A DNA stretch of 64,000 nt. Source: Sedimentitalea arenosa (GTDB lineage: Bacteria > Pseudomonadota > Alphaproteobacteria > Rhodobacterales > Rhodobacteraceae). Each line of letters opens with the position of its first letter. Position 1 is the stretch's first letter. The notes below the pieces were generated by a model, which made no database searches, was not told the DNA's origin, and was given only the letters and a program-made list of their open reading frames with translations. The stretch covers positions 62,001-126,000 of the forward strand of contig NZ_JAELVR010000012.1 in NCBI RefSeq assembly GCF_016428585.1. Reading direction: 5' to 3'. A program made the position numbers and the translations under genes. Positions 1 to 64,000 of this stretch are shown here, piece by piece.

Positions 1-2
1 CC

Positions 3-656
3 CGTCAGCGTGTCGAGGAGCCGTCGCGGCCGGTTTTCTCGCGTCAGGTGGCGTGGCGGGCCCTGATTCCGTGGACGGGCGCGGTGCCGTCGGCCGCGGC
101 GGTGCTGACCATGGCGCCCGGGCGGCACGTGGTCAGCTATCCGCTGCGCGGCGGAGCGCTGATGAACCTGGTGGCGGTCGAGGAGCGCGCGGACTGGACC
201 CGGGAAGGCTGGCGCCACGAAGGCGATCCGGCGGCGCTGCGCGCGGCCTTTGCCGGCTTCGGCGGCGCGGTGGGCGACATGCTGAACGCGGTGGACCGGG
301 CGCATCTCTGGGCGCTGTACCTGCACCCGGTCGCGACGCGCTGGCACCGGGGCGGGCTTGTGCTGCTGGGCGATGCGGCGCATCCGACCCTGCCGTTCAT
401 GGCGCAGGGCGCGTGCCTCGCGCTCGAGGACGCCTGGGTTCTCGCGCGCTGCCTGACGGGCGGGGGCGGGCGGGACGCGTATCGCGCCGCGCGGGCGGTG
501 CGGGCACAGCGCGTGGTCGCGGTGGCCGCCGGCAATGCCCGGCGCTTCCACCTGGGCGGGCCGGCCCGCTGGGCGGCCCAGGCGGCGCTGCGGCTGGGCG
601 GGTCACGCATCGCGCCGCGCTATGACTGGATTTATGGCCATGATGTGACGGCCTGA
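3..656 (+). CDS. FAD-dependent monooxygenase (UbiH / salicylate-hydroxylase type), C-terminal part
   Basis: The gene enters from the left edge: the frame is open from base 3, so the N-terminus with the dinucleotide-binding GxGxxG fold is outside the window. About 217 residues remain. The clearest signature is GDAAHPTLPFMAQGACLALE, the second FAD-binding motif of aromatic-ring flavin hydroxylases (GD followed by a Pro-rich stretch and a glycine-rich helix). It is followed by the usual C-terminal helical segment ending DWIYGHDV. Family knowledge points to NAD(P)H-dependent hydroxylation of an aromatic or quinone substrate. The substrate cannot be told from this part; 3-hydroxybenzoate or salicylate hydroxylase-like is as likely as UbiH. 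A GTG at 48 is internal to the frame and is not the real start. It converges on xthA. Confidence 0.85.
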   Translation, partial: RQRVEEPSRPVFSRQVAWRALIPWTGAVPSAAAVLTMAPGRHVVSYPLRGGALMNLVAVEERADWTREGWRHEGDPAALRAAFAGFGGAVGDMLNAVDRAHLWALYLHPVATRWHRGGLVLLGDAAHPTLPFMAQGACLALEDAWVLARCLTGGGGRDAYRAARAVRAQRVVAVAAGNARRFHLGGPARWAAQAALRLGGSRIAPRYDWIYGHDVTA

Positions 657-728
657 ACCGTCTGACCAAGCGGAGCGCGCTGCGCGCGCAATCCATTCTC
701 CGTCTGGGGCCGGTGGCCGGCGACCGGG

Positions 729-1508
729 TCAGAGATCGAGCGATACCCAGACCGGAACGTGGTCGGAGGGTTTTTCGCGGCCCCGGATCTCGCGGTCGAT
801 CCGGCAGTCCTGCAGCAGGTCGGCGGCTTGCGGTGTCAGCAGGATGTGATCGATGCGGATGCCGTCGTCGCGGTTCCACGCGCCGGCCTGGTAATCCCAG
901 AAGGAATAATGCCCGGGGCCCTGTGTGCGGGCGCGGAACGCATCGGTGAAGCCGAGATTGACGATCCGCTGAAACGCCGCGCGGCTGTCCGGGCGAAACA
1001 GGGCATCCTCGCGCCAGGCGTCGGGGCGCTTGGCATCCTCGGCCTGGGGAATGATGTTGTAGTCCCCGGCCATCAGCGCGGGGTCCTCGCTGGCCAGCAG
1101 GTCGCGCGCGCGGGCGTGAAGGCGCTCCATCCATTTCAGTTTGTAGTCGAACTTCGGACCGGGCGCGGGATTTCCGTTCGGCAGGTAGAGGCCGCAGATC
1201 CGCAGGGCGCGTTTCCCGACCACGGTCGCCTCGATCCAGCGGGCCTGCTCGTCCTCGTCGTCGCCGGGCAGGCCGCGGTGCACATCTTCCAGTGGTAGCT
1301 TGGAGAGGATTGCAACCCCGTTGAAGGATTTCTGGCCGTGGGTTTCGACATTGTAGCCGCGATCCTCGAACGGTTCGCGCGGGAAGGCCTCGTCGACGGA
1401 CTTGATCTCCTGCAGCAATACCACGTCAGGTTGGGCTTCATCCAGCCAATCCAGCAGGGCGTTGGCGCGCGCTTTCACGCCGTTGATGTTGAACGTGGCG
1501 ATTTTCAT
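729..1508 (-). CDS. xthA: Exodeoxyribonuclease III
   Basis: 259 residues beginning MKIATFNINGVKARANALLDW, the standard N-terminus of bacterial ExoIII. The catalytic Glu sits in LLQEIKS, the second metal/base region in AGDYNIIP, and the His-containing SDHVPVW motif closes the protein. This is an AP endonuclease and 3'-5' exonuclease that acts in base-excision repair in the cytoplasm. Length and ends are normal. The downstream neighbour is a convergent flavin monooxygenase with 72 bp between stop codons. The upstream side is the long AT-rich region that controls the divergent repeat-protein gene. Confidence 0.96.
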   Translation of the reverse strand: MKIATFNINGVKARANALLDWLDEAQPDVVLLQEIKSVDEAFPREPFEDRGYNVETHGQKSFNGVAILSKLPLEDVHRGLPGDDEDEQARWIEATVVGKRALRICGLYLPNGNPAPGPKFDYKLKWMERLHARARDLLASEDPALMAGDYNIIPQAEDAKRPDAWREDALFRPDSRAAFQRIVNLGFTDAFRARTQGPGHYSFWDYQAGAWNRDDGIRIDHILLTPQAADLLQDCRIDREIRGREKPSDHVPVWVSLDL

Positions 1509-1648
1509 GGCCGTGTCTCCGTATGCCGCTCAGGAAGTTCTATGGCCGAACCACATCCCGCGGGCAAGGTCGCTGGAGCGCAACAAAACTGATGGGATTT
1601 GTATCAAACTGAGTCGCGATACGATCCGAACTGGGGAATTGCGTGACT

Positions 1649-1758
1649 GATTCGCGGTCGATTCGCGGTTTTTACGGGGTCAAACCGGGGCGAATCCGGG
1701 TGGGAGGTAAGTTTTTTTTAACGATCAGAGCGTCAGCCTGTTTTCATTGAGCGTCAGC
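1649..1758 (+). promoter_or_regulatory. Helically phased direct repeats upstream of the repeat-protein gene
   Basis: The 382-bp gap between xthA and the repeat protein holds no gene but contains two direct-repeat pairs. GATTCGCGGT occurs at 1649-1658 and again at 1660-1669 (11-bp period, one helical turn). GAGCGTCAGC occurs at 1728-1737 and 1749-1758 (21-bp period, two turns). From about 1700 the DNA is also markedly more AT-rich than its surroundings. Such phasing is typical of activator or response-regulator sites. No specific regulator can be named. Confidence 0.35.
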
Positions 1759-1810
1759 AACTTGCGTGTTTTTCTTCATGTGGATAAGTGGCGAATTGCT
1801 CAACTTCTAA

Positions 1811-1839
1811 TTGAAAAACTTCTTTTCTTTTCCCGATTA
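1811..1839 (+). promoter_or_regulatory. Candidate heat-shock-type (RpoH-like) promoter
   Basis: TTGAAA at 1811-1816 is followed after 15 bp by CCCGATTA at 1832-1839. This resembles the sigma-32 pattern (TTGAAA, 11-16 bp, CCCCATNT), with 6 of 8 matches in the -10 part. It lies about 50 bp before the ATG of the repeat protein, in AT-rich DNA. A sigma-70 reading (TTGAAA with GATTAA) is weaker. The assignment rests on pattern only. Confidence 0.3.
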
Positions 1840-1890
1840 AGCTGTAACCGTCGAGGGGCAAATCAACCCTCAACAAGCAGGAAAATCGAT

Positions 1891-2466
1891 ATGACCGCAC
1901 AACGCAAAACCACCGAACTCCTTGTTTCCGCACAGGTTTCCGACAGCTCCAGCCTGTTCGACGGCGACGGCACGCACATGTTCTGCTCGGCGTCCGAGCC
2001 GATGATGGGCGGGGATGCGCTGACGGGCGACGGCACGCACATGTTCTGTTCCGCATCGACCCCGACCGCCCGCGGCGACGTGATCACCGGCGACGGCGTG
2101 CACATGTTCTGCTCGGCCTCGACCCCGAGCGCGAGCGCCGAGGCGATCACCGGAAACGGTGTCGAGATGTTCTGTTCGGCGTCGACCCCGACCGCCCGCG
2201 GCGATGCGATCACCGGCGACGGCGTGCACATGTTCTGCTCGGCCTCGACCCCGAGCGCGAGCGCCGAGGCGATCACCGGGAACGGTGTCGAGATGTTCTG
2301 TTCCGCATCGACCCCGACGGCCAGCAATGAAGCAATCACCGGCCAGGGTGTGGAGATGTTCTGCTCGGCCTCGACCCCGACCGCCAGCGCCGACGCGATC
2401 TCCGGTGACGCCACGCAGATGTTCTGCTCGGCCTCCACGCCGTCCTCCACGGTCAAGGGCGCCTGA
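1891..2466 (+). CDS. Leader plus eight-repeat MFCSAS protein (possible multi-core peptide precursor)
   Basis: 191 residues. The ATG at 1891 was chosen because AGGA lies about 8 bp upstream and because the frame before it is AT-rich non-coding DNA. Residues 1-24 form a polar, Ser-rich leader (MTAQRKTTELLVSAQVSDSS...). From residue 25 there are eight units of 21 residues (the last has 20). Each unit starts G-x-[GA]-x-x and carries MFCSASTP (MFCSASEP in unit 1) followed by a variable Ala/Ser stretch and A-[IL]-[TS]. The residue before MFC is His in units 1-3 and 5, Glu in 4, 6 and 7, and Gln in 8. There is exactly one Cys per unit and none elsewhere. I see no signal peptide or membrane segment. 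A modified-peptide precursor with repeated cores, or a metal-binding repeat protein, would both fit. The family is not recognised with certainty. Confidence 0.85.
   Translation: MTAQRKTTELLVSAQVSDSSSLFDGDGTHMFCSASEPMMGGDALTGDGTHMFCSASTPTARGDVITGDGVHMFCSASTPSASAEAITGNGVEMFCSASTPTARGDAITGDGVHMFCSASTPSASAEAITGNGVEMFCSASTPTASNEAITGQGVEMFCSASTPTASADAISGDATQMFCSASTPSSTVKGA
1963..2463 (+). repeat. Eight in-frame 63-bp tandem repeats
   Basis: Units begin at 1963, 2026, 2089, 2152, 2215, 2278, 2341 and 2404; the last is 60 bp. Units 3+4 and 5+6 form a 126-bp higher-order duplication: units 3 and 5 encode identical 21-mers, and units 4 and 6 differ only near their ends. This points to recent copy-number change by slippage or unequal recombination, with the coding frame kept. 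Confidence 0.95.
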
Positions 2467-2508
2467 TCGGTGCCCGCGGCGATCGACGCAGACCTGTCGG
2501 GGCGCACG

Positions 2509-2745
2509 ATGTCACACAGTGGAGCCGAACTGTTCCATTTCGTGTCAGCCCTGACGGCCAGTGGCGACGCTGCTGCAGGAATTGCTGCGCAAGAGAACTC
2601 TCCTGTCACGACCCACGGCATCCGGGCCGCGGGCGTGACCGGAGAAGGGGCGCCGATGCCCCGGGCTTACGCTACGTCATGCAAGAGATCGTTGGTAAGC
2701 TGGGTGCGACATCGGGATCGGGGTCTGGGGCCGAACGGCCACTGA
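2509..2745 (+). CDS. Small frame with decayed repeat units (separate peptide or eroded tail)
   Basis: After the TGA at 2464-2466, the same reading frame stays open to 2745. From the ATG at 2509 it would give 78 residues starting MSHSGAELFHFVSALTASGD. Aligned with repeat unit 4, residues 3-22 keep 9 of 20 positions (G, E, F, S, T, A, G, D, A), but Cys has become His and Pro has become Leu. A second, weaker echo is VTGEGAPM against ITGDGVHM. There is no strong ribosome-binding site before 2509. It could be a second small peptide, or the remnant of a longer repeat array cut by the stop codon. The rest of 2467-2808 holds only a 5-bp GC hairpin (2647-2662) and the Shine-Dalgarno of the next gene. 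Confidence 0.35.
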   Translation: MSHSGAELFHFVSALTASGDAAAGIAAQENSPVTTHGIRAAGVTGEGAPMPRAYATSCKRSLVSWVRHRDRGLGPNGH

Positions 2746-2808
2746 CGTCGCGCTGAAGTTGGGCAACGGGCGTTCAGGGAGACGCCTTGCAGGAAAGGGA
2801 AAAACCCA

Positions 2809-3885
2809 ATGTCGAATGTCATTCAACTGAAGCTTCCGGTGCAGCGCCAGTCGGACGCCGCACGCCGAGCGGCCTTGATCGCCAGCTTTGCCAACTACCG
2901 CCGGTTCGGCGACGATGTCTTCTGGCTGAAGGAAAACGCCGAGTTGATGAACATCCTGGAATGCACCGGGGCCGCGCTGGCCGAGGACGCGTTGCAGCCG
3001 CTTCAGGGGTTTTACGACCAGGCCGAGAAGCGCCTGGGGTTCTTTCCGCAATATTACCGTTTCCTGCTGTCGCTCTGCCTGGACCTCGAGGATCTGGGAT
3101 TGCCGGGAAACAAGGCCGAAGCTCTGTGCTCCTGGGCCGCCCGGGAAGGGCTGGCCGAGGCGGAACTGTCGGACCTGCAGCGTCTGGAGGCCCGCCGTCT
3201 GATGGCGCGGCGCGGCATCGATCCGCTGCCCCATGACGCGGGGCTCGAGGATCGGGTGCGCCGCTTCATGGATCGCTCCGACACCTTCGCCATGCCCAAC
3301 AAGAAGGCGGCCTATGAGCTGACACATATCGTCTTTTACCTGAGCGAGTACGGTCGCCGCGATCCGGGCCTGTCCGCGGCCGCGATCACTTCGCTCGAAT
3401 ATGCCGGAATCCTGGCCTATCTCGACCAGAACGCCGACCTGCTGGCCGAGATCTGCATCTCGCTGCGCTATGCGGGCGAGACACCCAGCCAGATCTGGGA
3501 AGGCTGGCTCGAGCGCGAGACCCATCGCTTTGCCGTCGTGACCGGGCCGCAGGCCAGCACGGCGGACAACTATCACGACTATTTCGTCTGCAACTGGCTG
3601 ATGGCGCAATCCGGGCGCGATGCCTTCCGAAAGGATGCGGCGCCGGAGCGGATGGCCTTCCACCGGGCCGAGCCTTTCGTCGGACCGCTGCGCGAGATGT
3701 CGGAATGCATCTTTCACATGGAGGACGCCCGAACCGGAGACTGGCACGCGATGCGGCCCCACGTGCAGGGCGTGCTGAGCGAGACGGGGCACGACATCCT
3801 GGCCGAAGCCGAGCAGAGCAGCGACAAGTTCGCCGACTTCTTCGCCGGTTTCGCCCGGACCGGGTTGCGCGGGGTGGCGCTGTGA
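2809..3885 (+). CDS. Uncharacterised 358-aa helical protein of the repeat-protein locus
   Basis: The start ATG is preceded by AGGAAAGGG at 9-bp spacing. The protein appears all-helical and soluble, with no signal peptide or membrane segment. Visible conserved-looking patches are FGDDVFWLKENAELMNILE (about residues 33-51), ELTHIVFYLSEYGRRDP (about 168-184), DNYHDYFVCNWLM (about 248-260) and a C-terminal Glu/Asp-rich helix. The T-H-x-x-F-Y-L motif recalls alpha/alpha-barrel or toroid enzymes, but I cannot assign a family and see no radical-SAM, LanC, YcaO or MNIO signature. Its position between the repeat protein and the overlapping EamA exporter suggests it acts on, or together with, the repeat protein. 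That is inference from context only. Confidence 0.85.
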   Translation: MSNVIQLKLPVQRQSDAARRAALIASFANYRRFGDDVFWLKENAELMNILECTGAALAEDALQPLQGFYDQAEKRLGFFPQYYRFLLSLCLDLEDLGLPGNKAEALCSWAAREGLAEAELSDLQRLEARRLMARRGIDPLPHDAGLEDRVRRFMDRSDTFAMPNKKAAYELTHIVFYLSEYGRRDPGLSAAAITSLEYAGILAYLDQNADLLAEICISLRYAGETPSQIWEGWLERETHRFAVVTGPQASTADNYHDYFVCNWLMAQSGRDAFRKDAAPERMAFHRAEPFVGPLREMSECIFHMEDARTGDWHAMRPHVQGVLSETGHDILAEAEQSSDKFADFFAGFARTGLRGVAL

Positions 3886-4835
3886 GCGCCGCGGCCGCGC
3901 TGACCGCTCCACCGCGGGTTGCGGTGCGGCCGGCCGTTTTGGGGGCCGGGCTGGTCGTCGGCTACACGGCGCTGATTTCCTCGGCGGATGCCATCACCAA
4001 GTTCATCGCGGGCGGCTATGCCGCCCCGCAGCTGTTCTGCCTGTCGGGCCTGATCGTGATCGCGCTGAGCGTTCTGGCCGATCGCCACCCCAGCCAGCGG
4101 CGCGGCCTGCGCACCGATTGCCCGCGCGCCATGGCGGTGCGGTCGGCGGCGACGGTGCTGGCGGCGGTCTCGTTCTTCTATGCCTTCCGGTATCTGCCTT
4201 TTGCCGAGGTTTTCCTGTTCATCGGGCTGATGCCGATTCTGGGCGGGTTGATGTCGGCGTTGATCCTGAAAGAGCATGTGCGCCCGTCGGCCTGGGCGGC
4301 GCTGGTCGCGGGGTTCGTCGGTGTCCTGTGCCTGTTCCCGACCGGCTGGCACGGGGTTACCATCGGGCATGGCTTTGCCTTTTCGGCCGCGGTGTTCGGG
4401 ACGCTCGCCATGGTCATGGCGCGCTATATCGGTCGGGTCGAAAGCAACAGCCTGGCGCAGGTCTTCTATCCCAACCTGGCGATCTTTGTGACCATGGGCG
4501 CCGCGCTGCCCTTCGTCTGGACGGCGATGCCGCTGTCCGACCTCGGCTGGGTGCTGGCCTATGCCGCGCTGCTGTTCGGGGCGCGCTGGGTTCTGGTCGT
4601 GGCGCTGCGGCTGCTGGCCGCCTATGCGGTGATGCCGCTGATGAACCTGCAATTCGTCTGGATGGTGGTGATTGGCGCGCTGGTCTTCGGCGAGATCCCC
4701 GCCGCGGGCACCTTCCTGGGCGTGGCCATCGTGATCGGCTGCGGGCTCTACCTGGTCTGGGACCAGTTCACGCCGGAAACGGCGCGCGGCCCGCTGGCGG
4801 CGTTCTCGTTGCGGATCCGTCGCACCGATCCCTGA
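3882..4835 (+). CDS. EamA/DMT-family membrane transporter coupled to the 358-aa protein
   Basis: The GTG at 3882 overlaps the upstream stop (GTGA), giving about 317 residues; the overlap implies translational coupling. There are about ten hydrophobic segments in two five-helix EamA halves, for example LGAGLVVGYTALISSADAI near the N-terminus and AGTFLGVAIVIGCGLYLVW near the end. DMT/EamA proteins are inner-membrane carriers that usually export small metabolites or amino-acid-like compounds. The substrate is not predictable from sequence. An in-frame start further upstream would run through the preceding gene and is not credible. The gene ends 24 bp before a perfect terminator. Confidence 0.85.
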   Translation: MSAAAALTAPPRVAVRPAVLGAGLVVGYTALISSADAITKFIAGGYAAPQLFCLSGLIVIALSVLADRHPSQRRGLRTDCPRAMAVRSAATVLAAVSFFYAFRYLPFAEVFLFIGLMPILGGLMSALILKEHVRPSAWAALVAGFVGVLCLFPTGWHGVTIGHGFAFSAAVFGTLAMVMARYIGRVESNSLAQVFYPNLAIFVTMGAALPFVWTAMPLSDLGWVLAYAALLFGARWVLVVALRLLAAYAVMPLMNLQFVWMVVIGALVFGEIPAAGTFLGVAIVIGCGLYLVWDQFTPETARGPLAAFSLRIRRTDP

Positions 4836-4858
4836 GCGCGCACGCTTTATGCACATCG

Positions 4859-4892
4859 CCAAACGGGCCCGCCATCAGGCGGGCCCGTTTGG
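4859..4892. terminator. Perfect bidirectional hairpin terminator
   Basis: A 15-bp perfect inverted repeat (CCAAACGGGCCCGCC, loop ATCA, then its complement) lies between the convergent EamA gene and erpA. The arms end in AAA/TTT, so it can work in both directions. Confidence 0.92.
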
Positions 4893-4935
4893 CTGCGAGA
4901 TGCCGCGACCGGTCAGGCGCGGGCCTGTCGGGAGA

Positions 4936-5259
4936 CTACATCGAAAACGATGTGCCGCAGCCGCAGGAGGAAGAGGCGTTGGGGTTCTCGATCACGAACC
5001 GCGCGCCGATCAGCTCGTCGGAAAAGTCGATGACCGCGTTCTCGAGGAACGGCAGCGATACGGCATCCACAACGACCTTCTGGCCCTGTCCTTCGAGCAC
5101 GAGGTCATCCGCGGCCGGCGTGTCGAGCGCGATCTCGTACTGGAAGCCGGAACACCCGCCGCCCTCGACAGCGACGCGCAGGGCCTGGCCCTGGTCCGAC
5201 GCGCCGATTTCGGCGAGACGGGCAAAGGCGCGATCCGTGACTTTGGGCGGCAGTTGCAT
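4936..5259 (-). CDS. erpA: A-type iron-sulfur carrier (ErpA/IscA family)
   Basis: 107 residues with the three cluster-binding cysteines of the HesB/IscA family: Cys36 in GGGCSGFQY, and Cys99 and Cys101 in SCGCGTSF. The protein receives a [4Fe-4S] or [2Fe-2S] cluster and passes it to apo-enzymes in the cytoplasm. Alphaproteobacterial ErpA commonly sits next to dgt, as here, divergently. It is separated from dgt by 78 bp that contain a possible iron-responsive site. IscA or SufA function cannot be fully excluded from sequence, but this location favours ErpA. Confidence 0.9.
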   Translation of the reverse strand: MQLPPKVTDRAFARLAEIGASDQGQALRVAVEGGGCSGFQYEIALDTPAADDLVLEGQGQKVVVDAVSLPFLENAVIDFSDELIGARFVIENPNASSSCGCGTSFSM

Positions 5260-5286
5260 CGGTGACTCCGGGCGGTTTCATTGCGG

Positions 5287-5309
5287 TTCAATGTTGAATA
5301 TAGAAGTCA
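5287..5309. promoter_or_regulatory. Candidate iron-responsive (IRO-type) site in the erpA-dgt gap
   Basis: TGA-N9-TCA at 5295-5309 matches the published core of the RirA/IRO box of alphaproteobacteria. It overlaps the palindrome TTCAATGTTGAA (5287-5298). An iron-sulfur carrier gene is a sensible target. The motif is short, so a chance match remains possible. Confidence 0.35.
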
Positions 5310-5337
5310 CCAACACAGGGAACAAGGACCACAGGCC

Positions 5338-6534
5338 ATGCGCGCGCCACATGCATGCGACCCGGCGGCCAGCAGGGGGCGGCTGGTGGCGGAAGAGGAA
5401 AGCAGTTTCCGGTCCTGCTTTCAGCGGGATCGCGACAGGATCATCCATGCCAGCGCGTTCCGGCGGCTCAAGCACAAGACGCAGGTCTTCGTCGAACACG
5501 AGGGCGATTATTACCGCACCCGCCTGACCCATTCGATCGAGGTGGCGCAGGTGGCGCGCACCATCGCCGGCGCGCTGGGGCTGAACGCGGAACTGACCGA
5601 GGCGGTGGCGCTGGCCCATGACCTGGGGCACACGCCGTTCGGACACACGGGCGAGGACGCGCTGGCGGCGCTCATGGCGCCCTATGGCGGGTTCGATCAC
5701 AACGCCCAGGCGATCCGCATCGTGACCCATCTGGAGCGTCACTACGCGGAGTTCGATGGCTTGAACCTGACCTGGGAGACGCTCGAGGGGCTGGCCAAGC
5801 ACAATGGTCCCGTGACGGGCGGGACCGGCGGCGACACCCCCGGGGGCGCGCTGCCCTGGGCGCTGGCCGAGTATGCACGGCAGAACGATCTCGAGCTGCA
5901 CACCTATGCGAGTGCGGAGGCGCAGGTGGCCGCGATCGCGGATGACGTGGCCTATAACCACCATGACCTGCATGACGGGTTGCGCGCCGAACTGTTCTCG
6001 ACCGACGAGCTGGCCGAACTGCCCATCCTGCTGGATTGCTTTGCCGAGGTGGACAGGCGTTATCCCGGCCTGAACTACTATCGCCGCCGGCACGAGGCGC
6101 TGCGGCGCTTCTTCGGCGTGCTGGTCGAGGACGTGATCGTGCTGGCGCGGCGCAACCTTGGCGATCTGGACCCGTCGACCGTCACCGATATCCGGATGGC
6201 CGGACGGCCCATGGTGCAGTTCTCGCAAGGGCTGTTCGACGATCTCAAGGTGATCCGGGAGTTCCTGTTCCAGCGCATGTACCGCGCGCCGGAAGTGGTG
6301 AAGATGCGTGCCGAGGTGACGGACGTGGTGACCGATCTCTTTCCCTATTTCATGGCGCACCCCGAGCAGTTGCCCAAACAGTGGCGCAAGGACGTGGACG
6401 AGGCCGCCGACGAAACGACGCTGGCCCGGATCGTGTCGGATTACATCGCCGGCATGACCGACCGCTTCGCCTTGCAGGAACACGCCCGGCTGATCCGGCC
6501 CGCGGTGGTGGACAGCCCGCCGGATTTCATCTGA
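5338..6534 (+). CDS. dgt: Deoxyguanosinetriphosphate triphosphohydrolase-like protein
   Basis: 398 residues from the ATG at 5338 (CAAGGA upstream). An in-frame start at 5281 would reach into the promoter region and is less likely. This is an HD-domain phosphohydrolase with metal ligands visible as His65 in LTHSIEV and His94-Asp95 in HDLGHTPFGH, plus the basic RRLKHKTQVF stretch near the N-terminus. It splits dNTPs to nucleoside and triphosphate and helps control the dNTP pool. The family is close to the short dGTPase-like class. It is followed by argS after 93 bp. Confidence 0.93.
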   Translation: MRAPHACDPAASRGRLVAEEESSFRSCFQRDRDRIIHASAFRRLKHKTQVFVEHEGDYYRTRLTHSIEVAQVARTIAGALGLNAELTEAVALAHDLGHTPFGHTGEDALAALMAPYGGFDHNAQAIRIVTHLERHYAEFDGLNLTWETLEGLAKHNGPVTGGTGGDTPGGALPWALAEYARQNDLELHTYASAEAQVAAIADDVAYNHHDLHDGLRAELFSTDELAELPILLDCFAEVDRRYPGLNYYRRRHEALRRFFGVLVEDVIVLARRNLGDLDPSTVTDIRMAGRPMVQFSQGLFDDLKVIREFLFQRMYRAPEVVKMRAEVTDVVTDLFPYFMAHPEQLPKQWRKDVDEAADETTLARIVSDYIAGMTDRFALQEHARLIRPAVVDSPPDFI

Positions 6535-6572
6535 GCCGCGAGGCGGTGCGCAAGGATAGTGGCCGACATGAG

Positions 6573-6600
6573 TTGACCGTCCCTGCGCGCGTGCTAAACC
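6573..6600 (+). promoter_or_regulatory. Candidate sigma-70 promoter for argS
   Basis: TTGACC (6573-6578), a 16-bp spacer and TAAACC (6595-6600) stand 27 bp before the argS start. The -35 is good and the -10 is weak, as is common in this group. Confidence 0.35.
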
Positions 6601-6627
6601 GCGCCAAACCCCGAAGGATGCCCTGAC

Positions 6628-8373
6628 ATGAACCTGTTCGCCGATATTCGCTCGCTCGTCCTCGATTCGCTCGCGACGCTCGTGTCCGAGGGAACGCTGC
6701 CCGATGGCCTGTCGCTGGACGCGGTGACGGTCGAGCCGCCGCGCGACCCGGCCCATGGCGACATGGCGACCAACGCGGCGATGGTGCTGGCCAAGCCGGC
6801 GAAGATGAAGCCGCGCGACATCGCCGAGGCCCTTGCGGCCAAGCTGGCGGATGACACACGGATCGCCAGCGCCGAGGTGGCCGGGCCGGGCTTTCTGAAC
6901 CTGCGTCTCGCACCGTCGGTCTGGCAGGGAGTCGTCGGGGCGGTTCTGCAGGCGGGCACCGCGTATGGCCGCTCCGACATGGGCCGGGGCTCGCGGGTCA
7001 ACGTGGAATATGTCAGCGCGAACCCGACGGGCCCGTTGCATGTGGGCCACACGCGCGGTGCGGTGTTCGGCGATGCTCTGGCGAGCCTGCTGGATTATGC
7101 CGGCCACGACGTGACGCGCGAATACTACATCAACGACGGTGGCGCGCAGGTCGATGTCCTGGCCCGCTCGGTCTACCTGCGATATCTCGAAGCGCTGGGC
7201 CAGGAGGTCGCGTTCGAGGATGGCACCTATCCGGGCGACTACCTGATCCCGGTCGGCGAGGCGCTGGCCGAAGCCAAGGGCGATGCGTGGGTCGGCCAGC
7301 CCGAGGAGGTCTGGCTGGAAGAGGCGCGCAGCTTCGCGACCGACGCGATGATGGAGCTGATCCGGACCGATCTCGCGGCGCTCGGGGTGAAGATGGACGT
7401 GTTCTTCAGCGAGAAGTCGCTCTATGGCACCGGTCGGATCGAGGCGGCGATCGAGGATCTGCGTGCCAAGGGGCTGATCTATCGCGGCGTGCTCGAGCCG
7501 CCGAAGGGCAAGACGCCCGAGGATTGGGAGCCGCGCGAACAGACGCTGTTCCGCTCGACCGCGCATGGTGACGACGTGGACCGCCCGATCATGAAGAGCG
7601 ACGGGGGCTGGACCTATTTCGCCCCTGACATCGCCTATCATTATGACAAGGTTTCAAGGGGGTTCGATGCGCTGATCGACGTGTTCGGCGCCGACCACGG
7701 GGGCTATGTGAAACGCATGAAGGCCGCCGTGTCGGCCCTCAGCGAGGGTCGCGTGCCGCTCGATATCAAGCTGACCCAACTGGTGCGGCTCTTCAAGAAC
7801 GGCGAGCCATTCAAGATGTCCAAGCGCGCGGGCACCTTCGTCACCCTGCGCGACGTGGTGGACCAGGTCGGTCCGGACGTGACCCGCTTCGTGATGCTGA
7901 CGCGCAAGAACGATGCGCCGCTGGATTTCGACTTTGACAAGGTGCTGGAGCAGTCGCGGGAAAACCCCGTCTTCTATGTGCAGTACGCCCACGCCCGGGT
8001 GATGAGCGTTCTGCGCCGCGCCGCCGAGGCCGGGATCGCCTGTGACGACGCCACGCTGGCCGAGGCCGATCTTGGCGGGCTCGATCACGAGGCCGAACTG
8101 GCCGTGGCCAGGAAGCTGGCGGAATGGCCGCGTCTGGTGGAAACGGCGGCGCGCACCAACGAGCCGCATCGCGTGGCCTTCTACCTCTACGAACTGGCGG
8201 GCGATTTCCACGCGCTTTGGAACCGGGGCAACGACGTTCACGGGCTGCGGTTCATTCAGGAAGGCGACGCGGCCGCGAGCCAGTCGAAAATGGCGCTGGC
8301 CCGTGCCGTTTCCGTTGTTATTTCCGCAGGTCTTGGTATTCTCGGCGTCACACCGGCGCAGGAGATGCGGTAA
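6628..8373 (+). CDS. argS: Arginyl-tRNA synthetase
   Basis: 581 residues, normal length. The class I signature is HVGH (residues 138-141, in [14 protein letters not shown]) and the second loop is KMSKR near residue 397. The N-terminal Add-1 domain and the C-terminal anticodon-binding domain ([20 protein letters not shown]) are both present. It charges tRNA-Arg in the cytoplasm. GAAGGA lies before the ATG. It heads a run of closely packed genes (SPOR protein, nagZ, scpA, scpB). Confidence 0.97.
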
Positions 8374-8457
8374 CAAGCCGCCAGAACCGCCGGACCGAGG
8401 CAGACCAGAGAACCCGGCGCATCCGCATTTCGGATGCCAGCGGGCAGTGAGGCGGAC

Positions 8458-9516
8458 ATGGCAGATTTCGATCCCGCGCAGGACGCGGGCTTCATGGATT
8501 CAGACACGGCAGCTCCGGGCGCGGCGGCCCGGGTCGGAACGGCATTGAACGTGCTGGGGGCGGCGGCGTCGCTGGCGCTGGTCGCGGGCGTCGCGCTGTG
8601 GGGCTACAAGCTGGTGATGCGGGATGTGTCCGGCGTGCCTGTGGTCCGCGCGGTCGAGGGGCCGATGCGCGAGGCCCCGGCCGATCCGGGCGGACGACCG
8701 GCGGATCACCAGGGCCTGGCGGTGAATGCGGTCGCCGCGCGCGGCAGCGCCGAGGCGCCGGCCGAACGTCTGGTGCTGGCGCCGCGCCCGGTCGATCTGC
8801 TTGCCGAGGACAAGCCCTTGCCGGTGATCGCGGCGGCGGCGGCGGAGCCCGATCCCGCGGCGCATGATATCGACAGCGACGTGGACATCATCGAAACCGT
8901 GGCGGACGAAGACGTGGCCGACGAGGCTCCCGAACCCGCCGACACGATGCAGGCGATGGTCAACCAGTTGATCGCCGAGGTTCTGCCGGGCGAGGCGCCC
9001 GCGGGCGTCGCGGCGGACGGCCCGAAGATCGTCAAGGTGTCGATGAGCACGCCCGTAGCTGCGGCGCCGATGCAGGAGTCCGTTGCCGAGCTGGTCGAGG
9101 ACGCCGAGGACGCCGCCGAACCGGTCATCGCCGCCGTGATCACCGGGCCGGGGCTGAAACGCTCGCCGCGTCCGCAGACCCGACCGGCCGAGCTGATCCA
9201 GGCCGCGCTCGTGATGCCGGCGGTCGACGCCCCGGTGCGCGATGTGGACCCTGACAGCATTCCGGCGGGAACCCGGCTGGCGCAGTTGGGGGCGTTCGAG
9301 AGCCGCGAGGTCGCCGAGCAGGAATGGGAGCGTCTGAACGGGCGTTTCGCCGACTATCTCGACGGCAAGGACCGGGTGATCCAGAAGGCGACCAGCGGCG
9401 GGCGCACCTTCTATCGTCTGCGCGCGATGGGGTTCGATGACCTGAACGACACGCGGCGCTTCTGTTCGGCGCTGGTGGCCGAGAAGGCCGATTGCATACC
9501 GGTCGCCGCCCGGTGA
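8458..9516 (+). CDS. SPOR-domain inner-membrane protein
   Basis: 352 residues, starting at MADFDPAQDAG with GAGGCGG upstream. One membrane helix lies near residues 27-47 (ALNVLGAAASLALVAGVALWGYK). It is followed by a long Ala/Pro/Glu-rich, low-complexity periplasmic linker of about 200 residues. The C-terminal SPOR domain is at about 270-350 (AGTRLAQLGAFESREVAEQE to FCSALVAEKADC). SPOR domains bind denuded peptidoglycan glycan at septa, so a role in division or wall remodelling is likely. This fits the next gene, nagZ, whose GTG overlaps its stop. Confidence 0.9.
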   Translation: MADFDPAQDAGFMDSDTAAPGAAARVGTALNVLGAAASLALVAGVALWGYKLVMRDVSGVPVVRAVEGPMREAPADPGGRPADHQGLAVNAVAARGSAEAPAERLVLAPRPVDLLAEDKPLPVIAAAAAEPDPAAHDIDSDVDIIETVADEDVADEAPEPADTMQAMVNQLIAEVLPGEAPAGVAADGPKIVKVSMSTPVAAAPMQESVAELVEDAEDAAEPVIAAVITGPGLKRSPRPQTRPAELIQAALVMPAVDAPVRDVDPDSIPAGTRLAQLGAFESREVAEQEWERLNGRFADYLDGKDRVIQKATSGGRTFYRLRAMGFDDLNDTRRFCSALVAEKADCIPVAAR

Positions 9517-10517
9517 CGTTCGGCGCGACGATCCTGGATGCCGATGGCCTGCGGCTGACGGCGGACGAGAAGGCCTTGTTCCGCGAAGCCGATCCGTTCG
9601 GGTTCATCCTCTTCGCCCGCAACCTCGACACGCCCGACCAGATCCGCGCGCTCTGTGGCGATTTCCGCGAGGCGGTGGGGCGCGAGGCGCCGATCACCAT
9701 CGACCAGGAGGGCGGCCGGGTGCAGCGCCTGCGCCCGCCCTTGGCGCGCGACTGGCTGCCGCCGCTCGACCACGTGTCGCAGGCTGGCGACATGGCGGAA
9801 CGTGCGATGTACCTGCGCTATCGCCTGATCGCGCATGAATTGCGCGCGCTTGGCATAGACAGCAATTGCGCGCCGATGGTCGACGTAGCCGGGCCCGGGA
9901 CGCATGACTTCCTGAAGAACCGCTGCTATGGCGATGCTCCCGCGCGGGTCGCGGCCATCGGGCGGGCGGTGGCGCAGGGGCTGCTTGACGGCGGAGTGCT
10001 TCCGGTGCTCAAGCATGTTCCGGGCCATGGCCGCGCGACGCAGGACAGCCATTTCGACCTGCCGCACGTGGCGGTTGACGCCGAGACGCTGCAGGACACC
10101 GATTTCGCGCCGTTCCGTGCGCTGAACGACCTGCCGATGGGGATGACCGCGCATGTCGTCTATGACGCCATCGCGCCGGAGCCGGCGACCACCTCGCCCC
10201 GGATGATGCGCGTGATCCGGGAACAGATCGGCTTTGACGGCCTGATCATGACCGACGACATTTCGATGAAGGCGCTCTCGGGCAGCCTGGCCGAGCTGTC
10301 GCGCGCGGCGCTCGAGGCCGGGTGCGACGTGATCCTGCACTGCAACGGCACCCTTGCCGAACGCCGCGAGGTGACCGAGGCGGCGGGGCGCATGACGGCT
10401 GCCGCACAGACCCGCGCAGAGGCCGCGCTGGCCGCGCGCCGCAGCCCCGACGCGCTTGACATTCCCGCCCTGGAGGCCGACCTTTCCCGCCTGATGAGCG
10501 GGCGGGTCGATGGCTGA
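9513..10517 (+). CDS. nagZ: Beta-N-acetylhexosaminidase (NagZ)
   Basis: 334 residues from the GTG that overlaps the previous stop (GTGA); a TTG at 9492 is an alternative. Glycoside hydrolase family 3 signatures are KHVPGHGRATQDSHFDLP, which carries the flexible catalytic His/Asp loop, and the nucleophile Asp in IMTDDISMKAL. It removes N-acetylglucosamine from muropeptides during cytoplasmic peptidoglycan recycling. It is followed by scpA with an 8-bp overlap, as in many Rhodobacterales. Confidence 0.94.
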   Translation: MTFGATILDADGLRLTADEKALFREADPFGFILFARNLDTPDQIRALCGDFREAVGREAPITIDQEGGRVQRLRPPLARDWLPPLDHVSQAGDMAERAMYLRYRLIAHELRALGIDSNCAPMVDVAGPGTHDFLKNRCYGDAPARVAAIGRAVAQGLLDGGVLPVLKHVPGHGRATQDSHFDLPHVAVDAETLQDTDFAPFRALNDLPMGMTAHVVYDAIAPEPATTSPRMMRVIREQIGFDGLIMTDDISMKALSGSLAELSRAALEAGCDVILHCNGTLAERREVTEAAGRMTAAAQTRAEAALAARRSPDALDIPALEADLSRLMSGRVDG

Positions 10518-11301
10518 CAACCAGTTCGAGGAAGACAGCATGTCGGTGGCCGAACGCATGGCCGCCGAAGCGTTGATCGTCGACGTGGACGGGTTCGAAG
10601 GCCCGCTCGACGTGTTGCTGACCCTGTCACGCACCCAGAAGGTCGATCTGCGCAAGATCTCGGTCCTGCAACTGGCGCAGCAATATCTGGGCTTCATCGA
10701 ACGCGCCAAGGCGCTGCGCATCGAGCTGGCAGCCGACTACCTGGTGATGGCGGCCTGGCTCGCTTTCCTGAAGTCCCGCCTGTTGCTGCCCCCCGACCCG
10801 ACCGAGGAGGGGCCATCGGGCGAAGACCTTGCGGCGCACCTGGCGTTTCAGCTGGAACGCCTGCAGGCGATGCGGGACGCCGCGGCGCGGCTCATGGCCC
10901 GTGACCGGCTGGGACGCGACTTTTTCGCCCGCGGGCAGGCCGAGGACGTGACCCGTATCCGGACGGTCAAGTACAACGCCACCCTGCTGGACCTGATGCA
11001 GGGCTATGCGCGCATCCGCACCCGTGACGAGTTCCGCCCGTTCGTGATGGACCGGGATTCGGTCTTTACCATGGAGCAGGCGCTGGAGCGGATGCGGCCG
11101 CTGATCGGCTTTGCCGGCACCTGGACGGACCTGACCACCTATATGCCCGACGGCTGGGACGGCGACCCTGTCAGGTTGCGGTCGGCCACCGCGGCGACCT
11201 TCGCGGCCTCGTTGGAACTGGTCAAGGAAGGGCAGCTTGAAATCCGGCAGGCCGAGACCTTCGCGCCGATCCAACTGCGCAGAAAAGGGGACAGCTCGTG
11301 A
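10510..11301 (+). CDS. scpA: Segregation and condensation protein A
   Basis: 263 residues. The kleisin N-terminal motif VDGFEGPLDVLLTLSRTQKVDLRKIS and the central YLVMAAWLAFLKSRLLLP are standard for ScpA. With ScpB and SMC it forms the bacterial condensin that compacts and separates chromosomes. It overlaps nagZ by 8 bp and scpB by 4 bp, so the three are surely co-translated. Confidence 0.96.
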   Translation: MADNQFEEDSMSVAERMAAEALIVDVDGFEGPLDVLLTLSRTQKVDLRKISVLQLAQQYLGFIERAKALRIELAADYLVMAAWLAFLKSRLLLPPDPTEEGPSGEDLAAHLAFQLERLQAMRDAAARLMARDRLGRDFFARGQAEDVTRIRTVKYNATLLDLMQGYARIRTRDEFRPFVMDRDSVFTMEQALERMRPLIGFAGTWTDLTTYMPDGWDGDPVRLRSATAATFAASLELVKEGQLEIRQAETFAPIQLRRKGDSS

Positions 11302-11960
11302 CGGACGAGACCCGCGACGAGAGCGATACCGACAGCCTGTTCGACGCGCCGCCGATGGCCGAACAGGAGCGCATGGTCGAGGCGGTCCTGTTCGCCAGCG
11401 CCGAACCGGTGACGGTGCGCGATCTGGAAGCACGGATGCCGCATGGATGCGACGCCGCAGAGGCGCTGGTCCGGCTGCGCAAACGCTATGAGGGGCGCGG
11501 CGTGCGCGTGGTGCATGTGGGCGAGGCCTGGGCGATAAGGACCGCACCGGACCTCGGCTTCCTGATGCAGAAGGAAACCGTCGAAACGCGCAAGCTGAGC
11601 CGTGCTGCGATCGAGACACTGGCGATCATCGCCTATCACCAGCCGGTGACGCGCGCCGAGATCGAGGAGATCCGCGGTGTTTCGGTGTCACGCGGAACCG
11701 TCGATCAACTGCTCGAGATGGAGTGGATCCGCTTCGGACGGCGCAAGATGACACCGGGACGGCCGGTGACCTTCGTGGTCACGCCCGAGTTCCTGGATCA
11801 TTTCGGGCTGGAGAACGCACGTGACCTGCCGGGCCTGAAGGAATTGCGGGCGGCCGGCCTGCTGGAAAACCGACCGCCGCCCGGCGCGCTCGCCCTGGGC
11901 GAGGCGGAGGACGACGAGGACCAGATCGGCGCGGGCCAGCCCGAGCTTTTCGAGGATTGA
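11298..11960 (+). CDS. scpB: Segregation and condensation protein B
   Basis: 220 residues from a GTG that overlaps the scpA stop. The paired winged-helix region is clear: EQERMVEAVLFASAEPV, RAAIETLAIIAYHQPVTRAEIEEIRGV, and GRPVTFVVTPEFLDHFGL. It is the dimeric partner of ScpA in SMC condensin. The C-terminal tail is acidic and probably disordered. Confidence 0.96.
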   Translation: MTDETRDESDTDSLFDAPPMAEQERMVEAVLFASAEPVTVRDLEARMPHGCDAAEALVRLRKRYEGRGVRVVHVGEAWAIRTAPDLGFLMQKETVETRKLSRAAIETLAIIAYHQPVTRAEIEEIRGVSVSRGTVDQLLEMEWIRFGRRKMTPGRPVTFVVTPEFLDHFGLENARDLPGLKELRAAGLLENRPPPGALALGEAEDDEDQIGAGQPELFED

Positions 11961-12032
11961 ACCTGTCCGGGCCCTGAAATCGGCCAATTCAGGGGCTAGA
12001 TTGCCACAAGAACGCAACGAAAGGGGGCCGCG

Positions 12033-12335
12033 ATGAACCTGAACCAGCTCGTCAACATGGTCACGCGCATCATCATGCGCCGTGCGATCAACACGGGGGT
12101 CAACAAGGGCATGGACATGGCCGCGGGCATGGGACGAAAACGCGCGCCAGACCCCCCATCCGGCCCCCGGCCCCAACCGCGGCAGGTGGAGCCACGGTCG
12201 GCGCAGCAGGCCGAGGCGGCACCGGAGCAGGGGGGCCAGAAGCAAGGTCTGACGCCCCAGCAGAAACAGGCGCAGAAGGCCGCGCGTCAAGCCCGTCGGG
12301 CGGCCCGCCTCGCGCGGCGCGCGTCGAAGATGTAG
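12033..12335 (+). CDS. Small conserved basic protein of unknown function
   Basis: 100 residues. The N-terminal half, MNLNQLVNMVTRIIMRRAIN..., is a probable amphipathic helix. The middle is Pro/Arg-rich and the C-terminus is a highly basic Gln/Lys/Arg/Ala helix (KAARQARRAARLARR). AAAGGGGG lies upstream of the ATG. There is no recognised domain. It follows scpB by 72 bp and converges on the dCTP deaminase with only 2 bp between stops. The basic helix could bind nucleic acid or membrane, but nothing decides this. Confidence 0.7.
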   Translation: MNLNQLVNMVTRIIMRRAINTGVNKGMDMAAGMGRKRAPDPPSGPRPQPRQVEPRSAQQAEAAPEQGGQKQGLTPQQKQAQKAARQARRAARLARRASKM

Positions 12336-12337
12336 GA

Positions 12338-13417
12338 TCAGTCCGGGGCGCGGAAGTGCTTGGACAGTTTCAGCCCCTGGCCCTGATAGTTCGACGCGAT
12401 CTCGGCCCCGTAGAGCTGCGTCGGAACCTCGGCCATGCGTTCATAGACGAGCCGCCCGACGATCTGGCCGTGTTCGAGCACGAAGGGGGCTTCGTGGCAC
12501 CGCACTTCCAGCACGCCGCGTGATCCCGTGCCGCCGGCGGCGGCGTGGCCGAATCCCGGATCGAAGAACCCCGCATAATGCACGCGAAACTCGCCCACCA
12601 TCGCGAGATAGGGGGCCATCTCGGCCGCGCAGTTGGGGGGGATCGCGATGGCTTCTCGGCTGACGAGGATATAGAACGCGCCGGGGTCGAGGATGATCCA
12701 GCTGTCTCGGGTGCGCACCGGCTCCCAGAAATCGGCCGGATCGTAGTAGTTCAACCGCGCAAGGTCGATCACGCCGGTGTGCGGCTTGGCGCGATAGCCG
12801 ACGAGATCGCCCTTGTCCGGACACAGATCGACCGAAAAGCCCAGCCCGTTGGAAATGGTCGCCTCGCCGGTCACGAGCGGTGACTCCGCGTGCAGTGCGC
12901 GCAGGGCCGTGTCGTCGATCACGGTGCTGCCGGTGCGGAAGATGATCTGGTTCAGCATCTGCCCGGTGCGGGCGATCACGGAGAAGCTCTGCGGGCAGAT
13001 CTCGACATAGAGCGGCCCGGAATAGCCTTCGGGCACGCGGTCGAATTCGACGCCGTGGTCGGTGATGACCCGAGTCAGAAGATCGAGCCGCCCGATCGAG
13101 GATTTCGCGCTGGCGGCGCCCGACATGCCGGCGGGCAGGGCGAGGCTTTCCATCAACGGCACGACGTAGACGCAGCCTTTTTCCAGCACGGCGCCGCCGG
13201 TCAGATCGATCTCGTGCATCCGGAAATCCGCGAGCCGTTCGGCGACTGTCCGCTTGCGCCCGGCGAGAAACGAGGCGCGCACGCGGAACGCCCGCGTCCC
13301 CAACCGCAAGTCGAGGCTGGCGGGCTGAATCTGCCCTTCGGTGATTGGCGACGTGGCCGAGATCACGCCGGTCGCGACCATCTCGCTGATATGCTGATTC
13401 GGACTGACCCCGTTCAT
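12338..13417 (-). CDS. dcd: 2'-deoxycytidine 5'-triphosphate deaminase (long form)
   Basis: 359 residues from the ATG at 13417, which has GAGAGGGA just upstream; a longer frame start at 13456 lacks this. The protein belongs to the dUTPase/dCTP deaminase fold but is about twice the usual 190 residues. The N-terminal half (IQPASLDLRLGTRAF, SAKSSIGRLDL) and the C-terminal half (WIILDPGAFYILVSREAIAIPP, GFFDPGFGH) each resemble one Dcd unit, so it is a tandem or fused form. It deaminates dCTP to dUTP for dTMP synthesis. Confidence 0.9.
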   Translation of the reverse strand: MNGVSPNQHISEMVATGVISATSPITEGQIQPASLDLRLGTRAFRVRASFLAGRKRTVAERLADFRMHEIDLTGGAVLEKGCVYVVPLMESLALPAGMSGAASAKSSIGRLDLLTRVITDHGVEFDRVPEGYSGPLYVEICPQSFSVIARTGQMLNQIIFRTGSTVIDDTALRALHAESPLVTGEATISNGLGFSVDLCPDKGDLVGYRAKPHTGVIDLARLNYYDPADFWEPVRTRDSWIILDPGAFYILVSREAIAIPPNCAAEMAPYLAMVGEFRVHYAGFFDPGFGHAAAGGTGSRGVLEVRCHEAPFVLEHGQIVGRLVYERMAEVPTQLYGAEIASNYQGQGLKLSKHFRAPD

Positions 13418-13469
13418 GCCGTTCCCTCTCGTGTGCGGGGGAAGGCGGGGTCGCATCGTCGGTGTGATT

Positions 13470-13546
13470 TGGTCGGGCTAGCAGGACTCGAACCTGCGAC
13501 CTTCCGTCCCCCAGACGGACGCGCTACCAGGCTGCGCCATAGCCCG
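13470..13546 (-). tRNA. tRNA-Pro (anticodon GGG)
   Basis: A full cloverleaf can be drawn on the minus strand. The acceptor CGGGCTA pairs with TAGCCCG. The D-arm is GCGC...GCGC. The anticodon stem TCCGT/ACGGA holds loop CTGGGGG, which gives GGG. The T-arm GCAGG/CCTGC holds TTCGAGT. The discriminator is A and CCA is encoded (13470-13472). Confidence 0.96.
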
Positions 13547-13606
13547 ACGATGGGGTGTTCATACCGGTTTTCGAACCGGGAGCAAGGGCAAATCATCTTT
13601 ATCCGC

Positions 13607-14605
13607 TTACGCGATCCCCGAAGCCGACGCCCGGTCGAGCCAGGCTCGCAACTCGCGGGCGATCGGTGCCAGTTCGGCCGCTTCGTCCGGCGACAGGCGG
13701 TCTGTGCGGGCGAGGCGCGACAAGAGGCCGGGTGTGGCGGGCAGGTCGGATTCGGCCGGCGGATCAGGCGCGTCGATGACGCGCGCAGGGGGTTTTTCGG
13801 TTTCGGGTGCAGGCGGGGGCGCCGTTGTGTCGGGCTTTGCCTCGGACCGGGCCATACCACCGCGATGCATGAAGGAGGGCAGGCTGGGGGCCTGCTCGGG
13901 CTGTTTCGGAGGGGCGGTCGCGGGTGTGGGCGCCTGTTCGGGCGCGGGCGTCGCCTGGGGCGCAATGTCCGGTTCGGACAGGGGGCGCGCGACCGTTTCG
14001 GGCATTGCGTCGGCGGACACCGGCAGAGGACCTTGGGGCAGCGGCGTGTTCGGCGGCGCCATGTCGGGCGCCGCGGTCACGGGATCGTCTTGCTGCTGCG
14101 GGATGTCGGTCAAGTCTTCGTCCGGTTCGCTGTCTTCTCGATCGTCGTCGTCGAAATCCTCGTCATCCGGATCGAGTTCGGGCAGCGGCATCGTTTGCTG
14201 CACCGGGAATTCGTCGTCGTCTTCATCCTCGTCATCCGCGGTGGTGGATGCGGCGCTGCGAAAATTCAACACCGTCGCGTCGCGGACAGGGGGTTCAGCG
14301 CCGGTCCCGACCGCGCTTTCGGTCCCGTCCTCGAGCGCCGGGGACAGTGCCACCACATGGCCAACGCCATGTTCCCGCAGGATTTTCTGGACACCCTTGA
14401 TGGTCAGCCCGTCATCGTGCAGCAGTTTCTTGATGCCACCCAGAAGCTGCATGTCGGAGGGGCGGTAATAGCGCCGTCCCCCTGCGCGCTTGACCGGTTT
14501 GACCTGCGAGAACTTGCTCTCCCAGAAGCGCAGCACATGTGCCTGCACGCCAAGCCACTCCGCGACTTCACTGATCGTGCGGAACGCATCGGGCGACTTG
14601 GTCAT
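13607..14605 (-). CDS. MerR-family transcriptional regulator with long acidic tail
   Basis: 332 residues. The N-terminal MerR helix-turn-helix ([24 protein letters not shown], then [20 protein letters not shown]) spans about residues 9-75. The rest is an unusual low-complexity region: an Asp/Glu-rich stretch at about 120-165, then a Pro/Ala-rich segment, then a short C-terminal helix ([18 protein letters not shown]). There are no effector Cys ligands like those of metal-sensing MerR proteins. It directly follows ihfA (15 bp), a conserved order in this group. The target is unknown. Confidence 0.88.
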
Positions 14606-14620
14606 CTGACAGGCTCCGGA

Positions 14621-14923
14621 TCAGGTCTTGTTGCCGGCGGCGACGCGATCTTTCATCAGGTGCGACGGGCGGAAGGTGAGAACGCGGCGCGGCTGGATCG
14701 GAACTTCCTCGCCGGTCTTGGGATTGCGGCCGATCCTCGCGGACTTGTCGCGCACGCTGAAGGTGCCGAAAGACGAGATCTTGACCTGTTCGCCCCGCAC
14801 CAGCGCATCGGACATGTGCTCCAGCATGCTTTCGACCAACTGCGCGCTTTCGTTGCGCGACAGGCCGACTTCGCGGAACACAGCTTCGCTCAGATCCATC
14901 CGAGTCAGAGTCTTTTCGCCCAT
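14621..14923 (-). CDS. ihfA: Integration host factor subunit alpha
   Basis: 100 residues from [21 protein letters not shown] longer frame start exists, but the normal IHF-alpha length and N-terminus fix the ATG at 14923. The DNA-bending beta-arm is present ([23 protein letters not shown]) with the intercalating Pro. With IhfB it bends DNA at sites in replication, recombination and transcription. It lies in the plsX-fabH-ihfA-merR order. Confidence 0.96.
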
Positions 14924-15036
14924 CTTGTCCCCCTGTTTTGCCGGGGAGCATAGGTCGGAGGCAATTTCACTGTCAATATCAATGATTTGCAAGAGCACGC
15001 ATCAGCAGGTTCGCGCGTGCAATCTGCACGGGCGGA

Positions 15037-16008
15037 TTACATCCGCAACACAACCGCGCCCCAGGCGAGCCCGCCACCGATTGCTTCGGTCACGATCAGG
15101 TCGCCGGTCTTGATCTGCCCGCTCTGCCGCGCGACCGACAGGGCCAGCGGAATCGAGGCGGCCGAGGTGTTTCCGTGATCCTGAACCGTGACGATGACCC
15201 GGTCCATGTCCAGCCCCATTTTCCGGGCGGTGCCCTGGATGATGCGGATATTGGCCTGATGCGGCACGATCCAGTCGACATCCGCCGCCGAAAGACCTGC
15301 TTTGCCGAGCGCGGTTTCCGCCGTCGCGGCGAGCTTTTCGACCGCGTGGCGGAACACCTGGTTGCCTTGCATGCGCAGAAAGCCGGTGCTCTGGGTCGAC
15401 ACACCGCCGTCGACATAGAGCAATTCCCGGAATTGTCCGTCCGAGTTGAGATCGGTGGCGAGGATGCCGCGATCGTCGGGCTGGCCGGTCCCCTCCTGCA
15501 GTTCGAGAATGAGCGCCCCGGCACCGTCGCCGAACAGCACGCAGGTGCTGCGGTCGGTCCAGTCCATGATGCGGCTGAAGGTTTCGGCCCCGATCACCAT
15601 GACACGCTTGGCCTGACCCGAAAGGATCATCGCGTTTGCCGTGCTCAGCGCATAGACGAAGCCGGCGCAGACGGCCTGCAGGTCGAAGGCGAAGCCCCGG
15701 GTCATGCCGAGTGCGGCCTGCACCATCGTCGCGGCGGAGGGGAAGGTCAGATCCGCCGTCGAGGTCGCCAGCACGATGGCGTCGATGTCGTCGGGTTTCA
15801 GCCCGGCATCGGCGAGGGCGGCGCGGGCCGCTTCGGTGGCGAGCTCGGAGGTGGTTTCGTCATCGGCGGCGAAATGGCGCCGCTCGATCCCCGAGCGCGA
15901 GCGGATCCAGTCGTCGCTCGTGTCCAGCGTTGCCTCGAACTCGGAATTCGGAACCACCCGCTGGGGGAGGTAATGCCCGACGCCAACGACAACTGCGCGA
16001 CTTGTCAT
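15037..16008 (-). CDS. fabH: 3-oxoacyl-ACP synthase III
   Basis: 323 residues. The catalytic Cys114 is in LQAVCAGFVYAL, the His in IVPHQANIRII and the Asn in DHGNTSAASIP, which completes the Cys-His-Asn triad. It condenses acetyl-CoA with malonyl-ACP to start fatty-acid synthesis. The start overlaps the plsX stop by 4 bp (ATGA), so the two are translationally coupled. Confidence 0.97.
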   Translation of the reverse strand: MTSRAVVVGVGHYLPQRVVPNSEFEATLDTSDDWIRSRSGIERRHFAADDETTSELATEAARAALADAGLKPDDIDAIVLATSTADLTFPSAATMVQAALGMTRGFAFDLQAVCAGFVYALSTANAMILSGQAKRVMVIGAETFSRIMDWTDRSTCVLFGDGAGALILELQEGTGQPDDRGILATDLNSDGQFRELLYVDGGVSTQSTGFLRMQGNQVFRHAVEKLAATAETALGKAGLSAADVDWIVPHQANIRIIQGTARKMGLDMDRVIVTVQDHGNTSAASIPLALSVARQSGQIKTGDLIVTEAIGGGLAWGAVVLRM

Positions 16009-17126
16009 GCCTGACCTTCTTTTTGGTGTTCCGGCACTGGATCGGCCAGTTCGACGGCATCTTGGGTCAGCTCAACGGTGGATGCAACCCGCGCCGCCAG
16101 TCTTTCGGCGAAGCCGGATTGCGCCAGCTTGAAGGCCAGCTTGACCGCCGCGGACACGCCGGTCGCATCGGCGCTGCCATGGGACTTGACCACGGTGCCG
16201 TTCAGGCCCAGGAACACGCCGCCATTGACCCTGCGCGGATCGATCCGTTTCTTCAGCCGGTCGAGCGAGGAGATCGCGAGTACCGAGGCGAGGCGCGACA
16301 GGATCGAGTATTCGAACGCTTGCCGCAGCAGCGCGCCGATCAGGCTGGCGGTGCCTTCGCCGGTCTTGATCGCGACATTGCCGGTGAAGCCGTCCGTCAC
16401 GATCACGTCGGCCTTGTTGCCCGAGATGTCGGAGCCTTCGACGAATCCCACGAAGTCGAAATCGGCCTGATCGGTGAATTGCGCGATCAGGCCATGCGCT
16501 TCCTTCAACTCGGAGCGCCCCTTGTGTTCCTCGGTGCCGACATTCAGCAAGCCGATGCGCGGACGTTTCAGGTTGAGCCCGTTGCGCGCATAGGAGGCGC
16601 CCATCAGCGCGTATTGCAGCAGGTCGCGGGCATCGGCGCGGATATCGGCGCCGACATCCAGCATCACGTTGAAATTCTGCGGATTGGTCGAGGGAAAGAG
16701 GATGGCGATCGCCGGGCGGTTGACGCCGGGCAGCTTGCGCAGACGGATCACGCTCAGCGCCATCAGCGCACCGGTATTGCCGCAGGACACCGCGCCCTGG
16801 GCTTCGCCGTTGCGCACGGATTCCAGCGCCGACCACATCGACGTGCCCTTGCCGTTGCGCATCACGTGGCTGGGCTTGTCCTCCATCGAGACAACGTCGG
16901 GCGTGTCGCAATAGCGCACACGCCCGGACAGCACGTCGCGCTTGTCGACGAGCGGTCTGAGGGTCTCTTCGGGACCGTGCAGGATGAACCCGACCTGGGG
17001 ATTCTTGTCGGCGGATTTCGCAATACCCGCGACAACGGCCGAAGGGCCGTTATCCCCACCCATGGCGTCAACCGAAATGATGATGCGGTCGGCGTTTGCT
17101 GTGGTCTGATCGGACTGAGCCGTCAT
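16005..17126 (-). CDS. plsX: Phosphate acyltransferase PlsX
   Basis: 373 residues with the family start IIISVDAMGGDNGP and the motifs SCGNTGALMALS and VTDGFTGNVAIKT. It makes acyl-phosphate from acyl-ACP, the first step toward phosphatidic acid through PlsY. It sits between rpmF and fabH in the standard lipid-synthesis cluster. The first 13 residues are polar and variable; a slightly later start is possible but unneeded. Confidence 0.96.
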   Translation of the reverse strand: MTAQSDQTTANADRIIISVDAMGGDNGPSAVVAGIAKSADKNPQVGFILHGPEETLRPLVDKRDVLSGRVRYCDTPDVVSMEDKPSHVMRNGKGTSMWSALESVRNGEAQGAVSCGNTGALMALSVIRLRKLPGVNRPAIAILFPSTNPQNFNVMLDVGADIRADARDLLQYALMGASYARNGLNLKRPRIGLLNVGTEEHKGRSELKEAHGLIAQFTDQADFDFVGFVEGSDISGNKADVIVTDGFTGNVAIKTGEGTASLIGALLRQAFEYSILSRLASVLAISSLDRLKKRIDPRRVNGGVFLGLNGTVVKSHGSADATGVSAAVKLAFKLAQSGFAERLAARVASTVELTQDAVELADPVPEHQKEGQA

Positions 17127-17147
17127 GCAAAGGCCTGTCTGGCCTTC

Positions 17148-17354
17148 TTAGGCCGCGTCTTCATCCAGATCGATTTCGTCGGCCAGGGCGACGATTTCCT
17201 TGTCGTCATAGTGGCCGCAGGCCGCACACACGTGGTGCGGGCGCTTCAGCTCGCCACAATTGGGGCATTCGTTCGGGTTTGCAGCAACCAGAGCGTCATG
17301 CGCACGACGGTTGTTGCGGCGCGACTTGGATACTTTGTTCTGTTGGACAGCCAT
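17148..17354 (-). CDS. rpmF: 50S ribosomal protein L32
   Basis: 68 residues, [22 protein letters not shown]..., with a zinc-ribbon pattern ([18 protein letters not shown]) of two CxxC pairs. It is a structural protein of the large subunit. It lies 21 bp before plsX. The 216 bp upstream, to the DUF177 gene, hold no further gene that I can see. Confidence 0.97.
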
Positions 17355-17570
17355 GTCTCAACCTTTGTCTGATAGGGGCCGGCGGGCGATCCCGAGGGCC
17401 GAGTTGCAGTGTTCGTTTCGCGTATCGATCCGACCGGCGTGACGTGCGTTTAGGCCGAGGCCCGCCCGATGTCCAATCTTAAATCCGATGAGCGCGCGAA
17501 AATACTTCGATTCACGCGCGGTGCAAGCAGTTTTTCCGGCGCTCGCCGCAGACAGGCGGCCGGGGCCGCG

Positions 17571-18107
17571 TCAGTCGTCCTTGGCGAGCGCATCGCGCAG
17601 GCCGGCCAGTCCCGCGAAGGGGCGCGTATCCTCGTCGCGCATCGGGGTGACCCCCGGTTCGGCAAAGACCGATTCTCCCAGTGCGGCGTCCGGGGTCCTG
17701 GGGTAGAGCGGCAACGCCAGGGCCAAGGCTTCGGCCATGACCACGGCCGGATCGATGACCGGGCCGAGCTGTTCCAGCGTGTCATCTTCGGGCATCTCGA
17801 CCTCTTCCGCCTCGATCTCGGGCATGTCGGCGAGAAAGGTCCTGCGCACCTCGGTGTCGATGCGCGTGGTCACCGGCTCGAGCGAAACGACGCAGGGCTG
17901 GACCACGGTTGCGCCCAACTCGCCCGTGAGAACCCAGTCCTTTCGGCCCTGCGCGGCGATCTGTCCGGCAAAGCGCAGCTTGCGCAATCCCTGCAGGCCG
18001 AGTTCCGCGGCGAGGGCCTTCAGCACCTCGGCTCCCGGGCGCAGGTCGAACGCGGTTGGGGTGTTCTGGGACAGGTCGGCGACCCGCAAGGCAGTCTTGT
18101 CGGTCAT
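17571..18107 (-). CDS. DUF177 (YceD-family) protein
   Basis: 178 residues from ATG at 18107 (MTDKTALRVADLSQNTP). The family core RKLRFAGQIAAQGRKDWVLTGELGATVVQPCVVSLEPVTTRID contains the usual VxQxCxVTLEPV-type motif, and an acidic stretch (EIEAEEVEMPEDDTLEQLG) follows. DUF177 proteins are almost always next to rpmF and are linked to 23S rRNA or large-subunit maturation. It is divergent from the BamE-like gene. Confidence 0.92.
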   Translation of the reverse strand: MTDKTALRVADLSQNTPTAFDLRPGAEVLKALAAELGLQGLRKLRFAGQIAAQGRKDWVLTGELGATVVQPCVVSLEPVTTRIDTEVRRTFLADMPEIEAEEVEMPEDDTLEQLGPVIDPAVVMAEALALALPLYPRTPDAALGESVFAEPGVTPMRDEDTRPFAGLAGLRDALAKDD

Positions 18108-18191
18108 CGTGCAGCTTTCGTTTCTTGAACCCGGCGGTTGGTTTCTATAATCGGGATAAGAGGCGCAAGGCGCCAAGACAAGAGGGCACCC

Positions 18192-18662
18192 ATGGGCGGA
18201 ACCGCAGCGCAGGTGAAACGGATGGCCCGTGTCGTCGTGGTCGCGGGGCTCGTGGCGACGGTGGCGGGCTGCACCGCGATCTATCGCGACCACGGATACG
18301 TGCCGACCGAGGAAGACCTCGCCGAGGTCACCGTCGGCGTGGATACCCGCGACACGGTGGCCGAGACCATCGGCGCGCCGACCGCGTCGGGTGTTCTGAA
18401 CGATGGCGGCTATTACTACGTCAGCAGCCGGATGCGCCACTATGGCGCTACCCAGCCGCGCGTGGTCGAGCGCCAGTTGGTCGCGATCAGCTTCAGCCAG
18501 CGCGGGGTGGTCGAGAACATCGAACGCTACAGCCTGCAGGATGGGCGCGTGATCGCGCTCAACCGCCGTGTGACCGAGACGTCGGTGAACAACACCAGCT
18601 TCCTGCGCCAGCTTCTCGGCAATCTCGGCAACTTCAGCCCGACAGACGCGCTGCCGGAATAG
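18192..18662 (+). CDS. bamE: BamE/SmpA-type outer-membrane lipoprotein
   Basis: 156 residues. The signal peptide ends in a lipobox, VATVAGC, with the lipidated Cys at about residue 27. The SmpA/OmlA domain follows (DLAEVTVGVDTRDTVAETIGAPT, GGYYYVSSRM, VERQLVAISFSQRGVVENIERY). BamE is a small subunit of the BAM complex that inserts beta-barrel proteins into the outer membrane. The start was chosen for the signal peptide; an upstream in-frame start at 18138 would hide it. Confidence 0.9.
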   Translation: MGGTAAQVKRMARVVVVAGLVATVAGCTAIYRDHGYVPTEEDLAEVTVGVDTRDTVAETIGAPTASGVLNDGGYYYVSSRMRHYGATQPRVVERQLVAISFSQRGVVENIERYSLQDGRVIALNRRVTETSVNNTSFLRQLLGNLGNFSPTDALPE

Positions 18663-18664
18663 GG

Positions 18665-19501
18665 ATGCGCCTGTCCGGCTTTCCCGCGCCGGAGCGCTCC
18701 GCGAACGGGCCGCCCGAGTCGCGCGTCGTGTTGCGCCGCGGGCGGTACACGGTCTCTTGCACCGAGGATCCGGACGAGATCGCCCGGGCGCAGGCGTTGC
18801 GGGCGCTGTGCTTCGACATCCGCGCGCCGGACCGTGACGAGTGGGACGGGCGCTGCCGCCACTTCCTCGTCACCGATCTCTCCCACGGTCGGCTGGTGGG
18901 CGTGTTCCGGACCCTGCTGCTCACGCCCGAGGAGGCGGCAGAGGCGAGCTATGCGGCGCGCTTCTACGATCTTGCGGCGTTGACGGCGTTTCCGGGGCCG
19001 ATCCTGGAGCTTGGGCGGTTCTGCGTTCATCCCGGCGTGGCGGATCCGGACGTGCTGCGCATTGCGTGGGGGGCGCTGGCACGGATGGTCGACGACACGG
19101 ACGCGCGCCTGCTGATGGGCTGCTCGTCCTTTCCGGGGCTCGAAGCGGCGCCTTACCGCGACTGTTTCGCTTTGCTGCGGGCGCGGCATCTGGCGCCCGC
19201 GCGATGGGCGCCGCGACCGCGGGCGCCGGAGATCCACAGGTTCGCAGCCGATACCCAGTCTCCTTTCGATCCGGCAACGGGCGTGTCGCGGATGCCGTCG
19301 CTTCTGCGCAGCTACCTGACGATGGGAGGTTGGGTCAGCGATCACGCGGTGGTGGATCGGGAGATGAATACCCTGCACGTGTTCACCGGGGTCGAGATCG
19401 ACGCCATTCCACCGGCGCGCAAGGCCTTGCTGCGGCGCATTGCCGGTGAAGACGGGAGCCTCCGGCGGGAGTATTTGGGCAAAGATGAAGCGGCGCGTTG
19501 A
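18665..19501 (+). CDS. olsB: GNAT acyltransferase, OlsB-like (ornithine lipid synthesis)
   Basis: 278 residues, 2 bp after the BamE-like stop. The N-terminal pattern RYTVSCTEDPDEIARAQALRALCFD and the core ILELGRFCVHPGVADPDVLRIAWGALARMV are typical of OlsB-type N-acyltransferases, which add a 3-hydroxyacyl chain from ACP to ornithine. This is the first step to lyso-ornithine lipid. No olsA-type O-acyltransferase follows; the next gene is an ABC-F ATPase. An autoinducer-synthase-like or other GNAT role is a less likely alternative. Confidence 0.72.
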   Translation: MRLSGFPAPERSANGPPESRVVLRRGRYTVSCTEDPDEIARAQALRALCFDIRAPDRDEWDGRCRHFLVTDLSHGRLVGVFRTLLLTPEEAAEASYAARFYDLAALTAFPGPILELGRFCVHPGVADPDVLRIAWGALARMVDDTDARLLMGCSSFPGLEAAPYRDCFALLRARHLAPARWAPRPRAPEIHRFAADTQSPFDPATGVSRMPSLLRSYLTMGGWVSDHAVVDREMNTLHVFTGVEIDAIPPARKALLRRIAGEDGSLRREYLGKDEAAR

Positions 19502-19532
19502 CGCTGTCGTGGCGGGGCGGTAGCAGACGCTC

Positions 19533-21341
19533 ATGGCGCGCATTCCCCTGCTTCAGCTGTCGGGCATTTCCCTGACCTTCGGTGGCGACCCGGTGTTTTC
19601 CGGGCTCGACCTCGTGGTGCAGCCGGGCGACCGGCTGGCGTTGGTCGGACGCAACGGGTCGGGCAAGTCGACCCTGATGAAGGTGATGGCGGGTCTGGTC
19701 GAGCCCGACGCGGGCGAGGTCGTGCTGACGCCCGGGCAGAGCGTCGGCTACATGGAGCAGGACCCGGATCTTTCGGGCTTCGCCACGCTCGGGGACTATG
19801 CCGCGAGCGACCTCGATCCGGGTGAGCTCTATCGTGTCGAGCGTGCGGGTGAGGGATTGCGCTTCGATCCCGCGCGGGCGGTGGAGACCGCATCGGGCGG
19901 CGAGCGACGGCGGGCGGCGCTGGCCAAGCTGATGGGCGAGGCGCCCGACCTGATGCTGCTGGACGAGCCGACCAACCACCTGGACATCGAGGCGATCGGC
20001 TGGCTTGAGCGCGAGTTGGGCGCCACGCGCGCAGGTTTCGTGCTGATCAGCCACGACCGGGCGTTCCTGCGGCAACTGGCGCGGGCGACGCTCTGGGTCG
20101 ACCGGGGCATCGTGCGCCGCCAGGACAAGGGGTTCGATGCATTCGAGGCCTGGCGTGACGAGATCTGGGCCGAGGAGGACATGCAGCGCCACAAGCTGAA
20201 CCGTCTGATCAAGGCCGAAGCGCGCTGGGCGGTCGAGGGCATCAGCGCCCGGCGCAAGCGCAACCAGGGCCGGGTGCGGGCGCTGCAGGGGCTGCGGGCC
20301 GAACGCGCCGGCCAAATCCGCCGCCAGGGGACGGCCGACCTGTCGCTGGAGTCGGGGCCGCAATCCGGGCGCAAGGTGATCGAAGCGGTCGGTATCGCCA
20401 AGGCGTTCGGCGCGCGCCCAATCGTGCAGGATTTTTCGCTGACCGTGCAACGGGGCGACCGGGTGGCCTTTGTCGGCCCGAACGGCGCGGGCAAGACGAC
20501 CCTTCTCAAGCTGCTTCTGGGCGAGATCGCGCCCGACACCGGCAGCGTGCGACTGGGCACCAATCTCGAGATCGCCGTTTTCGACCAGGCGCGTGCGCAG
20601 CTCGACCCCGACATGAGCCTCTGGGAAAGCTTGACCGGGGATTCGGACATCCGGGTTTCGGGCAAGGCCGACCAGGTGATGGTGCGGGGCGCGCCGCGCC
20701 ATGTGGTCGGGTATCTCAAGGATTTCCTGTTTGACGAGGCGCAGGCCCGCGCGCCGGTGCGCTCGCTGTCGGGGGGCGAAAAGGCAAGGCTCCTGCTGGC
20801 GCGGCTGATGGCCCGGCAGAGCAACCTGCTGGTGCTGGACGAGCCGACGAACGACCTGGATGTCGAGACGCTGGACCTGTTGCAGGAGATTCTCGACGAG
20901 TATGACGGGACGGTTCTGCTGGTCAGCCACGACCGCGATTTCCTCGACCGCGTGGCGACCAGCACCGTGGTGCTGGACGGCCATGGCCGCGCGACTGTCT
21001 ATGCGGGCGGATGGAGCGACTACGTGGCCCAACGCGGCCCCGACGATGCGGTCGAGGCACCGGCCAAGCCGAAGCCGACCAGGGAGAAACCCGCGAAACC
21101 GGCCGCCCGCAAAGCGGGCCTGTCCTTCACCGAGAAGCACCGGCTCGAATCGTTGCCGGGCGAAATCGAACGACTGGAGGCCGAGATCGCCAAGCTCGAA
21201 ACCCTGCTGGCCGATCCCGAGCTTTTCACGCGCGAGCCGCTCAAGTTCAAGAAGGCGACCGAGGCGCTGGTGGCGCGCCAGGGCCGGCTGGTGGAGGCCG
21301 AGGAAGATTGGCTGACGCTGGAAGAAAAGGCGGGAGGCTAG
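19533..21341 (+). CDS. ABC-F family ATPase (Uup-like)
   Basis: 602 residues with two ABC domains and no membrane segments. The Walker A motifs are GRNGSGKST and GPNGAGKTT. The signatures are SGGERRR and LSGGEKAR, and the Walker B regions are LMLLDEPTNHLD and LVLDEPTNDLD. The inter-domain linker is Arg-rich (KAEARWAVEGISARRKRNQGR). A C-terminal coiled-coil (LPGEIERLEAEIAKLETLL) marks the Uup subgroup. ABC-F proteins act on ribosomes or on DNA structures rather than in transport. Confidence 0.93.
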   Translation: MARIPLLQLSGISLTFGGDPVFSGLDLVVQPGDRLALVGRNGSGKSTLMKVMAGLVEPDAGEVVLTPGQSVGYMEQDPDLSGFATLGDYAASDLDPGELYRVERAGEGLRFDPARAVETASGGERRRAALAKLMGEAPDLMLLDEPTNHLDIEAIGWLERELGATRAGFVLISHDRAFLRQLARATLWVDRGIVRRQDKGFDAFEAWRDEIWAEEDMQRHKLNRLIKAEARWAVEGISARRKRNQGRVRALQGLRAERAGQIRRQGTADLSLESGPQSGRKVIEAVGIAKAFGARPIVQDFSLTVQRGDRVAFVGPNGAGKTTLLKLLLGEIAPDTGSVRLGTNLEIAVFDQARAQLDPDMSLWESLTGDSDIRVSGKADQVMVRGAPRHVVGYLKDFLFDEAQARAPVRSLSGGEKARLLLARLMARQSNLLVLDEPTNDLDVETLDLLQEILDEYDGTVLLVSHDRDFLDRVATSTVVLDGHGRATVYAGGWSDYVAQRGPDDAVEAPAKPKPTREKPAKPAARKAGLSFTEKHRLESLPGEIERLEAEIAKLETLLADPELFTREPLKFKKATEALVARQGRLVEAEEDWLTLEEKAGG

Positions 21342-21344
21342 CGA

Positions 21345-21929
21345 ATGGTCCGGCGCAGCGTTCTCTTCGGGGTGCTGTGTCTGTTGGCGACGCCGATGTC
21401 CGCCGCGTCCTATGCCGAAATGCAGGCCGCCCGACCCGAACTCTTTGATCCGGACACCGGCTATCGCATCTCGCGCCACCGCGCGCCGACGCCCGAGGAT
21501 ATTCCGCCGCCCGCGCAGGTCGTGACCGCAGAGGAGGCGCGGACGCTGCTCGCGAACGGGGCGCTGGCGCTTGACGTGTTCGGAGCGGCGCAGTCACGGT
21601 TCGATGAACTTGACGGCACCTGGCTGGTGTCCAAACCCCGTATGAGCCTGCCCGGCGCGTTGTGGTTGCCGGAAACCGGGGCGGGGGCGATTCAGCCCGC
21701 GATCCTGCGCTACCTCGTCGACAATCTCGCGCGGGCCACGGATGGCGACACGGCGCGCCCGATCGTGGTGTTCTGCATCTCGGATTGCTGGATCAGCTGG
21801 AACGCGGCACAACGGATCGCCGGGCTGGGCTACACGCGTGTGTTCTGGTTCCGAAACGGGACGGACGGCTGGCTGGACATCGGGGGCACGCTGCAGGAGG
21901 TGCGCCCTGTGCCGGTGGACGTGGACTGA
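21345..21929 (+). CDS. Rhodanese-like protein with CxxxCW motif (PQQ-catabolism associated)
   Basis: 194 residues with an N-terminal signal peptide (MVRRSVLFGVLCLLATPMSAAS). The rhodanese-like domain contains CISDCWISWNAAQRIAGLGY, which matches the periplasmic family named for a Cys...Cys-Trp motif and found with PQQ-dependent alcohol oxidation. It sits tail-to-tail with two minus-strand genes of the same functional set (zinc hydrolase, SoxYZ-like carrier), with 2 bp between stops. The chemistry is not established; sulfur or electron relay has been proposed for this group. Confidence 0.82.
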   Translation: MVRRSVLFGVLCLLATPMSAASYAEMQAARPELFDPDTGYRISRHRAPTPEDIPPPAQVVTAEEARTLLANGALALDVFGAAQSRFDELDGTWLVSKPRMSLPGALWLPETGAGAIQPAILRYLVDNLARATDGDTARPIVVFCISDCWISWNAAQRIAGLGYTRVFWFRNGTDGWLDIGGTLQEVRPVPVDVD

Positions 21930-21931
21930 CC

Positions 21932-22885
21932 TCAGTTCGCCCGAGGCAAGACCGCCAGTTCGATGTCCGGAAACAGATGCGAGACCGATCGCTGGTATTC
22001 GTCGGGCTGCGCGCCCATCGCGGCGAAGCGTTCCGGCAGCGGCAGTTGCATCACCTCGATCATGTCGAGCCCGTCGCGCGCCGACTGGCGCAGGGTCGTG
22101 TTCAGCCAGTCGAGATAGGCGCGCGTCTGCGCGATCGATGCGCCCGCCTGGTCGAGCGGCCCGTGGCCGGGCAGGATCGCCGCGGCGTTCGTGGCCTCGA
22201 GCGTGTCGAGCGCGGCGGACCATTGCGCGAGGTCGGCCGATGGCGTCGTCGGGGCGCGGTCGTGAAACACGAGATCCCCGGCGATCAACAGGCCCGAACG
22301 CTGGTCGAGCAGGGCCATGTCCGCCGCCGTGTGGCCGGACAGCGGCAGCACGGTGAAGGCGCGCCCGTCGATCGTCACTTCGCCGCCGTCCAACACGTTG
22401 CGCGGGGGAACCACCTCGGTGCCGCGCATCCAGTCGCCGAGCAGGCGGTACATGTTGTCGGCGAAGCCGTCGCCCTCGTCCTGCGCGAGGCGGATCGTGT
22501 CGCCGAGCGCATGGATCGGCTGGGTTGCGAAAACCTGGTTGCCGAAGAAATGGTCGGGGTGGTGATGGGTGTTGACCACCGCGGAAACGCCGCGGAGATC
22601 GAGCGTGCGGGCGACCCCGGCGAGTGCCTCTCCGAAGCGCCGCGAGGGGCCGGTGTCGATGACGATCAGACCGCTGTCACCCTGCAGCAGCACGCAGTTC
22701 ACGATGGCGCCTCCATTGTCCATCGAGAAATAGTCGGTGCTGCCTTCGATCATCCAGATGCCGGGACCGGCGGGTTTCGGCTGCAGGTCATAGCTCAGCC
22801 GTGCCTGTGCGAAGGGCAGGTTGGGCAGGCCGATTGTGGCCGTGGCGCCGATCAGGGCGCAGGCGCGGCGTCGTGTGGTGATCAT
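21932..22885 (-). CDS. MBL-fold zinc hydrolase of the quinoprotein relay type
   Basis: 317 residues from the ATG at 22885, which overlaps the upstream stop by 4 bp. The N-terminus (ITTRRRACALIGATATIGLP) looks like a Tat-type or Sec signal. The metallo-beta-lactamase motif is NTHHHPDHFFGN, with further ligands in LSGHTAADM and AGDLVFHD. Periplasmic metallo-hydrolases of this kind co-occur with SoxYZ-like carriers and PQQ dehydrogenases. Coupling to the SoxYZ-like gene supports that assignment. The substrate is unknown. Confidence 0.8.
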   Translation of the reverse strand: MITTRRRACALIGATATIGLPNLPFAQARLSYDLQPKPAGPGIWMIEGSTDYFSMDNGGAIVNCVLLQGDSGLIVIDTGPSRRFGEALAGVARTLDLRGVSAVVNTHHHPDHFFGNQVFATQPIHALGDTIRLAQDEGDGFADNMYRLLGDWMRGTEVVPPRNVLDGGEVTIDGRAFTVLPLSGHTAADMALLDQRSGLLIAGDLVFHDRAPTTPSADLAQWSAALDTLEATNAAAILPGHGPLDQAGASIAQTRAYLDWLNTTLRQSARDGLDMIEVMQLPLPERFAAMGAQPDEYQRSVSHLFPDIELAVLPRAN

Positions 22886-23661
22886 CCGTTGTAACCAGCC
22901 ACCGTGATGAGACCGTCGATGTCGTTCCCATTGTTGTCGCGGCCCGTGATGCGCAGGGCTTCGGGCGTGGCGTCGGGTTCGAAATAGAGCGTGAAGGCGG
23001 GATCCTCGTTGACCGGTTCGTGCAGGTCGAGCCGCGCGATCGGCTGGCCCTGCGTGTCCGAGATGTCGAGCGTTTCTATGATGAAGACGGGAATGCCGTC
23101 GGCGAGGCCGGTGTCCATCGGATGATCCACGATCATCCGCGCCCGCCCCGTATCGGCCCAGACCTGGCCGTGGATCATGCCCAGACGTTCTTCCCAGTCG
23201 TCGCTCGCATAGGCGTGCGAGGCGGCGGTGCAGCCCCCTCCCGCGGCATCGATATAGGTGCTGCCGACATGCCACGCTCCGTCGGCGCTCCGCACCGCGG
23301 CGCGGATGGCCGTGGCCTGGTCGATCTTGAAGCGCAGGGCGATCTTGGGTGCGGCCTGCCCGGGATGATAGGTCAGGATATGCGGGATCGGCCCGTAATC
23401 GGCGAAAATGCGGATCTCCTCGACATCGCCGATCGCGGTCGCATCGACCAGGAGAGGGACGTTGACCGTGTCCTCGGCGTTCGCCGGCCCCTGCACGATC
23501 ACGCGGTCGTCAAAGCGGATGTCGAGCGGGTCGCCGAGCAGTTCCTTTTGGTGATAGGACCACATTCCCGAGCCTAGCGGGTCCGTGAGCGGGGTGCGCA
23601 CGTCGTCCGCCGCTGCAGCGGCGGTGGCGAGTGACAGCGCGGCCAACAGGGGTCTCAGCAT
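22882..23661 (-). CDS. Quinoprotein dehydrogenase-associated SoxYZ-like carrier
   Basis: 259 residues with a signal peptide (MLRPLLAALSLATAAAAA). The N-terminal SoxY-like domain carries a single Cys in DAAGGGCTAASHAY, comparable to the swinging-arm Cys of SoxY. The C-terminal SoxZ-like domain includes MIVDHPMDTGLADGIPVFIIETLDISD. This fused SoxY-SoxZ form is known next to PQQ-dependent dehydrogenases, but no dehydrogenase gene is present in this window. Confidence 0.82.
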   Translation of the reverse strand: MLRPLLAALSLATAAAAADDVRTPLTDPLGSGMWSYHQKELLGDPLDIRFDDRVIVQGPANAEDTVNVPLLVDATAIGDVEEIRIFADYGPIPHILTYHPGQAAPKIALRFKIDQATAIRAAVRSADGAWHVGSTYIDAAGGGCTAASHAYASDDWEERLGMIHGQVWADTGRARMIVDHPMDTGLADGIPVFIIETLDISDTQGQPIARLDLHEPVNEDPAFTLYFEPDATPEALRITGRDNNGNDIDGLITVAGYNG

Positions 23662-23767
23662 GTCTAGGTCCTCCCGGTCTGGCGAGCGACCGCCTCGGCA
23701 GCGGATCCTCGCCGCCCAAGATTAACACGACAGGCGCCCCTGTCGACATCCGACCTTGGTCGGGCGC

Positions 23768-24523
23768 TCAGCGCATCCTGAGCGCGCCGTCGATGCGGAT
23801 CACCTCGCCGTTGAGATAGCCCATCTCGACGATGAAGCCGGCGAGCCGACCGTATTCCGCCGGATCCCCGAGGCGCGCCGGGTTCGGCACATCGGCGGCC
23901 AGCGATTTCTGCACGTCCTCGGGGAGGCCCGCCAGCATCGGGGTCATGAAAATGCCCGGTGCGATGGTCATCACGCGGATACCGCTGCCGGCAAGGTCGC
24001 GTGCCATCGGAAGGGTCATGCCGACCACGCCGCCCTTGGAGGCCGCATAGGCGGCTTGTCCCTTCTGCCCGTCGAAAGCCGCGATCGAGGCGGTGTTCAC
24101 GATCACGCCGCGCGCGCCGTCAGGTTCGGGATCGTTCTTGGCCATTTCGAGTGCGGCCAGCCGGCAGACGTTGAAGGTGCCGATCAGGTTGATGTCGATG
24201 GTCCGGCGGAACGAGTCGAGCGGGTGCGGTCCGTCCTTGCCGATCGTCTTGATGCCATAGGCGATGCCGGCGCAGTTCACCGTGGCGGTGATCCGGCCCA
24301 TCCGTTCCGTGGCCAGCTTCACCGCGGCCGCGACGGACTCTTCGTCTGTGACATCGGTTTCGGCGAAGTGCCCGCCGATTTCGCTGGCGACCCGTGCGCC
24401 GCGTTCCGCGTCGCGGTCGAGAATCGTGACTTGCGCGCCATGCTCGGCAAAGTGGCGGGCGGTGGCTTCGCCCAGACCGGACGCGCCGCCCGTGATGATC
24501 GCTGCCGTGGTCGAAAGTTCCAT
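23768..24523 (-). CDS. SDR-family oxidoreductase (3-hydroxyacyl-CoA dehydrogenase type)
   Basis: 251 residues from an ATG preceded by GGGAGGAG. The NAD-binding motif is [12 protein letters not shown] follows in the middle, the active site is S...YAASKGG, and [10 protein letters not shown] is in the C-terminal part. Closest by pattern to type-2 (HSD17B10-like) 3-hydroxyacyl-CoA dehydrogenases: [13 protein letters not shown] and [27 protein letters not shown]. The likely role is fatty-acid or branched-chain acyl-CoA oxidation. No neighbouring acyl-CoA genes confirm this. Confidence 0.88.
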
Positions 24524-24555
24524 GTCCCGCTCCTCCCGCTGATTTGAACGCTTGT

Positions 24556-25491
24556 TCAGATACACGGGCGGTCCGGGCCTGTCCAGCCGGGCGGCGGTTC
24601 CATTCGAGCGCGATCCAGCCGGGCGAGCGGGGCCAGTGCGCGCCCCAGCGGCGGCCACCAGCCCCAGGTCCCACCAAGGCGCCGCGGTGTCGCCCCCGCG
24701 CCCAGCTTGAACCGTGCAAGGCCCGGCGCGCGCTGGGTGTCGATCAGGCCGAGGTCGAGCCGCAGATGTCCCTGCTCGGCAAGCCAGCAGGCGGCGGTCC
24801 AGAGCAGCAGCGTGTGTGCCGACAAGGCGCGTCCTTCGGTGTTGGTATGGCCGATGTGATAGGTCGCGATCGCGCCATGGCGCAGGAACAGCATGGCGGC
24901 GACGATCCGGTTGCCGACCTGTGCGGTGAAGAGCTGGGCCTGTTCGGGCGCTTGCGCCGCATAGGCCAGCGTCAGCGCCTCGGGCCAGGTCCGATACCCG
25001 CGCCGGCGCTGTTGCAGCGTATCCGCGCGCAGCAGCCAATGACCGGGATCAGCAGGAAAGGCGCAGCGGGTCACCCGAAGCGGGCTCTGTTCCGCCTGCC
25101 GCAGCCGGTTGCGCCATTTCGGGTGCAGCCGGGCGCGCCGGGTCTGCTCGGGACCCGTCAGGTCGAGTTCGACCAGCGTCGCGGGCGTCATCAATGGCAC
25201 GAGTCCATACCCCGCCAATTCGGGACAGGGCGCATCCGGCGACAGGATCACCGGACCGCGTCCAAGGGCGATGCGCAGCTGCTCCAGGTCGTCCGGTCCG
25301 GTTGGCACCTGCACCCGAGACAGCATCGACAGCGTCAATCCGCCCTTGAACCGGCGCCGCATCACCAATCTGGCGGGTGCCTCGTCCAGCATCAGGGGCG
25401 GTCGCCCGCAAGCGGAGAGGGCCATCGCGAAGAACGGGTGCTGCTGCAGGGGCAGCGCGCAGGTTGTGTCGTGCGGAATGTCGAACATCAC
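24556..25491 (-). CDS. GNAT/FemAB-like (BioF2-type) acyltransferase
   Basis: 311 residues with no signal peptide or membrane segment. The central part (LHPKWRNRLRQAEQSPLRV, AAMLFLRHGAIATYHIGHTNTEGRALSAHTLLLW) has the pattern of GNAT proteins of the FemAB/BioF2 type, which transfer acyl or aminoacyl groups to surface polymers. The N-terminal half is divergent. Start at 25491 or one codon later. It is a single gene between the SDR and the small membrane peptide; the substrate cannot be inferred. Confidence 0.65.
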   Translation of the reverse strand: MMFDIPHDTTCALPLQQHPFFAMALSACGRPPLMLDEAPARLVMRRRFKGGLTLSMLSRVQVPTGPDDLEQLRIALGRGPVILSPDAPCPELAGYGLVPLMTPATLVELDLTGPEQTRRARLHPKWRNRLRQAEQSPLRVTRCAFPADPGHWLLRADTLQQRRRGYRTWPEALTLAYAAQAPEQAQLFTAQVGNRIVAAMLFLRHGAIATYHIGHTNTEGRALSAHTLLLWTAACWLAEQGHLRLDLGLIDTQRAPGLARFKLGAGATPRRLGGTWGWWPPLGRALAPLARLDRARMEPPPGWTGPDRPCI

Positions 25492-25534
25492 CCGGATTTA
25501 CCGCGCCTTAACCTAAGAGCGCGTTAATGGCGGC

Positions 25535-25681
25535 ATGAGACACTCGGACAAACGTCAGAAGATCAGCGCGATTGCGGCGACGCCACCGCGTCCGACGCGG
25601 GCGGCGGCGCTGTTGCTTGCCACCGCCCTGTCGGTTCCGGTCTTCCTATTGCTCAGTCTGGCCGACTGGTTGGTGTTCTAG
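25535..25681 (+). CDS. Small single-pass membrane peptide (48 aa)
   Basis: A short frame, [20 protein letters not shown]..., has a basic N-terminus and one hydrophobic helix ([25 protein letters not shown]) that runs to the end. Its TAG at 25679-25681 shares two bases with the tyrS stop on the other strand (CTAG). It is divergent from the GNAT-like gene by 43 bp. The membrane pattern and tight packing support a real gene; the function is unknown. Confidence 0.5.
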
Positions 25682-26922
25682 CCCAGTTGCAGCAGCGCGT
25701 GCCGCTTGCGCCCCGCGCTCAACTTGACGGGCGAGGCCAGCGCGGCGGTGTCAAGCATCAGCCCGGCATCTGTCAGCGGCTCATCGTCGATCCGCGCACC
25801 GTTCTCGGCAATCAGCCGCTTGGCTTCCTTGCCGGACTTGGCGAGCCCAGCACGCACGATCGCCTGCACGATCGAGATCGGCAGATCCTCCTGCGTCAGC
25901 GACAGTGTCGGCAGGTCATCGCCGATTCCGCCCTTTTCGAATACATCGCGCGCGGTCGCCTCTGCGGTGGCGGCGGCCTCGGCCCCGTGGCACAGGGCGG
26001 TGACCTCGTTGGCCAGCCGGATCTTGGCTTCGTTGATCTCGGCACCTTCCAGCGCGCCGAGCCGGTCGCACTCCTCGACGGGAAGCTCGGTGTAGAGCTT
26101 CAGGAAGCGGCCCACATCCGCATCGGTCGTGTTGCGCCAGAACTGCCAGAATTCGTACGGTGAAAGCATGTCGGCGTTCAGCCAGATCGCGCCGCCCTGG
26201 CTCTTGCCCATCTTGCGTCCGTCGCTCGTGGTCAACAGAGGCGAGGTCAGGCCATAGATTTCGTGGTCCAGAACCCGGCGGGTCAGATCGATACCGTTGA
26301 CGATATTGCCCCATTGATCGCTGCCGCCCATCTGAAGCAGGCACCCATAGCGGCGATTTAGCTCCAGAAAATCATAGGCTTGCAGGATCATGTAGTTGAA
26401 TTCGAGAAACGACAGGGATTGCTCGCGGTCGAGCCGCGATTTCACGCTTTCGAACGACAGCATCCGGTTGACGCTGAAATGGCGCCCGATGTCGCGCAGG
26501 AAATCGAGATAGTTCAGATCGTCCAGCCATTCGGCATTGTTCAGCATCAGGGCGTCCGTCGCGCCCTCGCCATAGGTCAGGTACTTGGCGAAGACCTGTT
26601 TCATCCCGGCGATGTTCTCGTCGATCTGTTCTGGCCCCAACAGCGGGCGTTCGTCAGACCGGAACGACGGGTCGCCCACCTTGGTCGTGCCGCCGCCCAT
26701 CAAGGTGATCGGTTTGTGCCCGGTTTTCTGCAGCCAGCGCAACATCATGATGTTCAGCAGATGGCCCACATGCAGGGACTTGGCCGTCGCGTCGTAGCCG
26801 ATATATGTCGGCACCACGCCCGCGATCATGGCGTCGTCCAGGCCCTGGTAATCGGTGCAGTCGGCCAGAAAGCCGCGTTCCATCATGATGGCGATGAAAT
26901 CCGATTTGGGATGGTAGGTCAT
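25678..26922 (-). CDS. tyrS: Tyrosyl-tRNA synthetase
   Basis: 414 residues from [18 protein letters not shown]; the frame extends far upstream, but only this start gives the normal N-terminus. The class I motifs are [15 protein letters not shown] and [12 protein letters not shown]. The tyrosine-binding QAYDFL and GGSDQWGNI regions and a C-terminal S4 domain ([18 protein letters not shown]) are present. It is divergent from anmK with 63 bp between them. Confidence 0.97.
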
Positions 26923-26985
26923 GGCTTGCCTCGGGGTGATGTTGCGGGGCAGTGTATAGGGGGCAGTTGAACAAAGGAAAAGGCC

Positions 26986-28122
26986 ATGAATAAGGCCGCA
27001 GGCAAACGAGGCAGGGACGTCGGACCGGTCCGCGCCGTGGGCATGATGTCGGGTACGTCGCTTGACGGAGTCGATGCCGCGATTGTGGAAACCGACGGGC
27101 ATTGGCTGCTGGGGTTCGGGTCCAGCCGCTATCGTCCCTACAGCCCCGAGGAACAGGCGGTACTGCGCGCGGCGCTCGGGCGCTGGAGCGGGCCCGAGGT
27201 CGATGCGGCGGCAGCGGTGATCGATTCTGCGCATGCCGAGTTGCTGGCGGAGTTCGACGATGTCGACATGGTCGGGTTTCATGGTCAGACCCTCGCGCAC
27301 GAGCCGCGTGGACGGGGCACCTTGCAGGTCGGCGATGGCGCGGCTCTGGCGCATCGGGCAGGTGTGCCGGTTGTCTGGGATTTTCGCAGCGACGACGTGC
27401 GCATGGGCGGCGAGGGGGCCCCGTTGGCCCCGTTCTTTCATTTCGCCTGTGCCAAGATGATCGGGGCGACGGAGCCGATCTGTTTCCTCAATCTCGGCGG
27501 CGTCGGCAACCTGACCTACATCGACCCGTCTCACGCCACGCCCGATGCGGCTGGCGCCCTGCTGGCCTTCGATACCGGCCCCGCGAATGCGCCTCTCAAC
27601 GATCTGATGCAGTCGCGCCTGGGGCAGGGCATGGACCGGGACGGTGCGCTGGCGGCGCAGGGCAACGTCGCTGCCGGTGCGCTCGAAGCGTTCCTGAACG
27701 AGTCCTACTTCACGCGCCCTCCGCCGAAATCGCTGGACCGCAACGATTTCGCGGAAATCGTCGGAAAGGTCAGCGATCTGAACGACGCGGACGCCGCGGC
27801 GACGCTGACCGGAATGTGCGCGACCGGCGTGGTGATGGCGATGGAGCATTGCCCGAGCCTGCCCGCGCGGATGCTGGTCACCGGGGGCGGACGGCACAAT
27901 CCCGTCCTGATGCAAATGCTGCGCGCGGCGTTGGATTGCCAGGTCGATCCCGTCGAGGCGGTCGGGCTGGATGGCGACATGCTCGAGGCGCAGGCCTTCG
28001 GGTTCCTTGCGGTCCGGGTCGCGCGGGGACTGCCGACCTCCTGCCCCGGCACCACCGGAGTCGCCGCCGCCGTGGGGGGCGGGCGGATCAGCCGCCCGGA
28101 GCGCGCCGGTTTGCCCGCGTAG
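26986..28122 (+). CDS. anmK: Anhydro-N-acetylmuramic acid kinase
   Basis: 378 residues with [15 protein letters not shown] (phosphate loop), [36 protein letters not shown] and [13 protein letters not shown]. It converts anhydroMurNAc with ATP and water to MurNAc-6-phosphate during peptidoglycan recycling, the same pathway as nagZ elsewhere in this window. The first dozen residues are basic and variable. Confidence 0.96.
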
Positions 28123-28179
28123 CACCGAGTGCATCCTCCGCTCGCTGGCAATTGGCCGCGCGATACCTATGTTGAGCCC

Positions 28180-29598
28180 ATGACGCTGACGATCCCCTTT
28201 GACAACAGTTATGCGCGGCTGCCTGCGACCTTCTACTCGTCGCAGGCGCCCGACCCGGTCAAGGCGCCCCGACTGGTCGCCTTCAATGACGACCTCGCCC
28301 GGATCCTCGGGATCGAGCCGGGCGACACAGAGGAGATGGCACAGGTTTTTGCCGGCAACCGGACGCCCGAGGGGGCGTCTCCGCTGTCGCAACTCTATTC
28401 CGGCCACCAGTTCGGGCAATACAATCCGCAGCTTGGCGACGGGCGTGCGGTGTTGTTGGGCGAGACCGTGGGCATCGACGGTCAGCGCCGGGACATCCAG
28501 CTCAAGGGGTCCGGGCGCACGCCGTATTCCCGTGGCGGCGACGGTCGCGCCTGGCTTGGCCCGGTGCTGCGCGAATACGTGGTCAGCGAGGCGATGCATG
28601 CCCTCGGGATTCCGACCACCCGCGCGCTGGCGGCGGTGGAAACCGGCGAGCCGGTCTATCGCGAAGCGGTGCTGCCCGGCGCCGTCCTGACTCGGGTCGC
28701 CGCCAGTCACCTGCGCGTCGGCACCTTCCAGATCTTCGCCGCGCGCGGCGATGCGCGCAGCCTCAAGCAACTGACGGATTACGCCATCGCGCGGCACTAC
28801 CCCGACGCCGACGGCCCGATGGGGCTTCTGGCGGCGGTGCGCGATGCGCAGGCCGACCTGATCGCGCGCTGGATGGGGGTCGGTTTCATCCACGGGGTGA
28901 TGAACACCGACAATTCCTCGATCTCGGGCGAAACAATCGATTACGGGCCCTGCGCCTTCATGGATGTCTATCACCCGGATACGGTGTTCAGTTCGATCGA
29001 CCGGATGGGGCGCTATGCCTACTCGAATCAGCCCGACATCGCGGTGTGGAATCTCGCGCAACTGGCGACGGCGCTGATACAGCAGGTCGAGACGCCGGAA
29101 GACACGGTGCAGGACGCGACCGAGATCGTCCATGCCATGCCCGGACTGATCCGTGAGCGGTGGCTGTCGGTGTTCCGGGCCAAGATCGGCATCACTGAAG
29201 CGCGCGGGGACGACCACGTTCTGATCAACGATCTGCTGGATCGGATGGCCGCCGGACAGGTCGATTTCACCAATGGATTCAGGGCCCTTTCAGGCGAGGC
29301 GGCCCGCGACCAGTTCGCCGATCCCGCGGTTTTCGATGCCTGGGCCGAAAAGTGGCGCGCACGGATCGAGAGTGAACCCGACCCCGTTGCCGTGATGCGG
29401 CGCGCGAACCCGGCTTTCATCCCGCGCAATCACCGTGTCGAACAGATGATCGAGGCAGCGGTGAACGGTGACTACGCGCCGTTCGATCGCCTGAACACGG
29501 TACTGGCACGCCCCTTCGAGGATCAGCCGGACCACGCCGATCTGGCGCGTCCGCCGGCGGCCGGTGAAGCGGTTGCCGCGACCTTCTGCGGGACCTGA
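28180..29598 (+). CDS. selO: Protein adenylyltransferase SelO (YdiU)
   Basis: 472 residues from [20 protein letters not shown]. Pseudokinase motifs of SelO are visible: [48 protein letters not shown] (the catalytic region) and [11 protein letters not shown]. SelO transfers AMP to Ser/Thr/Tyr of target proteins in redox stress. Many homologues end in a redox Cys or Sec motif. Here the last residues are ATFCGT, with one Cys three residues from the end. Confidence 0.95.
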
Positions 29599-29602
29599 AC
29601 CG

Positions 29603-30484
29603 CTATTTCCGGTTGATCAGCGTGATCCCCGCCGCGACCAGCGCCAGCGCGATCCAGATCTGCAAGCCGATGGTCTCGCCCAGGATCGCCCAGCCGAAGA
29701 ACACCGCCAGCACAGGGGACAGGAAGGAGAAGGACGCGACCCCGTTGGCCTGGTAGATCGTCATCAGCCAGAACCACATGAGGTATCCAAGCCCGACCAC
29801 GACGATGGCCTGGAACGCCAGCCCCGCCACGTGGATCCATTGCGGCGCCCGGATCAACTCGCCGAAGAGGGGTGCCAGTGCCATCAGGACCACGGCCGAG
29901 ACCGCCACCTGGCAGAGCAGCTGCGTTTCGGGTTTCATCCTTTGCATCGGCGTCACCCGCACCATGATCGCGATCGCGGCCCATCCAAGCGCGGCGCCGA
30001 GTGCGAAGAGGTCGCCCGCGAGGCTGGCCTCGCCGCCACGTCGGTCGGCAAACGCGAGCGCGACGCCCGCGAGGGCGAGCGCAAGGCCGAGCGCGCGTTG
30101 CGTGTTCAGCCGTTCGCCGGGCAGCAGGACATGTCCCGCAAGCGCCACCCAGACCGGCATCGAGTAGAAGATGATCGACGCACGCGACACCGTCGTCAGA
30201 TCGAGCGCGTTGTAGATGCAAATGAACTCGAACGAGAACACGAGGCCCGAAACGAGGCCCCAGGTCAGCGTGCCTTGGGGCGGGAGCAGAGGGATGTCAC
30301 GCAGGCGCATCCAGATCAGCAGGAAAACCGTCGCGCCGATGCTGCGCAGCGCGGCCTGGAATACCGGGCCGAAACCGCCGCCGGTGACCTTGATGACGAC
30401 CTGGTTGAACGCGAGGATCGCGGCGAAACCGATCAGGGCCGCCGCCCCGAACCCGTCGATCGCGCGTTTCTGTTCCATCCGCAC
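29603..30484 (-). CDS. EamA/DMT-family transporter
   Basis: 293 residues and about ten membrane helices in two EamA repeats (IGFAAILAFNQVVIKVTGGGFGPVFQAALR; WAIAIMVRVTPMQRM). It is likely a drug/metabolite exporter; the substrate is unknown. Convergent with selO (4 bp between stops). Start at 30484, or two codons later (MEQKRA). Confidence 0.88.
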   Translation of the reverse strand: MRMEQKRAIDGFGAAALIGFAAILAFNQVVIKVTGGGFGPVFQAALRSIGATVFLLIWMRLRDIPLLPPQGTLTWGLVSGLVFSFEFICIYNALDLTTVSRASIIFYSMPVWVALAGHVLLPGERLNTQRALGLALALAGVALAFADRRGGEASLAGDLFALGAALGWAAIAIMVRVTPMQRMKPETQLLCQVAVSAVVLMALAPLFGELIRAPQWIHVAGLAFQAIVVVGLGYLMWFWLMTIYQANGVASFSFLSPVLAVFFGWAILGETIGLQIWIALALVAAGITLINRK

Positions 30485-30597
30485 AAAGGATGCGCAGATG
30501 GTTCACAAGTCAAGCGTTTGTCAGGTCTCCGGGGTTGCGAAGCGCGCGATCTGCTCGCACAAGAAAGTGACGCACCAACAGGGACCGACACCGCCGC

Positions 30598-31320
30598 ATG
30601 AAACCGCCCCCGCCAGAGCCGGATCTGCTGCGTCTGGCCAGCTACAACATCCAGAAATGCGTCGGCCTGGACATGCGCCGCCGTCCCCGGCGAATCCTGC
30701 AGGTGCTCGATGGCGTCGGCGCATCGGTGGTGGTCCTGCAGGAGGCGGACAAGAGATTGCCGCCACGTCCTGCCGCCCTGCCGCATTTCGTGCTGAACGA
30801 GGCCGGTTGGCAGATCGCCGACCTGGGCGGCGCAGGTTCGCTCGGCTGGCATGGCAACGCGGTGATCTGGCGCGGGCTGGACATTTCGCTGACCCAAATG
30901 GCGCATCTTACCTTGCCGGGGCTTGAGCCCCGCGGGGCCGTTCGCGTGGAATTCATGACGCCGCTCGGTCCGCTCCGCATCGTCGGCCTGCATCTCGGGT
31001 TGATCGGCCAATATCGTCGCATGCAGGTGTTGCACCTGTCCGCCGAGGCTGCGACCTGGGCGCCCATGCCGACAGTATGGGCCGGCGATTTTAACGACTG
31101 GGCGCGCCGACCAACGCTTGAACACAGCGCGCCCCACATGCGGTTCCTGCCCGCGCTCCCCAGTTTTCCGGCGCCGCGCCCGATGGGACCGCTGGATCGC
31201 ATCGCGCTGGGGCCGGGCCTGACGGCGCCACGGCATGGGGTTTATGGCGAACGACCGGCGCATGTGGCATCCGATCACCTGCCGATCTGGGCCGATCTGA
31301 CGCTTGCCGAGGCGCGTTGA
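30598..31320 (+). CDS. Endonuclease/exonuclease/phosphatase-family protein
   Basis: 240 residues. The EEP fold motifs are LASYNIQKCVGLDMRR, VVLQEADKRLPPR (metal-binding Glu), GLHLGLIGQYR, WAGDFNDWARRP and the closing HVASDHLPIWADL. It is a cytoplasmic or envelope metal-dependent phosphoesterase. The substrate may be nucleic acid, phospholipid or inositol phosphate and is not decided by sequence. It is divergent from the EamA gene. Confidence 0.86.
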   Translation: MKPPPPEPDLLRLASYNIQKCVGLDMRRRPRRILQVLDGVGASVVVLQEADKRLPPRPAALPHFVLNEAGWQIADLGGAGSLGWHGNAVIWRGLDISLTQMAHLTLPGLEPRGAVRVEFMTPLGPLRIVGLHLGLIGQYRRMQVLHLSAEAATWAPMPTVWAGDFNDWARRPTLEHSAPHMRFLPALPSFPAPRPMGPLDRIALGPGLTAPRHGVYGERPAHVASDHLPIWADLTLAEAR

Positions 31321-31414
31321 GGGCGCAAATCGCATGATTTTGCTTCACATGTCAGAATCATCTGTCAACGTGGGCGGATGAACAGAAAGCTTTGTTGAAC
31401 GGGGGAGAGACGAC

Positions 31415-32263
31415 ATGAGCCTGATGGGGACACTGGCAAAGGTGGCGATCGGCTACGCTGCCGCACGCGGGATCGACAGGATGAGCGGCGGGCAGGGGAT
31501 CGGCGATCTGTTCGGAGGCGCGAAGATCGCGCCCGATGAGGCGCAGGCGGACCAGGCTCCCGGGCTTGGCAACATGCAGGATATGATGGCCCAAATGACC
31601 GGGGGCGCCGGGATGGGCGGCTTGCAGGACATGATCGCCAAGATGACCAGCGGCAGCGGCATGGGCGATCTGCAGGGCATGTTCGCCAAGATGGCCCAGC
31701 AGAGCGGGATCGACCTGTCGGCGCTGGGCGGGGCCGGTGCGTCCTCAAAGACCAAGGGCGGGATGTTGAGCGAGGCGGCCGCGGCCGGGGGAACCGGTCC
31801 GGGCATGGCGGGCATCCTGGCCGCACTCGGCGGTGCCGCGGCGGCGACCGGCAAGGGAACCGGCGCGATGATCGACCAGTTCAAGACCGCCGAGACCGTG
31901 CCACAGGCCGAGGAGGCCGCCGGACTGATGCTGCGTGCGATCATCCAGGCGGCCAAGGCGGATGGCGACATCGACTCCGAGGAACAGGCGAAGATAATGG
32001 AAACCGTCGGTGACGATGCGGATGCCGCCGACATTGCCTTCATCAAGGCGCAACTGTCAGCGCCTGTGGATGTCGAGTCGCTGGCGACGGATACGCCCGA
32101 TGCGCAAAAGATGCAGGTCTACGCGGTATCGCTGATGTCGATCCGGGTCGATACCCAGGCCGAGGCGCAATATCTCGACAGCCTGGCCCGCGCGATGGGG
32201 CTCAATCAGCAGACGGTCAACGCTCTGCATTTGCAGATGGGCATGGCGCCTCTCTACGGCTGA
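31415..32263 (+). CDS. TerB/DUF533-like protein with Met-rich repeats
   Basis: 282 residues. The N-terminus MSLMGTLAKVAIGYAAARG is shared with the next gene. Residues about 55-105 contain three Met/Gly-rich imperfect repeats (MQDMMAQMTGGAGMGG, LQDMIAKMTSGSGMGD, LQGMFAKMAQQSG). The C-terminal TerB-like domain (AEEAAGLMLRAIIQAAKADGDIDSEEQAKIMETVG) carries the acidic KADGxID loop. DUF533/TerB proteins are linked to tellurite or metal stress and membrane association; the exact role is unknown. It is followed after 13 bp by a paralogue. Confidence 0.82.
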   Translation: MSLMGTLAKVAIGYAAARGIDRMSGGQGIGDLFGGAKIAPDEAQADQAPGLGNMQDMMAQMTGGAGMGGLQDMIAKMTSGSGMGDLQGMFAKMAQQSGIDLSALGGAGASSKTKGGMLSEAAAAGGTGPGMAGILAALGGAAAATGKGTGAMIDQFKTAETVPQAEEAAGLMLRAIIQAAKADGDIDSEEQAKIMETVGDDADAADIAFIKAQLSAPVDVESLATDTPDAQKMQVYAVSLMSIRVDTQAEAQYLDSLARAMGLNQQTVNALHLQMGMAPLYG

Positions 32264-32276
32264 GACGCTTGTCACG

Positions 32277-33044
32277 ATGGCTCTGGTTGGAACATTGGCC
32301 AAGGTCGCGGTCGGATACGCCCGGTCGCGCGACCTCTTGAAAGACAACGACGATCCCATCGTCGATGCGGGGCACGCGCGTGAGGTGGTCGAAAGCGCCC
32401 GGGAGAAGCGCGAGAAGGTCGGCGCCGTGGTGACTGATCTCAAGGAGGGCAGGGGCAAGGACCGCGCGCGCGAGGCGATGAAAAAGCGGCTGAAGGCGCG
32501 TATGGACGGGAGTCCGCTGCCCGAAACGGGTGGCGAGACAGCAACAGAGTCGGTCAGCGACGCCGAGGCGGATCTGGGTGCCGACGCGATGTTGACCGCG
32601 CTGAGCGGCGCCGCGTCCGAAAGCGGCAGGAGCATCGATGAGTTGCTGGACGCCTACAACGATGGCGGCGAAGTGGCCGAGGTCGAGCAGTCTGCGAGGC
32701 TGTTGCTGCGGGCGATCCTGATGGCGGCCAAGGCCGATGGCGAGATCGACGCTGCCGAGAGGGCTGTCATTGTCGAAAGCCTTGGCCCGGCGCCTGAGCC
32801 CGAGCATCTTGCGTTGCTCCAGGAATTGCTGGCCGCGCCGGTCGACGTGACCGCACTGGCGGCTGCAACGCCACCGAGACAGATCGTGCAGGTCTACACG
32901 TCGTCACTGATGGCGATCCGGCTCGACACGCCGCCCGAAGCCGTTTTTCTGCATCGCCTCGCCGAGGCGTTGCGGCTGGACGAACATGTCGTCAATGCGC
33001 TGCACGCCCAGATGGGCCGCCCGCTGCTCTATCGGCAGGAGTGA
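32277..33044 (+). CDS. TerB/DUF533-like protein, second tandem copy
   Basis: 255 residues. Begins MALVGTLAKVAVGYARSRD, aligning with the preceding gene. The middle is different: a charged Glu/Lys/Arg helix instead of the Met-rich repeats. The C-terminal domain is again TerB-like (QSARLLLRAILMAAKADGEIDAAERAVIVESLG) and ends VVNALHAQMGRPLLYRQE, parallel to VNALHLQMGMAPLYG of its neighbour. Clearly a tandem duplication that has diverged in the middle. Confidence 0.82.
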   Translation: MALVGTLAKVAVGYARSRDLLKDNDDPIVDAGHAREVVESAREKREKVGAVVTDLKEGRGKDRAREAMKKRLKARMDGSPLPETGGETATESVSDAEADLGADAMLTALSGAASESGRSIDELLDAYNDGGEVAEVEQSARLLLRAILMAAKADGEIDAAERAVIVESLGPAPEPEHLALLQELLAAPVDVTALAAATPPRQIVQVYTSSLMAIRLDTPPEAVFLHRLAEALRLDEHVVNALHAQMGRPLLYRQE

Positions 33045-33062
33045 GCGGCCCACTTGTGTCGA

Positions 33063-34349
33063 TCAGGCCGCGGAGCGTTGCCCGCCGCCGGCCCCCCCAC
33101 GCCGCCGCCGACGACCGCCGCCGGCCGGTTTCGCGCTCGAAGCGGCGCCGCGTCGCTGCCCACCGCCGCCGCCCGGGCGCCCGCCACCGCGCTTGGGCTT
33201 GGACTCTTCCTCGATCGGCTCCCACGGGCGACCGGAGGCCACGGGGATGCGTGTGCCCATCGTTTTCTGGATGGCCTTGAACTCGCCCATCTCGTCGGGG
33301 GCGCAAAAGGCGATGGCAGCCCCGTCCTTGCCCGCCCGCGCAGTACGCCCGATGCGGTGCACGTAATTGTCGGGCACGTTTGGCAGGTCGTAGTTGTAGA
33401 CATGCTTGACGTCCGGAATGTCGAGCCCGCGCGCTGCCACGTCGGTGGCGACGAGCACCTTGATGTCGCCCGCCTTGAAGGCGGCGATGGCGCGGTCGCG
33501 CTGTCCCTGGCTCTTGTTGCCGTGGATCGAGGCGGCGGCAAAGCCGCGCTTCTCGAGCGTTTTCATCAGTTTCTCTGAGCCATGCTTGGTGCGTCCGAAG
33601 ACCAGCGCGCGTTCGTCACGGTGCTTGTCCAGCAACTCGGTCAGGAGGCCCAGCTTCTCGGCCTTGGCGATGAAGTGCACTTCCTGCGTCACCTTGTCGG
33701 CGGCCTTGCCCGGCGGCGTCACTTCGACCCGGATCGGACGGTCGAGATAGCTGTTGGCGATCTCGTTCATCTGCTTGGGCATGGTGGCCGAAAACAGCAT
33801 CGTCTGGCGCTCCTTCGGCAGCAGCGCCGCGATCTTGCGCAAGGCGTGGATGAAGCCGAGATCGAGCATCTGGTCGGCCTCGTCCAGCACCAGGAAGGCG
33901 CAGTGTTCCAACGTCAGTGCGCGCCGATCCAACAGGTCGAGCAGGCGACCGGGCGTGGCGACCAGAAGATCGGTGCCACGTTCCAGCCGGCTGATCTGGG
34001 CGTTGATCGATTGGCCGCCCACGACCATGCCGACCTTGAGCGGCGTGCCTTCGGTCATCGCGCGCAGGTTTTCGGCGATCTGTCCGGCCAGTTCGCGGGT
34101 TGGCGCAAGCACCAGACCGCGCACGGTGTATTTCTCCGGCTTCTTGCCGAATTCCAGCATCCGCGTCACCAGCGGCAGACCGAAGGCGGCCGTCTTGCCG
34201 GTGCCGGTCTGGGCCAGCCCCATCACGTCGCGCCCGTTCAGCGCATGTGGGATCGCCTGTTTCTGGATCGGGGTGGGATCGGTGATCCCCATTTTCGTCA
34301 GCCGTGCCACCAGCGAGGCGGGCAGGTCCATCATGTCGAAGTCGCTCAA
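33063..34349 (-). CDS. DEAD-box RNA helicase (RhlE-like)
   Basis: 428 residues. Motifs in order: Q-motif (GITDPTPIQKQAIPHAL), AQTGTGKTAAF, PTRELAGQI, VLDEADQML, SAT, and the C-terminal ARGLDIPDVKHVYNYD and HRIGRTARAG. The tail is an Arg/Gly-rich RNA-binding extension (GGGRPGGGGGQRRGA, GGGRRRRRGGAGGG). It probably works in ribosome assembly or RNA decay. The 269 bp upstream, to the acyltransferase gene, contain no gene that I can support. Confidence 0.94.
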   Translation of the reverse strand: MSDFDMMDLPASLVARLTKMGITDPTPIQKQAIPHALNGRDVMGLAQTGTGKTAAFGLPLVTRMLEFGKKPEKYTVRGLVLAPTRELAGQIAENLRAMTEGTPLKVGMVVGGQSINAQISRLERGTDLLVATPGRLLDLLDRRALTLEHCAFLVLDEADQMLDLGFIHALRKIAALLPKERQTMLFSATMPKQMNEIANSYLDRPIRVEVTPPGKAADKVTQEVHFIAKAEKLGLLTELLDKHRDERALVFGRTKHGSEKLMKTLEKRGFAAASIHGNKSQGQRDRAIAAFKAGDIKVLVATDVAARGLDIPDVKHVYNYDLPNVPDNYVHRIGRTARAGKDGAAIAFCAPDEMGEFKAIQKTMGTRIPVASGRPWEPIEEESKPKRGGGRPGGGGGQRRGAASSAKPAGGGRRRRRGGAGGGQRSAA

Positions 34350-34618
34350 GTCATATCCTTTCGGACCTGCAATCCGCAGGCCGATACAGCGGCCGCATCA
34401 TGGCGGCCATTCGGGGGCGCGGGTCCTCTGGGTCCGGCGGCAACATGCCGGGCGGACTGGTCCTGCGCTTTGGCCCCACGCGTGATTTTGGGAACACGGT
34501 ATCGCTGTCTTTCAGTCGGGCCACTTTCTGGCCGAGCGGGTTGACCGCTCGTGGTCTGTTCTGCTCACGCGGCAGAAGACAACGCTTGAGGGTCAGATGG
34601 TCGTTTTCGCCCGGCAAG

Positions 34619-35695
34619 TCAACCCGTGACCGGCGCGGCACGCCCGTGGACCGTCGCAAGTGCCAGTCTGCGCCACAGGGCGAGTGGCCTTTCGAAAAGC
34701 TGCGCGAACGCGAAACAGCCGAACAGTGTGAGGCCGAAGAGACCGGCGTGGGACAGGTCGGGCCGGGCCGCGTGAAGGGCTTGAAGTAAAGGATAGTGAA
34801 TGAGGTAGATCGAGAAACTGGCCCCCGCCAGCCAGGCGACAGGACGTTCGGCCCAATCGAGGTCGATGCCGCGCAGCAACTGCGCAACTCCGAGCAGATG
34901 GATGCCGACCATTCCGCCCAGCAGGGCGTTCCACAGGTATTCATCGGAATATCGCAGCGCATGGGCGGACAGATGCGGCTGCAGATGCAGTCGCAGGACT
35001 TCCGGCAGGGCGAAGCGTAACGCCAGCAGGTAAAGCAGCACAGGCAGCACGGCAAAGAGAACCGCGGTCGCATCGCGCAACACATGGCCGTGCGCCAACC
35101 GGCGATAGACCCAAACCCCCATCAGCCAGGCCGGCATCAACAGCAGGATGTTGATGCCGACCAACAGCGCGCCTGACAGCAGCAGAACACCGCGCCGGGG
35201 GCCGGAAAGGTAGAAGCCCACCGCGAAAAGCGCGTAGTAGGCCGCTTCGTAGCTCAGCGACCAGTAGGGGCCGTTGCTGCCGAGCCTTGTCGCCAGGCCG
35301 CCCCATTCGTTCGTGAAGCTGAGCCCGCGCAGCACCTGCTCCCACAGGGGCAGTGGGTTGTAGAACGGGACCGCATAGTCGCCGGGCGCTTTGGCCGCGC
35401 CCCACTGATCGAGCACCCAGCCCAGCAGAAGCGCCGGCAGTGCGACAGAGATCAGCCGGCTCGCCCGGGCGAAGGCGAAGGCGCCGAGGGTATGGTCCTT
35501 TTGGGCGGCGGTCAGGCTGATCACGAAGCCCGACAGCACGAAGAACACCACCACCGCATCCGAGCCGAGATTGAGTTCGCGCACCCAAAGCCAGTCACCG
35601 TCGGTGAAGCGCGGATAGGCGAAATGCGACAGCACGACGACAAGCGCCGCGACAAGACGCAGAAGGTTCAGATAGGTGGAAAGGGCTGCGTTCAT
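34619..35695 (-). CDS. Membrane acyltransferase (OafA/YrhL, Acyl_transf_3 family)
   Basis: 358 residues from MNAALSTYLNLLRLVAALVVVLSHFAYPRF; about ten membrane helices. The conserved His in VLSHFAYPRF and the VVFFVLSGFVISL motif identify the family that O-acylates sugars of LPS or exopolysaccharide at the inner membrane. It follows the sterol-desaturase-like gene by 7 bp, so the pair is probably one operon. Confidence 0.88.
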   Translation of the reverse strand: MNAALSTYLNLLRLVAALVVVLSHFAYPRFTDGDWLWVRELNLGSDAVVVFFVLSGFVISLTAAQKDHTLGAFAFARASRLISVALPALLLGWVLDQWGAAKAPGDYAVPFYNPLPLWEQVLRGLSFTNEWGGLATRLGSNGPYWSLSYEAAYYALFAVGFYLSGPRRGVLLLSGALLVGINILLLMPAWLMGVWVYRRLAHGHVLRDATAVLFAVLPVLLYLLALRFALPEVLRLHLQPHLSAHALRYSDEYLWNALLGGMVGIHLLGVAQLLRGIDLDWAERPVAWLAGASFSIYLIHYPLLQALHAARPDLSHAGLFGLTLFGCFAFAQLFERPLALWRRLALATVHGRAAPVTG

Positions 35696-35702
35696 CCTGC
35701 GC

Positions 35703-36683
35703 TCACTCTGCCGGTGTGACGGGATGTTTCGCGGTCCGGGATTCGCCACGGAAGAGCTTTCGCAGCTGCTTGACGCTGTCGCGCAGCGGCAGGATCAGCG
35801 CGGCGGCCAGGCTGTCATGGGGCTGCGGCACGCGCGCGCCGAGACGATCGCCCAGTCCGAACTCGAGCCGTTCCTCCGACCGCGACAGGCAGAGCGTGCC
35901 AAAGATCCAATCCCAGATGGCCAGAACCTCGCCGTAGTTCCTGTTGTGGTGTTCCGGTGCGATGGAATGATGGATCTGGTGTTGAGCGGGCGAGATCAGC
36001 AAATGTTCGAGAACCCGGCCATAGCCGAGATGAACATGGCTGTGACGGAAGTTCGAGCCCAGCATGTTGAACAGGAAGTAGCCCGCATTGACGCCCATCA
36101 GCAGCCCCACGCCGACGCCGCCGGCAAACAGGCCGACAAGGCAGCCCTGCAGCAGTCCGAGCAGCGTGCCATGCACAAGGGTCTTGGTCAGATCGTAAAC
36201 CGGGTGCTTGCGATAAGCGGTGATCGGGGTCATCACCTCGGCCGAATGATGCACCGCGTGAAACGGCCAGAGAACACGCATCTCGTGGTGGATGCGGTGC
36301 ACCCAGTAGGTCGCGAAATCGCCGACGATCAGCAATAGGGCGGCGACGACCAGCGGATGCGGCGGCGGCGCGGCAGGGCGCACGGGAAAGAGGTCTGCGA
36401 CCAGCGAGGCCAGCCCAGCTGCGACGGCGACGATCTGGAACAATCCGATCACCGATAGAAGCTTGGAGAAAACGAAGAGCTTGATATCGACCAGGTGCGA
36501 GGGATGCGTCCAGATCGTACGCGGCATGAGCCAGGCGAGGAAGGCCGCGTCGACCCGCCGTCGGCGATGGATCACGAAGGCGATCAGCAGCGTACTCAAC
36601 AGGTAGAGCGGCCACAGGCGGCTGCCCGATCCAAATCCTTCCTGCCAGAGGGCGACGAGTGCGGTCTGCGCGGTTTCCATCAT
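35703..36683 (-). CDS. Sterol desaturase / fatty-acid hydroxylase superfamily protein
   Basis: 326 residues with several membrane helices and the His-box pattern of membrane di-iron oxygenases: WVHRIHHEMRVLW, FHAVHHSAEVM, and SPAQHQIHHSIAPEHHNRNYG. It hydroxylates or desaturates a lipid; homologues act on hopanoids, carotenoids or fatty acyl chains. Paired with an acyltransferase and divergent from fur (136 bp). Start at the first or second Met. Confidence 0.88.
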   Translation of the reverse strand: MMETAQTALVALWQEGFGSGSRLWPLYLLSTLLIAFVIHRRRRVDAAFLAWLMPRTIWTHPSHLVDIKLFVFSKLLSVIGLFQIVAVAAGLASLVADLFPVRPAAPPPHPLVVAALLLIVGDFATYWVHRIHHEMRVLWPFHAVHHSAEVMTPITAYRKHPVYDLTKTLVHGTLLGLLQGCLVGLFAGGVGVGLLMGVNAGYFLFNMLGSNFRHSHVHLGYGRVLEHLLISPAQHQIHHSIAPEHHNRNYGEVLAIWDWIFGTLCLSRSEERLEFGLGDRLGARVPQPHDSLAAALILPLRDSVKQLRKLFRGESRTAKHPVTPAE

Positions 36684-36713
36684 GTGAGTGCCTCGGTCGG
36701 ACTGGGTCTTTTC

Positions 36714-36732
36714 CCGGTGCTAACCGGTTTTT
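36714..36732 (+). terminator. Small hairpin followed by T5 in the desaturase-fur gap
   Basis: CCGGT, loop GCTA, ACCGG, then TTTTT: a short intrinsic-terminator-like element on the plus strand upstream of fur. No plus-strand gene ends here, so it would end an unseen short transcript or be accidental. Confidence 0.3.
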
Positions 36733-36819
36733 CGGGCATCAATATGACCGGGCCGTGCCTTTTCCTGCCGGTTCAAATCGGCTAGACCCTCGCCACCGAG
36801 ACCCGACGGAAGGACAGCG

Positions 36820-37233
36820 ATGCCGAGACCGATCATAGCCCGCTGCGAAGCCAAGGGTTTGCGCATGACAGGCCAGCGCCGCGTAATCGCGCAAGTGTTG
36901 GAGGACAGCCAGGACCATCCGGACGTCGAGGAACTCTATGCCCGCGCGAGCGCACAGGATTCCGGCATCTCGATCGCGACGGTCTATCGCACGGTCAAGC
37001 TGTTCGAGGAGGCGGGGATTCTCGACCGGCTGGAATTCGGTGATGGTCGGGCGCGCTACGAGGATGCGGAGCGGGACCATCACGACCACCTGATCGACAT
37101 GAACTCGGGCGAAGTGATCGAGTTCGTCGATCCGGAGATCGAGGAGTTGCAGGAAAGGATCGCGGCGAAGCTGGGCTATGAGCTGCGCGGCCACAGGCTC
37201 GAACTCTACGGCGTGCCCAAGCGCAAGGGTTAG
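36820..37233 (+). CDS. fur: Fur-family metalloregulator (Fur/Mur)
   Basis: 137 residues. The winged-helix recognition part GISIATVYRTVKLFEEAGI and the metal site DHHDHLIDMNSGEVIEF are typical. The CxxC zinc-binding pairs of classical Fur are absent, which is common in alphaproteobacterial Fur/Mur proteins that respond to manganese or iron. It represses metal uptake genes when the metal is bound. The stop overlaps that of the convergent AbrB-type gene (TTAG). Confidence 0.93.
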   Translation: MPRPIIARCEAKGLRMTGQRRVIAQVLEDSQDHPDVEELYARASAQDSGISIATVYRTVKLFEEAGILDRLEFGDGRARYEDAERDHHDHLIDMNSGEVIEFVDPEIEELQERIAAKLGYELRGHRLELYGVPKRKG

Positions 37234-38285
37234 GACGGCGCCACGTCCGACCGTGCGCGTCCGACGAAGAGCGGGATCAGAACCACCAGGATCAGCAGCC
37301 GCGCCACGTGGCACGCGGCGACGAAGCCCGGGCTTGCACCCATCGTCGCCCCGAGAGCGACCATTGTTTCGAGACCGCCGGGAGAGAAGGCCGCAAGCAC
37401 ATGCGCCGCCGGCATCCCCAAAGCCATTGCGACCGGGATCGCCGCAAGGCTCGCGACCGCGACCGACACGAAGGTCGTCGAAATGCCCGCCATCAGCGAG
37501 GCGGTGAACTGGGCGCGGCTCATGCCGCTGAACCGTGTGCCGATCAGCGTGCCGAGGATCATCAGCGCGGGCCACTGTAGGACGTTCGGCACGGATCCGG
37601 GGGTCCAGTCGCCGATGTGACCCAGAGCCGAAACGGCCATCGCCGCCATCAGAAGCGGCGCGGGCAGGCGAAGTTTGCGAAAGAGTGCACCCACGAGCAG
37701 CGAGGCGAGAGCCAGCCCCACCAGCACCGGCAGGCGCATCGGCGGGCTGTCCGACAGGCTGATGGACGAGAAGTCATAACCCAATGCCTGCGCGATGAAG
37801 GGCACCGAGAGTGTCAGGAACAGCAGCCGGATGGACTGGACGACCGCGATCCGTCCGACGTTCATCCGCAGGTCGGCCGCCATGCCGAGCACGAAGCTCA
37901 GGTGTCCGGGGGCTGCGGCCAGAGCCGCGCTGCGTGCATCGAAGCCGAATCCGCGCAACAGGATCGCCCGGCAGATCACCATCGTCACGACCAGCATCAC
38001 CGCCAGAACGACGAAGGCCATCGGCCAGCGCAGCATGGCGCCGCTGGCGGCAGGGTCGAAGCCCGCGCCGATCGCCAGTCCGAGGATCACGAAACAGGCG
38101 TCGCGCACCGGGTCCGCAATGGCAAGCCGCAGCCCGCCAAGCGCGGCCAGGCTGACCAGCAGCGCCGGACCCAGCAGGATCCATGCGGGCAGGGAAAGGG
38201 CGTAGGCGCTCGCCGCACCGAGCGCGCCGATCAACACGGTCAGAGCGGTGACGGTCAGGGGCGCGCGGTCTTGGTCTGCGGACAT
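37230..38285 (-). CDS. AbrB-family membrane protein
   Basis: 351 residues with about ten membrane helices and two related halves, each with a Gly/Pro-rich core (AAAPGHLSFVLGMAADLR; AFSPGGLETMVALGATMG). These match the duplicated AbrB membrane domain, sometimes misnamed ammonia monooxygenase. Function unknown; it is likely a transporter. Start MSADQDRAPLTV at 38285; the longer frame upstream runs toward the neighbouring promoter. Confidence 0.85.
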   Translation of the reverse strand: MSADQDRAPLTVTALTVLIGALGAASAYALSLPAWILLGPALLVSLAALGGLRLAIADPVRDACFVILGLAIGAGFDPAASGAMLRWPMAFVVLAVMLVVTMVICRAILLRGFGFDARSAALAAAPGHLSFVLGMAADLRMNVGRIAVVQSIRLLFLTLSVPFIAQALGYDFSSISLSDSPPMRLPVLVGLALASLLVGALFRKLRLPAPLLMAAMAVSALGHIGDWTPGSVPNVLQWPALMILGTLIGTRFSGMSRAQFTASLMAGISTTFVSVAVASLAAIPVAMALGMPAAHVLAAFSPGGLETMVALGATMGASPGFVAACHVARLLILVVLIPLFVGRARSDVAPS

Positions 38286-38402
38286 GCGCGTGACTAGCAC
38301 GGCCAGCGCAACGGCTTCAATCGGACAGGGATGCGCGCTTGCAGTCCGGCGACGTTTCGGGCAGAGCCGCCGCAACAACCTTTTCTTTCAGGTGAGGCCG
38401 AC

Positions 38403-39272
38403 ATGGACAATCTGCGCGGGGCCGCGCTGATGACGCTCGCGATGCTCGGTTTCGCCATCGAGGACATGATCATCAAGCTGATGGCCGGGGCTTTGCCGAC
38501 ATGGCAGATCATCGGACTGATGGGAATCGGCGGGGCGAGCGTCTTCGCGCTGCTGACCCGCTGGCGCGGGCAGGCGCTGTTCCCGCGCGCTGCGATCAGC
38601 CCGGTCGTGCTGCTGCGCAATTTCGGCGAACTCGTCGGTACGGTCGGCTTCGTCACGGCCATCGCGTTGACACCGATCTCGAGCGCCTCGGCGATCCTGC
38701 AGGCGACGCCGCTGGCGGTGACACTGGGCGCGGCGCTGTTCCTGGGGGACCCGGTCGGCTGGCGCCGGTGGAGCGCGATTCTCGCCGGGTTCATCGGTGT
38801 GCTGATCATCATTCGCCCGGGGATGGCGGCGTTCGATCCGTTGTCTCTCTTCGCGGTGTTGGGCGTGGTCGGCCTTGCTTTCCGTGATCTGGCGACACGG
38901 CGCGTCCCGCGCGAGGTCTCGTCCTTCCAGTTGAGCTTTCTCGCCTTCCTGACCCTGGTTCCGACCGCCGGGGTGCTGTCGCTGTTCAGCGCGCAGGCTT
39001 TCGTGCCACCGACGCCGGCGCTCTGGGCGATGATCCTGGCCTCGATCCTGATGGCGGTCGCGGCCTATTATGCCATCGTCGCCGCGATGCGTGTTGGCGA
39101 GGTCTCGTTCGTCACACCGTTCCGCTACAGCCGGATGGTCTTTGCCCTGGTGGTCGGGATTTTCGTCTTCGGGGAATCCCCTGATCTTCCGATGCTGGTC
39201 GGGTCGGCCATCATCGTGGCCTCGGGCATCTTCACCGTCTGGCGCGAACGCAAACAGCGGGCTGTCGCCTAG
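38403..39272 (+). CDS. EamA/DMT-family transporter
   Basis: 289 residues, ATG at 38403 with AGGTGAGG upstream. Ten membrane helices in two EamA repeats (RGAALMTLAMLGFAIEDMIIKLMAG; TPFRYSRMVFALVVGIFVFGE). The -PFRYSRMVFAL- stretch is typical of the S-adenosylmethionine/RhaT-like branch found in Rhodobacterales. Substrate not determined. It lies 66 bp before eno but shows no functional link. Confidence 0.88.
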   Translation: MDNLRGAALMTLAMLGFAIEDMIIKLMAGALPTWQIIGLMGIGGASVFALLTRWRGQALFPRAAISPVVLLRNFGELVGTVGFVTAIALTPISSASAILQATPLAVTLGAALFLGDPVGWRRWSAILAGFIGVLIIIRPGMAAFDPLSLFAVLGVVGLAFRDLATRRVPREVSSFQLSFLAFLTLVPTAGVLSLFSAQAFVPPTPALWAMILASILMAVAAYYAIVAAMRVGEVSFVTPFRYSRMVFALVVGIFVFGESPDLPMLVGSAIIVASGIFTVWRERKQRAVA

Positions 39273-40613
<1,341 letters not shown>

Positions 40614-40632
40614 TCGCGCAAGGGCCCTGCGT

Positions 40633-42057
40633 TCAGATCGTGGGGCGCTGGCCGTTTCCGAACCACCCTCCGCAGGCGGTCTCGTACGCCATGGCAGCCT
40701 GCATCGCGATCTCGTCACGATAGGTCGGGGCGATGATCTGCAAGCCGGTCGGCACGCCATTCGCGGCAAAGCCTGACGGCACCGAGATCACCGGGCAGCG
40801 GCTCATCATGTTGAACGGCGTGGTCATGACCCAGCCCAGTTCGGGGCGGACCTGGCGCCCCGAGACCTCCACCTTGTCACGCGACGGATCGAAATCCGCC
40901 GGCACCGCGGGCAGGGCATTTGTCGGGCAGATCAGGCAATCGTACCGCTCGAGCAGCGGCCCCAGCTTGAGATAGGCCTGCCCCGCGGTTTCAAGACTGC
41001 CGACGAAGGTCTGTGCCGAGGATCCCATGGCCTTTTCGGCGAAGTCGCGGCAATAACTGGTCATCAGATCGCCGTGTTCTTCCAGTTCGCCGGCCAGGGC
41101 GCCGCCGAAGAGATGGGTCAGGTAATCCATGCAGGCGTCGAGAATCTCGGGACCCCAACCGATATCGACCTCTTCGACGGTCGCGCCGAGATCGCGGAAC
41201 AGGTCCGCCGCCGCCAGCGTGTTGCGGCGCACATCCTCGTCCAGCGTGTAGCTGCCGAGATCCAGCGACAGGGCGATCTTCCAGCCCTTGATGTCGGGAT
41301 ACCGGGTCGGCAGCGTGAGCTTTGGATAGAGCGTCGCGATATCAAGAGGATGCGGACCGCACATGATGTTCTGCAACAGGATCGCATCGCTGACGGAACG
41401 TGCCAGTGGACCGGTATGGCAATAGAAATCGAGGTTGAAGGGCGGATCGTCCGGATTGCGACCGTAGGGCGGCTTGTATCCTACCAGCCCGCAACAGGAC
41501 GCCGGGATCCGGATCGAGCCGCCGATATCGGATCCGGTCGCCAGAGATGACGTTCCAAGCGCCAGCGACGCCGCCGATCCGCCGGAGGAGCCCCCTGGCG
41601 TCATCTGCGTGTTCCATGGGTTGCGGGTCACGCCCCAGAGGCGCGACCATGTGATCCCCGCGCAGGAAAATTCAGGAGTCGCCGTGCGTGCATGAACGAT
41701 CGCGCCCTCGTTCAGGATGCGTTCATTCATCGGCGAGGTGGTCTCGGCCACGAAGTCCTTGAGGATCAGCGACCCGCCCGACGTCGGCTTGCCGGCGATA
41801 TAGCTTTCGTCCTTGATCGCGACCGGAAGGCCGTCGAGGCAACCCGCGGGCGCGCCTTTGACCCAGCGTGCCTCACTGGCCTTCGCTGACTCCCGTGCCT
41901 CATCGAAATGGGTGTAGGTAAAGGCGTTGATGCTGTCCGCCGTCGCTTCGGCCCGCGCGATCTGCGCGTCGAGCAGCTCCACTGGGGACAGCGTCTTGTC
42001 CGCGAACCGTTTCAACGCCTCGGTTGCGGTGAGGTAGAGAAGGTCTTCGCTCATCAT
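40633..42057 (-). CDS. Amidase (amidase-signature family)
   Basis: 474 residues. Ser-cisSer-Lys triad visible: Lys82 in DGLPVAIKDES, Ser158 in GGSSGGSAAS and nucleophile Ser181 in GSDIGGSIRIPA. It hydrolyses a carboxamide to acid and ammonia or amine; the substrate is unknown. The ATG at 42057 overlaps the stop of the upstream serine hydrolase (ATGA), so the two are coupled. Together with the ABC importer behind them, this suggests uptake and splitting of an amide- or amine-containing compound. Confidence 0.92.
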   Translation of the reverse strand: MMSEDLLYLTATEALKRFADKTLSPVELLDAQIARAEATADSINAFTYTHFDEARESAKASEARWVKGAPAGCLDGLPVAIKDESYIAGKPTSGGSLILKDFVAETTSPMNERILNEGAIVHARTATPEFSCAGITWSRLWGVTRNPWNTQMTPGGSSGGSAASLALGTSSLATGSDIGGSIRIPASCCGLVGYKPPYGRNPDDPPFNLDFYCHTGPLARSVSDAILLQNIMCGPHPLDIATLYPKLTLPTRYPDIKGWKIALSLDLGSYTLDEDVRRNTLAAADLFRDLGATVEEVDIGWGPEILDACMDYLTHLFGGALAGELEEHGDLMTSYCRDFAEKAMGSSAQTFVGSLETAGQAYLKLGPLLERYDCLICPTNALPAVPADFDPSRDKVEVSGRQVRPELGWVMTTPFNMMSRCPVISVPSGFAANGVPTGLQIIAPTYRDEIAMQAAMAYETACGGWFGNGQRPTI

Positions 42058-43286
42058 GTCGCTCCATGCCCATGTGCGGCCGCGACGGCGTCCACGCCCG
42101 CCAGCCAGTCGCCGAGGTGAGGTTGCTCGGCCAGCGCGACCGGCCAGCTCGACAGCTTGACCGCGACAAGCGCGCGCTCGGGATCGACCAGTATGTGCTG
42201 GCCGTGGATGCCCAGACACAAATGGGCGGGGCGGTCACGGTCGGGAATCCAGAACATGTTGCGGTAGAGCCCGTTCGGGAACAGGTCGCGCCCTTCGCGG
42301 TTGAACAGCCCGTGGTCGCCGCGCCTGACATCCTCGATCCAGGTTTTCGGGATGATTTGACGCCCGTCGCGCAGACCGTCTTCGAGCATCAGCCGACCGA
42401 AGCGGGCCATGTCGCGCAGGGTGGCGTTGAATCCGCCATCGGACATGGCGAAGCCCGCCGTATCGACGACGAAGAACCCGTCCTCGGCCGCACCCATCGG
42501 CGCCCAGAGCCGATCGGACATCATCGGCACGAATTGCTGGCCGGTTGCGGCCTCCATCACGGTCGAGAGCAGTTCGGTTTCGATCGATCGATAGGCGAAG
42601 CGATCGCCATGTGCGGCCTCGGTCCGCCTGAGCATCAGGATCAGGTCGCGAATCGTGTCGGGCACGTCCTCGACCGCCATGTCCGTGGGTGGCGGGCGCA
42701 GCCCGGCGGCGATGTCGAGCTTCCAGACTTCCGCCCTCGGATCGTCATAGGTCTCGTCAAAAGCCACTCCCGTGGTCATGTCGAGCACCTGCTGCACGGT
42801 CGCACCGTTCCAGCCGCAGGCCGACAGCGCCGGTTCGTATTCGGTCACGGGCGCGTCGGGGTCCAGCACTCCGTCGGCGATCAGGCAACCGGCGACCGTC
42901 GAGGTCAGGCTCTTGGACATAGAAAAGACGATATGCTGGGTCCGCGGACCCATCCCGTTGAAATACTGCTCGACCACCACGCGGCCGTCGAGCCAGATCA
43001 ACACCGCGTCGGTGTAGGTCGCGTCGAGCATCTCGGCCCACGTGGTCGGCCCCGCCGCACCCTCAAAGGCGATGGTGTCGACGTCCTGATGTGCGCCGGG
43101 CATGTCCCAGACCGTCTCTCCGCGCCGGACATCCGCCGTGCGCGCGAGCTGACGCATGTTCTGAAAGCTCCAGCGGTTGAACGGCGGCGTGTCGAAGCCG
43201 GCCGCCGGGATACGCCATTCGTGCGGCACCGGGGTGCCTTGCATCACCGGCGCCCGTGGTTCGGAATTCCTGTAACTGTCTTGCAT
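42054..43286 (-). CDS. Beta-lactamase-fold serine hydrolase
   Basis: 410 residues from MQDSYRNSEPRAP. The class C/DD-peptidase SxxK motif is Ser122-Lys125 in VFSMSKSLT. Other supports are VLDMTTGVAFDE and FAYRSIETELLS (the Tyr-x-Ser motif). There is no signal peptide, so the protein is probably cytoplasmic, as in amide- or ester-hydrolysing members such as 6-aminohexanoate-dimer hydrolase (NylB). Pairing with an amidase-signature enzyme recalls nylon-oligomer degradation pairs, although the real substrate is probably natural. Confidence 0.88.
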   Translation of the reverse strand: MQDSYRNSEPRAPVMQGTPVPHEWRIPAAGFDTPPFNRWSFQNMRQLARTADVRRGETVWDMPGAHQDVDTIAFEGAAGPTTWAEMLDATYTDAVLIWLDGRVVVEQYFNGMGPRTQHIVFSMSKSLTSTVAGCLIADGVLDPDAPVTEYEPALSACGWNGATVQQVLDMTTGVAFDETYDDPRAEVWKLDIAAGLRPPPTDMAVEDVPDTIRDLILMLRRTEAAHGDRFAYRSIETELLSTVMEAATGQQFVPMMSDRLWAPMGAAEDGFFVVDTAGFAMSDGGFNATLRDMARFGRLMLEDGLRDGRQIIPKTWIEDVRRGDHGLFNREGRDLFPNGLYRNMFWIPDRDRPAHLCLGIHGQHILVDPERALVAVKLSSWPVALAEQPHLGDWLAGVDAVAAAHGHGAT

Positions 43287-43305
43287 CGCCTGTCCCAACC
43301 GCAAA

Positions 43306-43331
43306 CGGGGCGCCCGGTTCAGGGCGCCCCG
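43306..43331 (-). terminator. Hairpin terminator after the potABCD-like operon
   Basis: A perfect 10-bp stem (CGGGGCGCCC / GGGCGCCCCG) with loop GGTTCA lies just after the binding-protein gene on the minus strand. It is followed by TTT. It may separate the importer from the serine hydrolase-amidase pair, or reduce read-through into it. Confidence 0.75.
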
Positions 43332-43339
43332 CATCAGGG

Positions 43340-44362
43340 TTACTTCTGCAGGTCCGTCCAGATCCGCGTGTAGAGCTCCTGCACGTCGGGCGGGCAGGTC
43401 TGGTTGAAGACGCCCGCGGCTTTCAACTCCTCGGGGATCACGATTTCCGGGGCGCTCTTCATGTCTTCGGGCATGAATTCCTCAGACCCTTTGATCCCGT
43501 TGGCGTAGCGCGCGAATTCCGAGATCAACGCGGCGTTTTCGGGTTCCATGATGAAGTTCTGGAAGGCTTTCGCCTCCTCGACGTTCTGTGCGTCGGCCAG
43601 CACCGCGACCGAGTCCATCCACACGGGATAGCCTTCCTTGGGATAGCCATAGGCGATGTCCTCGTTCTGCAGCCGCATCCGGAAGGTCGAACCGTTCCAG
43701 TTCACGCCGGCCCAGAGATCCTCCTTGGCGAATTTCTCGAGGTTGCCGTAGTCCATGCCGAGCCACTTCTTCTTGGCCTCGACCAGTGTGTCGCGCACCT
43801 TCTTGAGCACTTCCTTGTCACCGGTGCAGGGTTCGCCGCCGTGATAGAGGATCGCCAGCGCCATCACGTCGCCCATTTCGGGCACAACGTTGATCTTGCC
43901 GGCCAGCTCCTCGGGCGGATCGAGGAAGATGGCCGAGGTGTTGATGTCGCCGTCGTAATACTTGGTGTTGACCACCACCCCGGTCGTGCCCCACTGCCAG
44001 GGCACGGTGTAGTGCCGGCCCGGATCCCACTGCACGTCGACCCACTCGTCGGCCACGTTTTCGAAATTCTCCATCTGGTCGGGGCGGCTTTCCAGCAGCA
44101 GCCCTTCGCTGATCCAGATCGGCACGTATGTGTGGGTCGGCACCACGATGTCAAAGCCATGCCCACCGGCCTTGACCTTGGCCAGGGCGGTGTCGTTGCT
44201 GTCGAAATCGGTGATCGTGACCTTGATCCCGGTCTCGGCCTCGAATTTCTCGATCAGCTTGGGGTTCGTGTAGTTGCCCCAGTTGTAGATGTTCAGTTCC
44301 TGCGCGAACGCCCCCCCGGCGCAGAGCGCCAGAACGGAGGCGGTGACGGTCATCAGTTTCAT
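43340..44362 (-). CDS. potD: Periplasmic polyamine-type substrate-binding protein
   Basis: 340 residues with a Sec signal ([21 protein letters not shown]) and AAGGAG upstream of the ATG. The mature N-terminus [27 protein letters not shown] and the ATG-like core [20 protein letters not shown] are those of PotD/PotF proteins. It delivers spermidine, putrescine or a related cation to the PotBC channel. It is the last gene of the operon, after a 73-bp gap that is typical before a strongly translated binding-protein gene. Confidence 0.92.
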
Positions 44363-44435
44363 GGGTTTCTCCTTGTTGGATCGTTGTTGTTGGTCTTGCT
44401 TCGCTTTGGTCTTGCCGGCCCCGCTGTCCGGCGCG

Positions 44436-45296
44436 TCACCTCTTTCGGTGGGTGAGACGGAAGAACAGGGCCACCAGAATGGCGCCCGCCGCAAGGATCA
44501 CGGTCGAGATCGCGTTGACCTCGGGCGTGACCACGCGGCGCAGCTGGCCCAGCATGTAGGTGGGCAGGGTTTCCTGCCCGGCGGACTTGACGAACTCGGT
44601 GATGACCACGGTGTCGAGCGAGATGACGAAGGCCAGCATCAGCCCGGCCACGATGCCCGGCCACATCAGAGGCAGCGTCACCTTGCGAAACGCCTGCCAG
44701 CGTGAGGCGTACAGGTCCTGCGCCGCCGTCTCGAAGGAGTTGTCCATGGTTTCAAGACGCGCGCGGATCGGCAGATAAGCGAAGGGGATGCAGAAGGCCG
44801 TATGCGCAACGATCAGGTAGATCATCGAGGTGTGACCGGTCCAGACCTTGACCGTCGCGAAGACGATCAGCAGTGCGACGGCGGTGACGATTTCGGGTAC
44901 CATCAGCGGCTGGTTGATCAGGGCATAGATCATGGTCTTGCCGGGAAAGCGGCGCGTCCGCGTGGTCGCGAGCGCGGCCATGGTGGCGGCGATCGTGCCG
45001 ACCGAGGACGCGACGAAGGCCAGGTAGAGCGACCGGATGGCCGCATCCTGGACCGCCTCGTTCGCGGCGGCCTGCTTGTACCAGCGCAGCGAGAAACCCT
45101 CCCAGATCGCCAGCGACGTACCTTCGTTGAAGGAAAAGATCACCAGGATCGCGATTGGCGCATAGAGAACGACCATGGTAAAGATCGCGATGATCGAAAA
45201 GCCGGGCAGGGTGCGCATCGAATAGCCTTTGGCCTTGCGCCTCGGCAGCGGCGTCGTGGCGCGCTGCTCGGTCGGGGTGGTCGTTCCGTCAACCAT
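44436..45296 (-). CDS. potC: ABC permease (PotC type)
   Basis: 286 residues, six membrane helices ([26 protein letters not shown] first). The EAA loop, which contacts the ATPase, is [22 protein letters not shown]. It overlaps the potB-like gene by 8 bp. It forms the inner-membrane channel with PotB. Confidence 0.93.
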
Positions 45297-46221
45297 CGGC
45301 GCGCTCCCGCGAGGTGACGCGGACGTAGTAGATCAGCGCGATCATCACGGCGGTCATCAGCATCAGCGACAGGGCCGCGCCGAGCGGCCAATTGCGTCCG
45401 GCGCCGAATTGCAGCTCGATCAGGTTGCCGAACATCAGGTTCTTGCCGCCGCCCAGCACACGCGGCGTGACATAGGCCCCGAGCGACGGAATGAAGACGA
45501 GGATCGAACCCGCGATGATCCCCGGTTTGATCAGCGGCAGGATCACCCTGCGGAACGCGGCCCAGCGTGTCGCATAGAGGTCGTGCGCGGCCTCGACCAG
45601 GCGGAAATCGAGCTTGTCCACAGCGGCGTAGATCGGCAGCACCATGAGCGGCAGGAAGACGTAGGTCATTCCGAAGGCGATCGCGAAGTCGGTGAACATC
45701 ATCTGCAGGGGCGCGTCGATGATGCCCAGCCGCAGCAGGACAAGGTTGATGACCCCTTCGTTCCGGATCAACTCCTGAATGGCGATGGTGCGCACCAGCA
45801 GGTTGCTCCAGAACGGCACGGTCACGAGGAACAACCACAATTCGCGGCGGCCCGGCGGCTGGGTGGCGATGAACCACGCGGTCGGCAGCCCAAAGACCAA
45901 CGTCAGCACCGTGGTGATGATCGACAATGAAAAGGAGCGCCAGAAGATCGTCAGATGCGCGTCGGCCCACATCAGCGTGTCATCGAAGATGTCGCGCTGC
46001 ACGACCGTGTTCATCCAGCCTTCAAGCGAAAACTCCCATTTGACGTTGCCGTAGTCGCCGGGCGTCAGGAAAGAATAGACCACCATGACCAGCAGCGGCC
46101 CGGCGGCGAAACAGATGATGATGAGAACCGCCGGAAGCGACAACAGCCAGCGGGTGCGGTTCTCGGCACGTTCGGATTCGGCTTCGAGCTCTCCGGGGCG
46201 ATATGCACTGGTATCGGCCAT
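45289..46221 (-). CDS. potB: ABC permease (PotB type)
   Basis: 310 residues, six membrane helices, with LLSLPAVLIIICFAAGPLLVMVVYSFL as the first. The EAA loop is VEAAHDLYATRWAAFRRVILPLIKPG. Its ATG shares one base with the potA-like stop (TGATG). It is the partner of the PotC-type permease. Confidence 0.93.
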   Translation of the reverse strand: MADTSAYRPGELEAESERAENRTRWLLSLPAVLIIICFAAGPLLVMVVYSFLTPGDYGNVKWEFSLEGWMNTVVQRDIFDDTLMWADAHLTIFWRSFSLSIITTVLTLVFGLPTAWFIATQPPGRRELWLFLVTVPFWSNLLVRTIAIQELIRNEGVINLVLLRLGIIDAPLQMMFTDFAIAFGMTYVFLPLMVLPIYAAVDKLDFRLVEAAHDLYATRWAAFRRVILPLIKPGIIAGSILVFIPSLGAYVTPRVLGGGKNLMFGNLIELQFGAGRNWPLGAALSLMLMTAVMIALIYYVRVTSRERADG

Positions 46222-47291
46222 CAGTCGCGCAGCACCGTGATTGCACCGGGAGCGAGTGCGAGCGACACCTCGCTGCCTTCCGGTGGCAGTTGCCCGCCTC
46301 CGCGCGGTGAATTGCCCAGCCGCGCCTTGATCGCCTCTCCGGTGCCGAGCGCAAGATGCGCGATCGTCGCCTCGCCGGAATAGACCACGTTCCTGACCTT
46401 GGCACTCAGATCCCCGTCGGACGTGGCAAGACTGATGTGTTCGGGTCGCACCAACACGCTGACCCTGCCGTCGGGCACGCCCTCTGGGCGGTTGACCGGG
46501 AAGTTGCCCCCCGCGGCGAGGGTGACGGTGTCATTCTCAAGCGTAGCATCCAGGAAATTGGACTCGCCGATGAAATTGGCGACGAACCGTTCGGCCGGGC
46601 GTTCGTAGATGTCGCGCGGCTTGCCGATCTGCAGGATCTTACCTGCGCTCATCACCGCGACCCGGTCGGACATGGTCAGTGCTTCCTCCTGATCGTGGGT
46701 CACGAAGACGAAGGTGATGCCGGTTTCGCTTTGCAGGCGCTTGAGTTCGATCTGCATTTCCTTGCGCAGTTTCAGATCGAGTGCGGAAAGCGGCTCGTCC
46801 AGAAGCAGCACCTTGGGGTGCGGCGCGAGGGCCCGGGCCAGGGCAACGCGTTGTTGCTGGCCGCCGGAAATCTCGCTGGTGCGGCGGTCGCGCATCGGTT
46901 CCATCTGCACCAGACGCAGCATGTCATCCACCGTCGCGCGCACCTCTGCTTTGGGCTTGCCCAGCATCTCGAGTCCGAAAGCGATGTTCTGCGCGACGCT
47001 CATGTGCGGGAACAGCGCGTAATTCTGGAACACGGTATTCACAGGGCGCTGGTTGGGCGGAAGCCGCGATATGTCGCTGCCCGCCAGCCGGATCGCGCCC
47101 ATGGTCGGAGGCTCGAAACCCGCGATCAGGCGCAGCAGGGTCGTCTTGCCGCAGCCCGACGGCCCGAGCAGGGTGAAGAACTCGTTTTCCGCGATCGTCA
47201 CGCTGACATCGTCAAGCGCGGTGAAGGCCGAGTCACCTGCACCGAATGTCTTGGTGACCTGTTCAATCTCGATCATGCCTTCAACCGCCAT
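46221..47291 (-). CDS. potA: ABC transporter ATPase (PotA type)
   Basis: 356 residues. Walker A is [10 protein letters not shown], the signature [15 protein letters not shown] and Walker [12 protein letters not shown]; the switch His is in [12 protein letters not shown]-terminal TOBE domain ([17 protein letters not shown]) is present. It powers the polyamine-type importer. The start could be 47291 or five codons later ([12 protein letters not shown]); neither has a strong ribosome-binding site. First gene of the operon. Confidence 0.93.
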
Positions 47292-47321
47292 CCCCGAATT
47301 TCGTCCCTGCCATTAGTGCTA

Positions 47322-47376
47322 TTGACAACGTCGGTTTAGTCAACAACAAATTTTTACCAAGATAAAAACTTTTGGT
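47322..47376. promoter_or_regulatory. Divergent promoter/operator region, pot operon and tetR
   Basis: This AT-rich gap holds two inverted repeats: TTGAC-N12-GTCAA (47322-47343) and ACCAA-N11-TTGGT (47356-47376). The first overlaps a possible minus-strand promoter for potA (TTGACT, 16 bp, TAGCAC). They are likely operator sites for the adjacent TetR protein, but half-sites are short. Confidence 0.4.
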
Positions 47377-47407
47377 CGGAGCACAATTTTTGGCCCATTC
47401 TCCCGAC

Positions 47408-48094
47408 ATGCCGCCGCAAAAGGGCAAGGCCGACACGGGGTTGCGTGGGCGAAAGAAGGCGCGTCGCCGCCAAGACATCCTGCGCGTCGCGGGCACGCTG
47501 TTCAACGAAAAAGGGTTCGACGCGACCACCATGGCCGACATTGCCGAGGCGGCTGAAATCTCGCCGCCGACGGTGTTCAACTACTTTGGATCAAAGGATA
47601 ATATCCTGAGTGCCCTTCTGTTTGAAGGGGCCGCGCGCGAACGGGTGCAGCATCTGGCCAAGCCGCGCAGCTCGGGACGGCCCTTCGCCGAGATTATCGG
47701 CGAGCTGCTTTGCGAGATTACCGAGAATACGATGCGAATCGCCGGCAAGCGGGTCTGGCGCTATGCGGAATCGGCGAACATCCGGCGCACCAATCTCGAG
47801 TTCCAGCGCCAGTTCATCGATACGGACCTCGAACTGATGCGCCTGATCCGGACCTATCTGCGCGACTATGACCTGACCCTGCGCACCGGGGGCGAACCCG
47901 ATCACACGTTCCTGGCGCGGCTGTTCTTTGACCGTTGGACCGCGCGCTATTTCGAATTCATCAAGGAGGATGCGATGACTCTGGAAGAACATTTCAACGA
48001 CCTGCGCTCCGATTCGCGCGCGCTCGTCGACCTGCTGTTCGCGGACAGCTTTGCGCTGGCGTCACCGCTCAGGTCCGCGAGACAGGCGCGATGA
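47408..48094 (+). CDS. TetR-family transcriptional regulator
   Basis: 228 residues from MPPQKGKADTGLRGRKKARR; a TTG at 47372 would lie inside the operator and is less likely. The HTH is TMADIAEAAEISPPTVFNYFGSKDNIL. The ligand domain is variable. It is divergent from the pot operon and overlaps the amidohydrolase start (ATGA), so it most likely controls both. The inducer may be the imported amine or a breakdown product. Confidence 0.9.
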   Translation: MPPQKGKADTGLRGRKKARRRQDILRVAGTLFNEKGFDATTMADIAEAAEISPPTVFNYFGSKDNILSALLFEGAARERVQHLAKPRSSGRPFAEIIGELLCEITENTMRIAGKRVWRYAESANIRRTNLEFQRQFIDTDLELMRLIRTYLRDYDLTLRTGGEPDHTFLARLFFDRWTARYFEFIKEDAMTLEEHFNDLRSDSRALVDLLFADSFALASPLRSARQAR

Positions 48095-49755
48095 CGCGGG
48101 CCGATTGCATCATCGAGAACGGCCGCGTCCTGACGATGGACGAGGACAAGCCGGACGCCGAGGCGGTGGCCATCGCAGACGGTCGCATCCTGGCCGTCGG
48201 GTCGACTGCCGACATGCGGGACCTTGCTGGTCCAGACACGCGTCGCATCGATGCTCAGGGGGCGACGGTCATGCCGGGGCTGGTCGAGGCGCACCTGCAT
48301 CTCTTCGCCGGGGCCTTCGGCTTGCGGCTCCTGCAGCTTGACGGCGTGCGCGGATTGCCGGCCTTGCGCGACAGGTTGCAGCGCTATGCCAAGGACAACC
48401 CTGACGAAACGCTGCTGATCTGCAAGCAGGCCGACTACAACCTGTTTGGCGACGGCATCGCGACCACGCGCCAGATGCTGGACGAGGCGCTCGCCGAACG
48501 TCCGGCGATCTTCATCGCTCCCGATCACCACACGGCTTGGGCCAACACGGCAGCTTTGAAGAAGGCGGGCATCCTGTCGGGGCTGGACACGCCGACCGGC
48601 AGCGAAGTGGTCATGGGCGAGGATGGCTTCGCCACCGGCGAATTGCGGGAAAACGGCGCCTTCGATCCGGTGATGGAATTGCGCTCGTCCGGTGGACGTG
48701 AGGGCCTGGGGCTGGCCGGACTCGAGCCTGCGTTCCCGCCGACGCCCGCGCAACGCGCCGAGGACATCGCCGTGGTGAAGGAGGGCCTGAAGCTCTGCGC
48801 TTCCTATGGCTTCACAAGCCTGCACAACATGGACGGCAACCGCTATCAGCTTGAACTGCTGCGCGAGATCGAAGAGGCGGGCGACCTCATCTGCCGGACC
48901 GACATTCCCTTTCACCTGACCCCGAGCAAGGCGATCGACAGCCTCGCCGAGGCCGAAGTCCTGCGTGCGGAGTTCGCGTCGGATCGGCTCAGCTCGCGGC
49001 GGGTCAAGATGTTCATGGACGGGGTCATCGACAGTTCGACCGCCGTTCTCGTGGATGATTACGCGGATCGGGCAGGCTGGCGGGGTGAGCTTCTGCACTC
49101 ACCCGAGCGGTTCCGGTCCGCCGCGATCGAAGCCGATCGACGCGGGTTTCAGATCGCCGTGCATGCCATCGGCGACGGAGCCATCCGCAACACGCTCGAC
49201 GGGTTCGAGGCCGCGCAGCGGGCCAACGGCAAGCGGGATTCTCGGCACCGGATCGAACATGTCGAGCTTTTGAACCCCCGGGATCTGCCGCGCTTCCGCG
49301 ATCTCGGAGTCGTGGCGTCGATGCAGCCCTCGCACCCGCCCGGCGCGATGGATTTTCCGCTTCAACCCTGGCTCAGCCGCGTGGGCGAGGCCCGTTGGCC
49401 CTGGGCATTCCCGCTTGATGCGTTGCGCGCGCAGGGCACCCCCATCGCTTTCGCGTCGGACTGGCCGGTGGCTGACCTCGATCCGATGCGCAGCGTCAAG
49501 GCCGCGATGATGCGCCGGGCGTGGAAGGAGGGCGATCCCCACAACGCTTCGACCCTGTTGCAGTCCCTTCATGCCTATACGGCTGGCGGCGCCTTTGCCG
49601 GGCACGAGGATCACCGGCTCGGGCGTCTCGCCCCCGGATTGCTGGCCGATATCGTGGTGATGGATCGAGATCTTCAGGCGCAGTCGGCCGAGGAGATCGG
49701 TCAGGCGCGTGCGGCGATGACCTTCAGCGAGGGTGTGCTCACCTGGGAGGCTTGA
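48091..49755 (+). CDS. Amidohydrolase (YtcJ/Amidohydro_3 family)
   Basis: 554 residues. The metal-binding HxH is in MPGLVEAHLHLFAG. Other ligands lie in HAIGDGAI, RIEHVELL and the C-terminal FASDWPVADLDPMRSV. YtcJ-type enzymes hydrolyse N-acyl, formamide or cyclic amide bonds; the substrate is unknown. No signal peptide. Co-translated with the TetR gene, which suggests that its substrate or product is the inducer. Confidence 0.9.
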   Translation: MTRADCIIENGRVLTMDEDKPDAEAVAIADGRILAVGSTADMRDLAGPDTRRIDAQGATVMPGLVEAHLHLFAGAFGLRLLQLDGVRGLPALRDRLQRYAKDNPDETLLICKQADYNLFGDGIATTRQMLDEALAERPAIFIAPDHHTAWANTAALKKAGILSGLDTPTGSEVVMGEDGFATGELRENGAFDPVMELRSSGGREGLGLAGLEPAFPPTPAQRAEDIAVVKEGLKLCASYGFTSLHNMDGNRYQLELLREIEEAGDLICRTDIPFHLTPSKAIDSLAEAEVLRAEFASDRLSSRRVKMFMDGVIDSSTAVLVDDYADRAGWRGELLHSPERFRSAAIEADRRGFQIAVHAIGDGAIRNTLDGFEAAQRANGKRDSRHRIEHVELLNPRDLPRFRDLGVVASMQPSHPPGAMDFPLQPWLSRVGEARWPWAFPLDALRAQGTPIAFASDWPVADLDPMRSVKAAMMRRAWKEGDPHNASTLLQSLHAYTAGGAFAGHEDHRLGRLAPGLLADIVVMDRDLQAQSAEEIGQARAAMTFSEGVLTWEA

Positions 49756-49764
49756 GCCGCCGCT

Positions 49765-49835
49765 CTCCGGCCCCATCGGTGAGTAGACACTCTGGGGGCC
49801 GGAGGCTCGTCCGGCGAAAGGGGTTCTCTCGCCGG
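49765..49835. terminator. Two hairpins between the amidohydrolase and the amine oxidase
   Basis: CTCCGGCCCC (49765-49774) pairs perfectly with GGGGCCGGAG (49795-49804). A second stem CCGGCGA (49811-49817) pairs with TCGCCGG (49829-49835). They lie between convergent genes and probably end transcription from both sides. Confidence 0.7.
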
Positions 49836-49843
49836 TCACGGTC

Positions 49844-51844
49844 TTATTTCTGCTGATCGTCGATGCGCAGTGTCAGCGCAGGGTTGTGCGCGAAGAAGTT
49901 GAACGGCTGGATGTGAACGGTTTTCCACTCCGTCGACATGACCGGCCAGTCTTCCATCCGCGGGATGTGGTGGAAGCCGGCGGTGAACCAGGATACGATA
50001 TCCTGCCCTTTCAGCGGCTTGTCCTCCTTCACCCATTCCGCCAGCGTATCGGACCCATCGCTCTGCATCGCGTATTTGCCGCCCGCGTATCTGTGTTCCG
50101 GATCGTAGACCGTTGTCCAGGAGGAATATTCGATATAGGCGTTGCGCTTGAACGGCGGATCATTTTCAAAGTCGTAGGGACCGTAGGCGATCGAGCCGTG
50201 ATGGATCATCCAGCCGGGCGTATGGCCCAGATAGCCCTCGCGTGACGGGTTCGAGATGTGAACGTGCTTGGGCTTCATCGCGCTGAAGCGATAGCGTGCG
50301 TCCATCTCGCTGTCGGGCATCACGTGTTTCCAGGTCCACATCGACCGGCGCGGACTGCCTTCGGGCACCTCGGCGGGCACGATTTCCATCGTGCCAATAC
50401 CGTTGACCGGTTGATCGATGTCGAAGTCGATCCGGAAGTTGAAATAGTGGTCGTGGTTGGCGGCCACCAGGTTCGGCGCGATGAGGGTGCCGTACCTGGT
50501 GTCTTCTGCTGCGGTCGGGTCGTTCATCGACGTCGCGGCGACCCCTTTGACGGCATCGAGGCCGGTCGCGCCGACCTTGATCAGGATCTGACCGTCCTGC
50601 TTCAGCCGGTAGTCGATCAGGTAGTCGTAGTTGCCGACCTCCGACGCGGTGCGGATCACAAGCTCGGTTTCAGGCCGGCCTTCGGCCGGCACGAACTGGT
50701 CCGGCGTCTGCGCGAAGATCTCGAAATGCCGCCATGCAGGATCGCCGATGTTGCGCTCGAAGATGCAGATCGCGTCCGGGATTTCCAGCGGCATCCCCGC
50801 GTCATCCGCGATCATGGCCGGCAGGAATGTCGCGTAGGCCGGGCAGTCCACGCCGGCGCGCAATGGGGTCAGGAACAGGCCGAAACCGTATTCCCCACTG
50901 TCCATGTAGGTGCGCCAGTACCAGCCTTCGGTTGCATCCATGTATGGAACGAAGACTTCCGAAAGGTGCATCTGGTAGATCACCGACCGCCAGTTTTCAC
51001 CGTCCTTGACGTCGAGATTGGACAGAACCAGCCCCGGGCGCTTGTCGATCCGGAAGTTCAGCTTCCAGATGTCCCATTCGAGGTGGCTGCCATCGAGCGC
51101 GTAGTTCGGTCCGCCGGGTTGGCTCAGCGTCGCCGGGTTGCTTGCCGGGCGGAGCGGGACGCGCGCGGCAACTTCTTCCTCGGTATACCCCCACGGGTCG
51201 GTGGGAACGGGCGTGTTGCCTTCATCCACGACGTCCACGACTTCGCGTGTCGTCAGGTTGAACAGGGCGAACAGCCCCTCGATCGGCTTGGCGTAGAAGT
51301 TGGACCCTTCCGGCACTTCGTAGCAGGGCACCTTCATGAAACGGCCTTGTTCGGCGGTCCCGTCAAAGAAATTGCCCGCGGTCAGGGGCAGGCAGAACGC
51401 CTGCTCCGGCGTCAGGCCCCGCGCGGCCAGCCCGTCGATCATGCGCTGATCCCCCAGCGCACCTTCGAGCGCGCCGATGAACTCGGCGAACATCACCATC
51501 GGTTGACCTTCGGCGGCCTCGTTGGAATCGACCGTAAGGCCCGTGACGTTCACCACCACTTCACGAAAGCCGCCCGCGCCGTCCGTCATGTAGACCGTCG
51601 CCCTGCGGTCGGGGAGCGGACCATCCCCGTTTTTCCATGCAAGAACGTCGGACTTTGGCGGCTCCTTCATCTCGATGAGGGGGAAGAGTGTGTCGTCATC
51701 GGCCACACCGGCGTCGCGCAGGATCTGGTTTATGGTCGCATATTCATCGGACGTCAGTCCGCCCAGCGGATGTGTCCGCTCCTGTGCATGCGCCGACGAC
51801 AGGATCGTCGCGCACAGGGCCGTGGTTGCGAGTAGCTTCTTCAT
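49844..51844 (-). CDS. tynA: Copper amine oxidase (primary-amine oxidase, periplasmic)
   Basis: 666 residues with a signal peptide (MKKLLATTALCATILSSAHA). Catalytic base Asp315 is in YMDSGEYG. The topaquinone precursor Tyr406 is in the N-Y-D motif of VGNYDYLIDY. The copper ligands are His464 and His466 (NHDHYFN) and a third His at 626 (HIPRMEDWPV). Cys334 and Cys360 are placed for the conserved disulfide. It oxidises primary amines to aldehyde, ammonia and H2O2 in the periplasm. It faces the amine importer and amidohydrolase, in line with amine catabolism. GGAGAGGAG lies upstream. Confidence 0.93.
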   Translation of the reverse strand: MKKLLATTALCATILSSAHAQERTHPLGGLTSDEYATINQILRDAGVADDDTLFPLIEMKEPPKSDVLAWKNGDGPLPDRRATVYMTDGAGGFREVVVNVTGLTVDSNEAAEGQPMVMFAEFIGALEGALGDQRMIDGLAARGLTPEQAFCLPLTAGNFFDGTAEQGRFMKVPCYEVPEGSNFYAKPIEGLFALFNLTTREVVDVVDEGNTPVPTDPWGYTEEEVAARVPLRPASNPATLSQPGGPNYALDGSHLEWDIWKLNFRIDKRPGLVLSNLDVKDGENWRSVIYQMHLSEVFVPYMDATEGWYWRTYMDSGEYGFGLFLTPLRAGVDCPAYATFLPAMIADDAGMPLEIPDAICIFERNIGDPAWRHFEIFAQTPDQFVPAEGRPETELVIRTASEVGNYDYLIDYRLKQDGQILIKVGATGLDAVKGVAATSMNDPTAAEDTRYGTLIAPNLVAANHDHYFNFRIDFDIDQPVNGIGTMEIVPAEVPEGSPRRSMWTWKHVMPDSEMDARYRFSAMKPKHVHISNPSREGYLGHTPGWMIHHGSIAYGPYDFENDPPFKRNAYIEYSSWTTVYDPEHRYAGGKYAMQSDGSDTLAEWVKEDKPLKGQDIVSWFTAGFHHIPRMEDWPVMSTEWKTVHIQPFNFFAHNPALTLRIDDQQK

Positions 51845-51878
51845 TCTTGGATACTCCTCTCCTGCTGTAAATCAGGCT

Positions 51879-51975
51879 ATCCCTACCGGGATGTTGCCTT
51901 CGTCCCATTGGGCCGGATCAGGTTTCGTGTGTCCCCGCGTATGCCGGCGCACGATCTCTGTTGGGAGTCACTAGA
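51879..51975 (-). promoter_or_regulatory. Structured 5' leader of the amine oxidase gene with TPP-riboswitch-like half
   Basis: Read on the minus strand, the leader contains AACCTGATCCGG, then CCCAATGGGA, then CGAAGG. This resembles the conserved 3' half of TPP riboswitches (CCTGATC...TAAT...GCGAAGG). A TCCC/GGGA pair could close the element. The TPP 5' half (GGGGTGC, CTGAGA) is absent; only CAGAGA is found. It could be a variant or unrelated structured RNA, or chance. Confidence 0.3.
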
Positions 51976-52057
51976 TCACGGAGAAGCCCTGTTCGCCAAG
52001 GACGGAACGCCTTCGATGCTTCGCGCGCGGCCATTCGCGAGGCCGCGCGGAAATTCG

Positions 52058-52073
52058 TTCAAAGATCTTTGAA
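52058..52073. promoter_or_regulatory. Perfect 16-bp palindrome TTCAAAGATCTTTGAA
   Basis: A perfect palindrome in the 271-bp gap between the amine oxidase and the permease. Transcription through it runs toward the amine oxidase, 214 bp away. It has the size of a dimeric-repressor operator; the regulator is unknown. Confidence 0.4.
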
Positions 52074-52083
52074 AGTCATCGAC

Positions 52084-52108
52084 GCGGCGAGGCAGAGCGC
52101 CTCGCCGC
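52084..52108 (-). terminator. Hairpin terminator after the permease gene
   Basis: A perfect 10-bp stem GCGGCGAGGC / GCCTCGCCGC with loop AGAGC, 8 bp beyond the permease stop. There is no T-run, so termination may be partial. Confidence 0.55.
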
Positions 52109-52115
52109 TGTTCGA

Positions 52116-53168
52116 TCAAGCCATCGCGGTCCAGAGTTGGAACAGCAGCCCCGATGCGAAGGCGCCGGTCAGCGACAGCCCGATGTAGAGCGCGAAGACC
52201 TGCGGTCGGGCCAGCGCCCAGACCGCCATCGCGGCCGGTATCGACGTCACGCCACCGGCGACGAGGAAGGCCATGCCGGCGCCCGGCGCCATGCCTTGCT
52301 CCAGCAGTCCGCCCACCAGGGGCAGCGCCGCATAGCCGTTCAGGTAGGCCGGCACGCCGACCAGCGTGGCGGTTGCGATGGGCAGCAGGCCCTCGCCACC
52401 CAGGGCGGCGGTGACGGTTTCTGCCGGAATCCAGGCCAGCATGAGGCTTTCGAGCAGGAAGGCCAGCGTCAACCATTTGGCGAGGAACAACGTCGTGGTC
52501 AGGGCCGTCTTGCCGAATTTCGCACGGCGCTCGGGCTCTTCCCAGAAGCGCCAGGCGACGGGTTTCGGCGCGCGAATCTTGGCGCCGCCGCAGCCACCGT
52601 TGCCGATGCCTTCACGCAATGGGTCCGCGAAAGCTCCGCCCTTCATCATCAGGTGCACGACCGTGCCTCCAAAAACCCCCAGCCCGATGGCGGCAAGCGT
52701 CTTCGCGACCGCGAATTCGAGATCCAGGACACCGGTCGTCAGCACGAACATCGACGGGTCCATGATCGGCGAGGCGAGCCAGAAAGCCATGACCGCCGAC
52801 AACGGCACGCCCATTGCCAGCAGCGCCGCGATCAGCGGGATCACTCCGCAGGAACAGAAGGGCGAGAGGCCGCCTGCCAATGCGCCCAACCCGATCATCA
52901 GGATCAGCGCACCGGTAAAGGCCTTGGCGATCAGGTTGTCGGCCCCCGTCGCGCCGGCCCAGGCGGCAATGGCGATCGACAAGATCAGGAACGGCGCCGT
53001 GTTCAGCATCGCCTTGCCCGCGAAACGGGCGCTCTCTGCGGCTTGCGCAGGGTCGAACACCGCCAACACCGCAAGAATCGCGGCGGAGACAAGCCAGACC
53101 TTTTGATCCTCCCACAAGTGGCGCAGGGTCGATCGGAGGCCGGGCGTTGCGAGGGTCGTCTCAGTCAT
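52116..53168 (-). CDS. Permease, ArsP/UPF0718 type
   Basis: 350 residues; the ATG at 53168 has GGAGAT 7 bp upstream (a TTG two codons earlier is less likely). About eight membrane helices. The Cys pair Cys105-x-Cys107 in LSPFCSCGVIPL and the second-half motif VPAYLNGYAALPLVGGLLEQGMAPGAGMAFL are the family hallmarks. ArsP members export trivalent organoarsenicals. The adjacent ArsR gene (55 bp upstream) supports a metalloid-efflux role, but other permeases of this family have unknown substrates. Confidence 0.82.
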   Translation of the reverse strand: MTETTLATPGLRSTLRHLWEDQKVWLVSAAILAVLAVFDPAQAAESARFAGKAMLNTAPFLILSIAIAAWAGATGADNLIAKAFTGALILMIGLGALAGGLSPFCSCGVIPLIAALLAMGVPLSAVMAFWLASPIMDPSMFVLTTGVLDLEFAVAKTLAAIGLGVFGGTVVHLMMKGGAFADPLREGIGNGGCGGAKIRAPKPVAWRFWEEPERRAKFGKTALTTTLFLAKWLTLAFLLESLMLAWIPAETVTAALGGEGLLPIATATLVGVPAYLNGYAALPLVGGLLEQGMAPGAGMAFLVAGGVTSIPAAMAVWALARPQVFALYIGLSLTGAFASGLLFQLWTAMA

Positions 53169-53223
53169 AACCAAATCTCCGGAATTGCAGTTTTTTCAGG
53201 GAAAGAAAGATCGAGGCGTCGGA

Positions 53224-53541
53224 TCATGCAGCGTCCTCCGAGGGGCGCACCGAAACGCCGACGCAGCATTCGGAGGTCAGGAAACCAACCAGCGCATGCA
53301 TCGCGGGAAAATCGACGCGATTGAACACTTCGCGTCCCTGTTTGTGTTGCAGGACAAGCCCGGCATCGACCAGCGTCGACAGATGATGCGCCAGAGTCGA
53401 CGGTGCCAATCCCAGGTGCTCACCAATATCGCCGACCCGCAGCCCATCATTCCCGGCCTTCACCAACAGGCGAAAAATCGAGAGGCGGGCATCGTGGCCA
53501 AGAGCGGCAAGGGCGCGGGCTTTGGGGCTGGTCGTGGTCAT
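53224..53541 (-). CDS. ArsR-family transcriptional repressor
   Basis: 105 residues. The winged HTH is LRVGDIGEHLGLAPSTLAHHLSTLVDAGLVLQHKQGRE. A vicinal Cys pair, Cys92-Cys93 (SECCVGV), near the C-terminus is a plausible As(III)/Sb(III) or organoarsenical site. It probably represses itself and the permease until a metalloid binds. A palindrome lies just before its start. Confidence 0.92.
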   Translation of the reverse strand: MTTTSPKARALAALGHDARLSIFRLLVKAGNDGLRVGDIGEHLGLAPSTLAHHLSTLVDAGLVLQHKQGREVFNRVDFPAMHALVGFLTSECCVGVSVRPSEDAA

Positions 53542-53555
53542 GCTGTAAAAATAAC

Positions 53556-53573
53556 TACAATTCTAGTTTTGTA
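53556..53573. promoter_or_regulatory. Candidate ArsR operator
   Basis: TACAA-N8-TTGTA, an 18-bp inverted repeat in an AT-rich patch 15 bp upstream of the arsR ATG. Position and size fit auto-repression by the ArsR dimer. Confidence 0.55.
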
Positions 53574-53763
53574 AAGGATTCGGTTTGGTGGATGAAAATC
53601 GTTCTTGCGTTAAGCCCGCACGCCCAAGTGTTCACGCCAGAGTGATGCTGCATCGTCGCCGGGTCGAATGGACTGCCGGGATCCACAAGCTGACCTGGGC
53701 TCCGTCGCGATTTAGCTGCCAGAAAGAGGCGCCTTGTTCCAATCAACGGCTCAGCTCTTCAGG

Positions 53764-54819
53764 TCAACTCTTGCCCGCCGATGCCTCGTTCAGCACGGCG
53801 CGATACACTTCCTCGATGCCATCTGCCTCGCTTCTGGCGCTGAAAGAGGCGGTTGCCGTCTCGCGGGCCGTCCTTGCCATCTCAAGATGCCGATCGGGAC
53901 TTCGCAGGATCCCAAGCGCTGCGCCCGCGACGTCCTGTGGAGTTCCTTGTGGAACGATTGTTCCGCAGCGCCCCTCCTTGCTGAAGGATCGGTAGTAGCC
54001 TGCGTCGCTGGCGACGAACGGCACCGCGCTGGCCATCGCTTCGAGCGGCACCATACCGTAGCCCTCGTAGCGCGGCAGTTGGATGATCAATGAGAGGCTT
54101 CGCATGATCGCTGGAAGTTCCGTCGCGGGGACTTCCCCGGGGAACAGGATCCGCCCCGCCATGCCCGCGGCAGCAACCTTGTCCTTCAAGTCGCGCAAGA
54201 AACTCTGATGCTCTCGCGCCGCCCTTCCAAGGATCAGCGCGGTTGCACCTTCCAGATCGGGAAGAAGCCGCAACATCGCCTCGACGAAGAGGTCGGTTCC
54301 CTTCTCGGGGCGGATTCGTCCGACCGTCGCGAGGCCCATCGATCCACCGTAGCCCAAGGCAGCCCATGCCGCCGCTCGGTCCTCGGCCGGGGTGAACAGG
54401 TCCGTATCGACACCGTGCGGGACCACGGCGCGCACGTTCGGAACGTACTCCGCCGCCTTGTCCGTGGTGGCGATCACGGCATCCATCCGGCTGATCAGCC
54501 AACGGGGATAGGCCGAATGCCGACGCTGCGCCGCCGAGGTGAAAACGATCCGGACCGGCAGGCGCAGGACGTCGCGCGTCCAGATTGCAACGCGCATCTC
54601 GGGATTGCGGCGGACATGCCACAAGACGCACGGCGCGCGTCCGGGGTCCCGCGACATGCGTCGCGCCTCGTTCACAGCGATGGGGGCAGGGCACCCTGGC
54701 AGGGGATGGCCGACAAGGCGCAGGTCGTGGGATCCGATCTGTTGCCGGATCACGTTGGCAGCCGTGGCGGACACACCTGTGAAGCGGGGGTTCATGTTCG
54801 TGACGAACAGGTCAGGCAT
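53764..54819 (-). CDS. Glycosyltransferase family 4-type
   Basis: 351 residues from MPDLFVTNMNPRFTGVSATAANV, overlapping the waaA stop by 8 bp. GT-B fold with C-terminal motifs VGRIRPEKGTDLFVEAM and QLPRYEGYGMVPLEAMASAVPFVASDAG (the EGYGMVPLEAM nucleotide-sugar site). It probably adds a sugar to the LPS core after Kdo transfer, to judge by coupling to waaA. Donor and acceptor are unknown. Confidence 0.9.
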   Translation of the reverse strand: MPDLFVTNMNPRFTGVSATAANVIRQQIGSHDLRLVGHPLPGCPAPIAVNEARRMSRDPGRAPCVLWHVRRNPEMRVAIWTRDVLRLPVRIVFTSAAQRRHSAYPRWLISRMDAVIATTDKAAEYVPNVRAVVPHGVDTDLFTPAEDRAAAWAALGYGGSMGLATVGRIRPEKGTDLFVEAMLRLLPDLEGATALILGRAAREHQSFLRDLKDKVAAAGMAGRILFPGEVPATELPAIMRSLSLIIQLPRYEGYGMVPLEAMASAVPFVASDAGYYRSFSKEGRCGTIVPQGTPQDVAGAALGILRSPDRHLEMARTARETATASFSARSEADGIEEVYRAVLNEASAGKS

Positions 54820-56119
54820 CGCCGCCCAGCCGCAACACTTCGCACAGATCCCCGATGATTGAGTCCAGACGCCCTTGCTGTTCCGTGACATAGCGCTTCG
54901 CTGCCGCGCGTGCCTGTTGCAGGGCATTGGCATCCTGCAGCCAGTGGTCGATCGCCGTTGCGAGCCCATCGGCATCGCTTGCCAGAACGACGCCACCCCC
55001 TGCCACCAAAGGATCGAAGGTCTCGGAAAAGTTCGTCACATGCGGTCCGCTGATGACCGCTGCGCCGGCCTGGGCCGGCTCGAACGGGTTGTGGCCCCCG
55101 ATGGGCAACAGCGATCCACCGAGAAAGACAAGCGGGGTCATTGCATACCAAGTGCCCGTCTCTCCCAGCGTGTCGGCGAGGTAGACCTGTGTCTGCGCGT
55201 CAATCGGGTCCCGTCTCGTGCGGCGCGCGACGCTGAAATCCCGGTCGCGTATGAGGGCTTCCACCTCGTCGCCGCGTTCCGGATGGCGGGGCACCAGCAC
55301 GAGGCACAGGGCCGGATGCTTCTCGATCAGCCGCGCATGCGCGGCCAGGACGGTTTCTTCCTCGCCCGGATGGGTCGAACTGGCAACCCAGACGGGGCGG
55401 CCGTTCAGCGCCTCCTGCAGCTCGGTCAGGGTCGCCTCATCGACAGGTAGGGCGGCCGACGTGGCCTTGAGATTGGTGCCGACCTTAACGCGCTCGGGAG
55501 CTGCCCCGATCGCGACGAGGTTATCCGCCGTCTTCCGGTTCTGGGTCAGGACCAGATCGAACTGATCCAGCACGAACCGCGCGGTCGCCGGTGCCTTCTT
55601 CCAGGCCTCCACCGACTTTTCGGACAGGCGCGCGTTGAGAAGCGCCAGCGGAATACCCCTGGCTCGCGCTTGGACCAGCATCAGCGGCCATAATTCACTT
55701 TCGACGAAAACCCCGGCATCCGGGCGCCAGTGATCGAAAAACCGGGAGACGGGACCATGGGCGTCGATCGGCGCGAACTGGTGGCGAGTGCGCGGTGGCA
55801 GCCTGCGCGCGATCAGGTCGGCCGAGGTCGCGGTTCCGCTCGTGATCAGGAACTCCGCATCCGGCAGTCGTTCGCCCATGCGGGTGATCAAGGTCAGGAC
55901 AGACAGGCTCTCGCCGACGCTTGCCGCGTGAAACCAGACAAGCTGTCCCACCGGCCTCGGAAGGCTGGCATTGCCGAGCCGTTCGTGAATGCGCGGTACG
56001 GCCACGTCGTGGCGGCGCAGCTTGCGAGACACGATCCAGTAGGCCAGTGGTGATCCGAACGAGGTGAGGCCGCGATAGAGGCGGAAGAGTGCAGTCGGCC
56101 CGGCGTTTGTGGGGGGCAT
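54812..56119 (-). CDS. waaA: 3-deoxy-D-manno-octulosonic acid (Kdo) transferase
   Basis: 435 residues; the ATG at 56119 shares one base with the moaA stop. The N-terminal PVGQLVWFHAASVGES and ESELWPLML motifs and the C-terminal VFLGGSLLPIGGHNPFEPAQAGAAVISGPHVTNF are diagnostic. It transfers Kdo from CMP-Kdo to lipid A precursor on the inner membrane. An in-frame GTG one codon before is possible. Confidence 0.95.
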   Translation of the reverse strand: MPPTNAGPTALFRLYRGLTSFGSPLAYWIVSRKLRRHDVAVPRIHERLGNASLPRPVGQLVWFHAASVGESLSVLTLITRMGERLPDAEFLITSGTATSADLIARRLPPRTRHQFAPIDAHGPVSRFFDHWRPDAGVFVESELWPLMLVQARARGIPLALLNARLSEKSVEAWKKAPATARFVLDQFDLVLTQNRKTADNLVAIGAAPERVKVGTNLKATSAALPVDEATLTELQEALNGRPVWVASSTHPGEEETVLAAHARLIEKHPALCLVLVPRHPERGDEVEALIRDRDFSVARRTRRDPIDAQTQVYLADTLGETGTWYAMTPLVFLGGSLLPIGGHNPFEPAQAGAAVISGPHVTNFSETFDPLVAGGGVVLASDADGLATAIDHWLQDANALQQARAAAKRYVTEQQGRLDSIIGDLCEVLRLGGDA

Positions 56120-57126
56120 CACCCGCCTGTGTGGCTCATGTGGCGGGACATCTGTCCATCGGTGCGCTGACGCGAGTAATCGAAGTCATGGCCCTTGGGC
56201 TTGTGCGCGATGGCGTTGCGGATCGCGTCGCGCAACGGCTCTTCGCTGTCCGGGTGATCCCGCAGCGGCGCGCGCAGGTCGGCGTTGTCCTCTTGCCCGA
56301 GGCACATGAAAAGCTCTCCGGTGCAGGTCAAGCGCACCCGATTGCAGCTTTCGCAGAAATTATGTGTCAGCGGAGTTATGAAGCCGATTTTCTGGCCGGT
56401 TTCCTGCAACTGCACATACCGCGCAGGTCCGCCCGAACGTTCGGCGAGATCGGTCACGGTATAGGCGCGTTCGTATTCGGCGCGCACATCCTTCAGCGAC
56501 CAGTACTGGCCCAGGCGGTCCTCGTTGCCGATATCACCCATCGGCATGACCTCGATCCACGTCAGGTCCATGTCCCGCGCTGCGCACCATTCGGTGATCG
56601 CCGGAAGTTCCTCTTCGTTGAAGCCTTTCAGGGCAACCGCATTGATCTTGACGCGGAGTCCGGCCTTCTGCGCCGCATCGATGCCCCGCAGCACCTGCGG
56701 CAGCCGTCCCCAGCGGGTGATCTCGGCGAATTTCGCCTCGTCCAGTGTGTCCAGAGAGATGTTCACCCGGCGTACCCCGGCAGCGTGAAGATCGGCGGCA
56801 AACCGTTCCAACTGACTGCCGTTGGTCGTCAGCGTCAATTCCTTCAGCGCTCCCCTCTCTAGATGCCGGCTCATGGCCTGGAAGAAAGTCATGATACCCT
56901 TTCGCACAAGGGGTTCGCCGCCGGTGATGCGCAGCTTCTCGACACCGAGGTCGATGAAGGTGGAACACATCCGGTCAAGCTCTTCCAGCGTCAGCAATTC
57001 CTTCTTCGGCAGGAAGGTCATGTTCTCGGACATGCAATAAACGCAGCGAAAATCGCAACGGTCGGTCACGGACACCCTGAGATAGGTGATGGCGCGCGCA
57101 AAGGGATCGATCAGAGGAGCTGTCAT
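56119..57126 (-). CDS. moaA: GTP 3',8-cyclase (molybdenum cofactor synthesis)
   Basis: 335 residues. The radical-SAM cysteines Cys24, Cys28 and Cys31 are in [11 protein letters not shown]. The SAM-binding GGEP is present, and the second cluster is in [19 protein letters not shown]. The C-terminal double Gly needed for activity is present (HTGG at the end). It starts molybdopterin synthesis from GTP. An unusual leader for a waaA-glycosyltransferase run. Confidence 0.96.
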
Positions 57127-57165
57127 GCCCCATAGGTAAAGCGCGGTCCCGTTGGCGGCAAGAGC

Positions 57166-57870
57166 CTAAGAGGCGCCTTTGACCGAACCCTGCTTGCTAT
57201 CCAAGTATTTCGCCGCTTCCTTGCGGGCGAACGGTTTCATCGCCGCACCATGACTGTCTAGGAACGCGACCACACGCGCTGCGTCGTGCTTGGACAGATC
57301 GCGCAGCCACCAGGCCACCGCTTTCTGGATGAACCAGTTCCGGTCGTCGACATATCCGGCGGCCCAGCCGAGGATTCGGTCCCGCCGGGCGAGGTCTTCG
57401 GGCTTGGGGGTGTTCTGCTTGGTCCAGGGCAGGGTGATCACCAGTGCCGCCCGCCGTGTCCACATGTGATCCGAGCGGGTCCACAGCTCGACCTCGTCAA
57501 GCCGGCCGGGATCGGCGACCAGCCGTTTCTGACCCGCCATGCAGGCATGATCCGCGATCGCCCAGCTGTCGAAATCGGCAACCCAGCTTTGGATCAGGGC
57601 CCAGACAGCGTCGTCGGGACGAATGCGGGCCTGCGTCAACAGCTTGGCGGCGGCCAGTCGGGCCTCGTAGATGTCCGTCTTCCAGAGCCCGTCGGCAAGC
57701 TCGACCCGGCGCGCGACATCCAGTTCACTACGCCAGGTCTTGGTCAGAGCGTTCAGGACCGGGTTGGCAACCCCCAGGTAGTCGCGTTTCGACTTGTGAT
57801 AGGCCGCCATGCCGCGCGCCCTCTCGGGATCGGCCTGCGCCTTGATCTGGTCGAGATAGCTGTCGATCAT
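57166..57870 (-). CDS. DNA alkylation repair protein (AlkD/AlkC-type HEAT repeats)
   Basis: 234 residues from the ATG at 57870 (MIDSYLDQIKAQADPERARGM). HEAT-like helical repeats with conserved aromatic and acidic residues: TKTWRSELD, IQSWVADFDSWAIADH, SDHMWTRRAALVITLPWTK, VDDRNWFIQKAVAWWLRDL. AlkD glycosylases remove cationic N3- and N7-alkyl purines without base flipping. Lies 39 bp before moaA on the same strand. Confidence 0.9.
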   Translation of the reverse strand: MIDSYLDQIKAQADPERARGMAAYHKSKRDYLGVANPVLNALTKTWRSELDVARRVELADGLWKTDIYEARLAAAKLLTQARIRPDDAVWALIQSWVADFDSWAIADHACMAGQKRLVADPGRLDEVELWTRSDHMWTRRAALVITLPWTKQNTPKPEDLARRDRILGWAAGYVDDRNWFIQKAVAWWLRDLSKHDAARVVAFLDSHGAAMKPFARKEAAKYLDSKQGSVKGAS

Positions 57871-57961
57871 GCGACGCACCGACCGATTGAACGCCGCTCC
57901 GCCATCTGTGCTTTGCGCGCATCGGGGCGCATGTCAGCCCCGTGATGCTCCCGCACGGGCA

Positions 57962-59785
57962 TCACTCCACCGTTACCGACTTGGCCAGGTTGCGCGGCTG
58001 ATCCACGTCGGTGCCTTTCGCGACCGCCGTGTGATAGGCCAGAAGCTGCGCCGGAACCGCGTAGAGGATCGGCGACAACGAAGTATGGACATGGGGCATC
58101 CGGATCGTGACCCAGACACCGTCGCTGGCCTCGGATATGCCGCGATCATCGGAGACGAGCATGACCTTGCCTTTCCGCGCCATCACCTCCTGCATGTTCG
58201 ACACCGTCTTGTCGAACAGCGCGTCGCGCGGGGCCATCACGACCACCGGCATGTGTTGGTCGATCAACGCAATGGGGCCGTGTTTCAGCTCGCCTGATGC
58301 ATAAGCTTCTGCGTGTATATAACTGATTTCTTTCAGTTTCAACGCGCCTTCCAGCGCGAGCGGATACATCAGCCCACGCCCAAGGAAGAGCACGTCGCGT
58401 GCTTCGCTCAGCCGTTGCGCGGCGGTGCGGATGGCCTCGTTCTGGTCCAGTGCCAAATTGATGATGGCCGGTAAGCCACGCAAAGCAGCCACATGATCGG
58501 CCAGTGCTTCTGGACCGAGCGTGCCGCGATCGGCGGCGGCTTTCAGCGCCAGCATGAGCAGCACCGTCAATTGACAGGTGAAGGCCTTGGTCGAGGCGAC
58601 GCCGATTTCGATGCCGGCATGGATCGGCAGCGCGAGGTCACTCTCCCGCGCAATCGAGCTTTCCGGTACGTTGACCACCGAGACGATGCTATCGGCCTTT
58701 CCGGCGCAGTAGCGCAAGGCCGCCAGTGTGTCCGCCGTCTCGCCCGACTGGCTGACGAACAGCGCCAGCGTCCCGTCGGGCACCGGCGGCTCGCGATAGC
58801 GGAACTCGCTGGCGACATCGACTTCGACGGGCAGTCGGGCCAGTTGCTCGAACCAGTATTTCGCTGTCAGGCAGGCGTAGTAGGCAGTGCCGCAGGCCAC
58901 CATGGTCAGCCGCTGGACCGAGGTGAAATCGATCCCGTCGCCCGGCAGGATCACGCGATCCTCGCCGCTCGGCAGGTAGTGACGTATCGCTTCGCCGATC
59001 ACCTCGGGCTGTTCGGCGATCTCCTTGGCCATGAAATGCTTGTGCCCGGCCTTGTCCACCCGAGCGCTGTCGATCCGGATGACCTTGAGCGCGCGATTGG
59101 CCAGCGCGCCCTGTGCGTCGCGGATGGTCACGCCGGATCTTGTCACCACGGCGCGATCGCCTTCTTCCAGATAGGTGATCCGGTCGGTCAGGGGGGCCAG
59201 CGCGATCGCATCGCTTCCGACATACATTTCGCCGTCGCCATGGCCGATCGCCAGCGGCGAGCCCTTGCGCGCAGCGAAGATCAGGTCGTCTTCGCCCTCG
59301 AACAGGAAGGCCAGCGCAAACGCGCCGTCCAGGCGGTCGAGCGTCGCGGTGGCGGCGGAGACCGGATCCGCGCCGTCCTGCAGCAGGGCTTCGGTCATCA
59401 GGGCGACGGTTTCGGTGTCAGTGTCAGTCGTGAACTGCACGCCCCGCTCGGCCAGTTCGGCGCGCAGCTCGCGATAGTTCTCGATGATACCGTTGTGCAC
59501 CACCGCAACGCGCCCGGCCCGATGCGGGTGCGCGTTGTTGACGGTCGGCGCGCCATGGGTCGCCCAGCGGGTGTGGCCGATCCCGGCCTTGCCCGCCAGA
59601 GGTTGGTGCACCAGCAGGTCCGACAGGTTGACCAGTTTGCCGACCGCGCGACGTCGATCCAGCACGCCGCCGTTGACCGTGGCGATGCCGGCACTGTCAT
59701 AGCCGCGATATTCCAGGCGCTTCAACGCCTCGACCAGGGTCGGGGCGGCCTCATGGCTGCCGAGCACACCAACGATACCACACAT
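57962..59785 (-). CDS. glmS: Glucosamine-fructose-6-phosphate aminotransferase
   Basis: 607 residues. Catalytic Cys2 (MCGIVGVLG) heads the glutaminase domain. Two SIS domains follow (SQSGETADTLAALR; FLGRGLMYPLALEGALKLKEISYIHAEAY), and the end is LAKSVTVE. It makes glucosamine-6-phosphate for peptidoglycan and LPS. The ATG shares a base with the glmU stop (TAATG), so the two are coupled. Confidence 0.97.
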   Translation of the reverse strand: MCGIVGVLGSHEAAPTLVEALKRLEYRGYDSAGIATVNGGVLDRRRAVGKLVNLSDLLVHQPLAGKAGIGHTRWATHGAPTVNNAHPHRAGRVAVVHNGIIENYRELRAELAERGVQFTTDTDTETVALMTEALLQDGADPVSAATATLDRLDGAFALAFLFEGEDDLIFAARKGSPLAIGHGDGEMYVGSDAIALAPLTDRITYLEEGDRAVVTRSGVTIRDAQGALANRALKVIRIDSARVDKAGHKHFMAKEIAEQPEVIGEAIRHYLPSGEDRVILPGDGIDFTSVQRLTMVACGTAYYACLTAKYWFEQLARLPVEVDVASEFRYREPPVPDGTLALFVSQSGETADTLAALRYCAGKADSIVSVVNVPESSIARESDLALPIHAGIEIGVASTKAFTCQLTVLLMLALKAAADRGTLGPEALADHVAALRGLPAIINLALDQNEAIRTAAQRLSEARDVLFLGRGLMYPLALEGALKLKEISYIHAEAYASGELKHGPIALIDQHMPVVVMAPRDALFDKTVSNMQEVMARKGKVMLVSDDRGISEASDGVWVTIRMPHVHTSLSPILYAVPAQLLAYHTAVAKGTDVDQPRNLAKSVTVE

Positions 59786-61140
59786 TACGAGCGTTCCTTG
59801 TTCAGACGGGCCTTCTTGGCGCGCAGCATGTCGAACAGCTTGCGCGCCCGCCCGGGCTTGTTCTCCTGTTTCACCCGCGCCATGGCGAGCGCCTCGGGTT
59901 CGACGTCGCGGGTGATGACTGATCCGGTGGCGGTCATCGCGTGATCGCCCACCGTAACCGGCGCGACCAGCATGGTGTTCGAGCCGATGAAGGCCCCCGC
60001 GCCGATCTTGCTGCGGTGTTTCATCACGCCGTCATAATTGCAGGTGATTGTACCCGCGCCGATATTGGCGCCCGCGCCGACGGTCGCATCGCCGATATAG
60101 CTCAAGTGGTTGACCTTCGCGCCCTCGTCGATCTGCGCATTCTTGATCTCGACGAAATTGCCGATCCGCGCGCCTTCGGCGAGTTCCGCCCCTGGGCGCA
60201 GCCTTGCGTAGGGTCCGACGACTGCGCCGCGGCTGACATGGCAGCCTTCGAGGTGCGAGAACGCGCGGATCGTGGCGCCGCTTTCCACCGTGACCTCGGG
60301 TCCGAAGACCACGTTGGGTTCGATCACCGCGTCGCGGCCGATCACGGTGTCCTGCGCAAGAAAAACGGTCTCGGGTGCCATCAGCGTCACGCCGGATTCC
60401 AGCAGATCGGCCCGGGCGCGCTGCTGGAACACCGCGTCGGCCTCGGCCAGTTCGGCACGCGAATTGACACCCATCGTCTCGCGCTCGTCGCATGTGACGA
60501 CTGTTGCCGAGAGGCCTCGGGTCCGGGCGAGGGCGACGATGTCGGTCAGGTAGTATTCGCCCGCCGCGTTGTCGTCGCGCACATCCGAGATCAGCTCGAA
60601 CAGGGTCGATGCGGCGCAGGCGACCAAACCGCTGTTGCAGAGCGTGATCGCGCGTTCGGCTTCGGTCGCGTCCTTGAATTCCACGATCCGGCTCAACCCA
60701 TCTTGGTTCACCACCAGACGTCCATAGCGGCCCGGATCGCAGGCTTCGAACCCCAGAACCACAAGGTCGTGGCTCGCCCGCGCGGCCACCATCCGCTCGA
60801 GCGTTTCGGACTGCAGGAAGGGCGTATCACCATAAAGCACCACCACGTCGCCCGAAAACCCCTCAAGCGCGTTTCGCGCCTGATCGACGGCATGGGCCGT
60901 ACCCAGCTGCTCCTCCTGGATGACGATCTGAGCGTCATCGTTTTCCTCGAGCACCACTTTCGTCACCGCCTCGGCCCCAAGGCCCGCCACGATCACCACG
61001 CGGTCGGGGTCCAGCGAGGCGCCCGCGCGCATCGCATGCAGCAGCATCGGCACCTGCGCGATCGGGTGCAGCACCTTGGGCAGATCGGACTCCATCCGTG
61101 TGCCCTTGCCGGCGGCCAGGATGATCAGTGCGATACTCAT
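59785..61140 (-). CDS. glmU: Bifunctional GlmU (uridyltransferase / acetyltransferase)
   Basis: 451 residues. The N-terminal pyrophosphorylase loop is IILAAGKGTRMESDLPKVLH. The C-terminal left-handed beta-helix acetyltransferase includes RPGAELAEGARIGNFVEIKNA and NYDGVMKHRSKIGAGAFIGS. It converts GlcN-1-P to UDP-GlcNAc, in the same pathway as glmS. The gene directly opposite (divergent, 129 bp) is the phosphatase. Confidence 0.97.
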   Translation of the reverse strand: MSIALIILAAGKGTRMESDLPKVLHPIAQVPMLLHAMRAGASLDPDRVVIVAGLGAEAVTKVVLEENDDAQIVIQEEQLGTAHAVDQARNALEGFSGDVVVLYGDTPFLQSETLERMVAARASHDLVVLGFEACDPGRYGRLVVNQDGLSRIVEFKDATEAERAITLCNSGLVACAASTLFELISDVRDDNAAGEYYLTDIVALARTRGLSATVVTCDERETMGVNSRAELAEADAVFQQRARADLLESGVTLMAPETVFLAQDTVIGRDAVIEPNVVFGPEVTVESGATIRAFSHLEGCHVSRGAVVGPYARLRPGAELAEGARIGNFVEIKNAQIDEGAKVNHLSYIGDATVGAGANIGAGTITCNYDGVMKHRSKIGAGAFIGSNTMLVAPVTVGDHAMTATGSVITRDVEPEALAMARVKQENKPGRARKLFDMLRAKKARLNKERS

Positions 61141-61269
61141 ATGAATTCTCTTTGTGTTTTCGGTCGGCCCGTTTTATCCGCTGAGTACCACTTAGCAATG
61201 GGTGGTGCGATCAAAACAGGTTGCGGGCTGCAACACCACAGGCGGAGTGCCGCCGGACCGGGAGGCGCG

Positions 61270-61932
61270 ATGCGGACGGTGATATTCGACCTCGATGGAA
61301 CTTTGGCGGACACGTCCGGCGACCTGATCGCGGCGGCCAATGCCTGTTTCCGCCAGATGGGGCAGGGCGACGTTCTGGTGCCGGGGACAGATGCCGGGAT
61401 CGCCCTGCGCGGCGGCAAGATGATGTTGACGCGCGGGCTCGAACGGCTCGGCGCCTTTGATCCGGCCCTGATCGAGCGCTATTATCCGGTGCTGTTGGAC
61501 GCCTATTCAGAGGCGATCGATACGCACACGTTCCTGTACCCCGGCGCGATGGAAGCTGTCGACGCGCTCAAGGCGGACGGCTATGGCGTCGGCATATGCA
61601 CCAACAAGCCTGCAGCCCTTGCAGACCTGTTGCTGACCCGGCTCGGCATCCTGGACAGGTTTGATTCGATGGTGGGGGCCGATACCTTGCCGGTGCGCAA
61701 GCCGGATCCGGAACCGCTTCGCGAGGCGGCCCGGCGCGCGGGCGGCGATCCGGCGCGCTGCGTGTTGATCGGGGACTCGGACACCGACCGCAATACGGCG
61801 CGCGCTGCTGGCGTGCCTTCGGTGCTCGTCACCTTCGGGCCGTCCGGCGCCGACATGGCCGCGCTGCAGCCCGAGGCCCTGCTGCATCAGTTCTCGGATC
61901 TGCCAGCAATCGTGTCCGACCTGATCGGCTGA
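61270..61932 (+). CDS. gph: Phosphoglycolate phosphatase-type HAD hydrolase
   Basis: 220 residues from ATG at 61270 with GGGAGGCG upstream. HAD motifs: VIFDLDGTLADTSGD (nucleophile and acid Asp), CTNKPAALADLLL, RKPDPEPL and GDSDTDRNTARAAG. Class I cap. Likely dephosphorylates 2-phosphoglycolate from photorespiration or DNA repair; other small sugar phosphates are possible. Its last 46 bp overlap the 3' end of the convergent PrpD-like gene. Confidence 0.88.
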   Translation: MRTVIFDLDGTLADTSGDLIAAANACFRQMGQGDVLVPGTDAGIALRGGKMMLTRGLERLGAFDPALIERYYPVLLDAYSEAIDTHTFLYPGAMEAVDALKADGYGVGICTNKPAALADLLLTRLGILDRFDSMVGADTLPVRKPDPEPLREAARRAGGDPARCVLIGDSDTDRNTARAAGVPSVLVTFGPSGADMAALQPEALLHQFSDLPAIVSDLIG

Positions 61933-63221
61933 AACAGCAGATCGGTGAGGACGGAAAGCGACCCGTCGGCGAGATCGTGCAGGGCGGCTTCAATGGCGTC
62001 AGATCGCACGGGCCCCAGAATCGGGTCGGCGAGTGCGTGGAACTTGGAGCGCAGCTCCGCCGGGCTCGGCGGGGCGCGGTGATCCCATCGGGGCGAAAGC
62101 CAGTCACCATCAAGCCGTGTTCCGTCCCGCAGGACCAGCGAAACTTGCGCCAGCCGCTCGGTGGGGAAGGCGGCGTTGGCCGTGTCGTCCTCGCGCATCA
62201 GCAGGCTTTCGGACAGACGCAGGATGTCCGGATCGTGCAGCGCCGCGTTCGCGATATCCGCGGGCGTGACATCCCCGCGCACCAGCGCGACGGCACAGGG
62301 GTACGAGGTGGAATATTGGGCTTCCTCGGTTGTTCTCGGCCGCGAGGTGGCGAGACGCACCGCCTCGTGGAACGTTGTCACCTCGATCTGCGCAACGTCG
62401 TCGGCGGTCAATCCATGTGCCCGCTTCAGTGCCAGAACGCCTTCGATCGGGGCTTGGGCCCAGCGACAAACCGGGTAGGGTTTGAAGTACTGCTCGAGGA
62501 TCATCCAACGGGTGCCGAGGTCGCTCCAGTGTTCCGGCGCTTCCTCGACAGTGATGGCAGGCGCCCCGGTGAAGTCTTTGGCGGCCAGTTCGACCGCGCT
62601 GACTCCGGTCATTGCGCCCCAGCCGGACCCGTCCTTGAGCATGGTCGGGTGGTCGATGCAGCGCATCATCTGGCTGCGTGGCCCGTGATACTCGGCGATT
62701 CCCAGCGCATGGCGGGTTTGGGAGCGGTCCAGGCCGCACAGCCGCGCACCGGCTGCAGCGGCCGTGACCGCGCCCCAGCTTCCGGATGTGTGATAGTCGG
62801 GCACGGTCGCGTGCTGCGCCATTGCAGCGCGGCTGCCGAATTCATACCCCATGGCGATGCTTGCGAGGAAATCCGCGGCGCTGGCGCCCCGCGCGTGGGC
62901 GAGCGCCAGCGCCGCCGGAAACAGCGGACAGCCCACATGCCCCTTGGCCGGGTTGAATCCGTCATGGCCGTCAAGCGCGTCGATGGTCATGCCGGTGGCG
63001 AGCGCCACTCCGGCCGGGCTGGCGGTACGTGCATCGAAAAGGAGCGGTGCGATGCCGCCGAAGGTTTCGGCCGCGTGGGCGCGGATGATTCGCGACAACC
63101 GTGTGCCATGCCCGCCGGCTGCGACGCCGATCAGGTCCAGAAGGCAAAGTTCGACGCGCTCTTGCACGGAGGCGGGCAAGCCGCCCCAAGTCAGGCCGTG
63201 GATGAATTCGATCGGATCCAT
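61887..63221 (-). CDS. MmgE/PrpD-family protein
   Basis: 444 residues from MDPIEFIHGLTWGGLPASVQERV; a GTG at 63272 would add 17 residues. Family motifs: LDLIGVAAGG, GHDGFNPAKGHVGCPLFPAALALA, YHTSGSWGAVTAAAAGARL, and KPYPVCRWAQAPIEGVLAL. Members include 2-methylcitrate dehydratase and cis-aconitate decarboxylase. Without a neighbouring methylcitrate cycle the substrate cannot be named. Convergent overlap with gph is 46 bp. Confidence 0.9.
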   Translation of the reverse strand: MDPIEFIHGLTWGGLPASVQERVELCLLDLIGVAAGGHGTRLSRIIRAHAAETFGGIAPLLFDARTASPAGVALATGMTIDALDGHDGFNPAKGHVGCPLFPAALALAHARGASAADFLASIAMGYEFGSRAAMAQHATVPDYHTSGSWGAVTAAAAGARLCGLDRSQTRHALGIAEYHGPRSQMMRCIDHPTMLKDGSGWGAMTGVSAVELAAKDFTGAPAITVEEAPEHWSDLGTRWMILEQYFKPYPVCRWAQAPIEGVLALKRAHGLTADDVAQIEVTTFHEAVRLATSRPRTTEEAQYSTSYPCAVALVRGDVTPADIANAALHDPDILRLSESLLMREDDTANAAFPTERLAQVSLVLRDGTRLDGDWLSPRWDHRAPPSPAELRSKFHALADPILGPVRSDAIEAALHDLADGSLSVLTDLLFQPIRSDTIAGRSEN

Positions 63222-63340
63222 GACCGCGCAGGCTAGGGCGTCCGCATCGCCTGTCTGCTCCGTTCGCGACACGCCGCGGGGCTGGCGAAGCAGGGTGAAT
63301 CACGCTTGACCGGATGGCAGTCCCGCCCCAGAACATCTGC

Positions 63341-64000
63341 ATGAGCGAACGTTTCACTGGAAGTTTCACGCAGCAGGAGCCGATCCCAGAAGCGGGGATC
63401 GAAGCGGCCATGGCGGTTCTGCGTCACGGGCGCCTGCACCGATACAACTTGGCGCCCGGTGAGATCGGTGAAACCGCGCTGCTGGAGCAGGAGTTCGCTG
63501 CCCTCACCGGGGCGCGGTATTGCCTCGCCGTCGCCTCGGGCGGCTACGCGATGGCGACCGCGCTGCGGGCGACCGGCATCAAGCCCGGCGACCGCGTCCT
63601 GTCCAACGCCTTCACGCTTGCCCCGGTGCCGGGGGCGATCGCCTCGGTCGGGGCGCAGCCCGTCTTCGTCGGTGTGACCGCGGACCTGACCATCGATCTC
63701 GACGATCTGCAGGCCAAGGTGGGCGAGGCTGAAGTGCTGCTGCTCAGCCACATGCGCGGGCATATCTGCGACATGGATCGGCTGTTGGCGATCTGCGACG
63801 ACGCCGGTGTGCGGGTGATCGAGGATTGCGCCCACACGATGGGTGCGCGCTGGAATGGCGTGCCTTCGGGGCGCCACGGACTCATCGGCTGCTATTCCTG
63901 CCAGACCTACAAGCATGTCAATTCCGGCGAGGGCGGCTTGTTGGTCACCGACGACGAGGAGCTGGCGGCGCGTGCGATCCTGCTGTCGGGATCTTACATG
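63341..64000 (+). CDS. DegT/DnrJ/EryC1-family aminotransferase, N-terminal part
   Basis: Open from the ATG at 63341 to the right edge: 220 codons without a stop, so the gene continues outside the window. PLP-enzyme features: EQEFAALTGARYCLAVASGGYAMATALRA, the Asp in VIEDCAHTMGA, and the Schiff-base Lys in YSCQTYKHVNSGEGG. The family aminates keto-sugars for surface polysaccharides or antibiotics, or related ketones. The role depends on the neighbours outside the window. Divergent from the PrpD-like gene (119 bp). Confidence 0.88.
   Translation, partial: MSERFTGSFTQQEPIPEAGIEAAMAVLRHGRLHRYNLAPGEIGETALLEQEFAALTGARYCLAVASGGYAMATALRATGIKPGDRVLSNAFTLAPVPGAIASVGAQPVFVGVTADLTIDLDDLQAKVGEAEVLLLSHMRGHICDMDRLLAICDDAGVRVIEDCAHTMGARWNGVPSGRHGLIGCYSCQTYKHVNSGEGGLLVTDDEELAARAILLSGSYM

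Follow-up and report, generated by a model that had tools for sequence, protein, structure and literature searches.

Architecture of the repeat locus

The window, a 64,000-nucleotide stretch of the Sedimentitalea arenosa genome, carries on its forward strand a repeat gene at positions 1891–2466 (ATG at 1891, stop codon at 2464–2466), encoding a 191-aa protein without any NCBIfam family. A sequence-only reading had described a leader followed by eight Cys-bearing repeats, which we recovered, but it placed the start of the feature at 1649, upstream of the gene, and gave all eight units 21 aa, when the last has only 20. The 24-aa leader (MTAQRK...SLFD; 1891–1962, +), supported by reading and by the leader pattern of aligned relatives, is followed by eight units (1963–2463, +) of 63 nt each, or 60 nt in the last, supported by reading and by the purifying selection acting on their cores. 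All of them contain an invariant MFCSAS core, starting on the same strand at 1978, 2041, 2104, 2167, 2230, 2293, 2356 and 2419. Using a degenerate DNA pattern for this core, we found these eight matches, spaced exactly 63 nt apart, and none elsewhere in the 3.98-Mb genome, and the reversed control gave 0 matches. Since pairwise comparison of the eight MFCSAS copies yields, over all pairs, 59 synonymous and 0 nonsynonymous differences, the repeat is neither a chance occurrence nor a fresh duplication; for the same pairs, the remainder of the unit shows about 116 synonymous and 301 nonsynonymous differences. A stretch of the spacer behind the gene (GAELFHFVSALTASGDA..., 2518–2589, +) weakly resembles a further unit and is possibly a decayed one, or else a product of chance. 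A Pfam match of the precursor to TRASH_ZMYM4 (28.7 versus 27 bits), which no single stretch of the protein passes, was taken as a repeat artefact.

The next gene on the strand (2809–3885, +) encodes a 358-aa protein that had been regarded as unknown, which is not wholly the case. It matches DUF6902 (PF21843) over the full profile (positions 1–351 of 351; 2.8e-169, 563 bits against a curated Pfam cut-off of 27) and also DUF6895 (PF21836; 1.1e-24, 87.7 versus 23.8 bits, residues 25–247). No ATP-, SAM- or cofactor-binding family accompanies these two Pfam matches. Its predicted structure is all-helical (pLDDT 91.6). A PDB sequence search returned no match, and Foldseek of the model against the PDB gave nothing under E 0.001, the weak matches being helical folds that include drimenol synthase (TM 0.41) and complement C3b. 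As described before, an EamA-family transporter gene follows (3882–4835, +), whose GTG at 3882 overlaps the DUF6902 TGA at 3883–3885; its product is a candidate exporter. The neighbour scan covered EamA and six proteins between window positions 48 and 9513, namely FAD-binding, exo/endonuclease, Fe-S assembly, HD phosphohydrolase, arginyl-tRNA synthetase and SPOR proteins. Among these we detected none of the usual RiPP enzymes, no lasso cyclase or leader peptidase, no protease or recognition element and no MNIO.

Pairing of the two genes in Rhodobacteraceae

DUF6902 is present in 108 of 394 genomes of the Rhodobacteraceae, the family of the window. Counting precursors located within 1500 nt upstream and on the same strand, the precursor profile matches upstream of DUF6902 in 102 of these 108 genomes, and odd-core precursors were recognised by reading in three more (G143, G326 and G404). 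Leaving out one genome whose DUF6902 locus is a contig-edge fragment (G182), the repeat precursor lies just upstream of DUF6902 in 105 of 107 evaluable genomes, the two others (G043 and G331) having DUF6902 without a precursor. The co-occurrence and adjacency expected from the sequence-only reading are thus strongly borne out. Genome-wide, the profile matches 100 of the 394 genomes: 99 with DUF6902 and G425, the sole match among the 286 genomes without it, which, read closely, seems to be a fortuitous frame lying opposite other ORFs. By this profile, no real precursor occurs in those 286 genomes; given that it missed 6 of 105 real precursors genome-wide, a rare lone odd-core precursor may exist among them.

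In all 80 named loci kept (79 named relatives and the window), the precursor is directly upstream; an EamA match is the next gene downstream in 68, and EamA is missing from 10 despite room for one. Searches for DUF6902 found no match on plasmids, and 289 genomes of the class yielded three over the cut-off, all belonging to the window's own family, plus one (G063) below it. An apparent fusion of precursor and DUF6902 in locus L229 is merely joined by a run of N. The pair is not local to the window genome: many marine Rhodobacteraceae carry a many-copy short-peptide gene beside an epimerase-related enzyme.

Evolution of the cores and linkers

Across the family, precursors contain 2–20 core copies. 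Instead of the MFCSAS of the window, other genes carry FSSGS, FTSGL, FTSSL, FISWS and further sequences, rich in Ser and Thr. A G-[D/E] mark stands six residues ahead of the core Phe, and most cores are followed by x-P. The leader pattern M-[TNSL]-A-[QL]..K ... S-L-[FH]-D-G is common among 38 aligned precursors. A strict pattern for the core left 33 of the 80 precursors undetected because their cores differ, and the wider pattern was defined after seeing those. When Gly at −6 and F/Y/V at position 0 anchor the units, pN/pS is 0.23 at core positions +1 to +4 and 0.83–0.91 in the quickly evolving linkers; this supersedes an earlier ratio of 0.115, biased by choosing units for their likeness to the modal core. 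Identity at +1 to +4 is 0.93 within genes versus 0.51 between genes, and 109 proteins display 32 core types that require at least 48 changes. The core is therefore kept by selection within a gene and replaced en bloc between species. In 67 of 80 precursors, the protein stops exactly at the last core residue. Both the architecture and the selection fit an encoded RiPP precursor with a leader and cores.

The Cys of the core bears on the proposal that the repeat protein is a metal or thiol buffer, binding through an H/E-M-F-C motif in the manner of MNIO/bufferin peptides. The window precursor does resemble these as a small repeat protein with eight regularly placed Cys, but the likeness is limited to this genome: the invariant Cys claimed for MFCSAS is real there and peculiar to it, Cys occurs in the modal core of just 6 of 80 genes, and 41 of the 80 precursors lack it altogether. 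With no MNIO among the proteins scanned at the locus either, a Cys metal buffer is refuted for the family and is highly improbable as an explanation of the locus. Of the two functions originally put forward, it is the multi-core RiPP that is well supported, by co-occurrence and shared residues.

Another possibility is a structural or surface protein whose units stack into a beta-solenoid with residue ladders, DUF6902 being its chaperone. Ladder matching would likewise homogenise the cores, and one of five AlphaFold2 precursor models, at a mean pLDDT of 73.5, folds each unit into two to three strands of a beta-solenoid. AlphaFold, however, is known to over-call solenoids on near-perfect repeats, and the remaining four models have a pLDDT of 45–54. 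Also against a solenoid, which we regard as unlikely, are the 46 of 541 core-to-core spacings that measure 8 residues, genes with merely 2–3 units, linkers that are nearly neutral in evolution and the lack of a visible hydrophobic N-terminal signal in the 38 leaders read.

Database and literature searches place the precursor in no described family. The Pfam name DUF6749, considered for the repeat protein, led to no paper, and seven precursor relatives contained no credible Pfam family; a Herpes_UL35 match over the cut-off in one 20-unit precursor was taken as a repeat artefact, no single stretch passing. Nothing was found in the literature for the core strings. As far as searched, DUF6902 and its precursor are apparently undescribed. 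The superfamily to which DUF6902 belongs is not, which qualifies the earlier description of the system as possibly undescribed.

DUF6902 as a candidate peptide-modifying enzyme

DUF6902 belongs with DUF6895 both by the Pfam cut-off and by keeping the family-invariant residues, and hhalign relates the two families with a probability of 97.0 (E 8e-11). According to the title of Shi et al. 2026, cited in PMC13352647, one DUF6895 protein is an epimerase of lasso peptides, so the DUF6895/DUF6902 superfamily is no longer functionally blank. Since the alignment spans about half to two thirds of the DUF6902 length, with 20% identity in the aligned columns, the DUF6902 reaction could differ from that of DUF6895. 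Eight columns invariant in 10 DUF6895-type proteins match conserved DUF6902 residues (E42, Y169, H173, G182, D210, E214, Y255 and H256); when both families are aligned together, one of the nine DUF6895-type rows has Q opposite E42. Their conservation suggests E42, Y169, H173, D210, E214, Y255 and H256 as candidate catalytic residues.

A survey of 161 distinct DUF6902 proteins, 160 of them readable at those positions, found H173, Y177 and D210 altered solely in L026 and L174, both loci without a precursor; by contrast, a few proteins accompanied by a precursor differ at Y169 and Y255. With 26% identity, the L026 protein is divergent enough to be possibly a separate paralogue, making L174 the cleaner control. 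Loss of conserved residues is coupled to loss of the precursor, and this, along with the adjacency in 105 genomes, identifies DUF6902 as the dedicated partner typical of a RiPP precursor.

DUF6895 and DUF6902 genes are both usually found beside a small precursor-like gene. In nine of 12 other DUF6895-type loci fetched, the gene is immediately preceded by a small ORF with leader and core, which has two cores in two of the loci; small candidate precursors would thereby also exist in Streptomyces, Kitasatospora, Pseudalkalibacillus and Gemmatirosa. DUF6902 nevertheless stands apart as its own branch, which we encountered only within the family of the window; its precursors are of the repeat type with another leader, and the neighbours scanned include no lasso genes. 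Multi-core RiPP precursors such as those of cyanobactins and orbitides likewise combine a leader, repeated cores, an adjacent enzyme and often an adjacent exporter. The DUF6902 locus shares this architecture but differs in its scanned neighbours, which include no usual RiPP enzyme, and in a precursor without a credible Pfam entry. MslH, the epimerase of the lasso peptide MS-271, uses two His/Asp pairs in acid-base chemistry, according to the abstract of PMC10406935. DUF6902 likewise conserves two His residues together with Asp and Glu, but its predicted fold is all-helical, whereas MslH is described there as having a calcineurin-like fold and a metal.

We therefore consider it probable that the locus encodes a multi-core RiPP-type system in which DUF6902, viewed as a modifying enzyme by homology, acts on the cores, probably by epimerisation. 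It looks like an undescribed pathway for modified, species-specific short peptides. From the covalent change to export, we infer the following steps. The repeat gene would yield a cytoplasmic precursor, its leader followed by cores set in linkers; DUF6902 would bind it and modify every core through acid-base chemistry of its His, Asp and Glu residues, the likeliest change being epimerisation of one alpha-carbon per core to a D-residue; a protease, none being seen in the locus, would free the cores; and EamA, where present, would export the small product. The same multi-core logic could also serve dehydration, cyclisation, cross-linking or cleavage, as might fit cores rich in Ser, Thr or Cys, the weak helical Foldseek matches and the distance between DUF6902 and DUF6895. 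Considering that the conserved His/Asp/Glu set is common to the family with the reported epimerase, and that Pfam gave only two DUFs, such chemistry is possible but doubtful. More tentatively, epimerisation by DUF6902 might extend to a new RiPP class, in which stand-alone helical His/Asp/Glu epimerases of the DUF6902/DUF6895 type make D-residue peptides from multi-core precursors, serving roseobacters as rapidly switching, species-specific signals or interference peptides.

In about a quarter of the family genomes sampled, the chromosome thus holds a conserved locus whose peptide is apparently unknown. The locus points to a role for a domain of unknown function and offers repeated natural substrates for a candidate peptide epimerase with a new fold; which species-specific peptide these bacteria make becomes directly testable. 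Should the new-class reading hold, DUF6902/DUF6895 proteins would form a widely distributed superfamily of RiPP enzymes.

Repeat gene and chromosomal setting

The repeat gene lies on the + strand, with its ATG at 1891 and its stop codon at 2464-2466. Its 191-aa product consists of a 24-aa leader, seven units of 21 aa and one of 20 aa. A degenerate form of the core pattern has eight matches, 63 nt apart, and none elsewhere in the whole 3.98-Mb genome. Over all pairs of copies, 59 synonymous differences and no nonsynonymous one fall within MFCSAS, and the remainder of the unit has about 116 synonymous and about 301 nonsynonymous ones. It follows from these nucleotide differences that the core is under selection, and a fresh duplication as the origin of the units was ruled out. 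The spacer before the DUF6902 gene (2518-2589) holds a possible decayed extra unit (GAELFHFVSALTASGDA).

The 358-aa ORF (2809-3885, +) and the overlapping EamA ORF (3882-4835, +) are as the sequence-only reading had described them. The 358-aa protein, P0002, matches the Pfam family DUF6902 at 563 bits and also exceeds the cut-off of DUF6895. Its predicted structure consists entirely of helices (pLDDT 91.6); a fold search of the PDB with this model gave no match under E 0.001, and a sequence search of the PDB none at E up to 1. The six neighbours scanned in 48-9513 have matches to FAD-binding, exo/endonuclease, Fe-S assembly, HD phosphohydrolase, arginyl-tRNA synthetase and SPOR families. The exonuclease gene is found upstream on the opposite strand in 76 of 80 relatives (three of the remaining four are truncated by the contig start), and the cassette thus occupies a fixed chromosomal slot. 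An EamA match is next downstream in 68 of the 80 and is absent despite sufficient room in 10; the other two loci are cut by contig ends.

Pairing of precursor and DUF6902

DUF6902 was present in 108 of 394 Rhodobacteraceae genomes. A precursor profile comprising the leader and about two units (A2) matched 100 of the 394, 99 of them with DUF6902 and one (G425) without, the latter match being a chance frame; nine had DUF6902 without an A2 match, and 285 had neither. When one DUF6902 locus per genome was checked for the 108, A2 matched on the same strand within 1500 nt upstream in 102, with gaps mostly of 30-150 nt and at most 494. Short precursors with odd cores were found by reading in G143, G326 and G404 (MMCCS, LSPSC and LMPTSN). 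With the contig-edge fragment G182 excluded as not judgeable, a precursor accompanies DUF6902 in 105 of 107 genomes, and the pairing is near-obligate; none was seen upstream of DUF6902 in G331 and G043. The genome-wide A2 search overlooked six of the 105 real precursors, so its 0 of 286 among genomes lacking DUF6902 is valid at about that sensitivity. At locus level, the repeat gene was directly upstream in all of the best 80 of 337 relatives, including L078, L120 and L127, which are cut by the contig start, and in 39 of 40 more divergent loci (33 by script, six by reading), L174 having none.

Conserved residues and the DUF6895 superfamily

Eight columns are invariant among 10 DUF6895-type proteins. 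In a joint alignment with nine of these, the invariant columns correspond to E42, Y169, H173, G182, D210, E214, Y255 and H256 of P0002, which include its candidate catalytic residues. The comparison of DUF6902 proteins covered 194 loci and 161 distinct sequences, of which one is a fragment unreadable at these sites. H173, Y177 and D210 are altered solely in L026 and L174, which are the two loci without a precursor, a coupled loss that serves as a natural control. H256 is altered in L026; in L222, L246, L247 and L248 a truncated or broken gene prevents a judgement. Loci that do have a precursor include one with a change at Y169 (L173) and two with a change at Y255 (L157 and L159), so the conservation of Y169 and Y255 is not absolute. 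Both H173 and D210, and the precursor as well, are missing from the DUF6902 locus of G331 (L174/L223); its DUF6902 gene, whose reading frame is still open, is perhaps a decaying copy. In G364 (L222), the gene is broken near residue 255, close to a contig end, and the remainder has its match on another contig.

Matches to DUF6895 are rare across the phylum sample: 13 of 398 genomes have one, 11 of them over the cut-off, and at least six are DUF6902 genomes. Twelve DUF6895-type loci were fetched (L150-L152, L154-L156 and L207-L212; L156 is below the cut-off). In nine, a small ORF immediately precedes the DUF6895-type gene; none was seen in L209 and L155. In genomes of the phylum, leader-plus-core ORFs of this kind lie at 6446-6703 (+) in L150, 7437-7868 (-) in L151, 6200-6685 (+) in L152 and 7962-8198 (-) in L154, those of L151 and L152 having two cores each. 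Precursor-like ORFs also adjoin the DUF6895 genes on plasmids of Streptomyces, Pseudalkalibacillus, Kitasatospora and Gemmatirosa: L207 (6747-6953), L208 (6602-6862), L210 (6548-6904), L211 (6218-6481) and L212 (6468-6665). Most of these plasmid ORFs share the leader pattern, and L211 fits it most poorly. Across the small ORFs the leader mostly resembles ALxxSG[IL][IVL][ND]xxTxxQL, and the core is mostly aromatic, such as GPWFVL, GPWYIYKE or GYVLAWDKYVLVV. No lasso gene annotation occurs among the features of L207, L208, L210 and L212, many of which are hypothetical. L209, a Streptomyces chartreusis plasmid locus, carries a tandem pair of DUF6895-like ORFs (~5661-7903).

Core turnover and proposed function

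The 80 precursors counted, those of 79 relatives and that of the window, contain 2-20 units, with a spacing mostly of 20 or 21 residues and of 8 residues in 46 of 541 cases. When units were defined by a Gly at -6 and by F, Y or V at 0, pN/pS at core positions +1 to +4 was 0.23 vs 0.83-0.91 in the linkers, and the identity of these positions fell from 0.93 within a gene to 0.51 between genes. The precursor ends exactly on the last core residue in 67 of the 80. Cys occurs in the modal core of six, and 41 have no Cys anywhere. The modal core, of 32 types, changed at least 48 times by raw count on a tree that FastTree built from 109 DUF6902 proteins, three duplicates and the loci whose cores misfit the five-letter frame being left out. 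A species-specific core between constant flanks is what a product-encoding repeat would show. Some precursors mix cores: L068 has FTSGS and FTTSA, while L101, L116 and L135, upstream of DUF6902 in Ruegeria, combine FSTSC with FSSGS, the first and last units being FSSGS, which suggests two products. The L222 precursor has a differing core, STSSF.

One of five structure models would make the precursor a beta-solenoid repeat protein, a reading weakened by the short spacings, the two-unit genes and the near-neutral linkers. We judge it very probable that the multi-core precursor is modified and that DUF6902 is the enzyme responsible. According to a title cited in the one paper found on DUF6895, a review (PMC13352647), a DUF6895-family epimerase acts in lasso-peptide modification; DUF6902 would likewise modify the cores covalently, by epimerisation, after which proteolysis would release them and EamA would export them. 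This whole reading, epimerisation included, we consider somewhat favoured. No publication on DUF6902 or on the core strings was found in a literature search covering few subscription papers and no preprints, and among the titles and abstract openings listed there for multicore RiPPs, Roseobacter RiPP epimerases and peptide epimerases none pointed to such a system.

The locus is real, common within one family and laid out like a RiPP pathway. That DUF6902 is its enzyme is a strong and testable hypothesis, and, unless its chemistry turns out to be new, the system would be a novel form of a known type.
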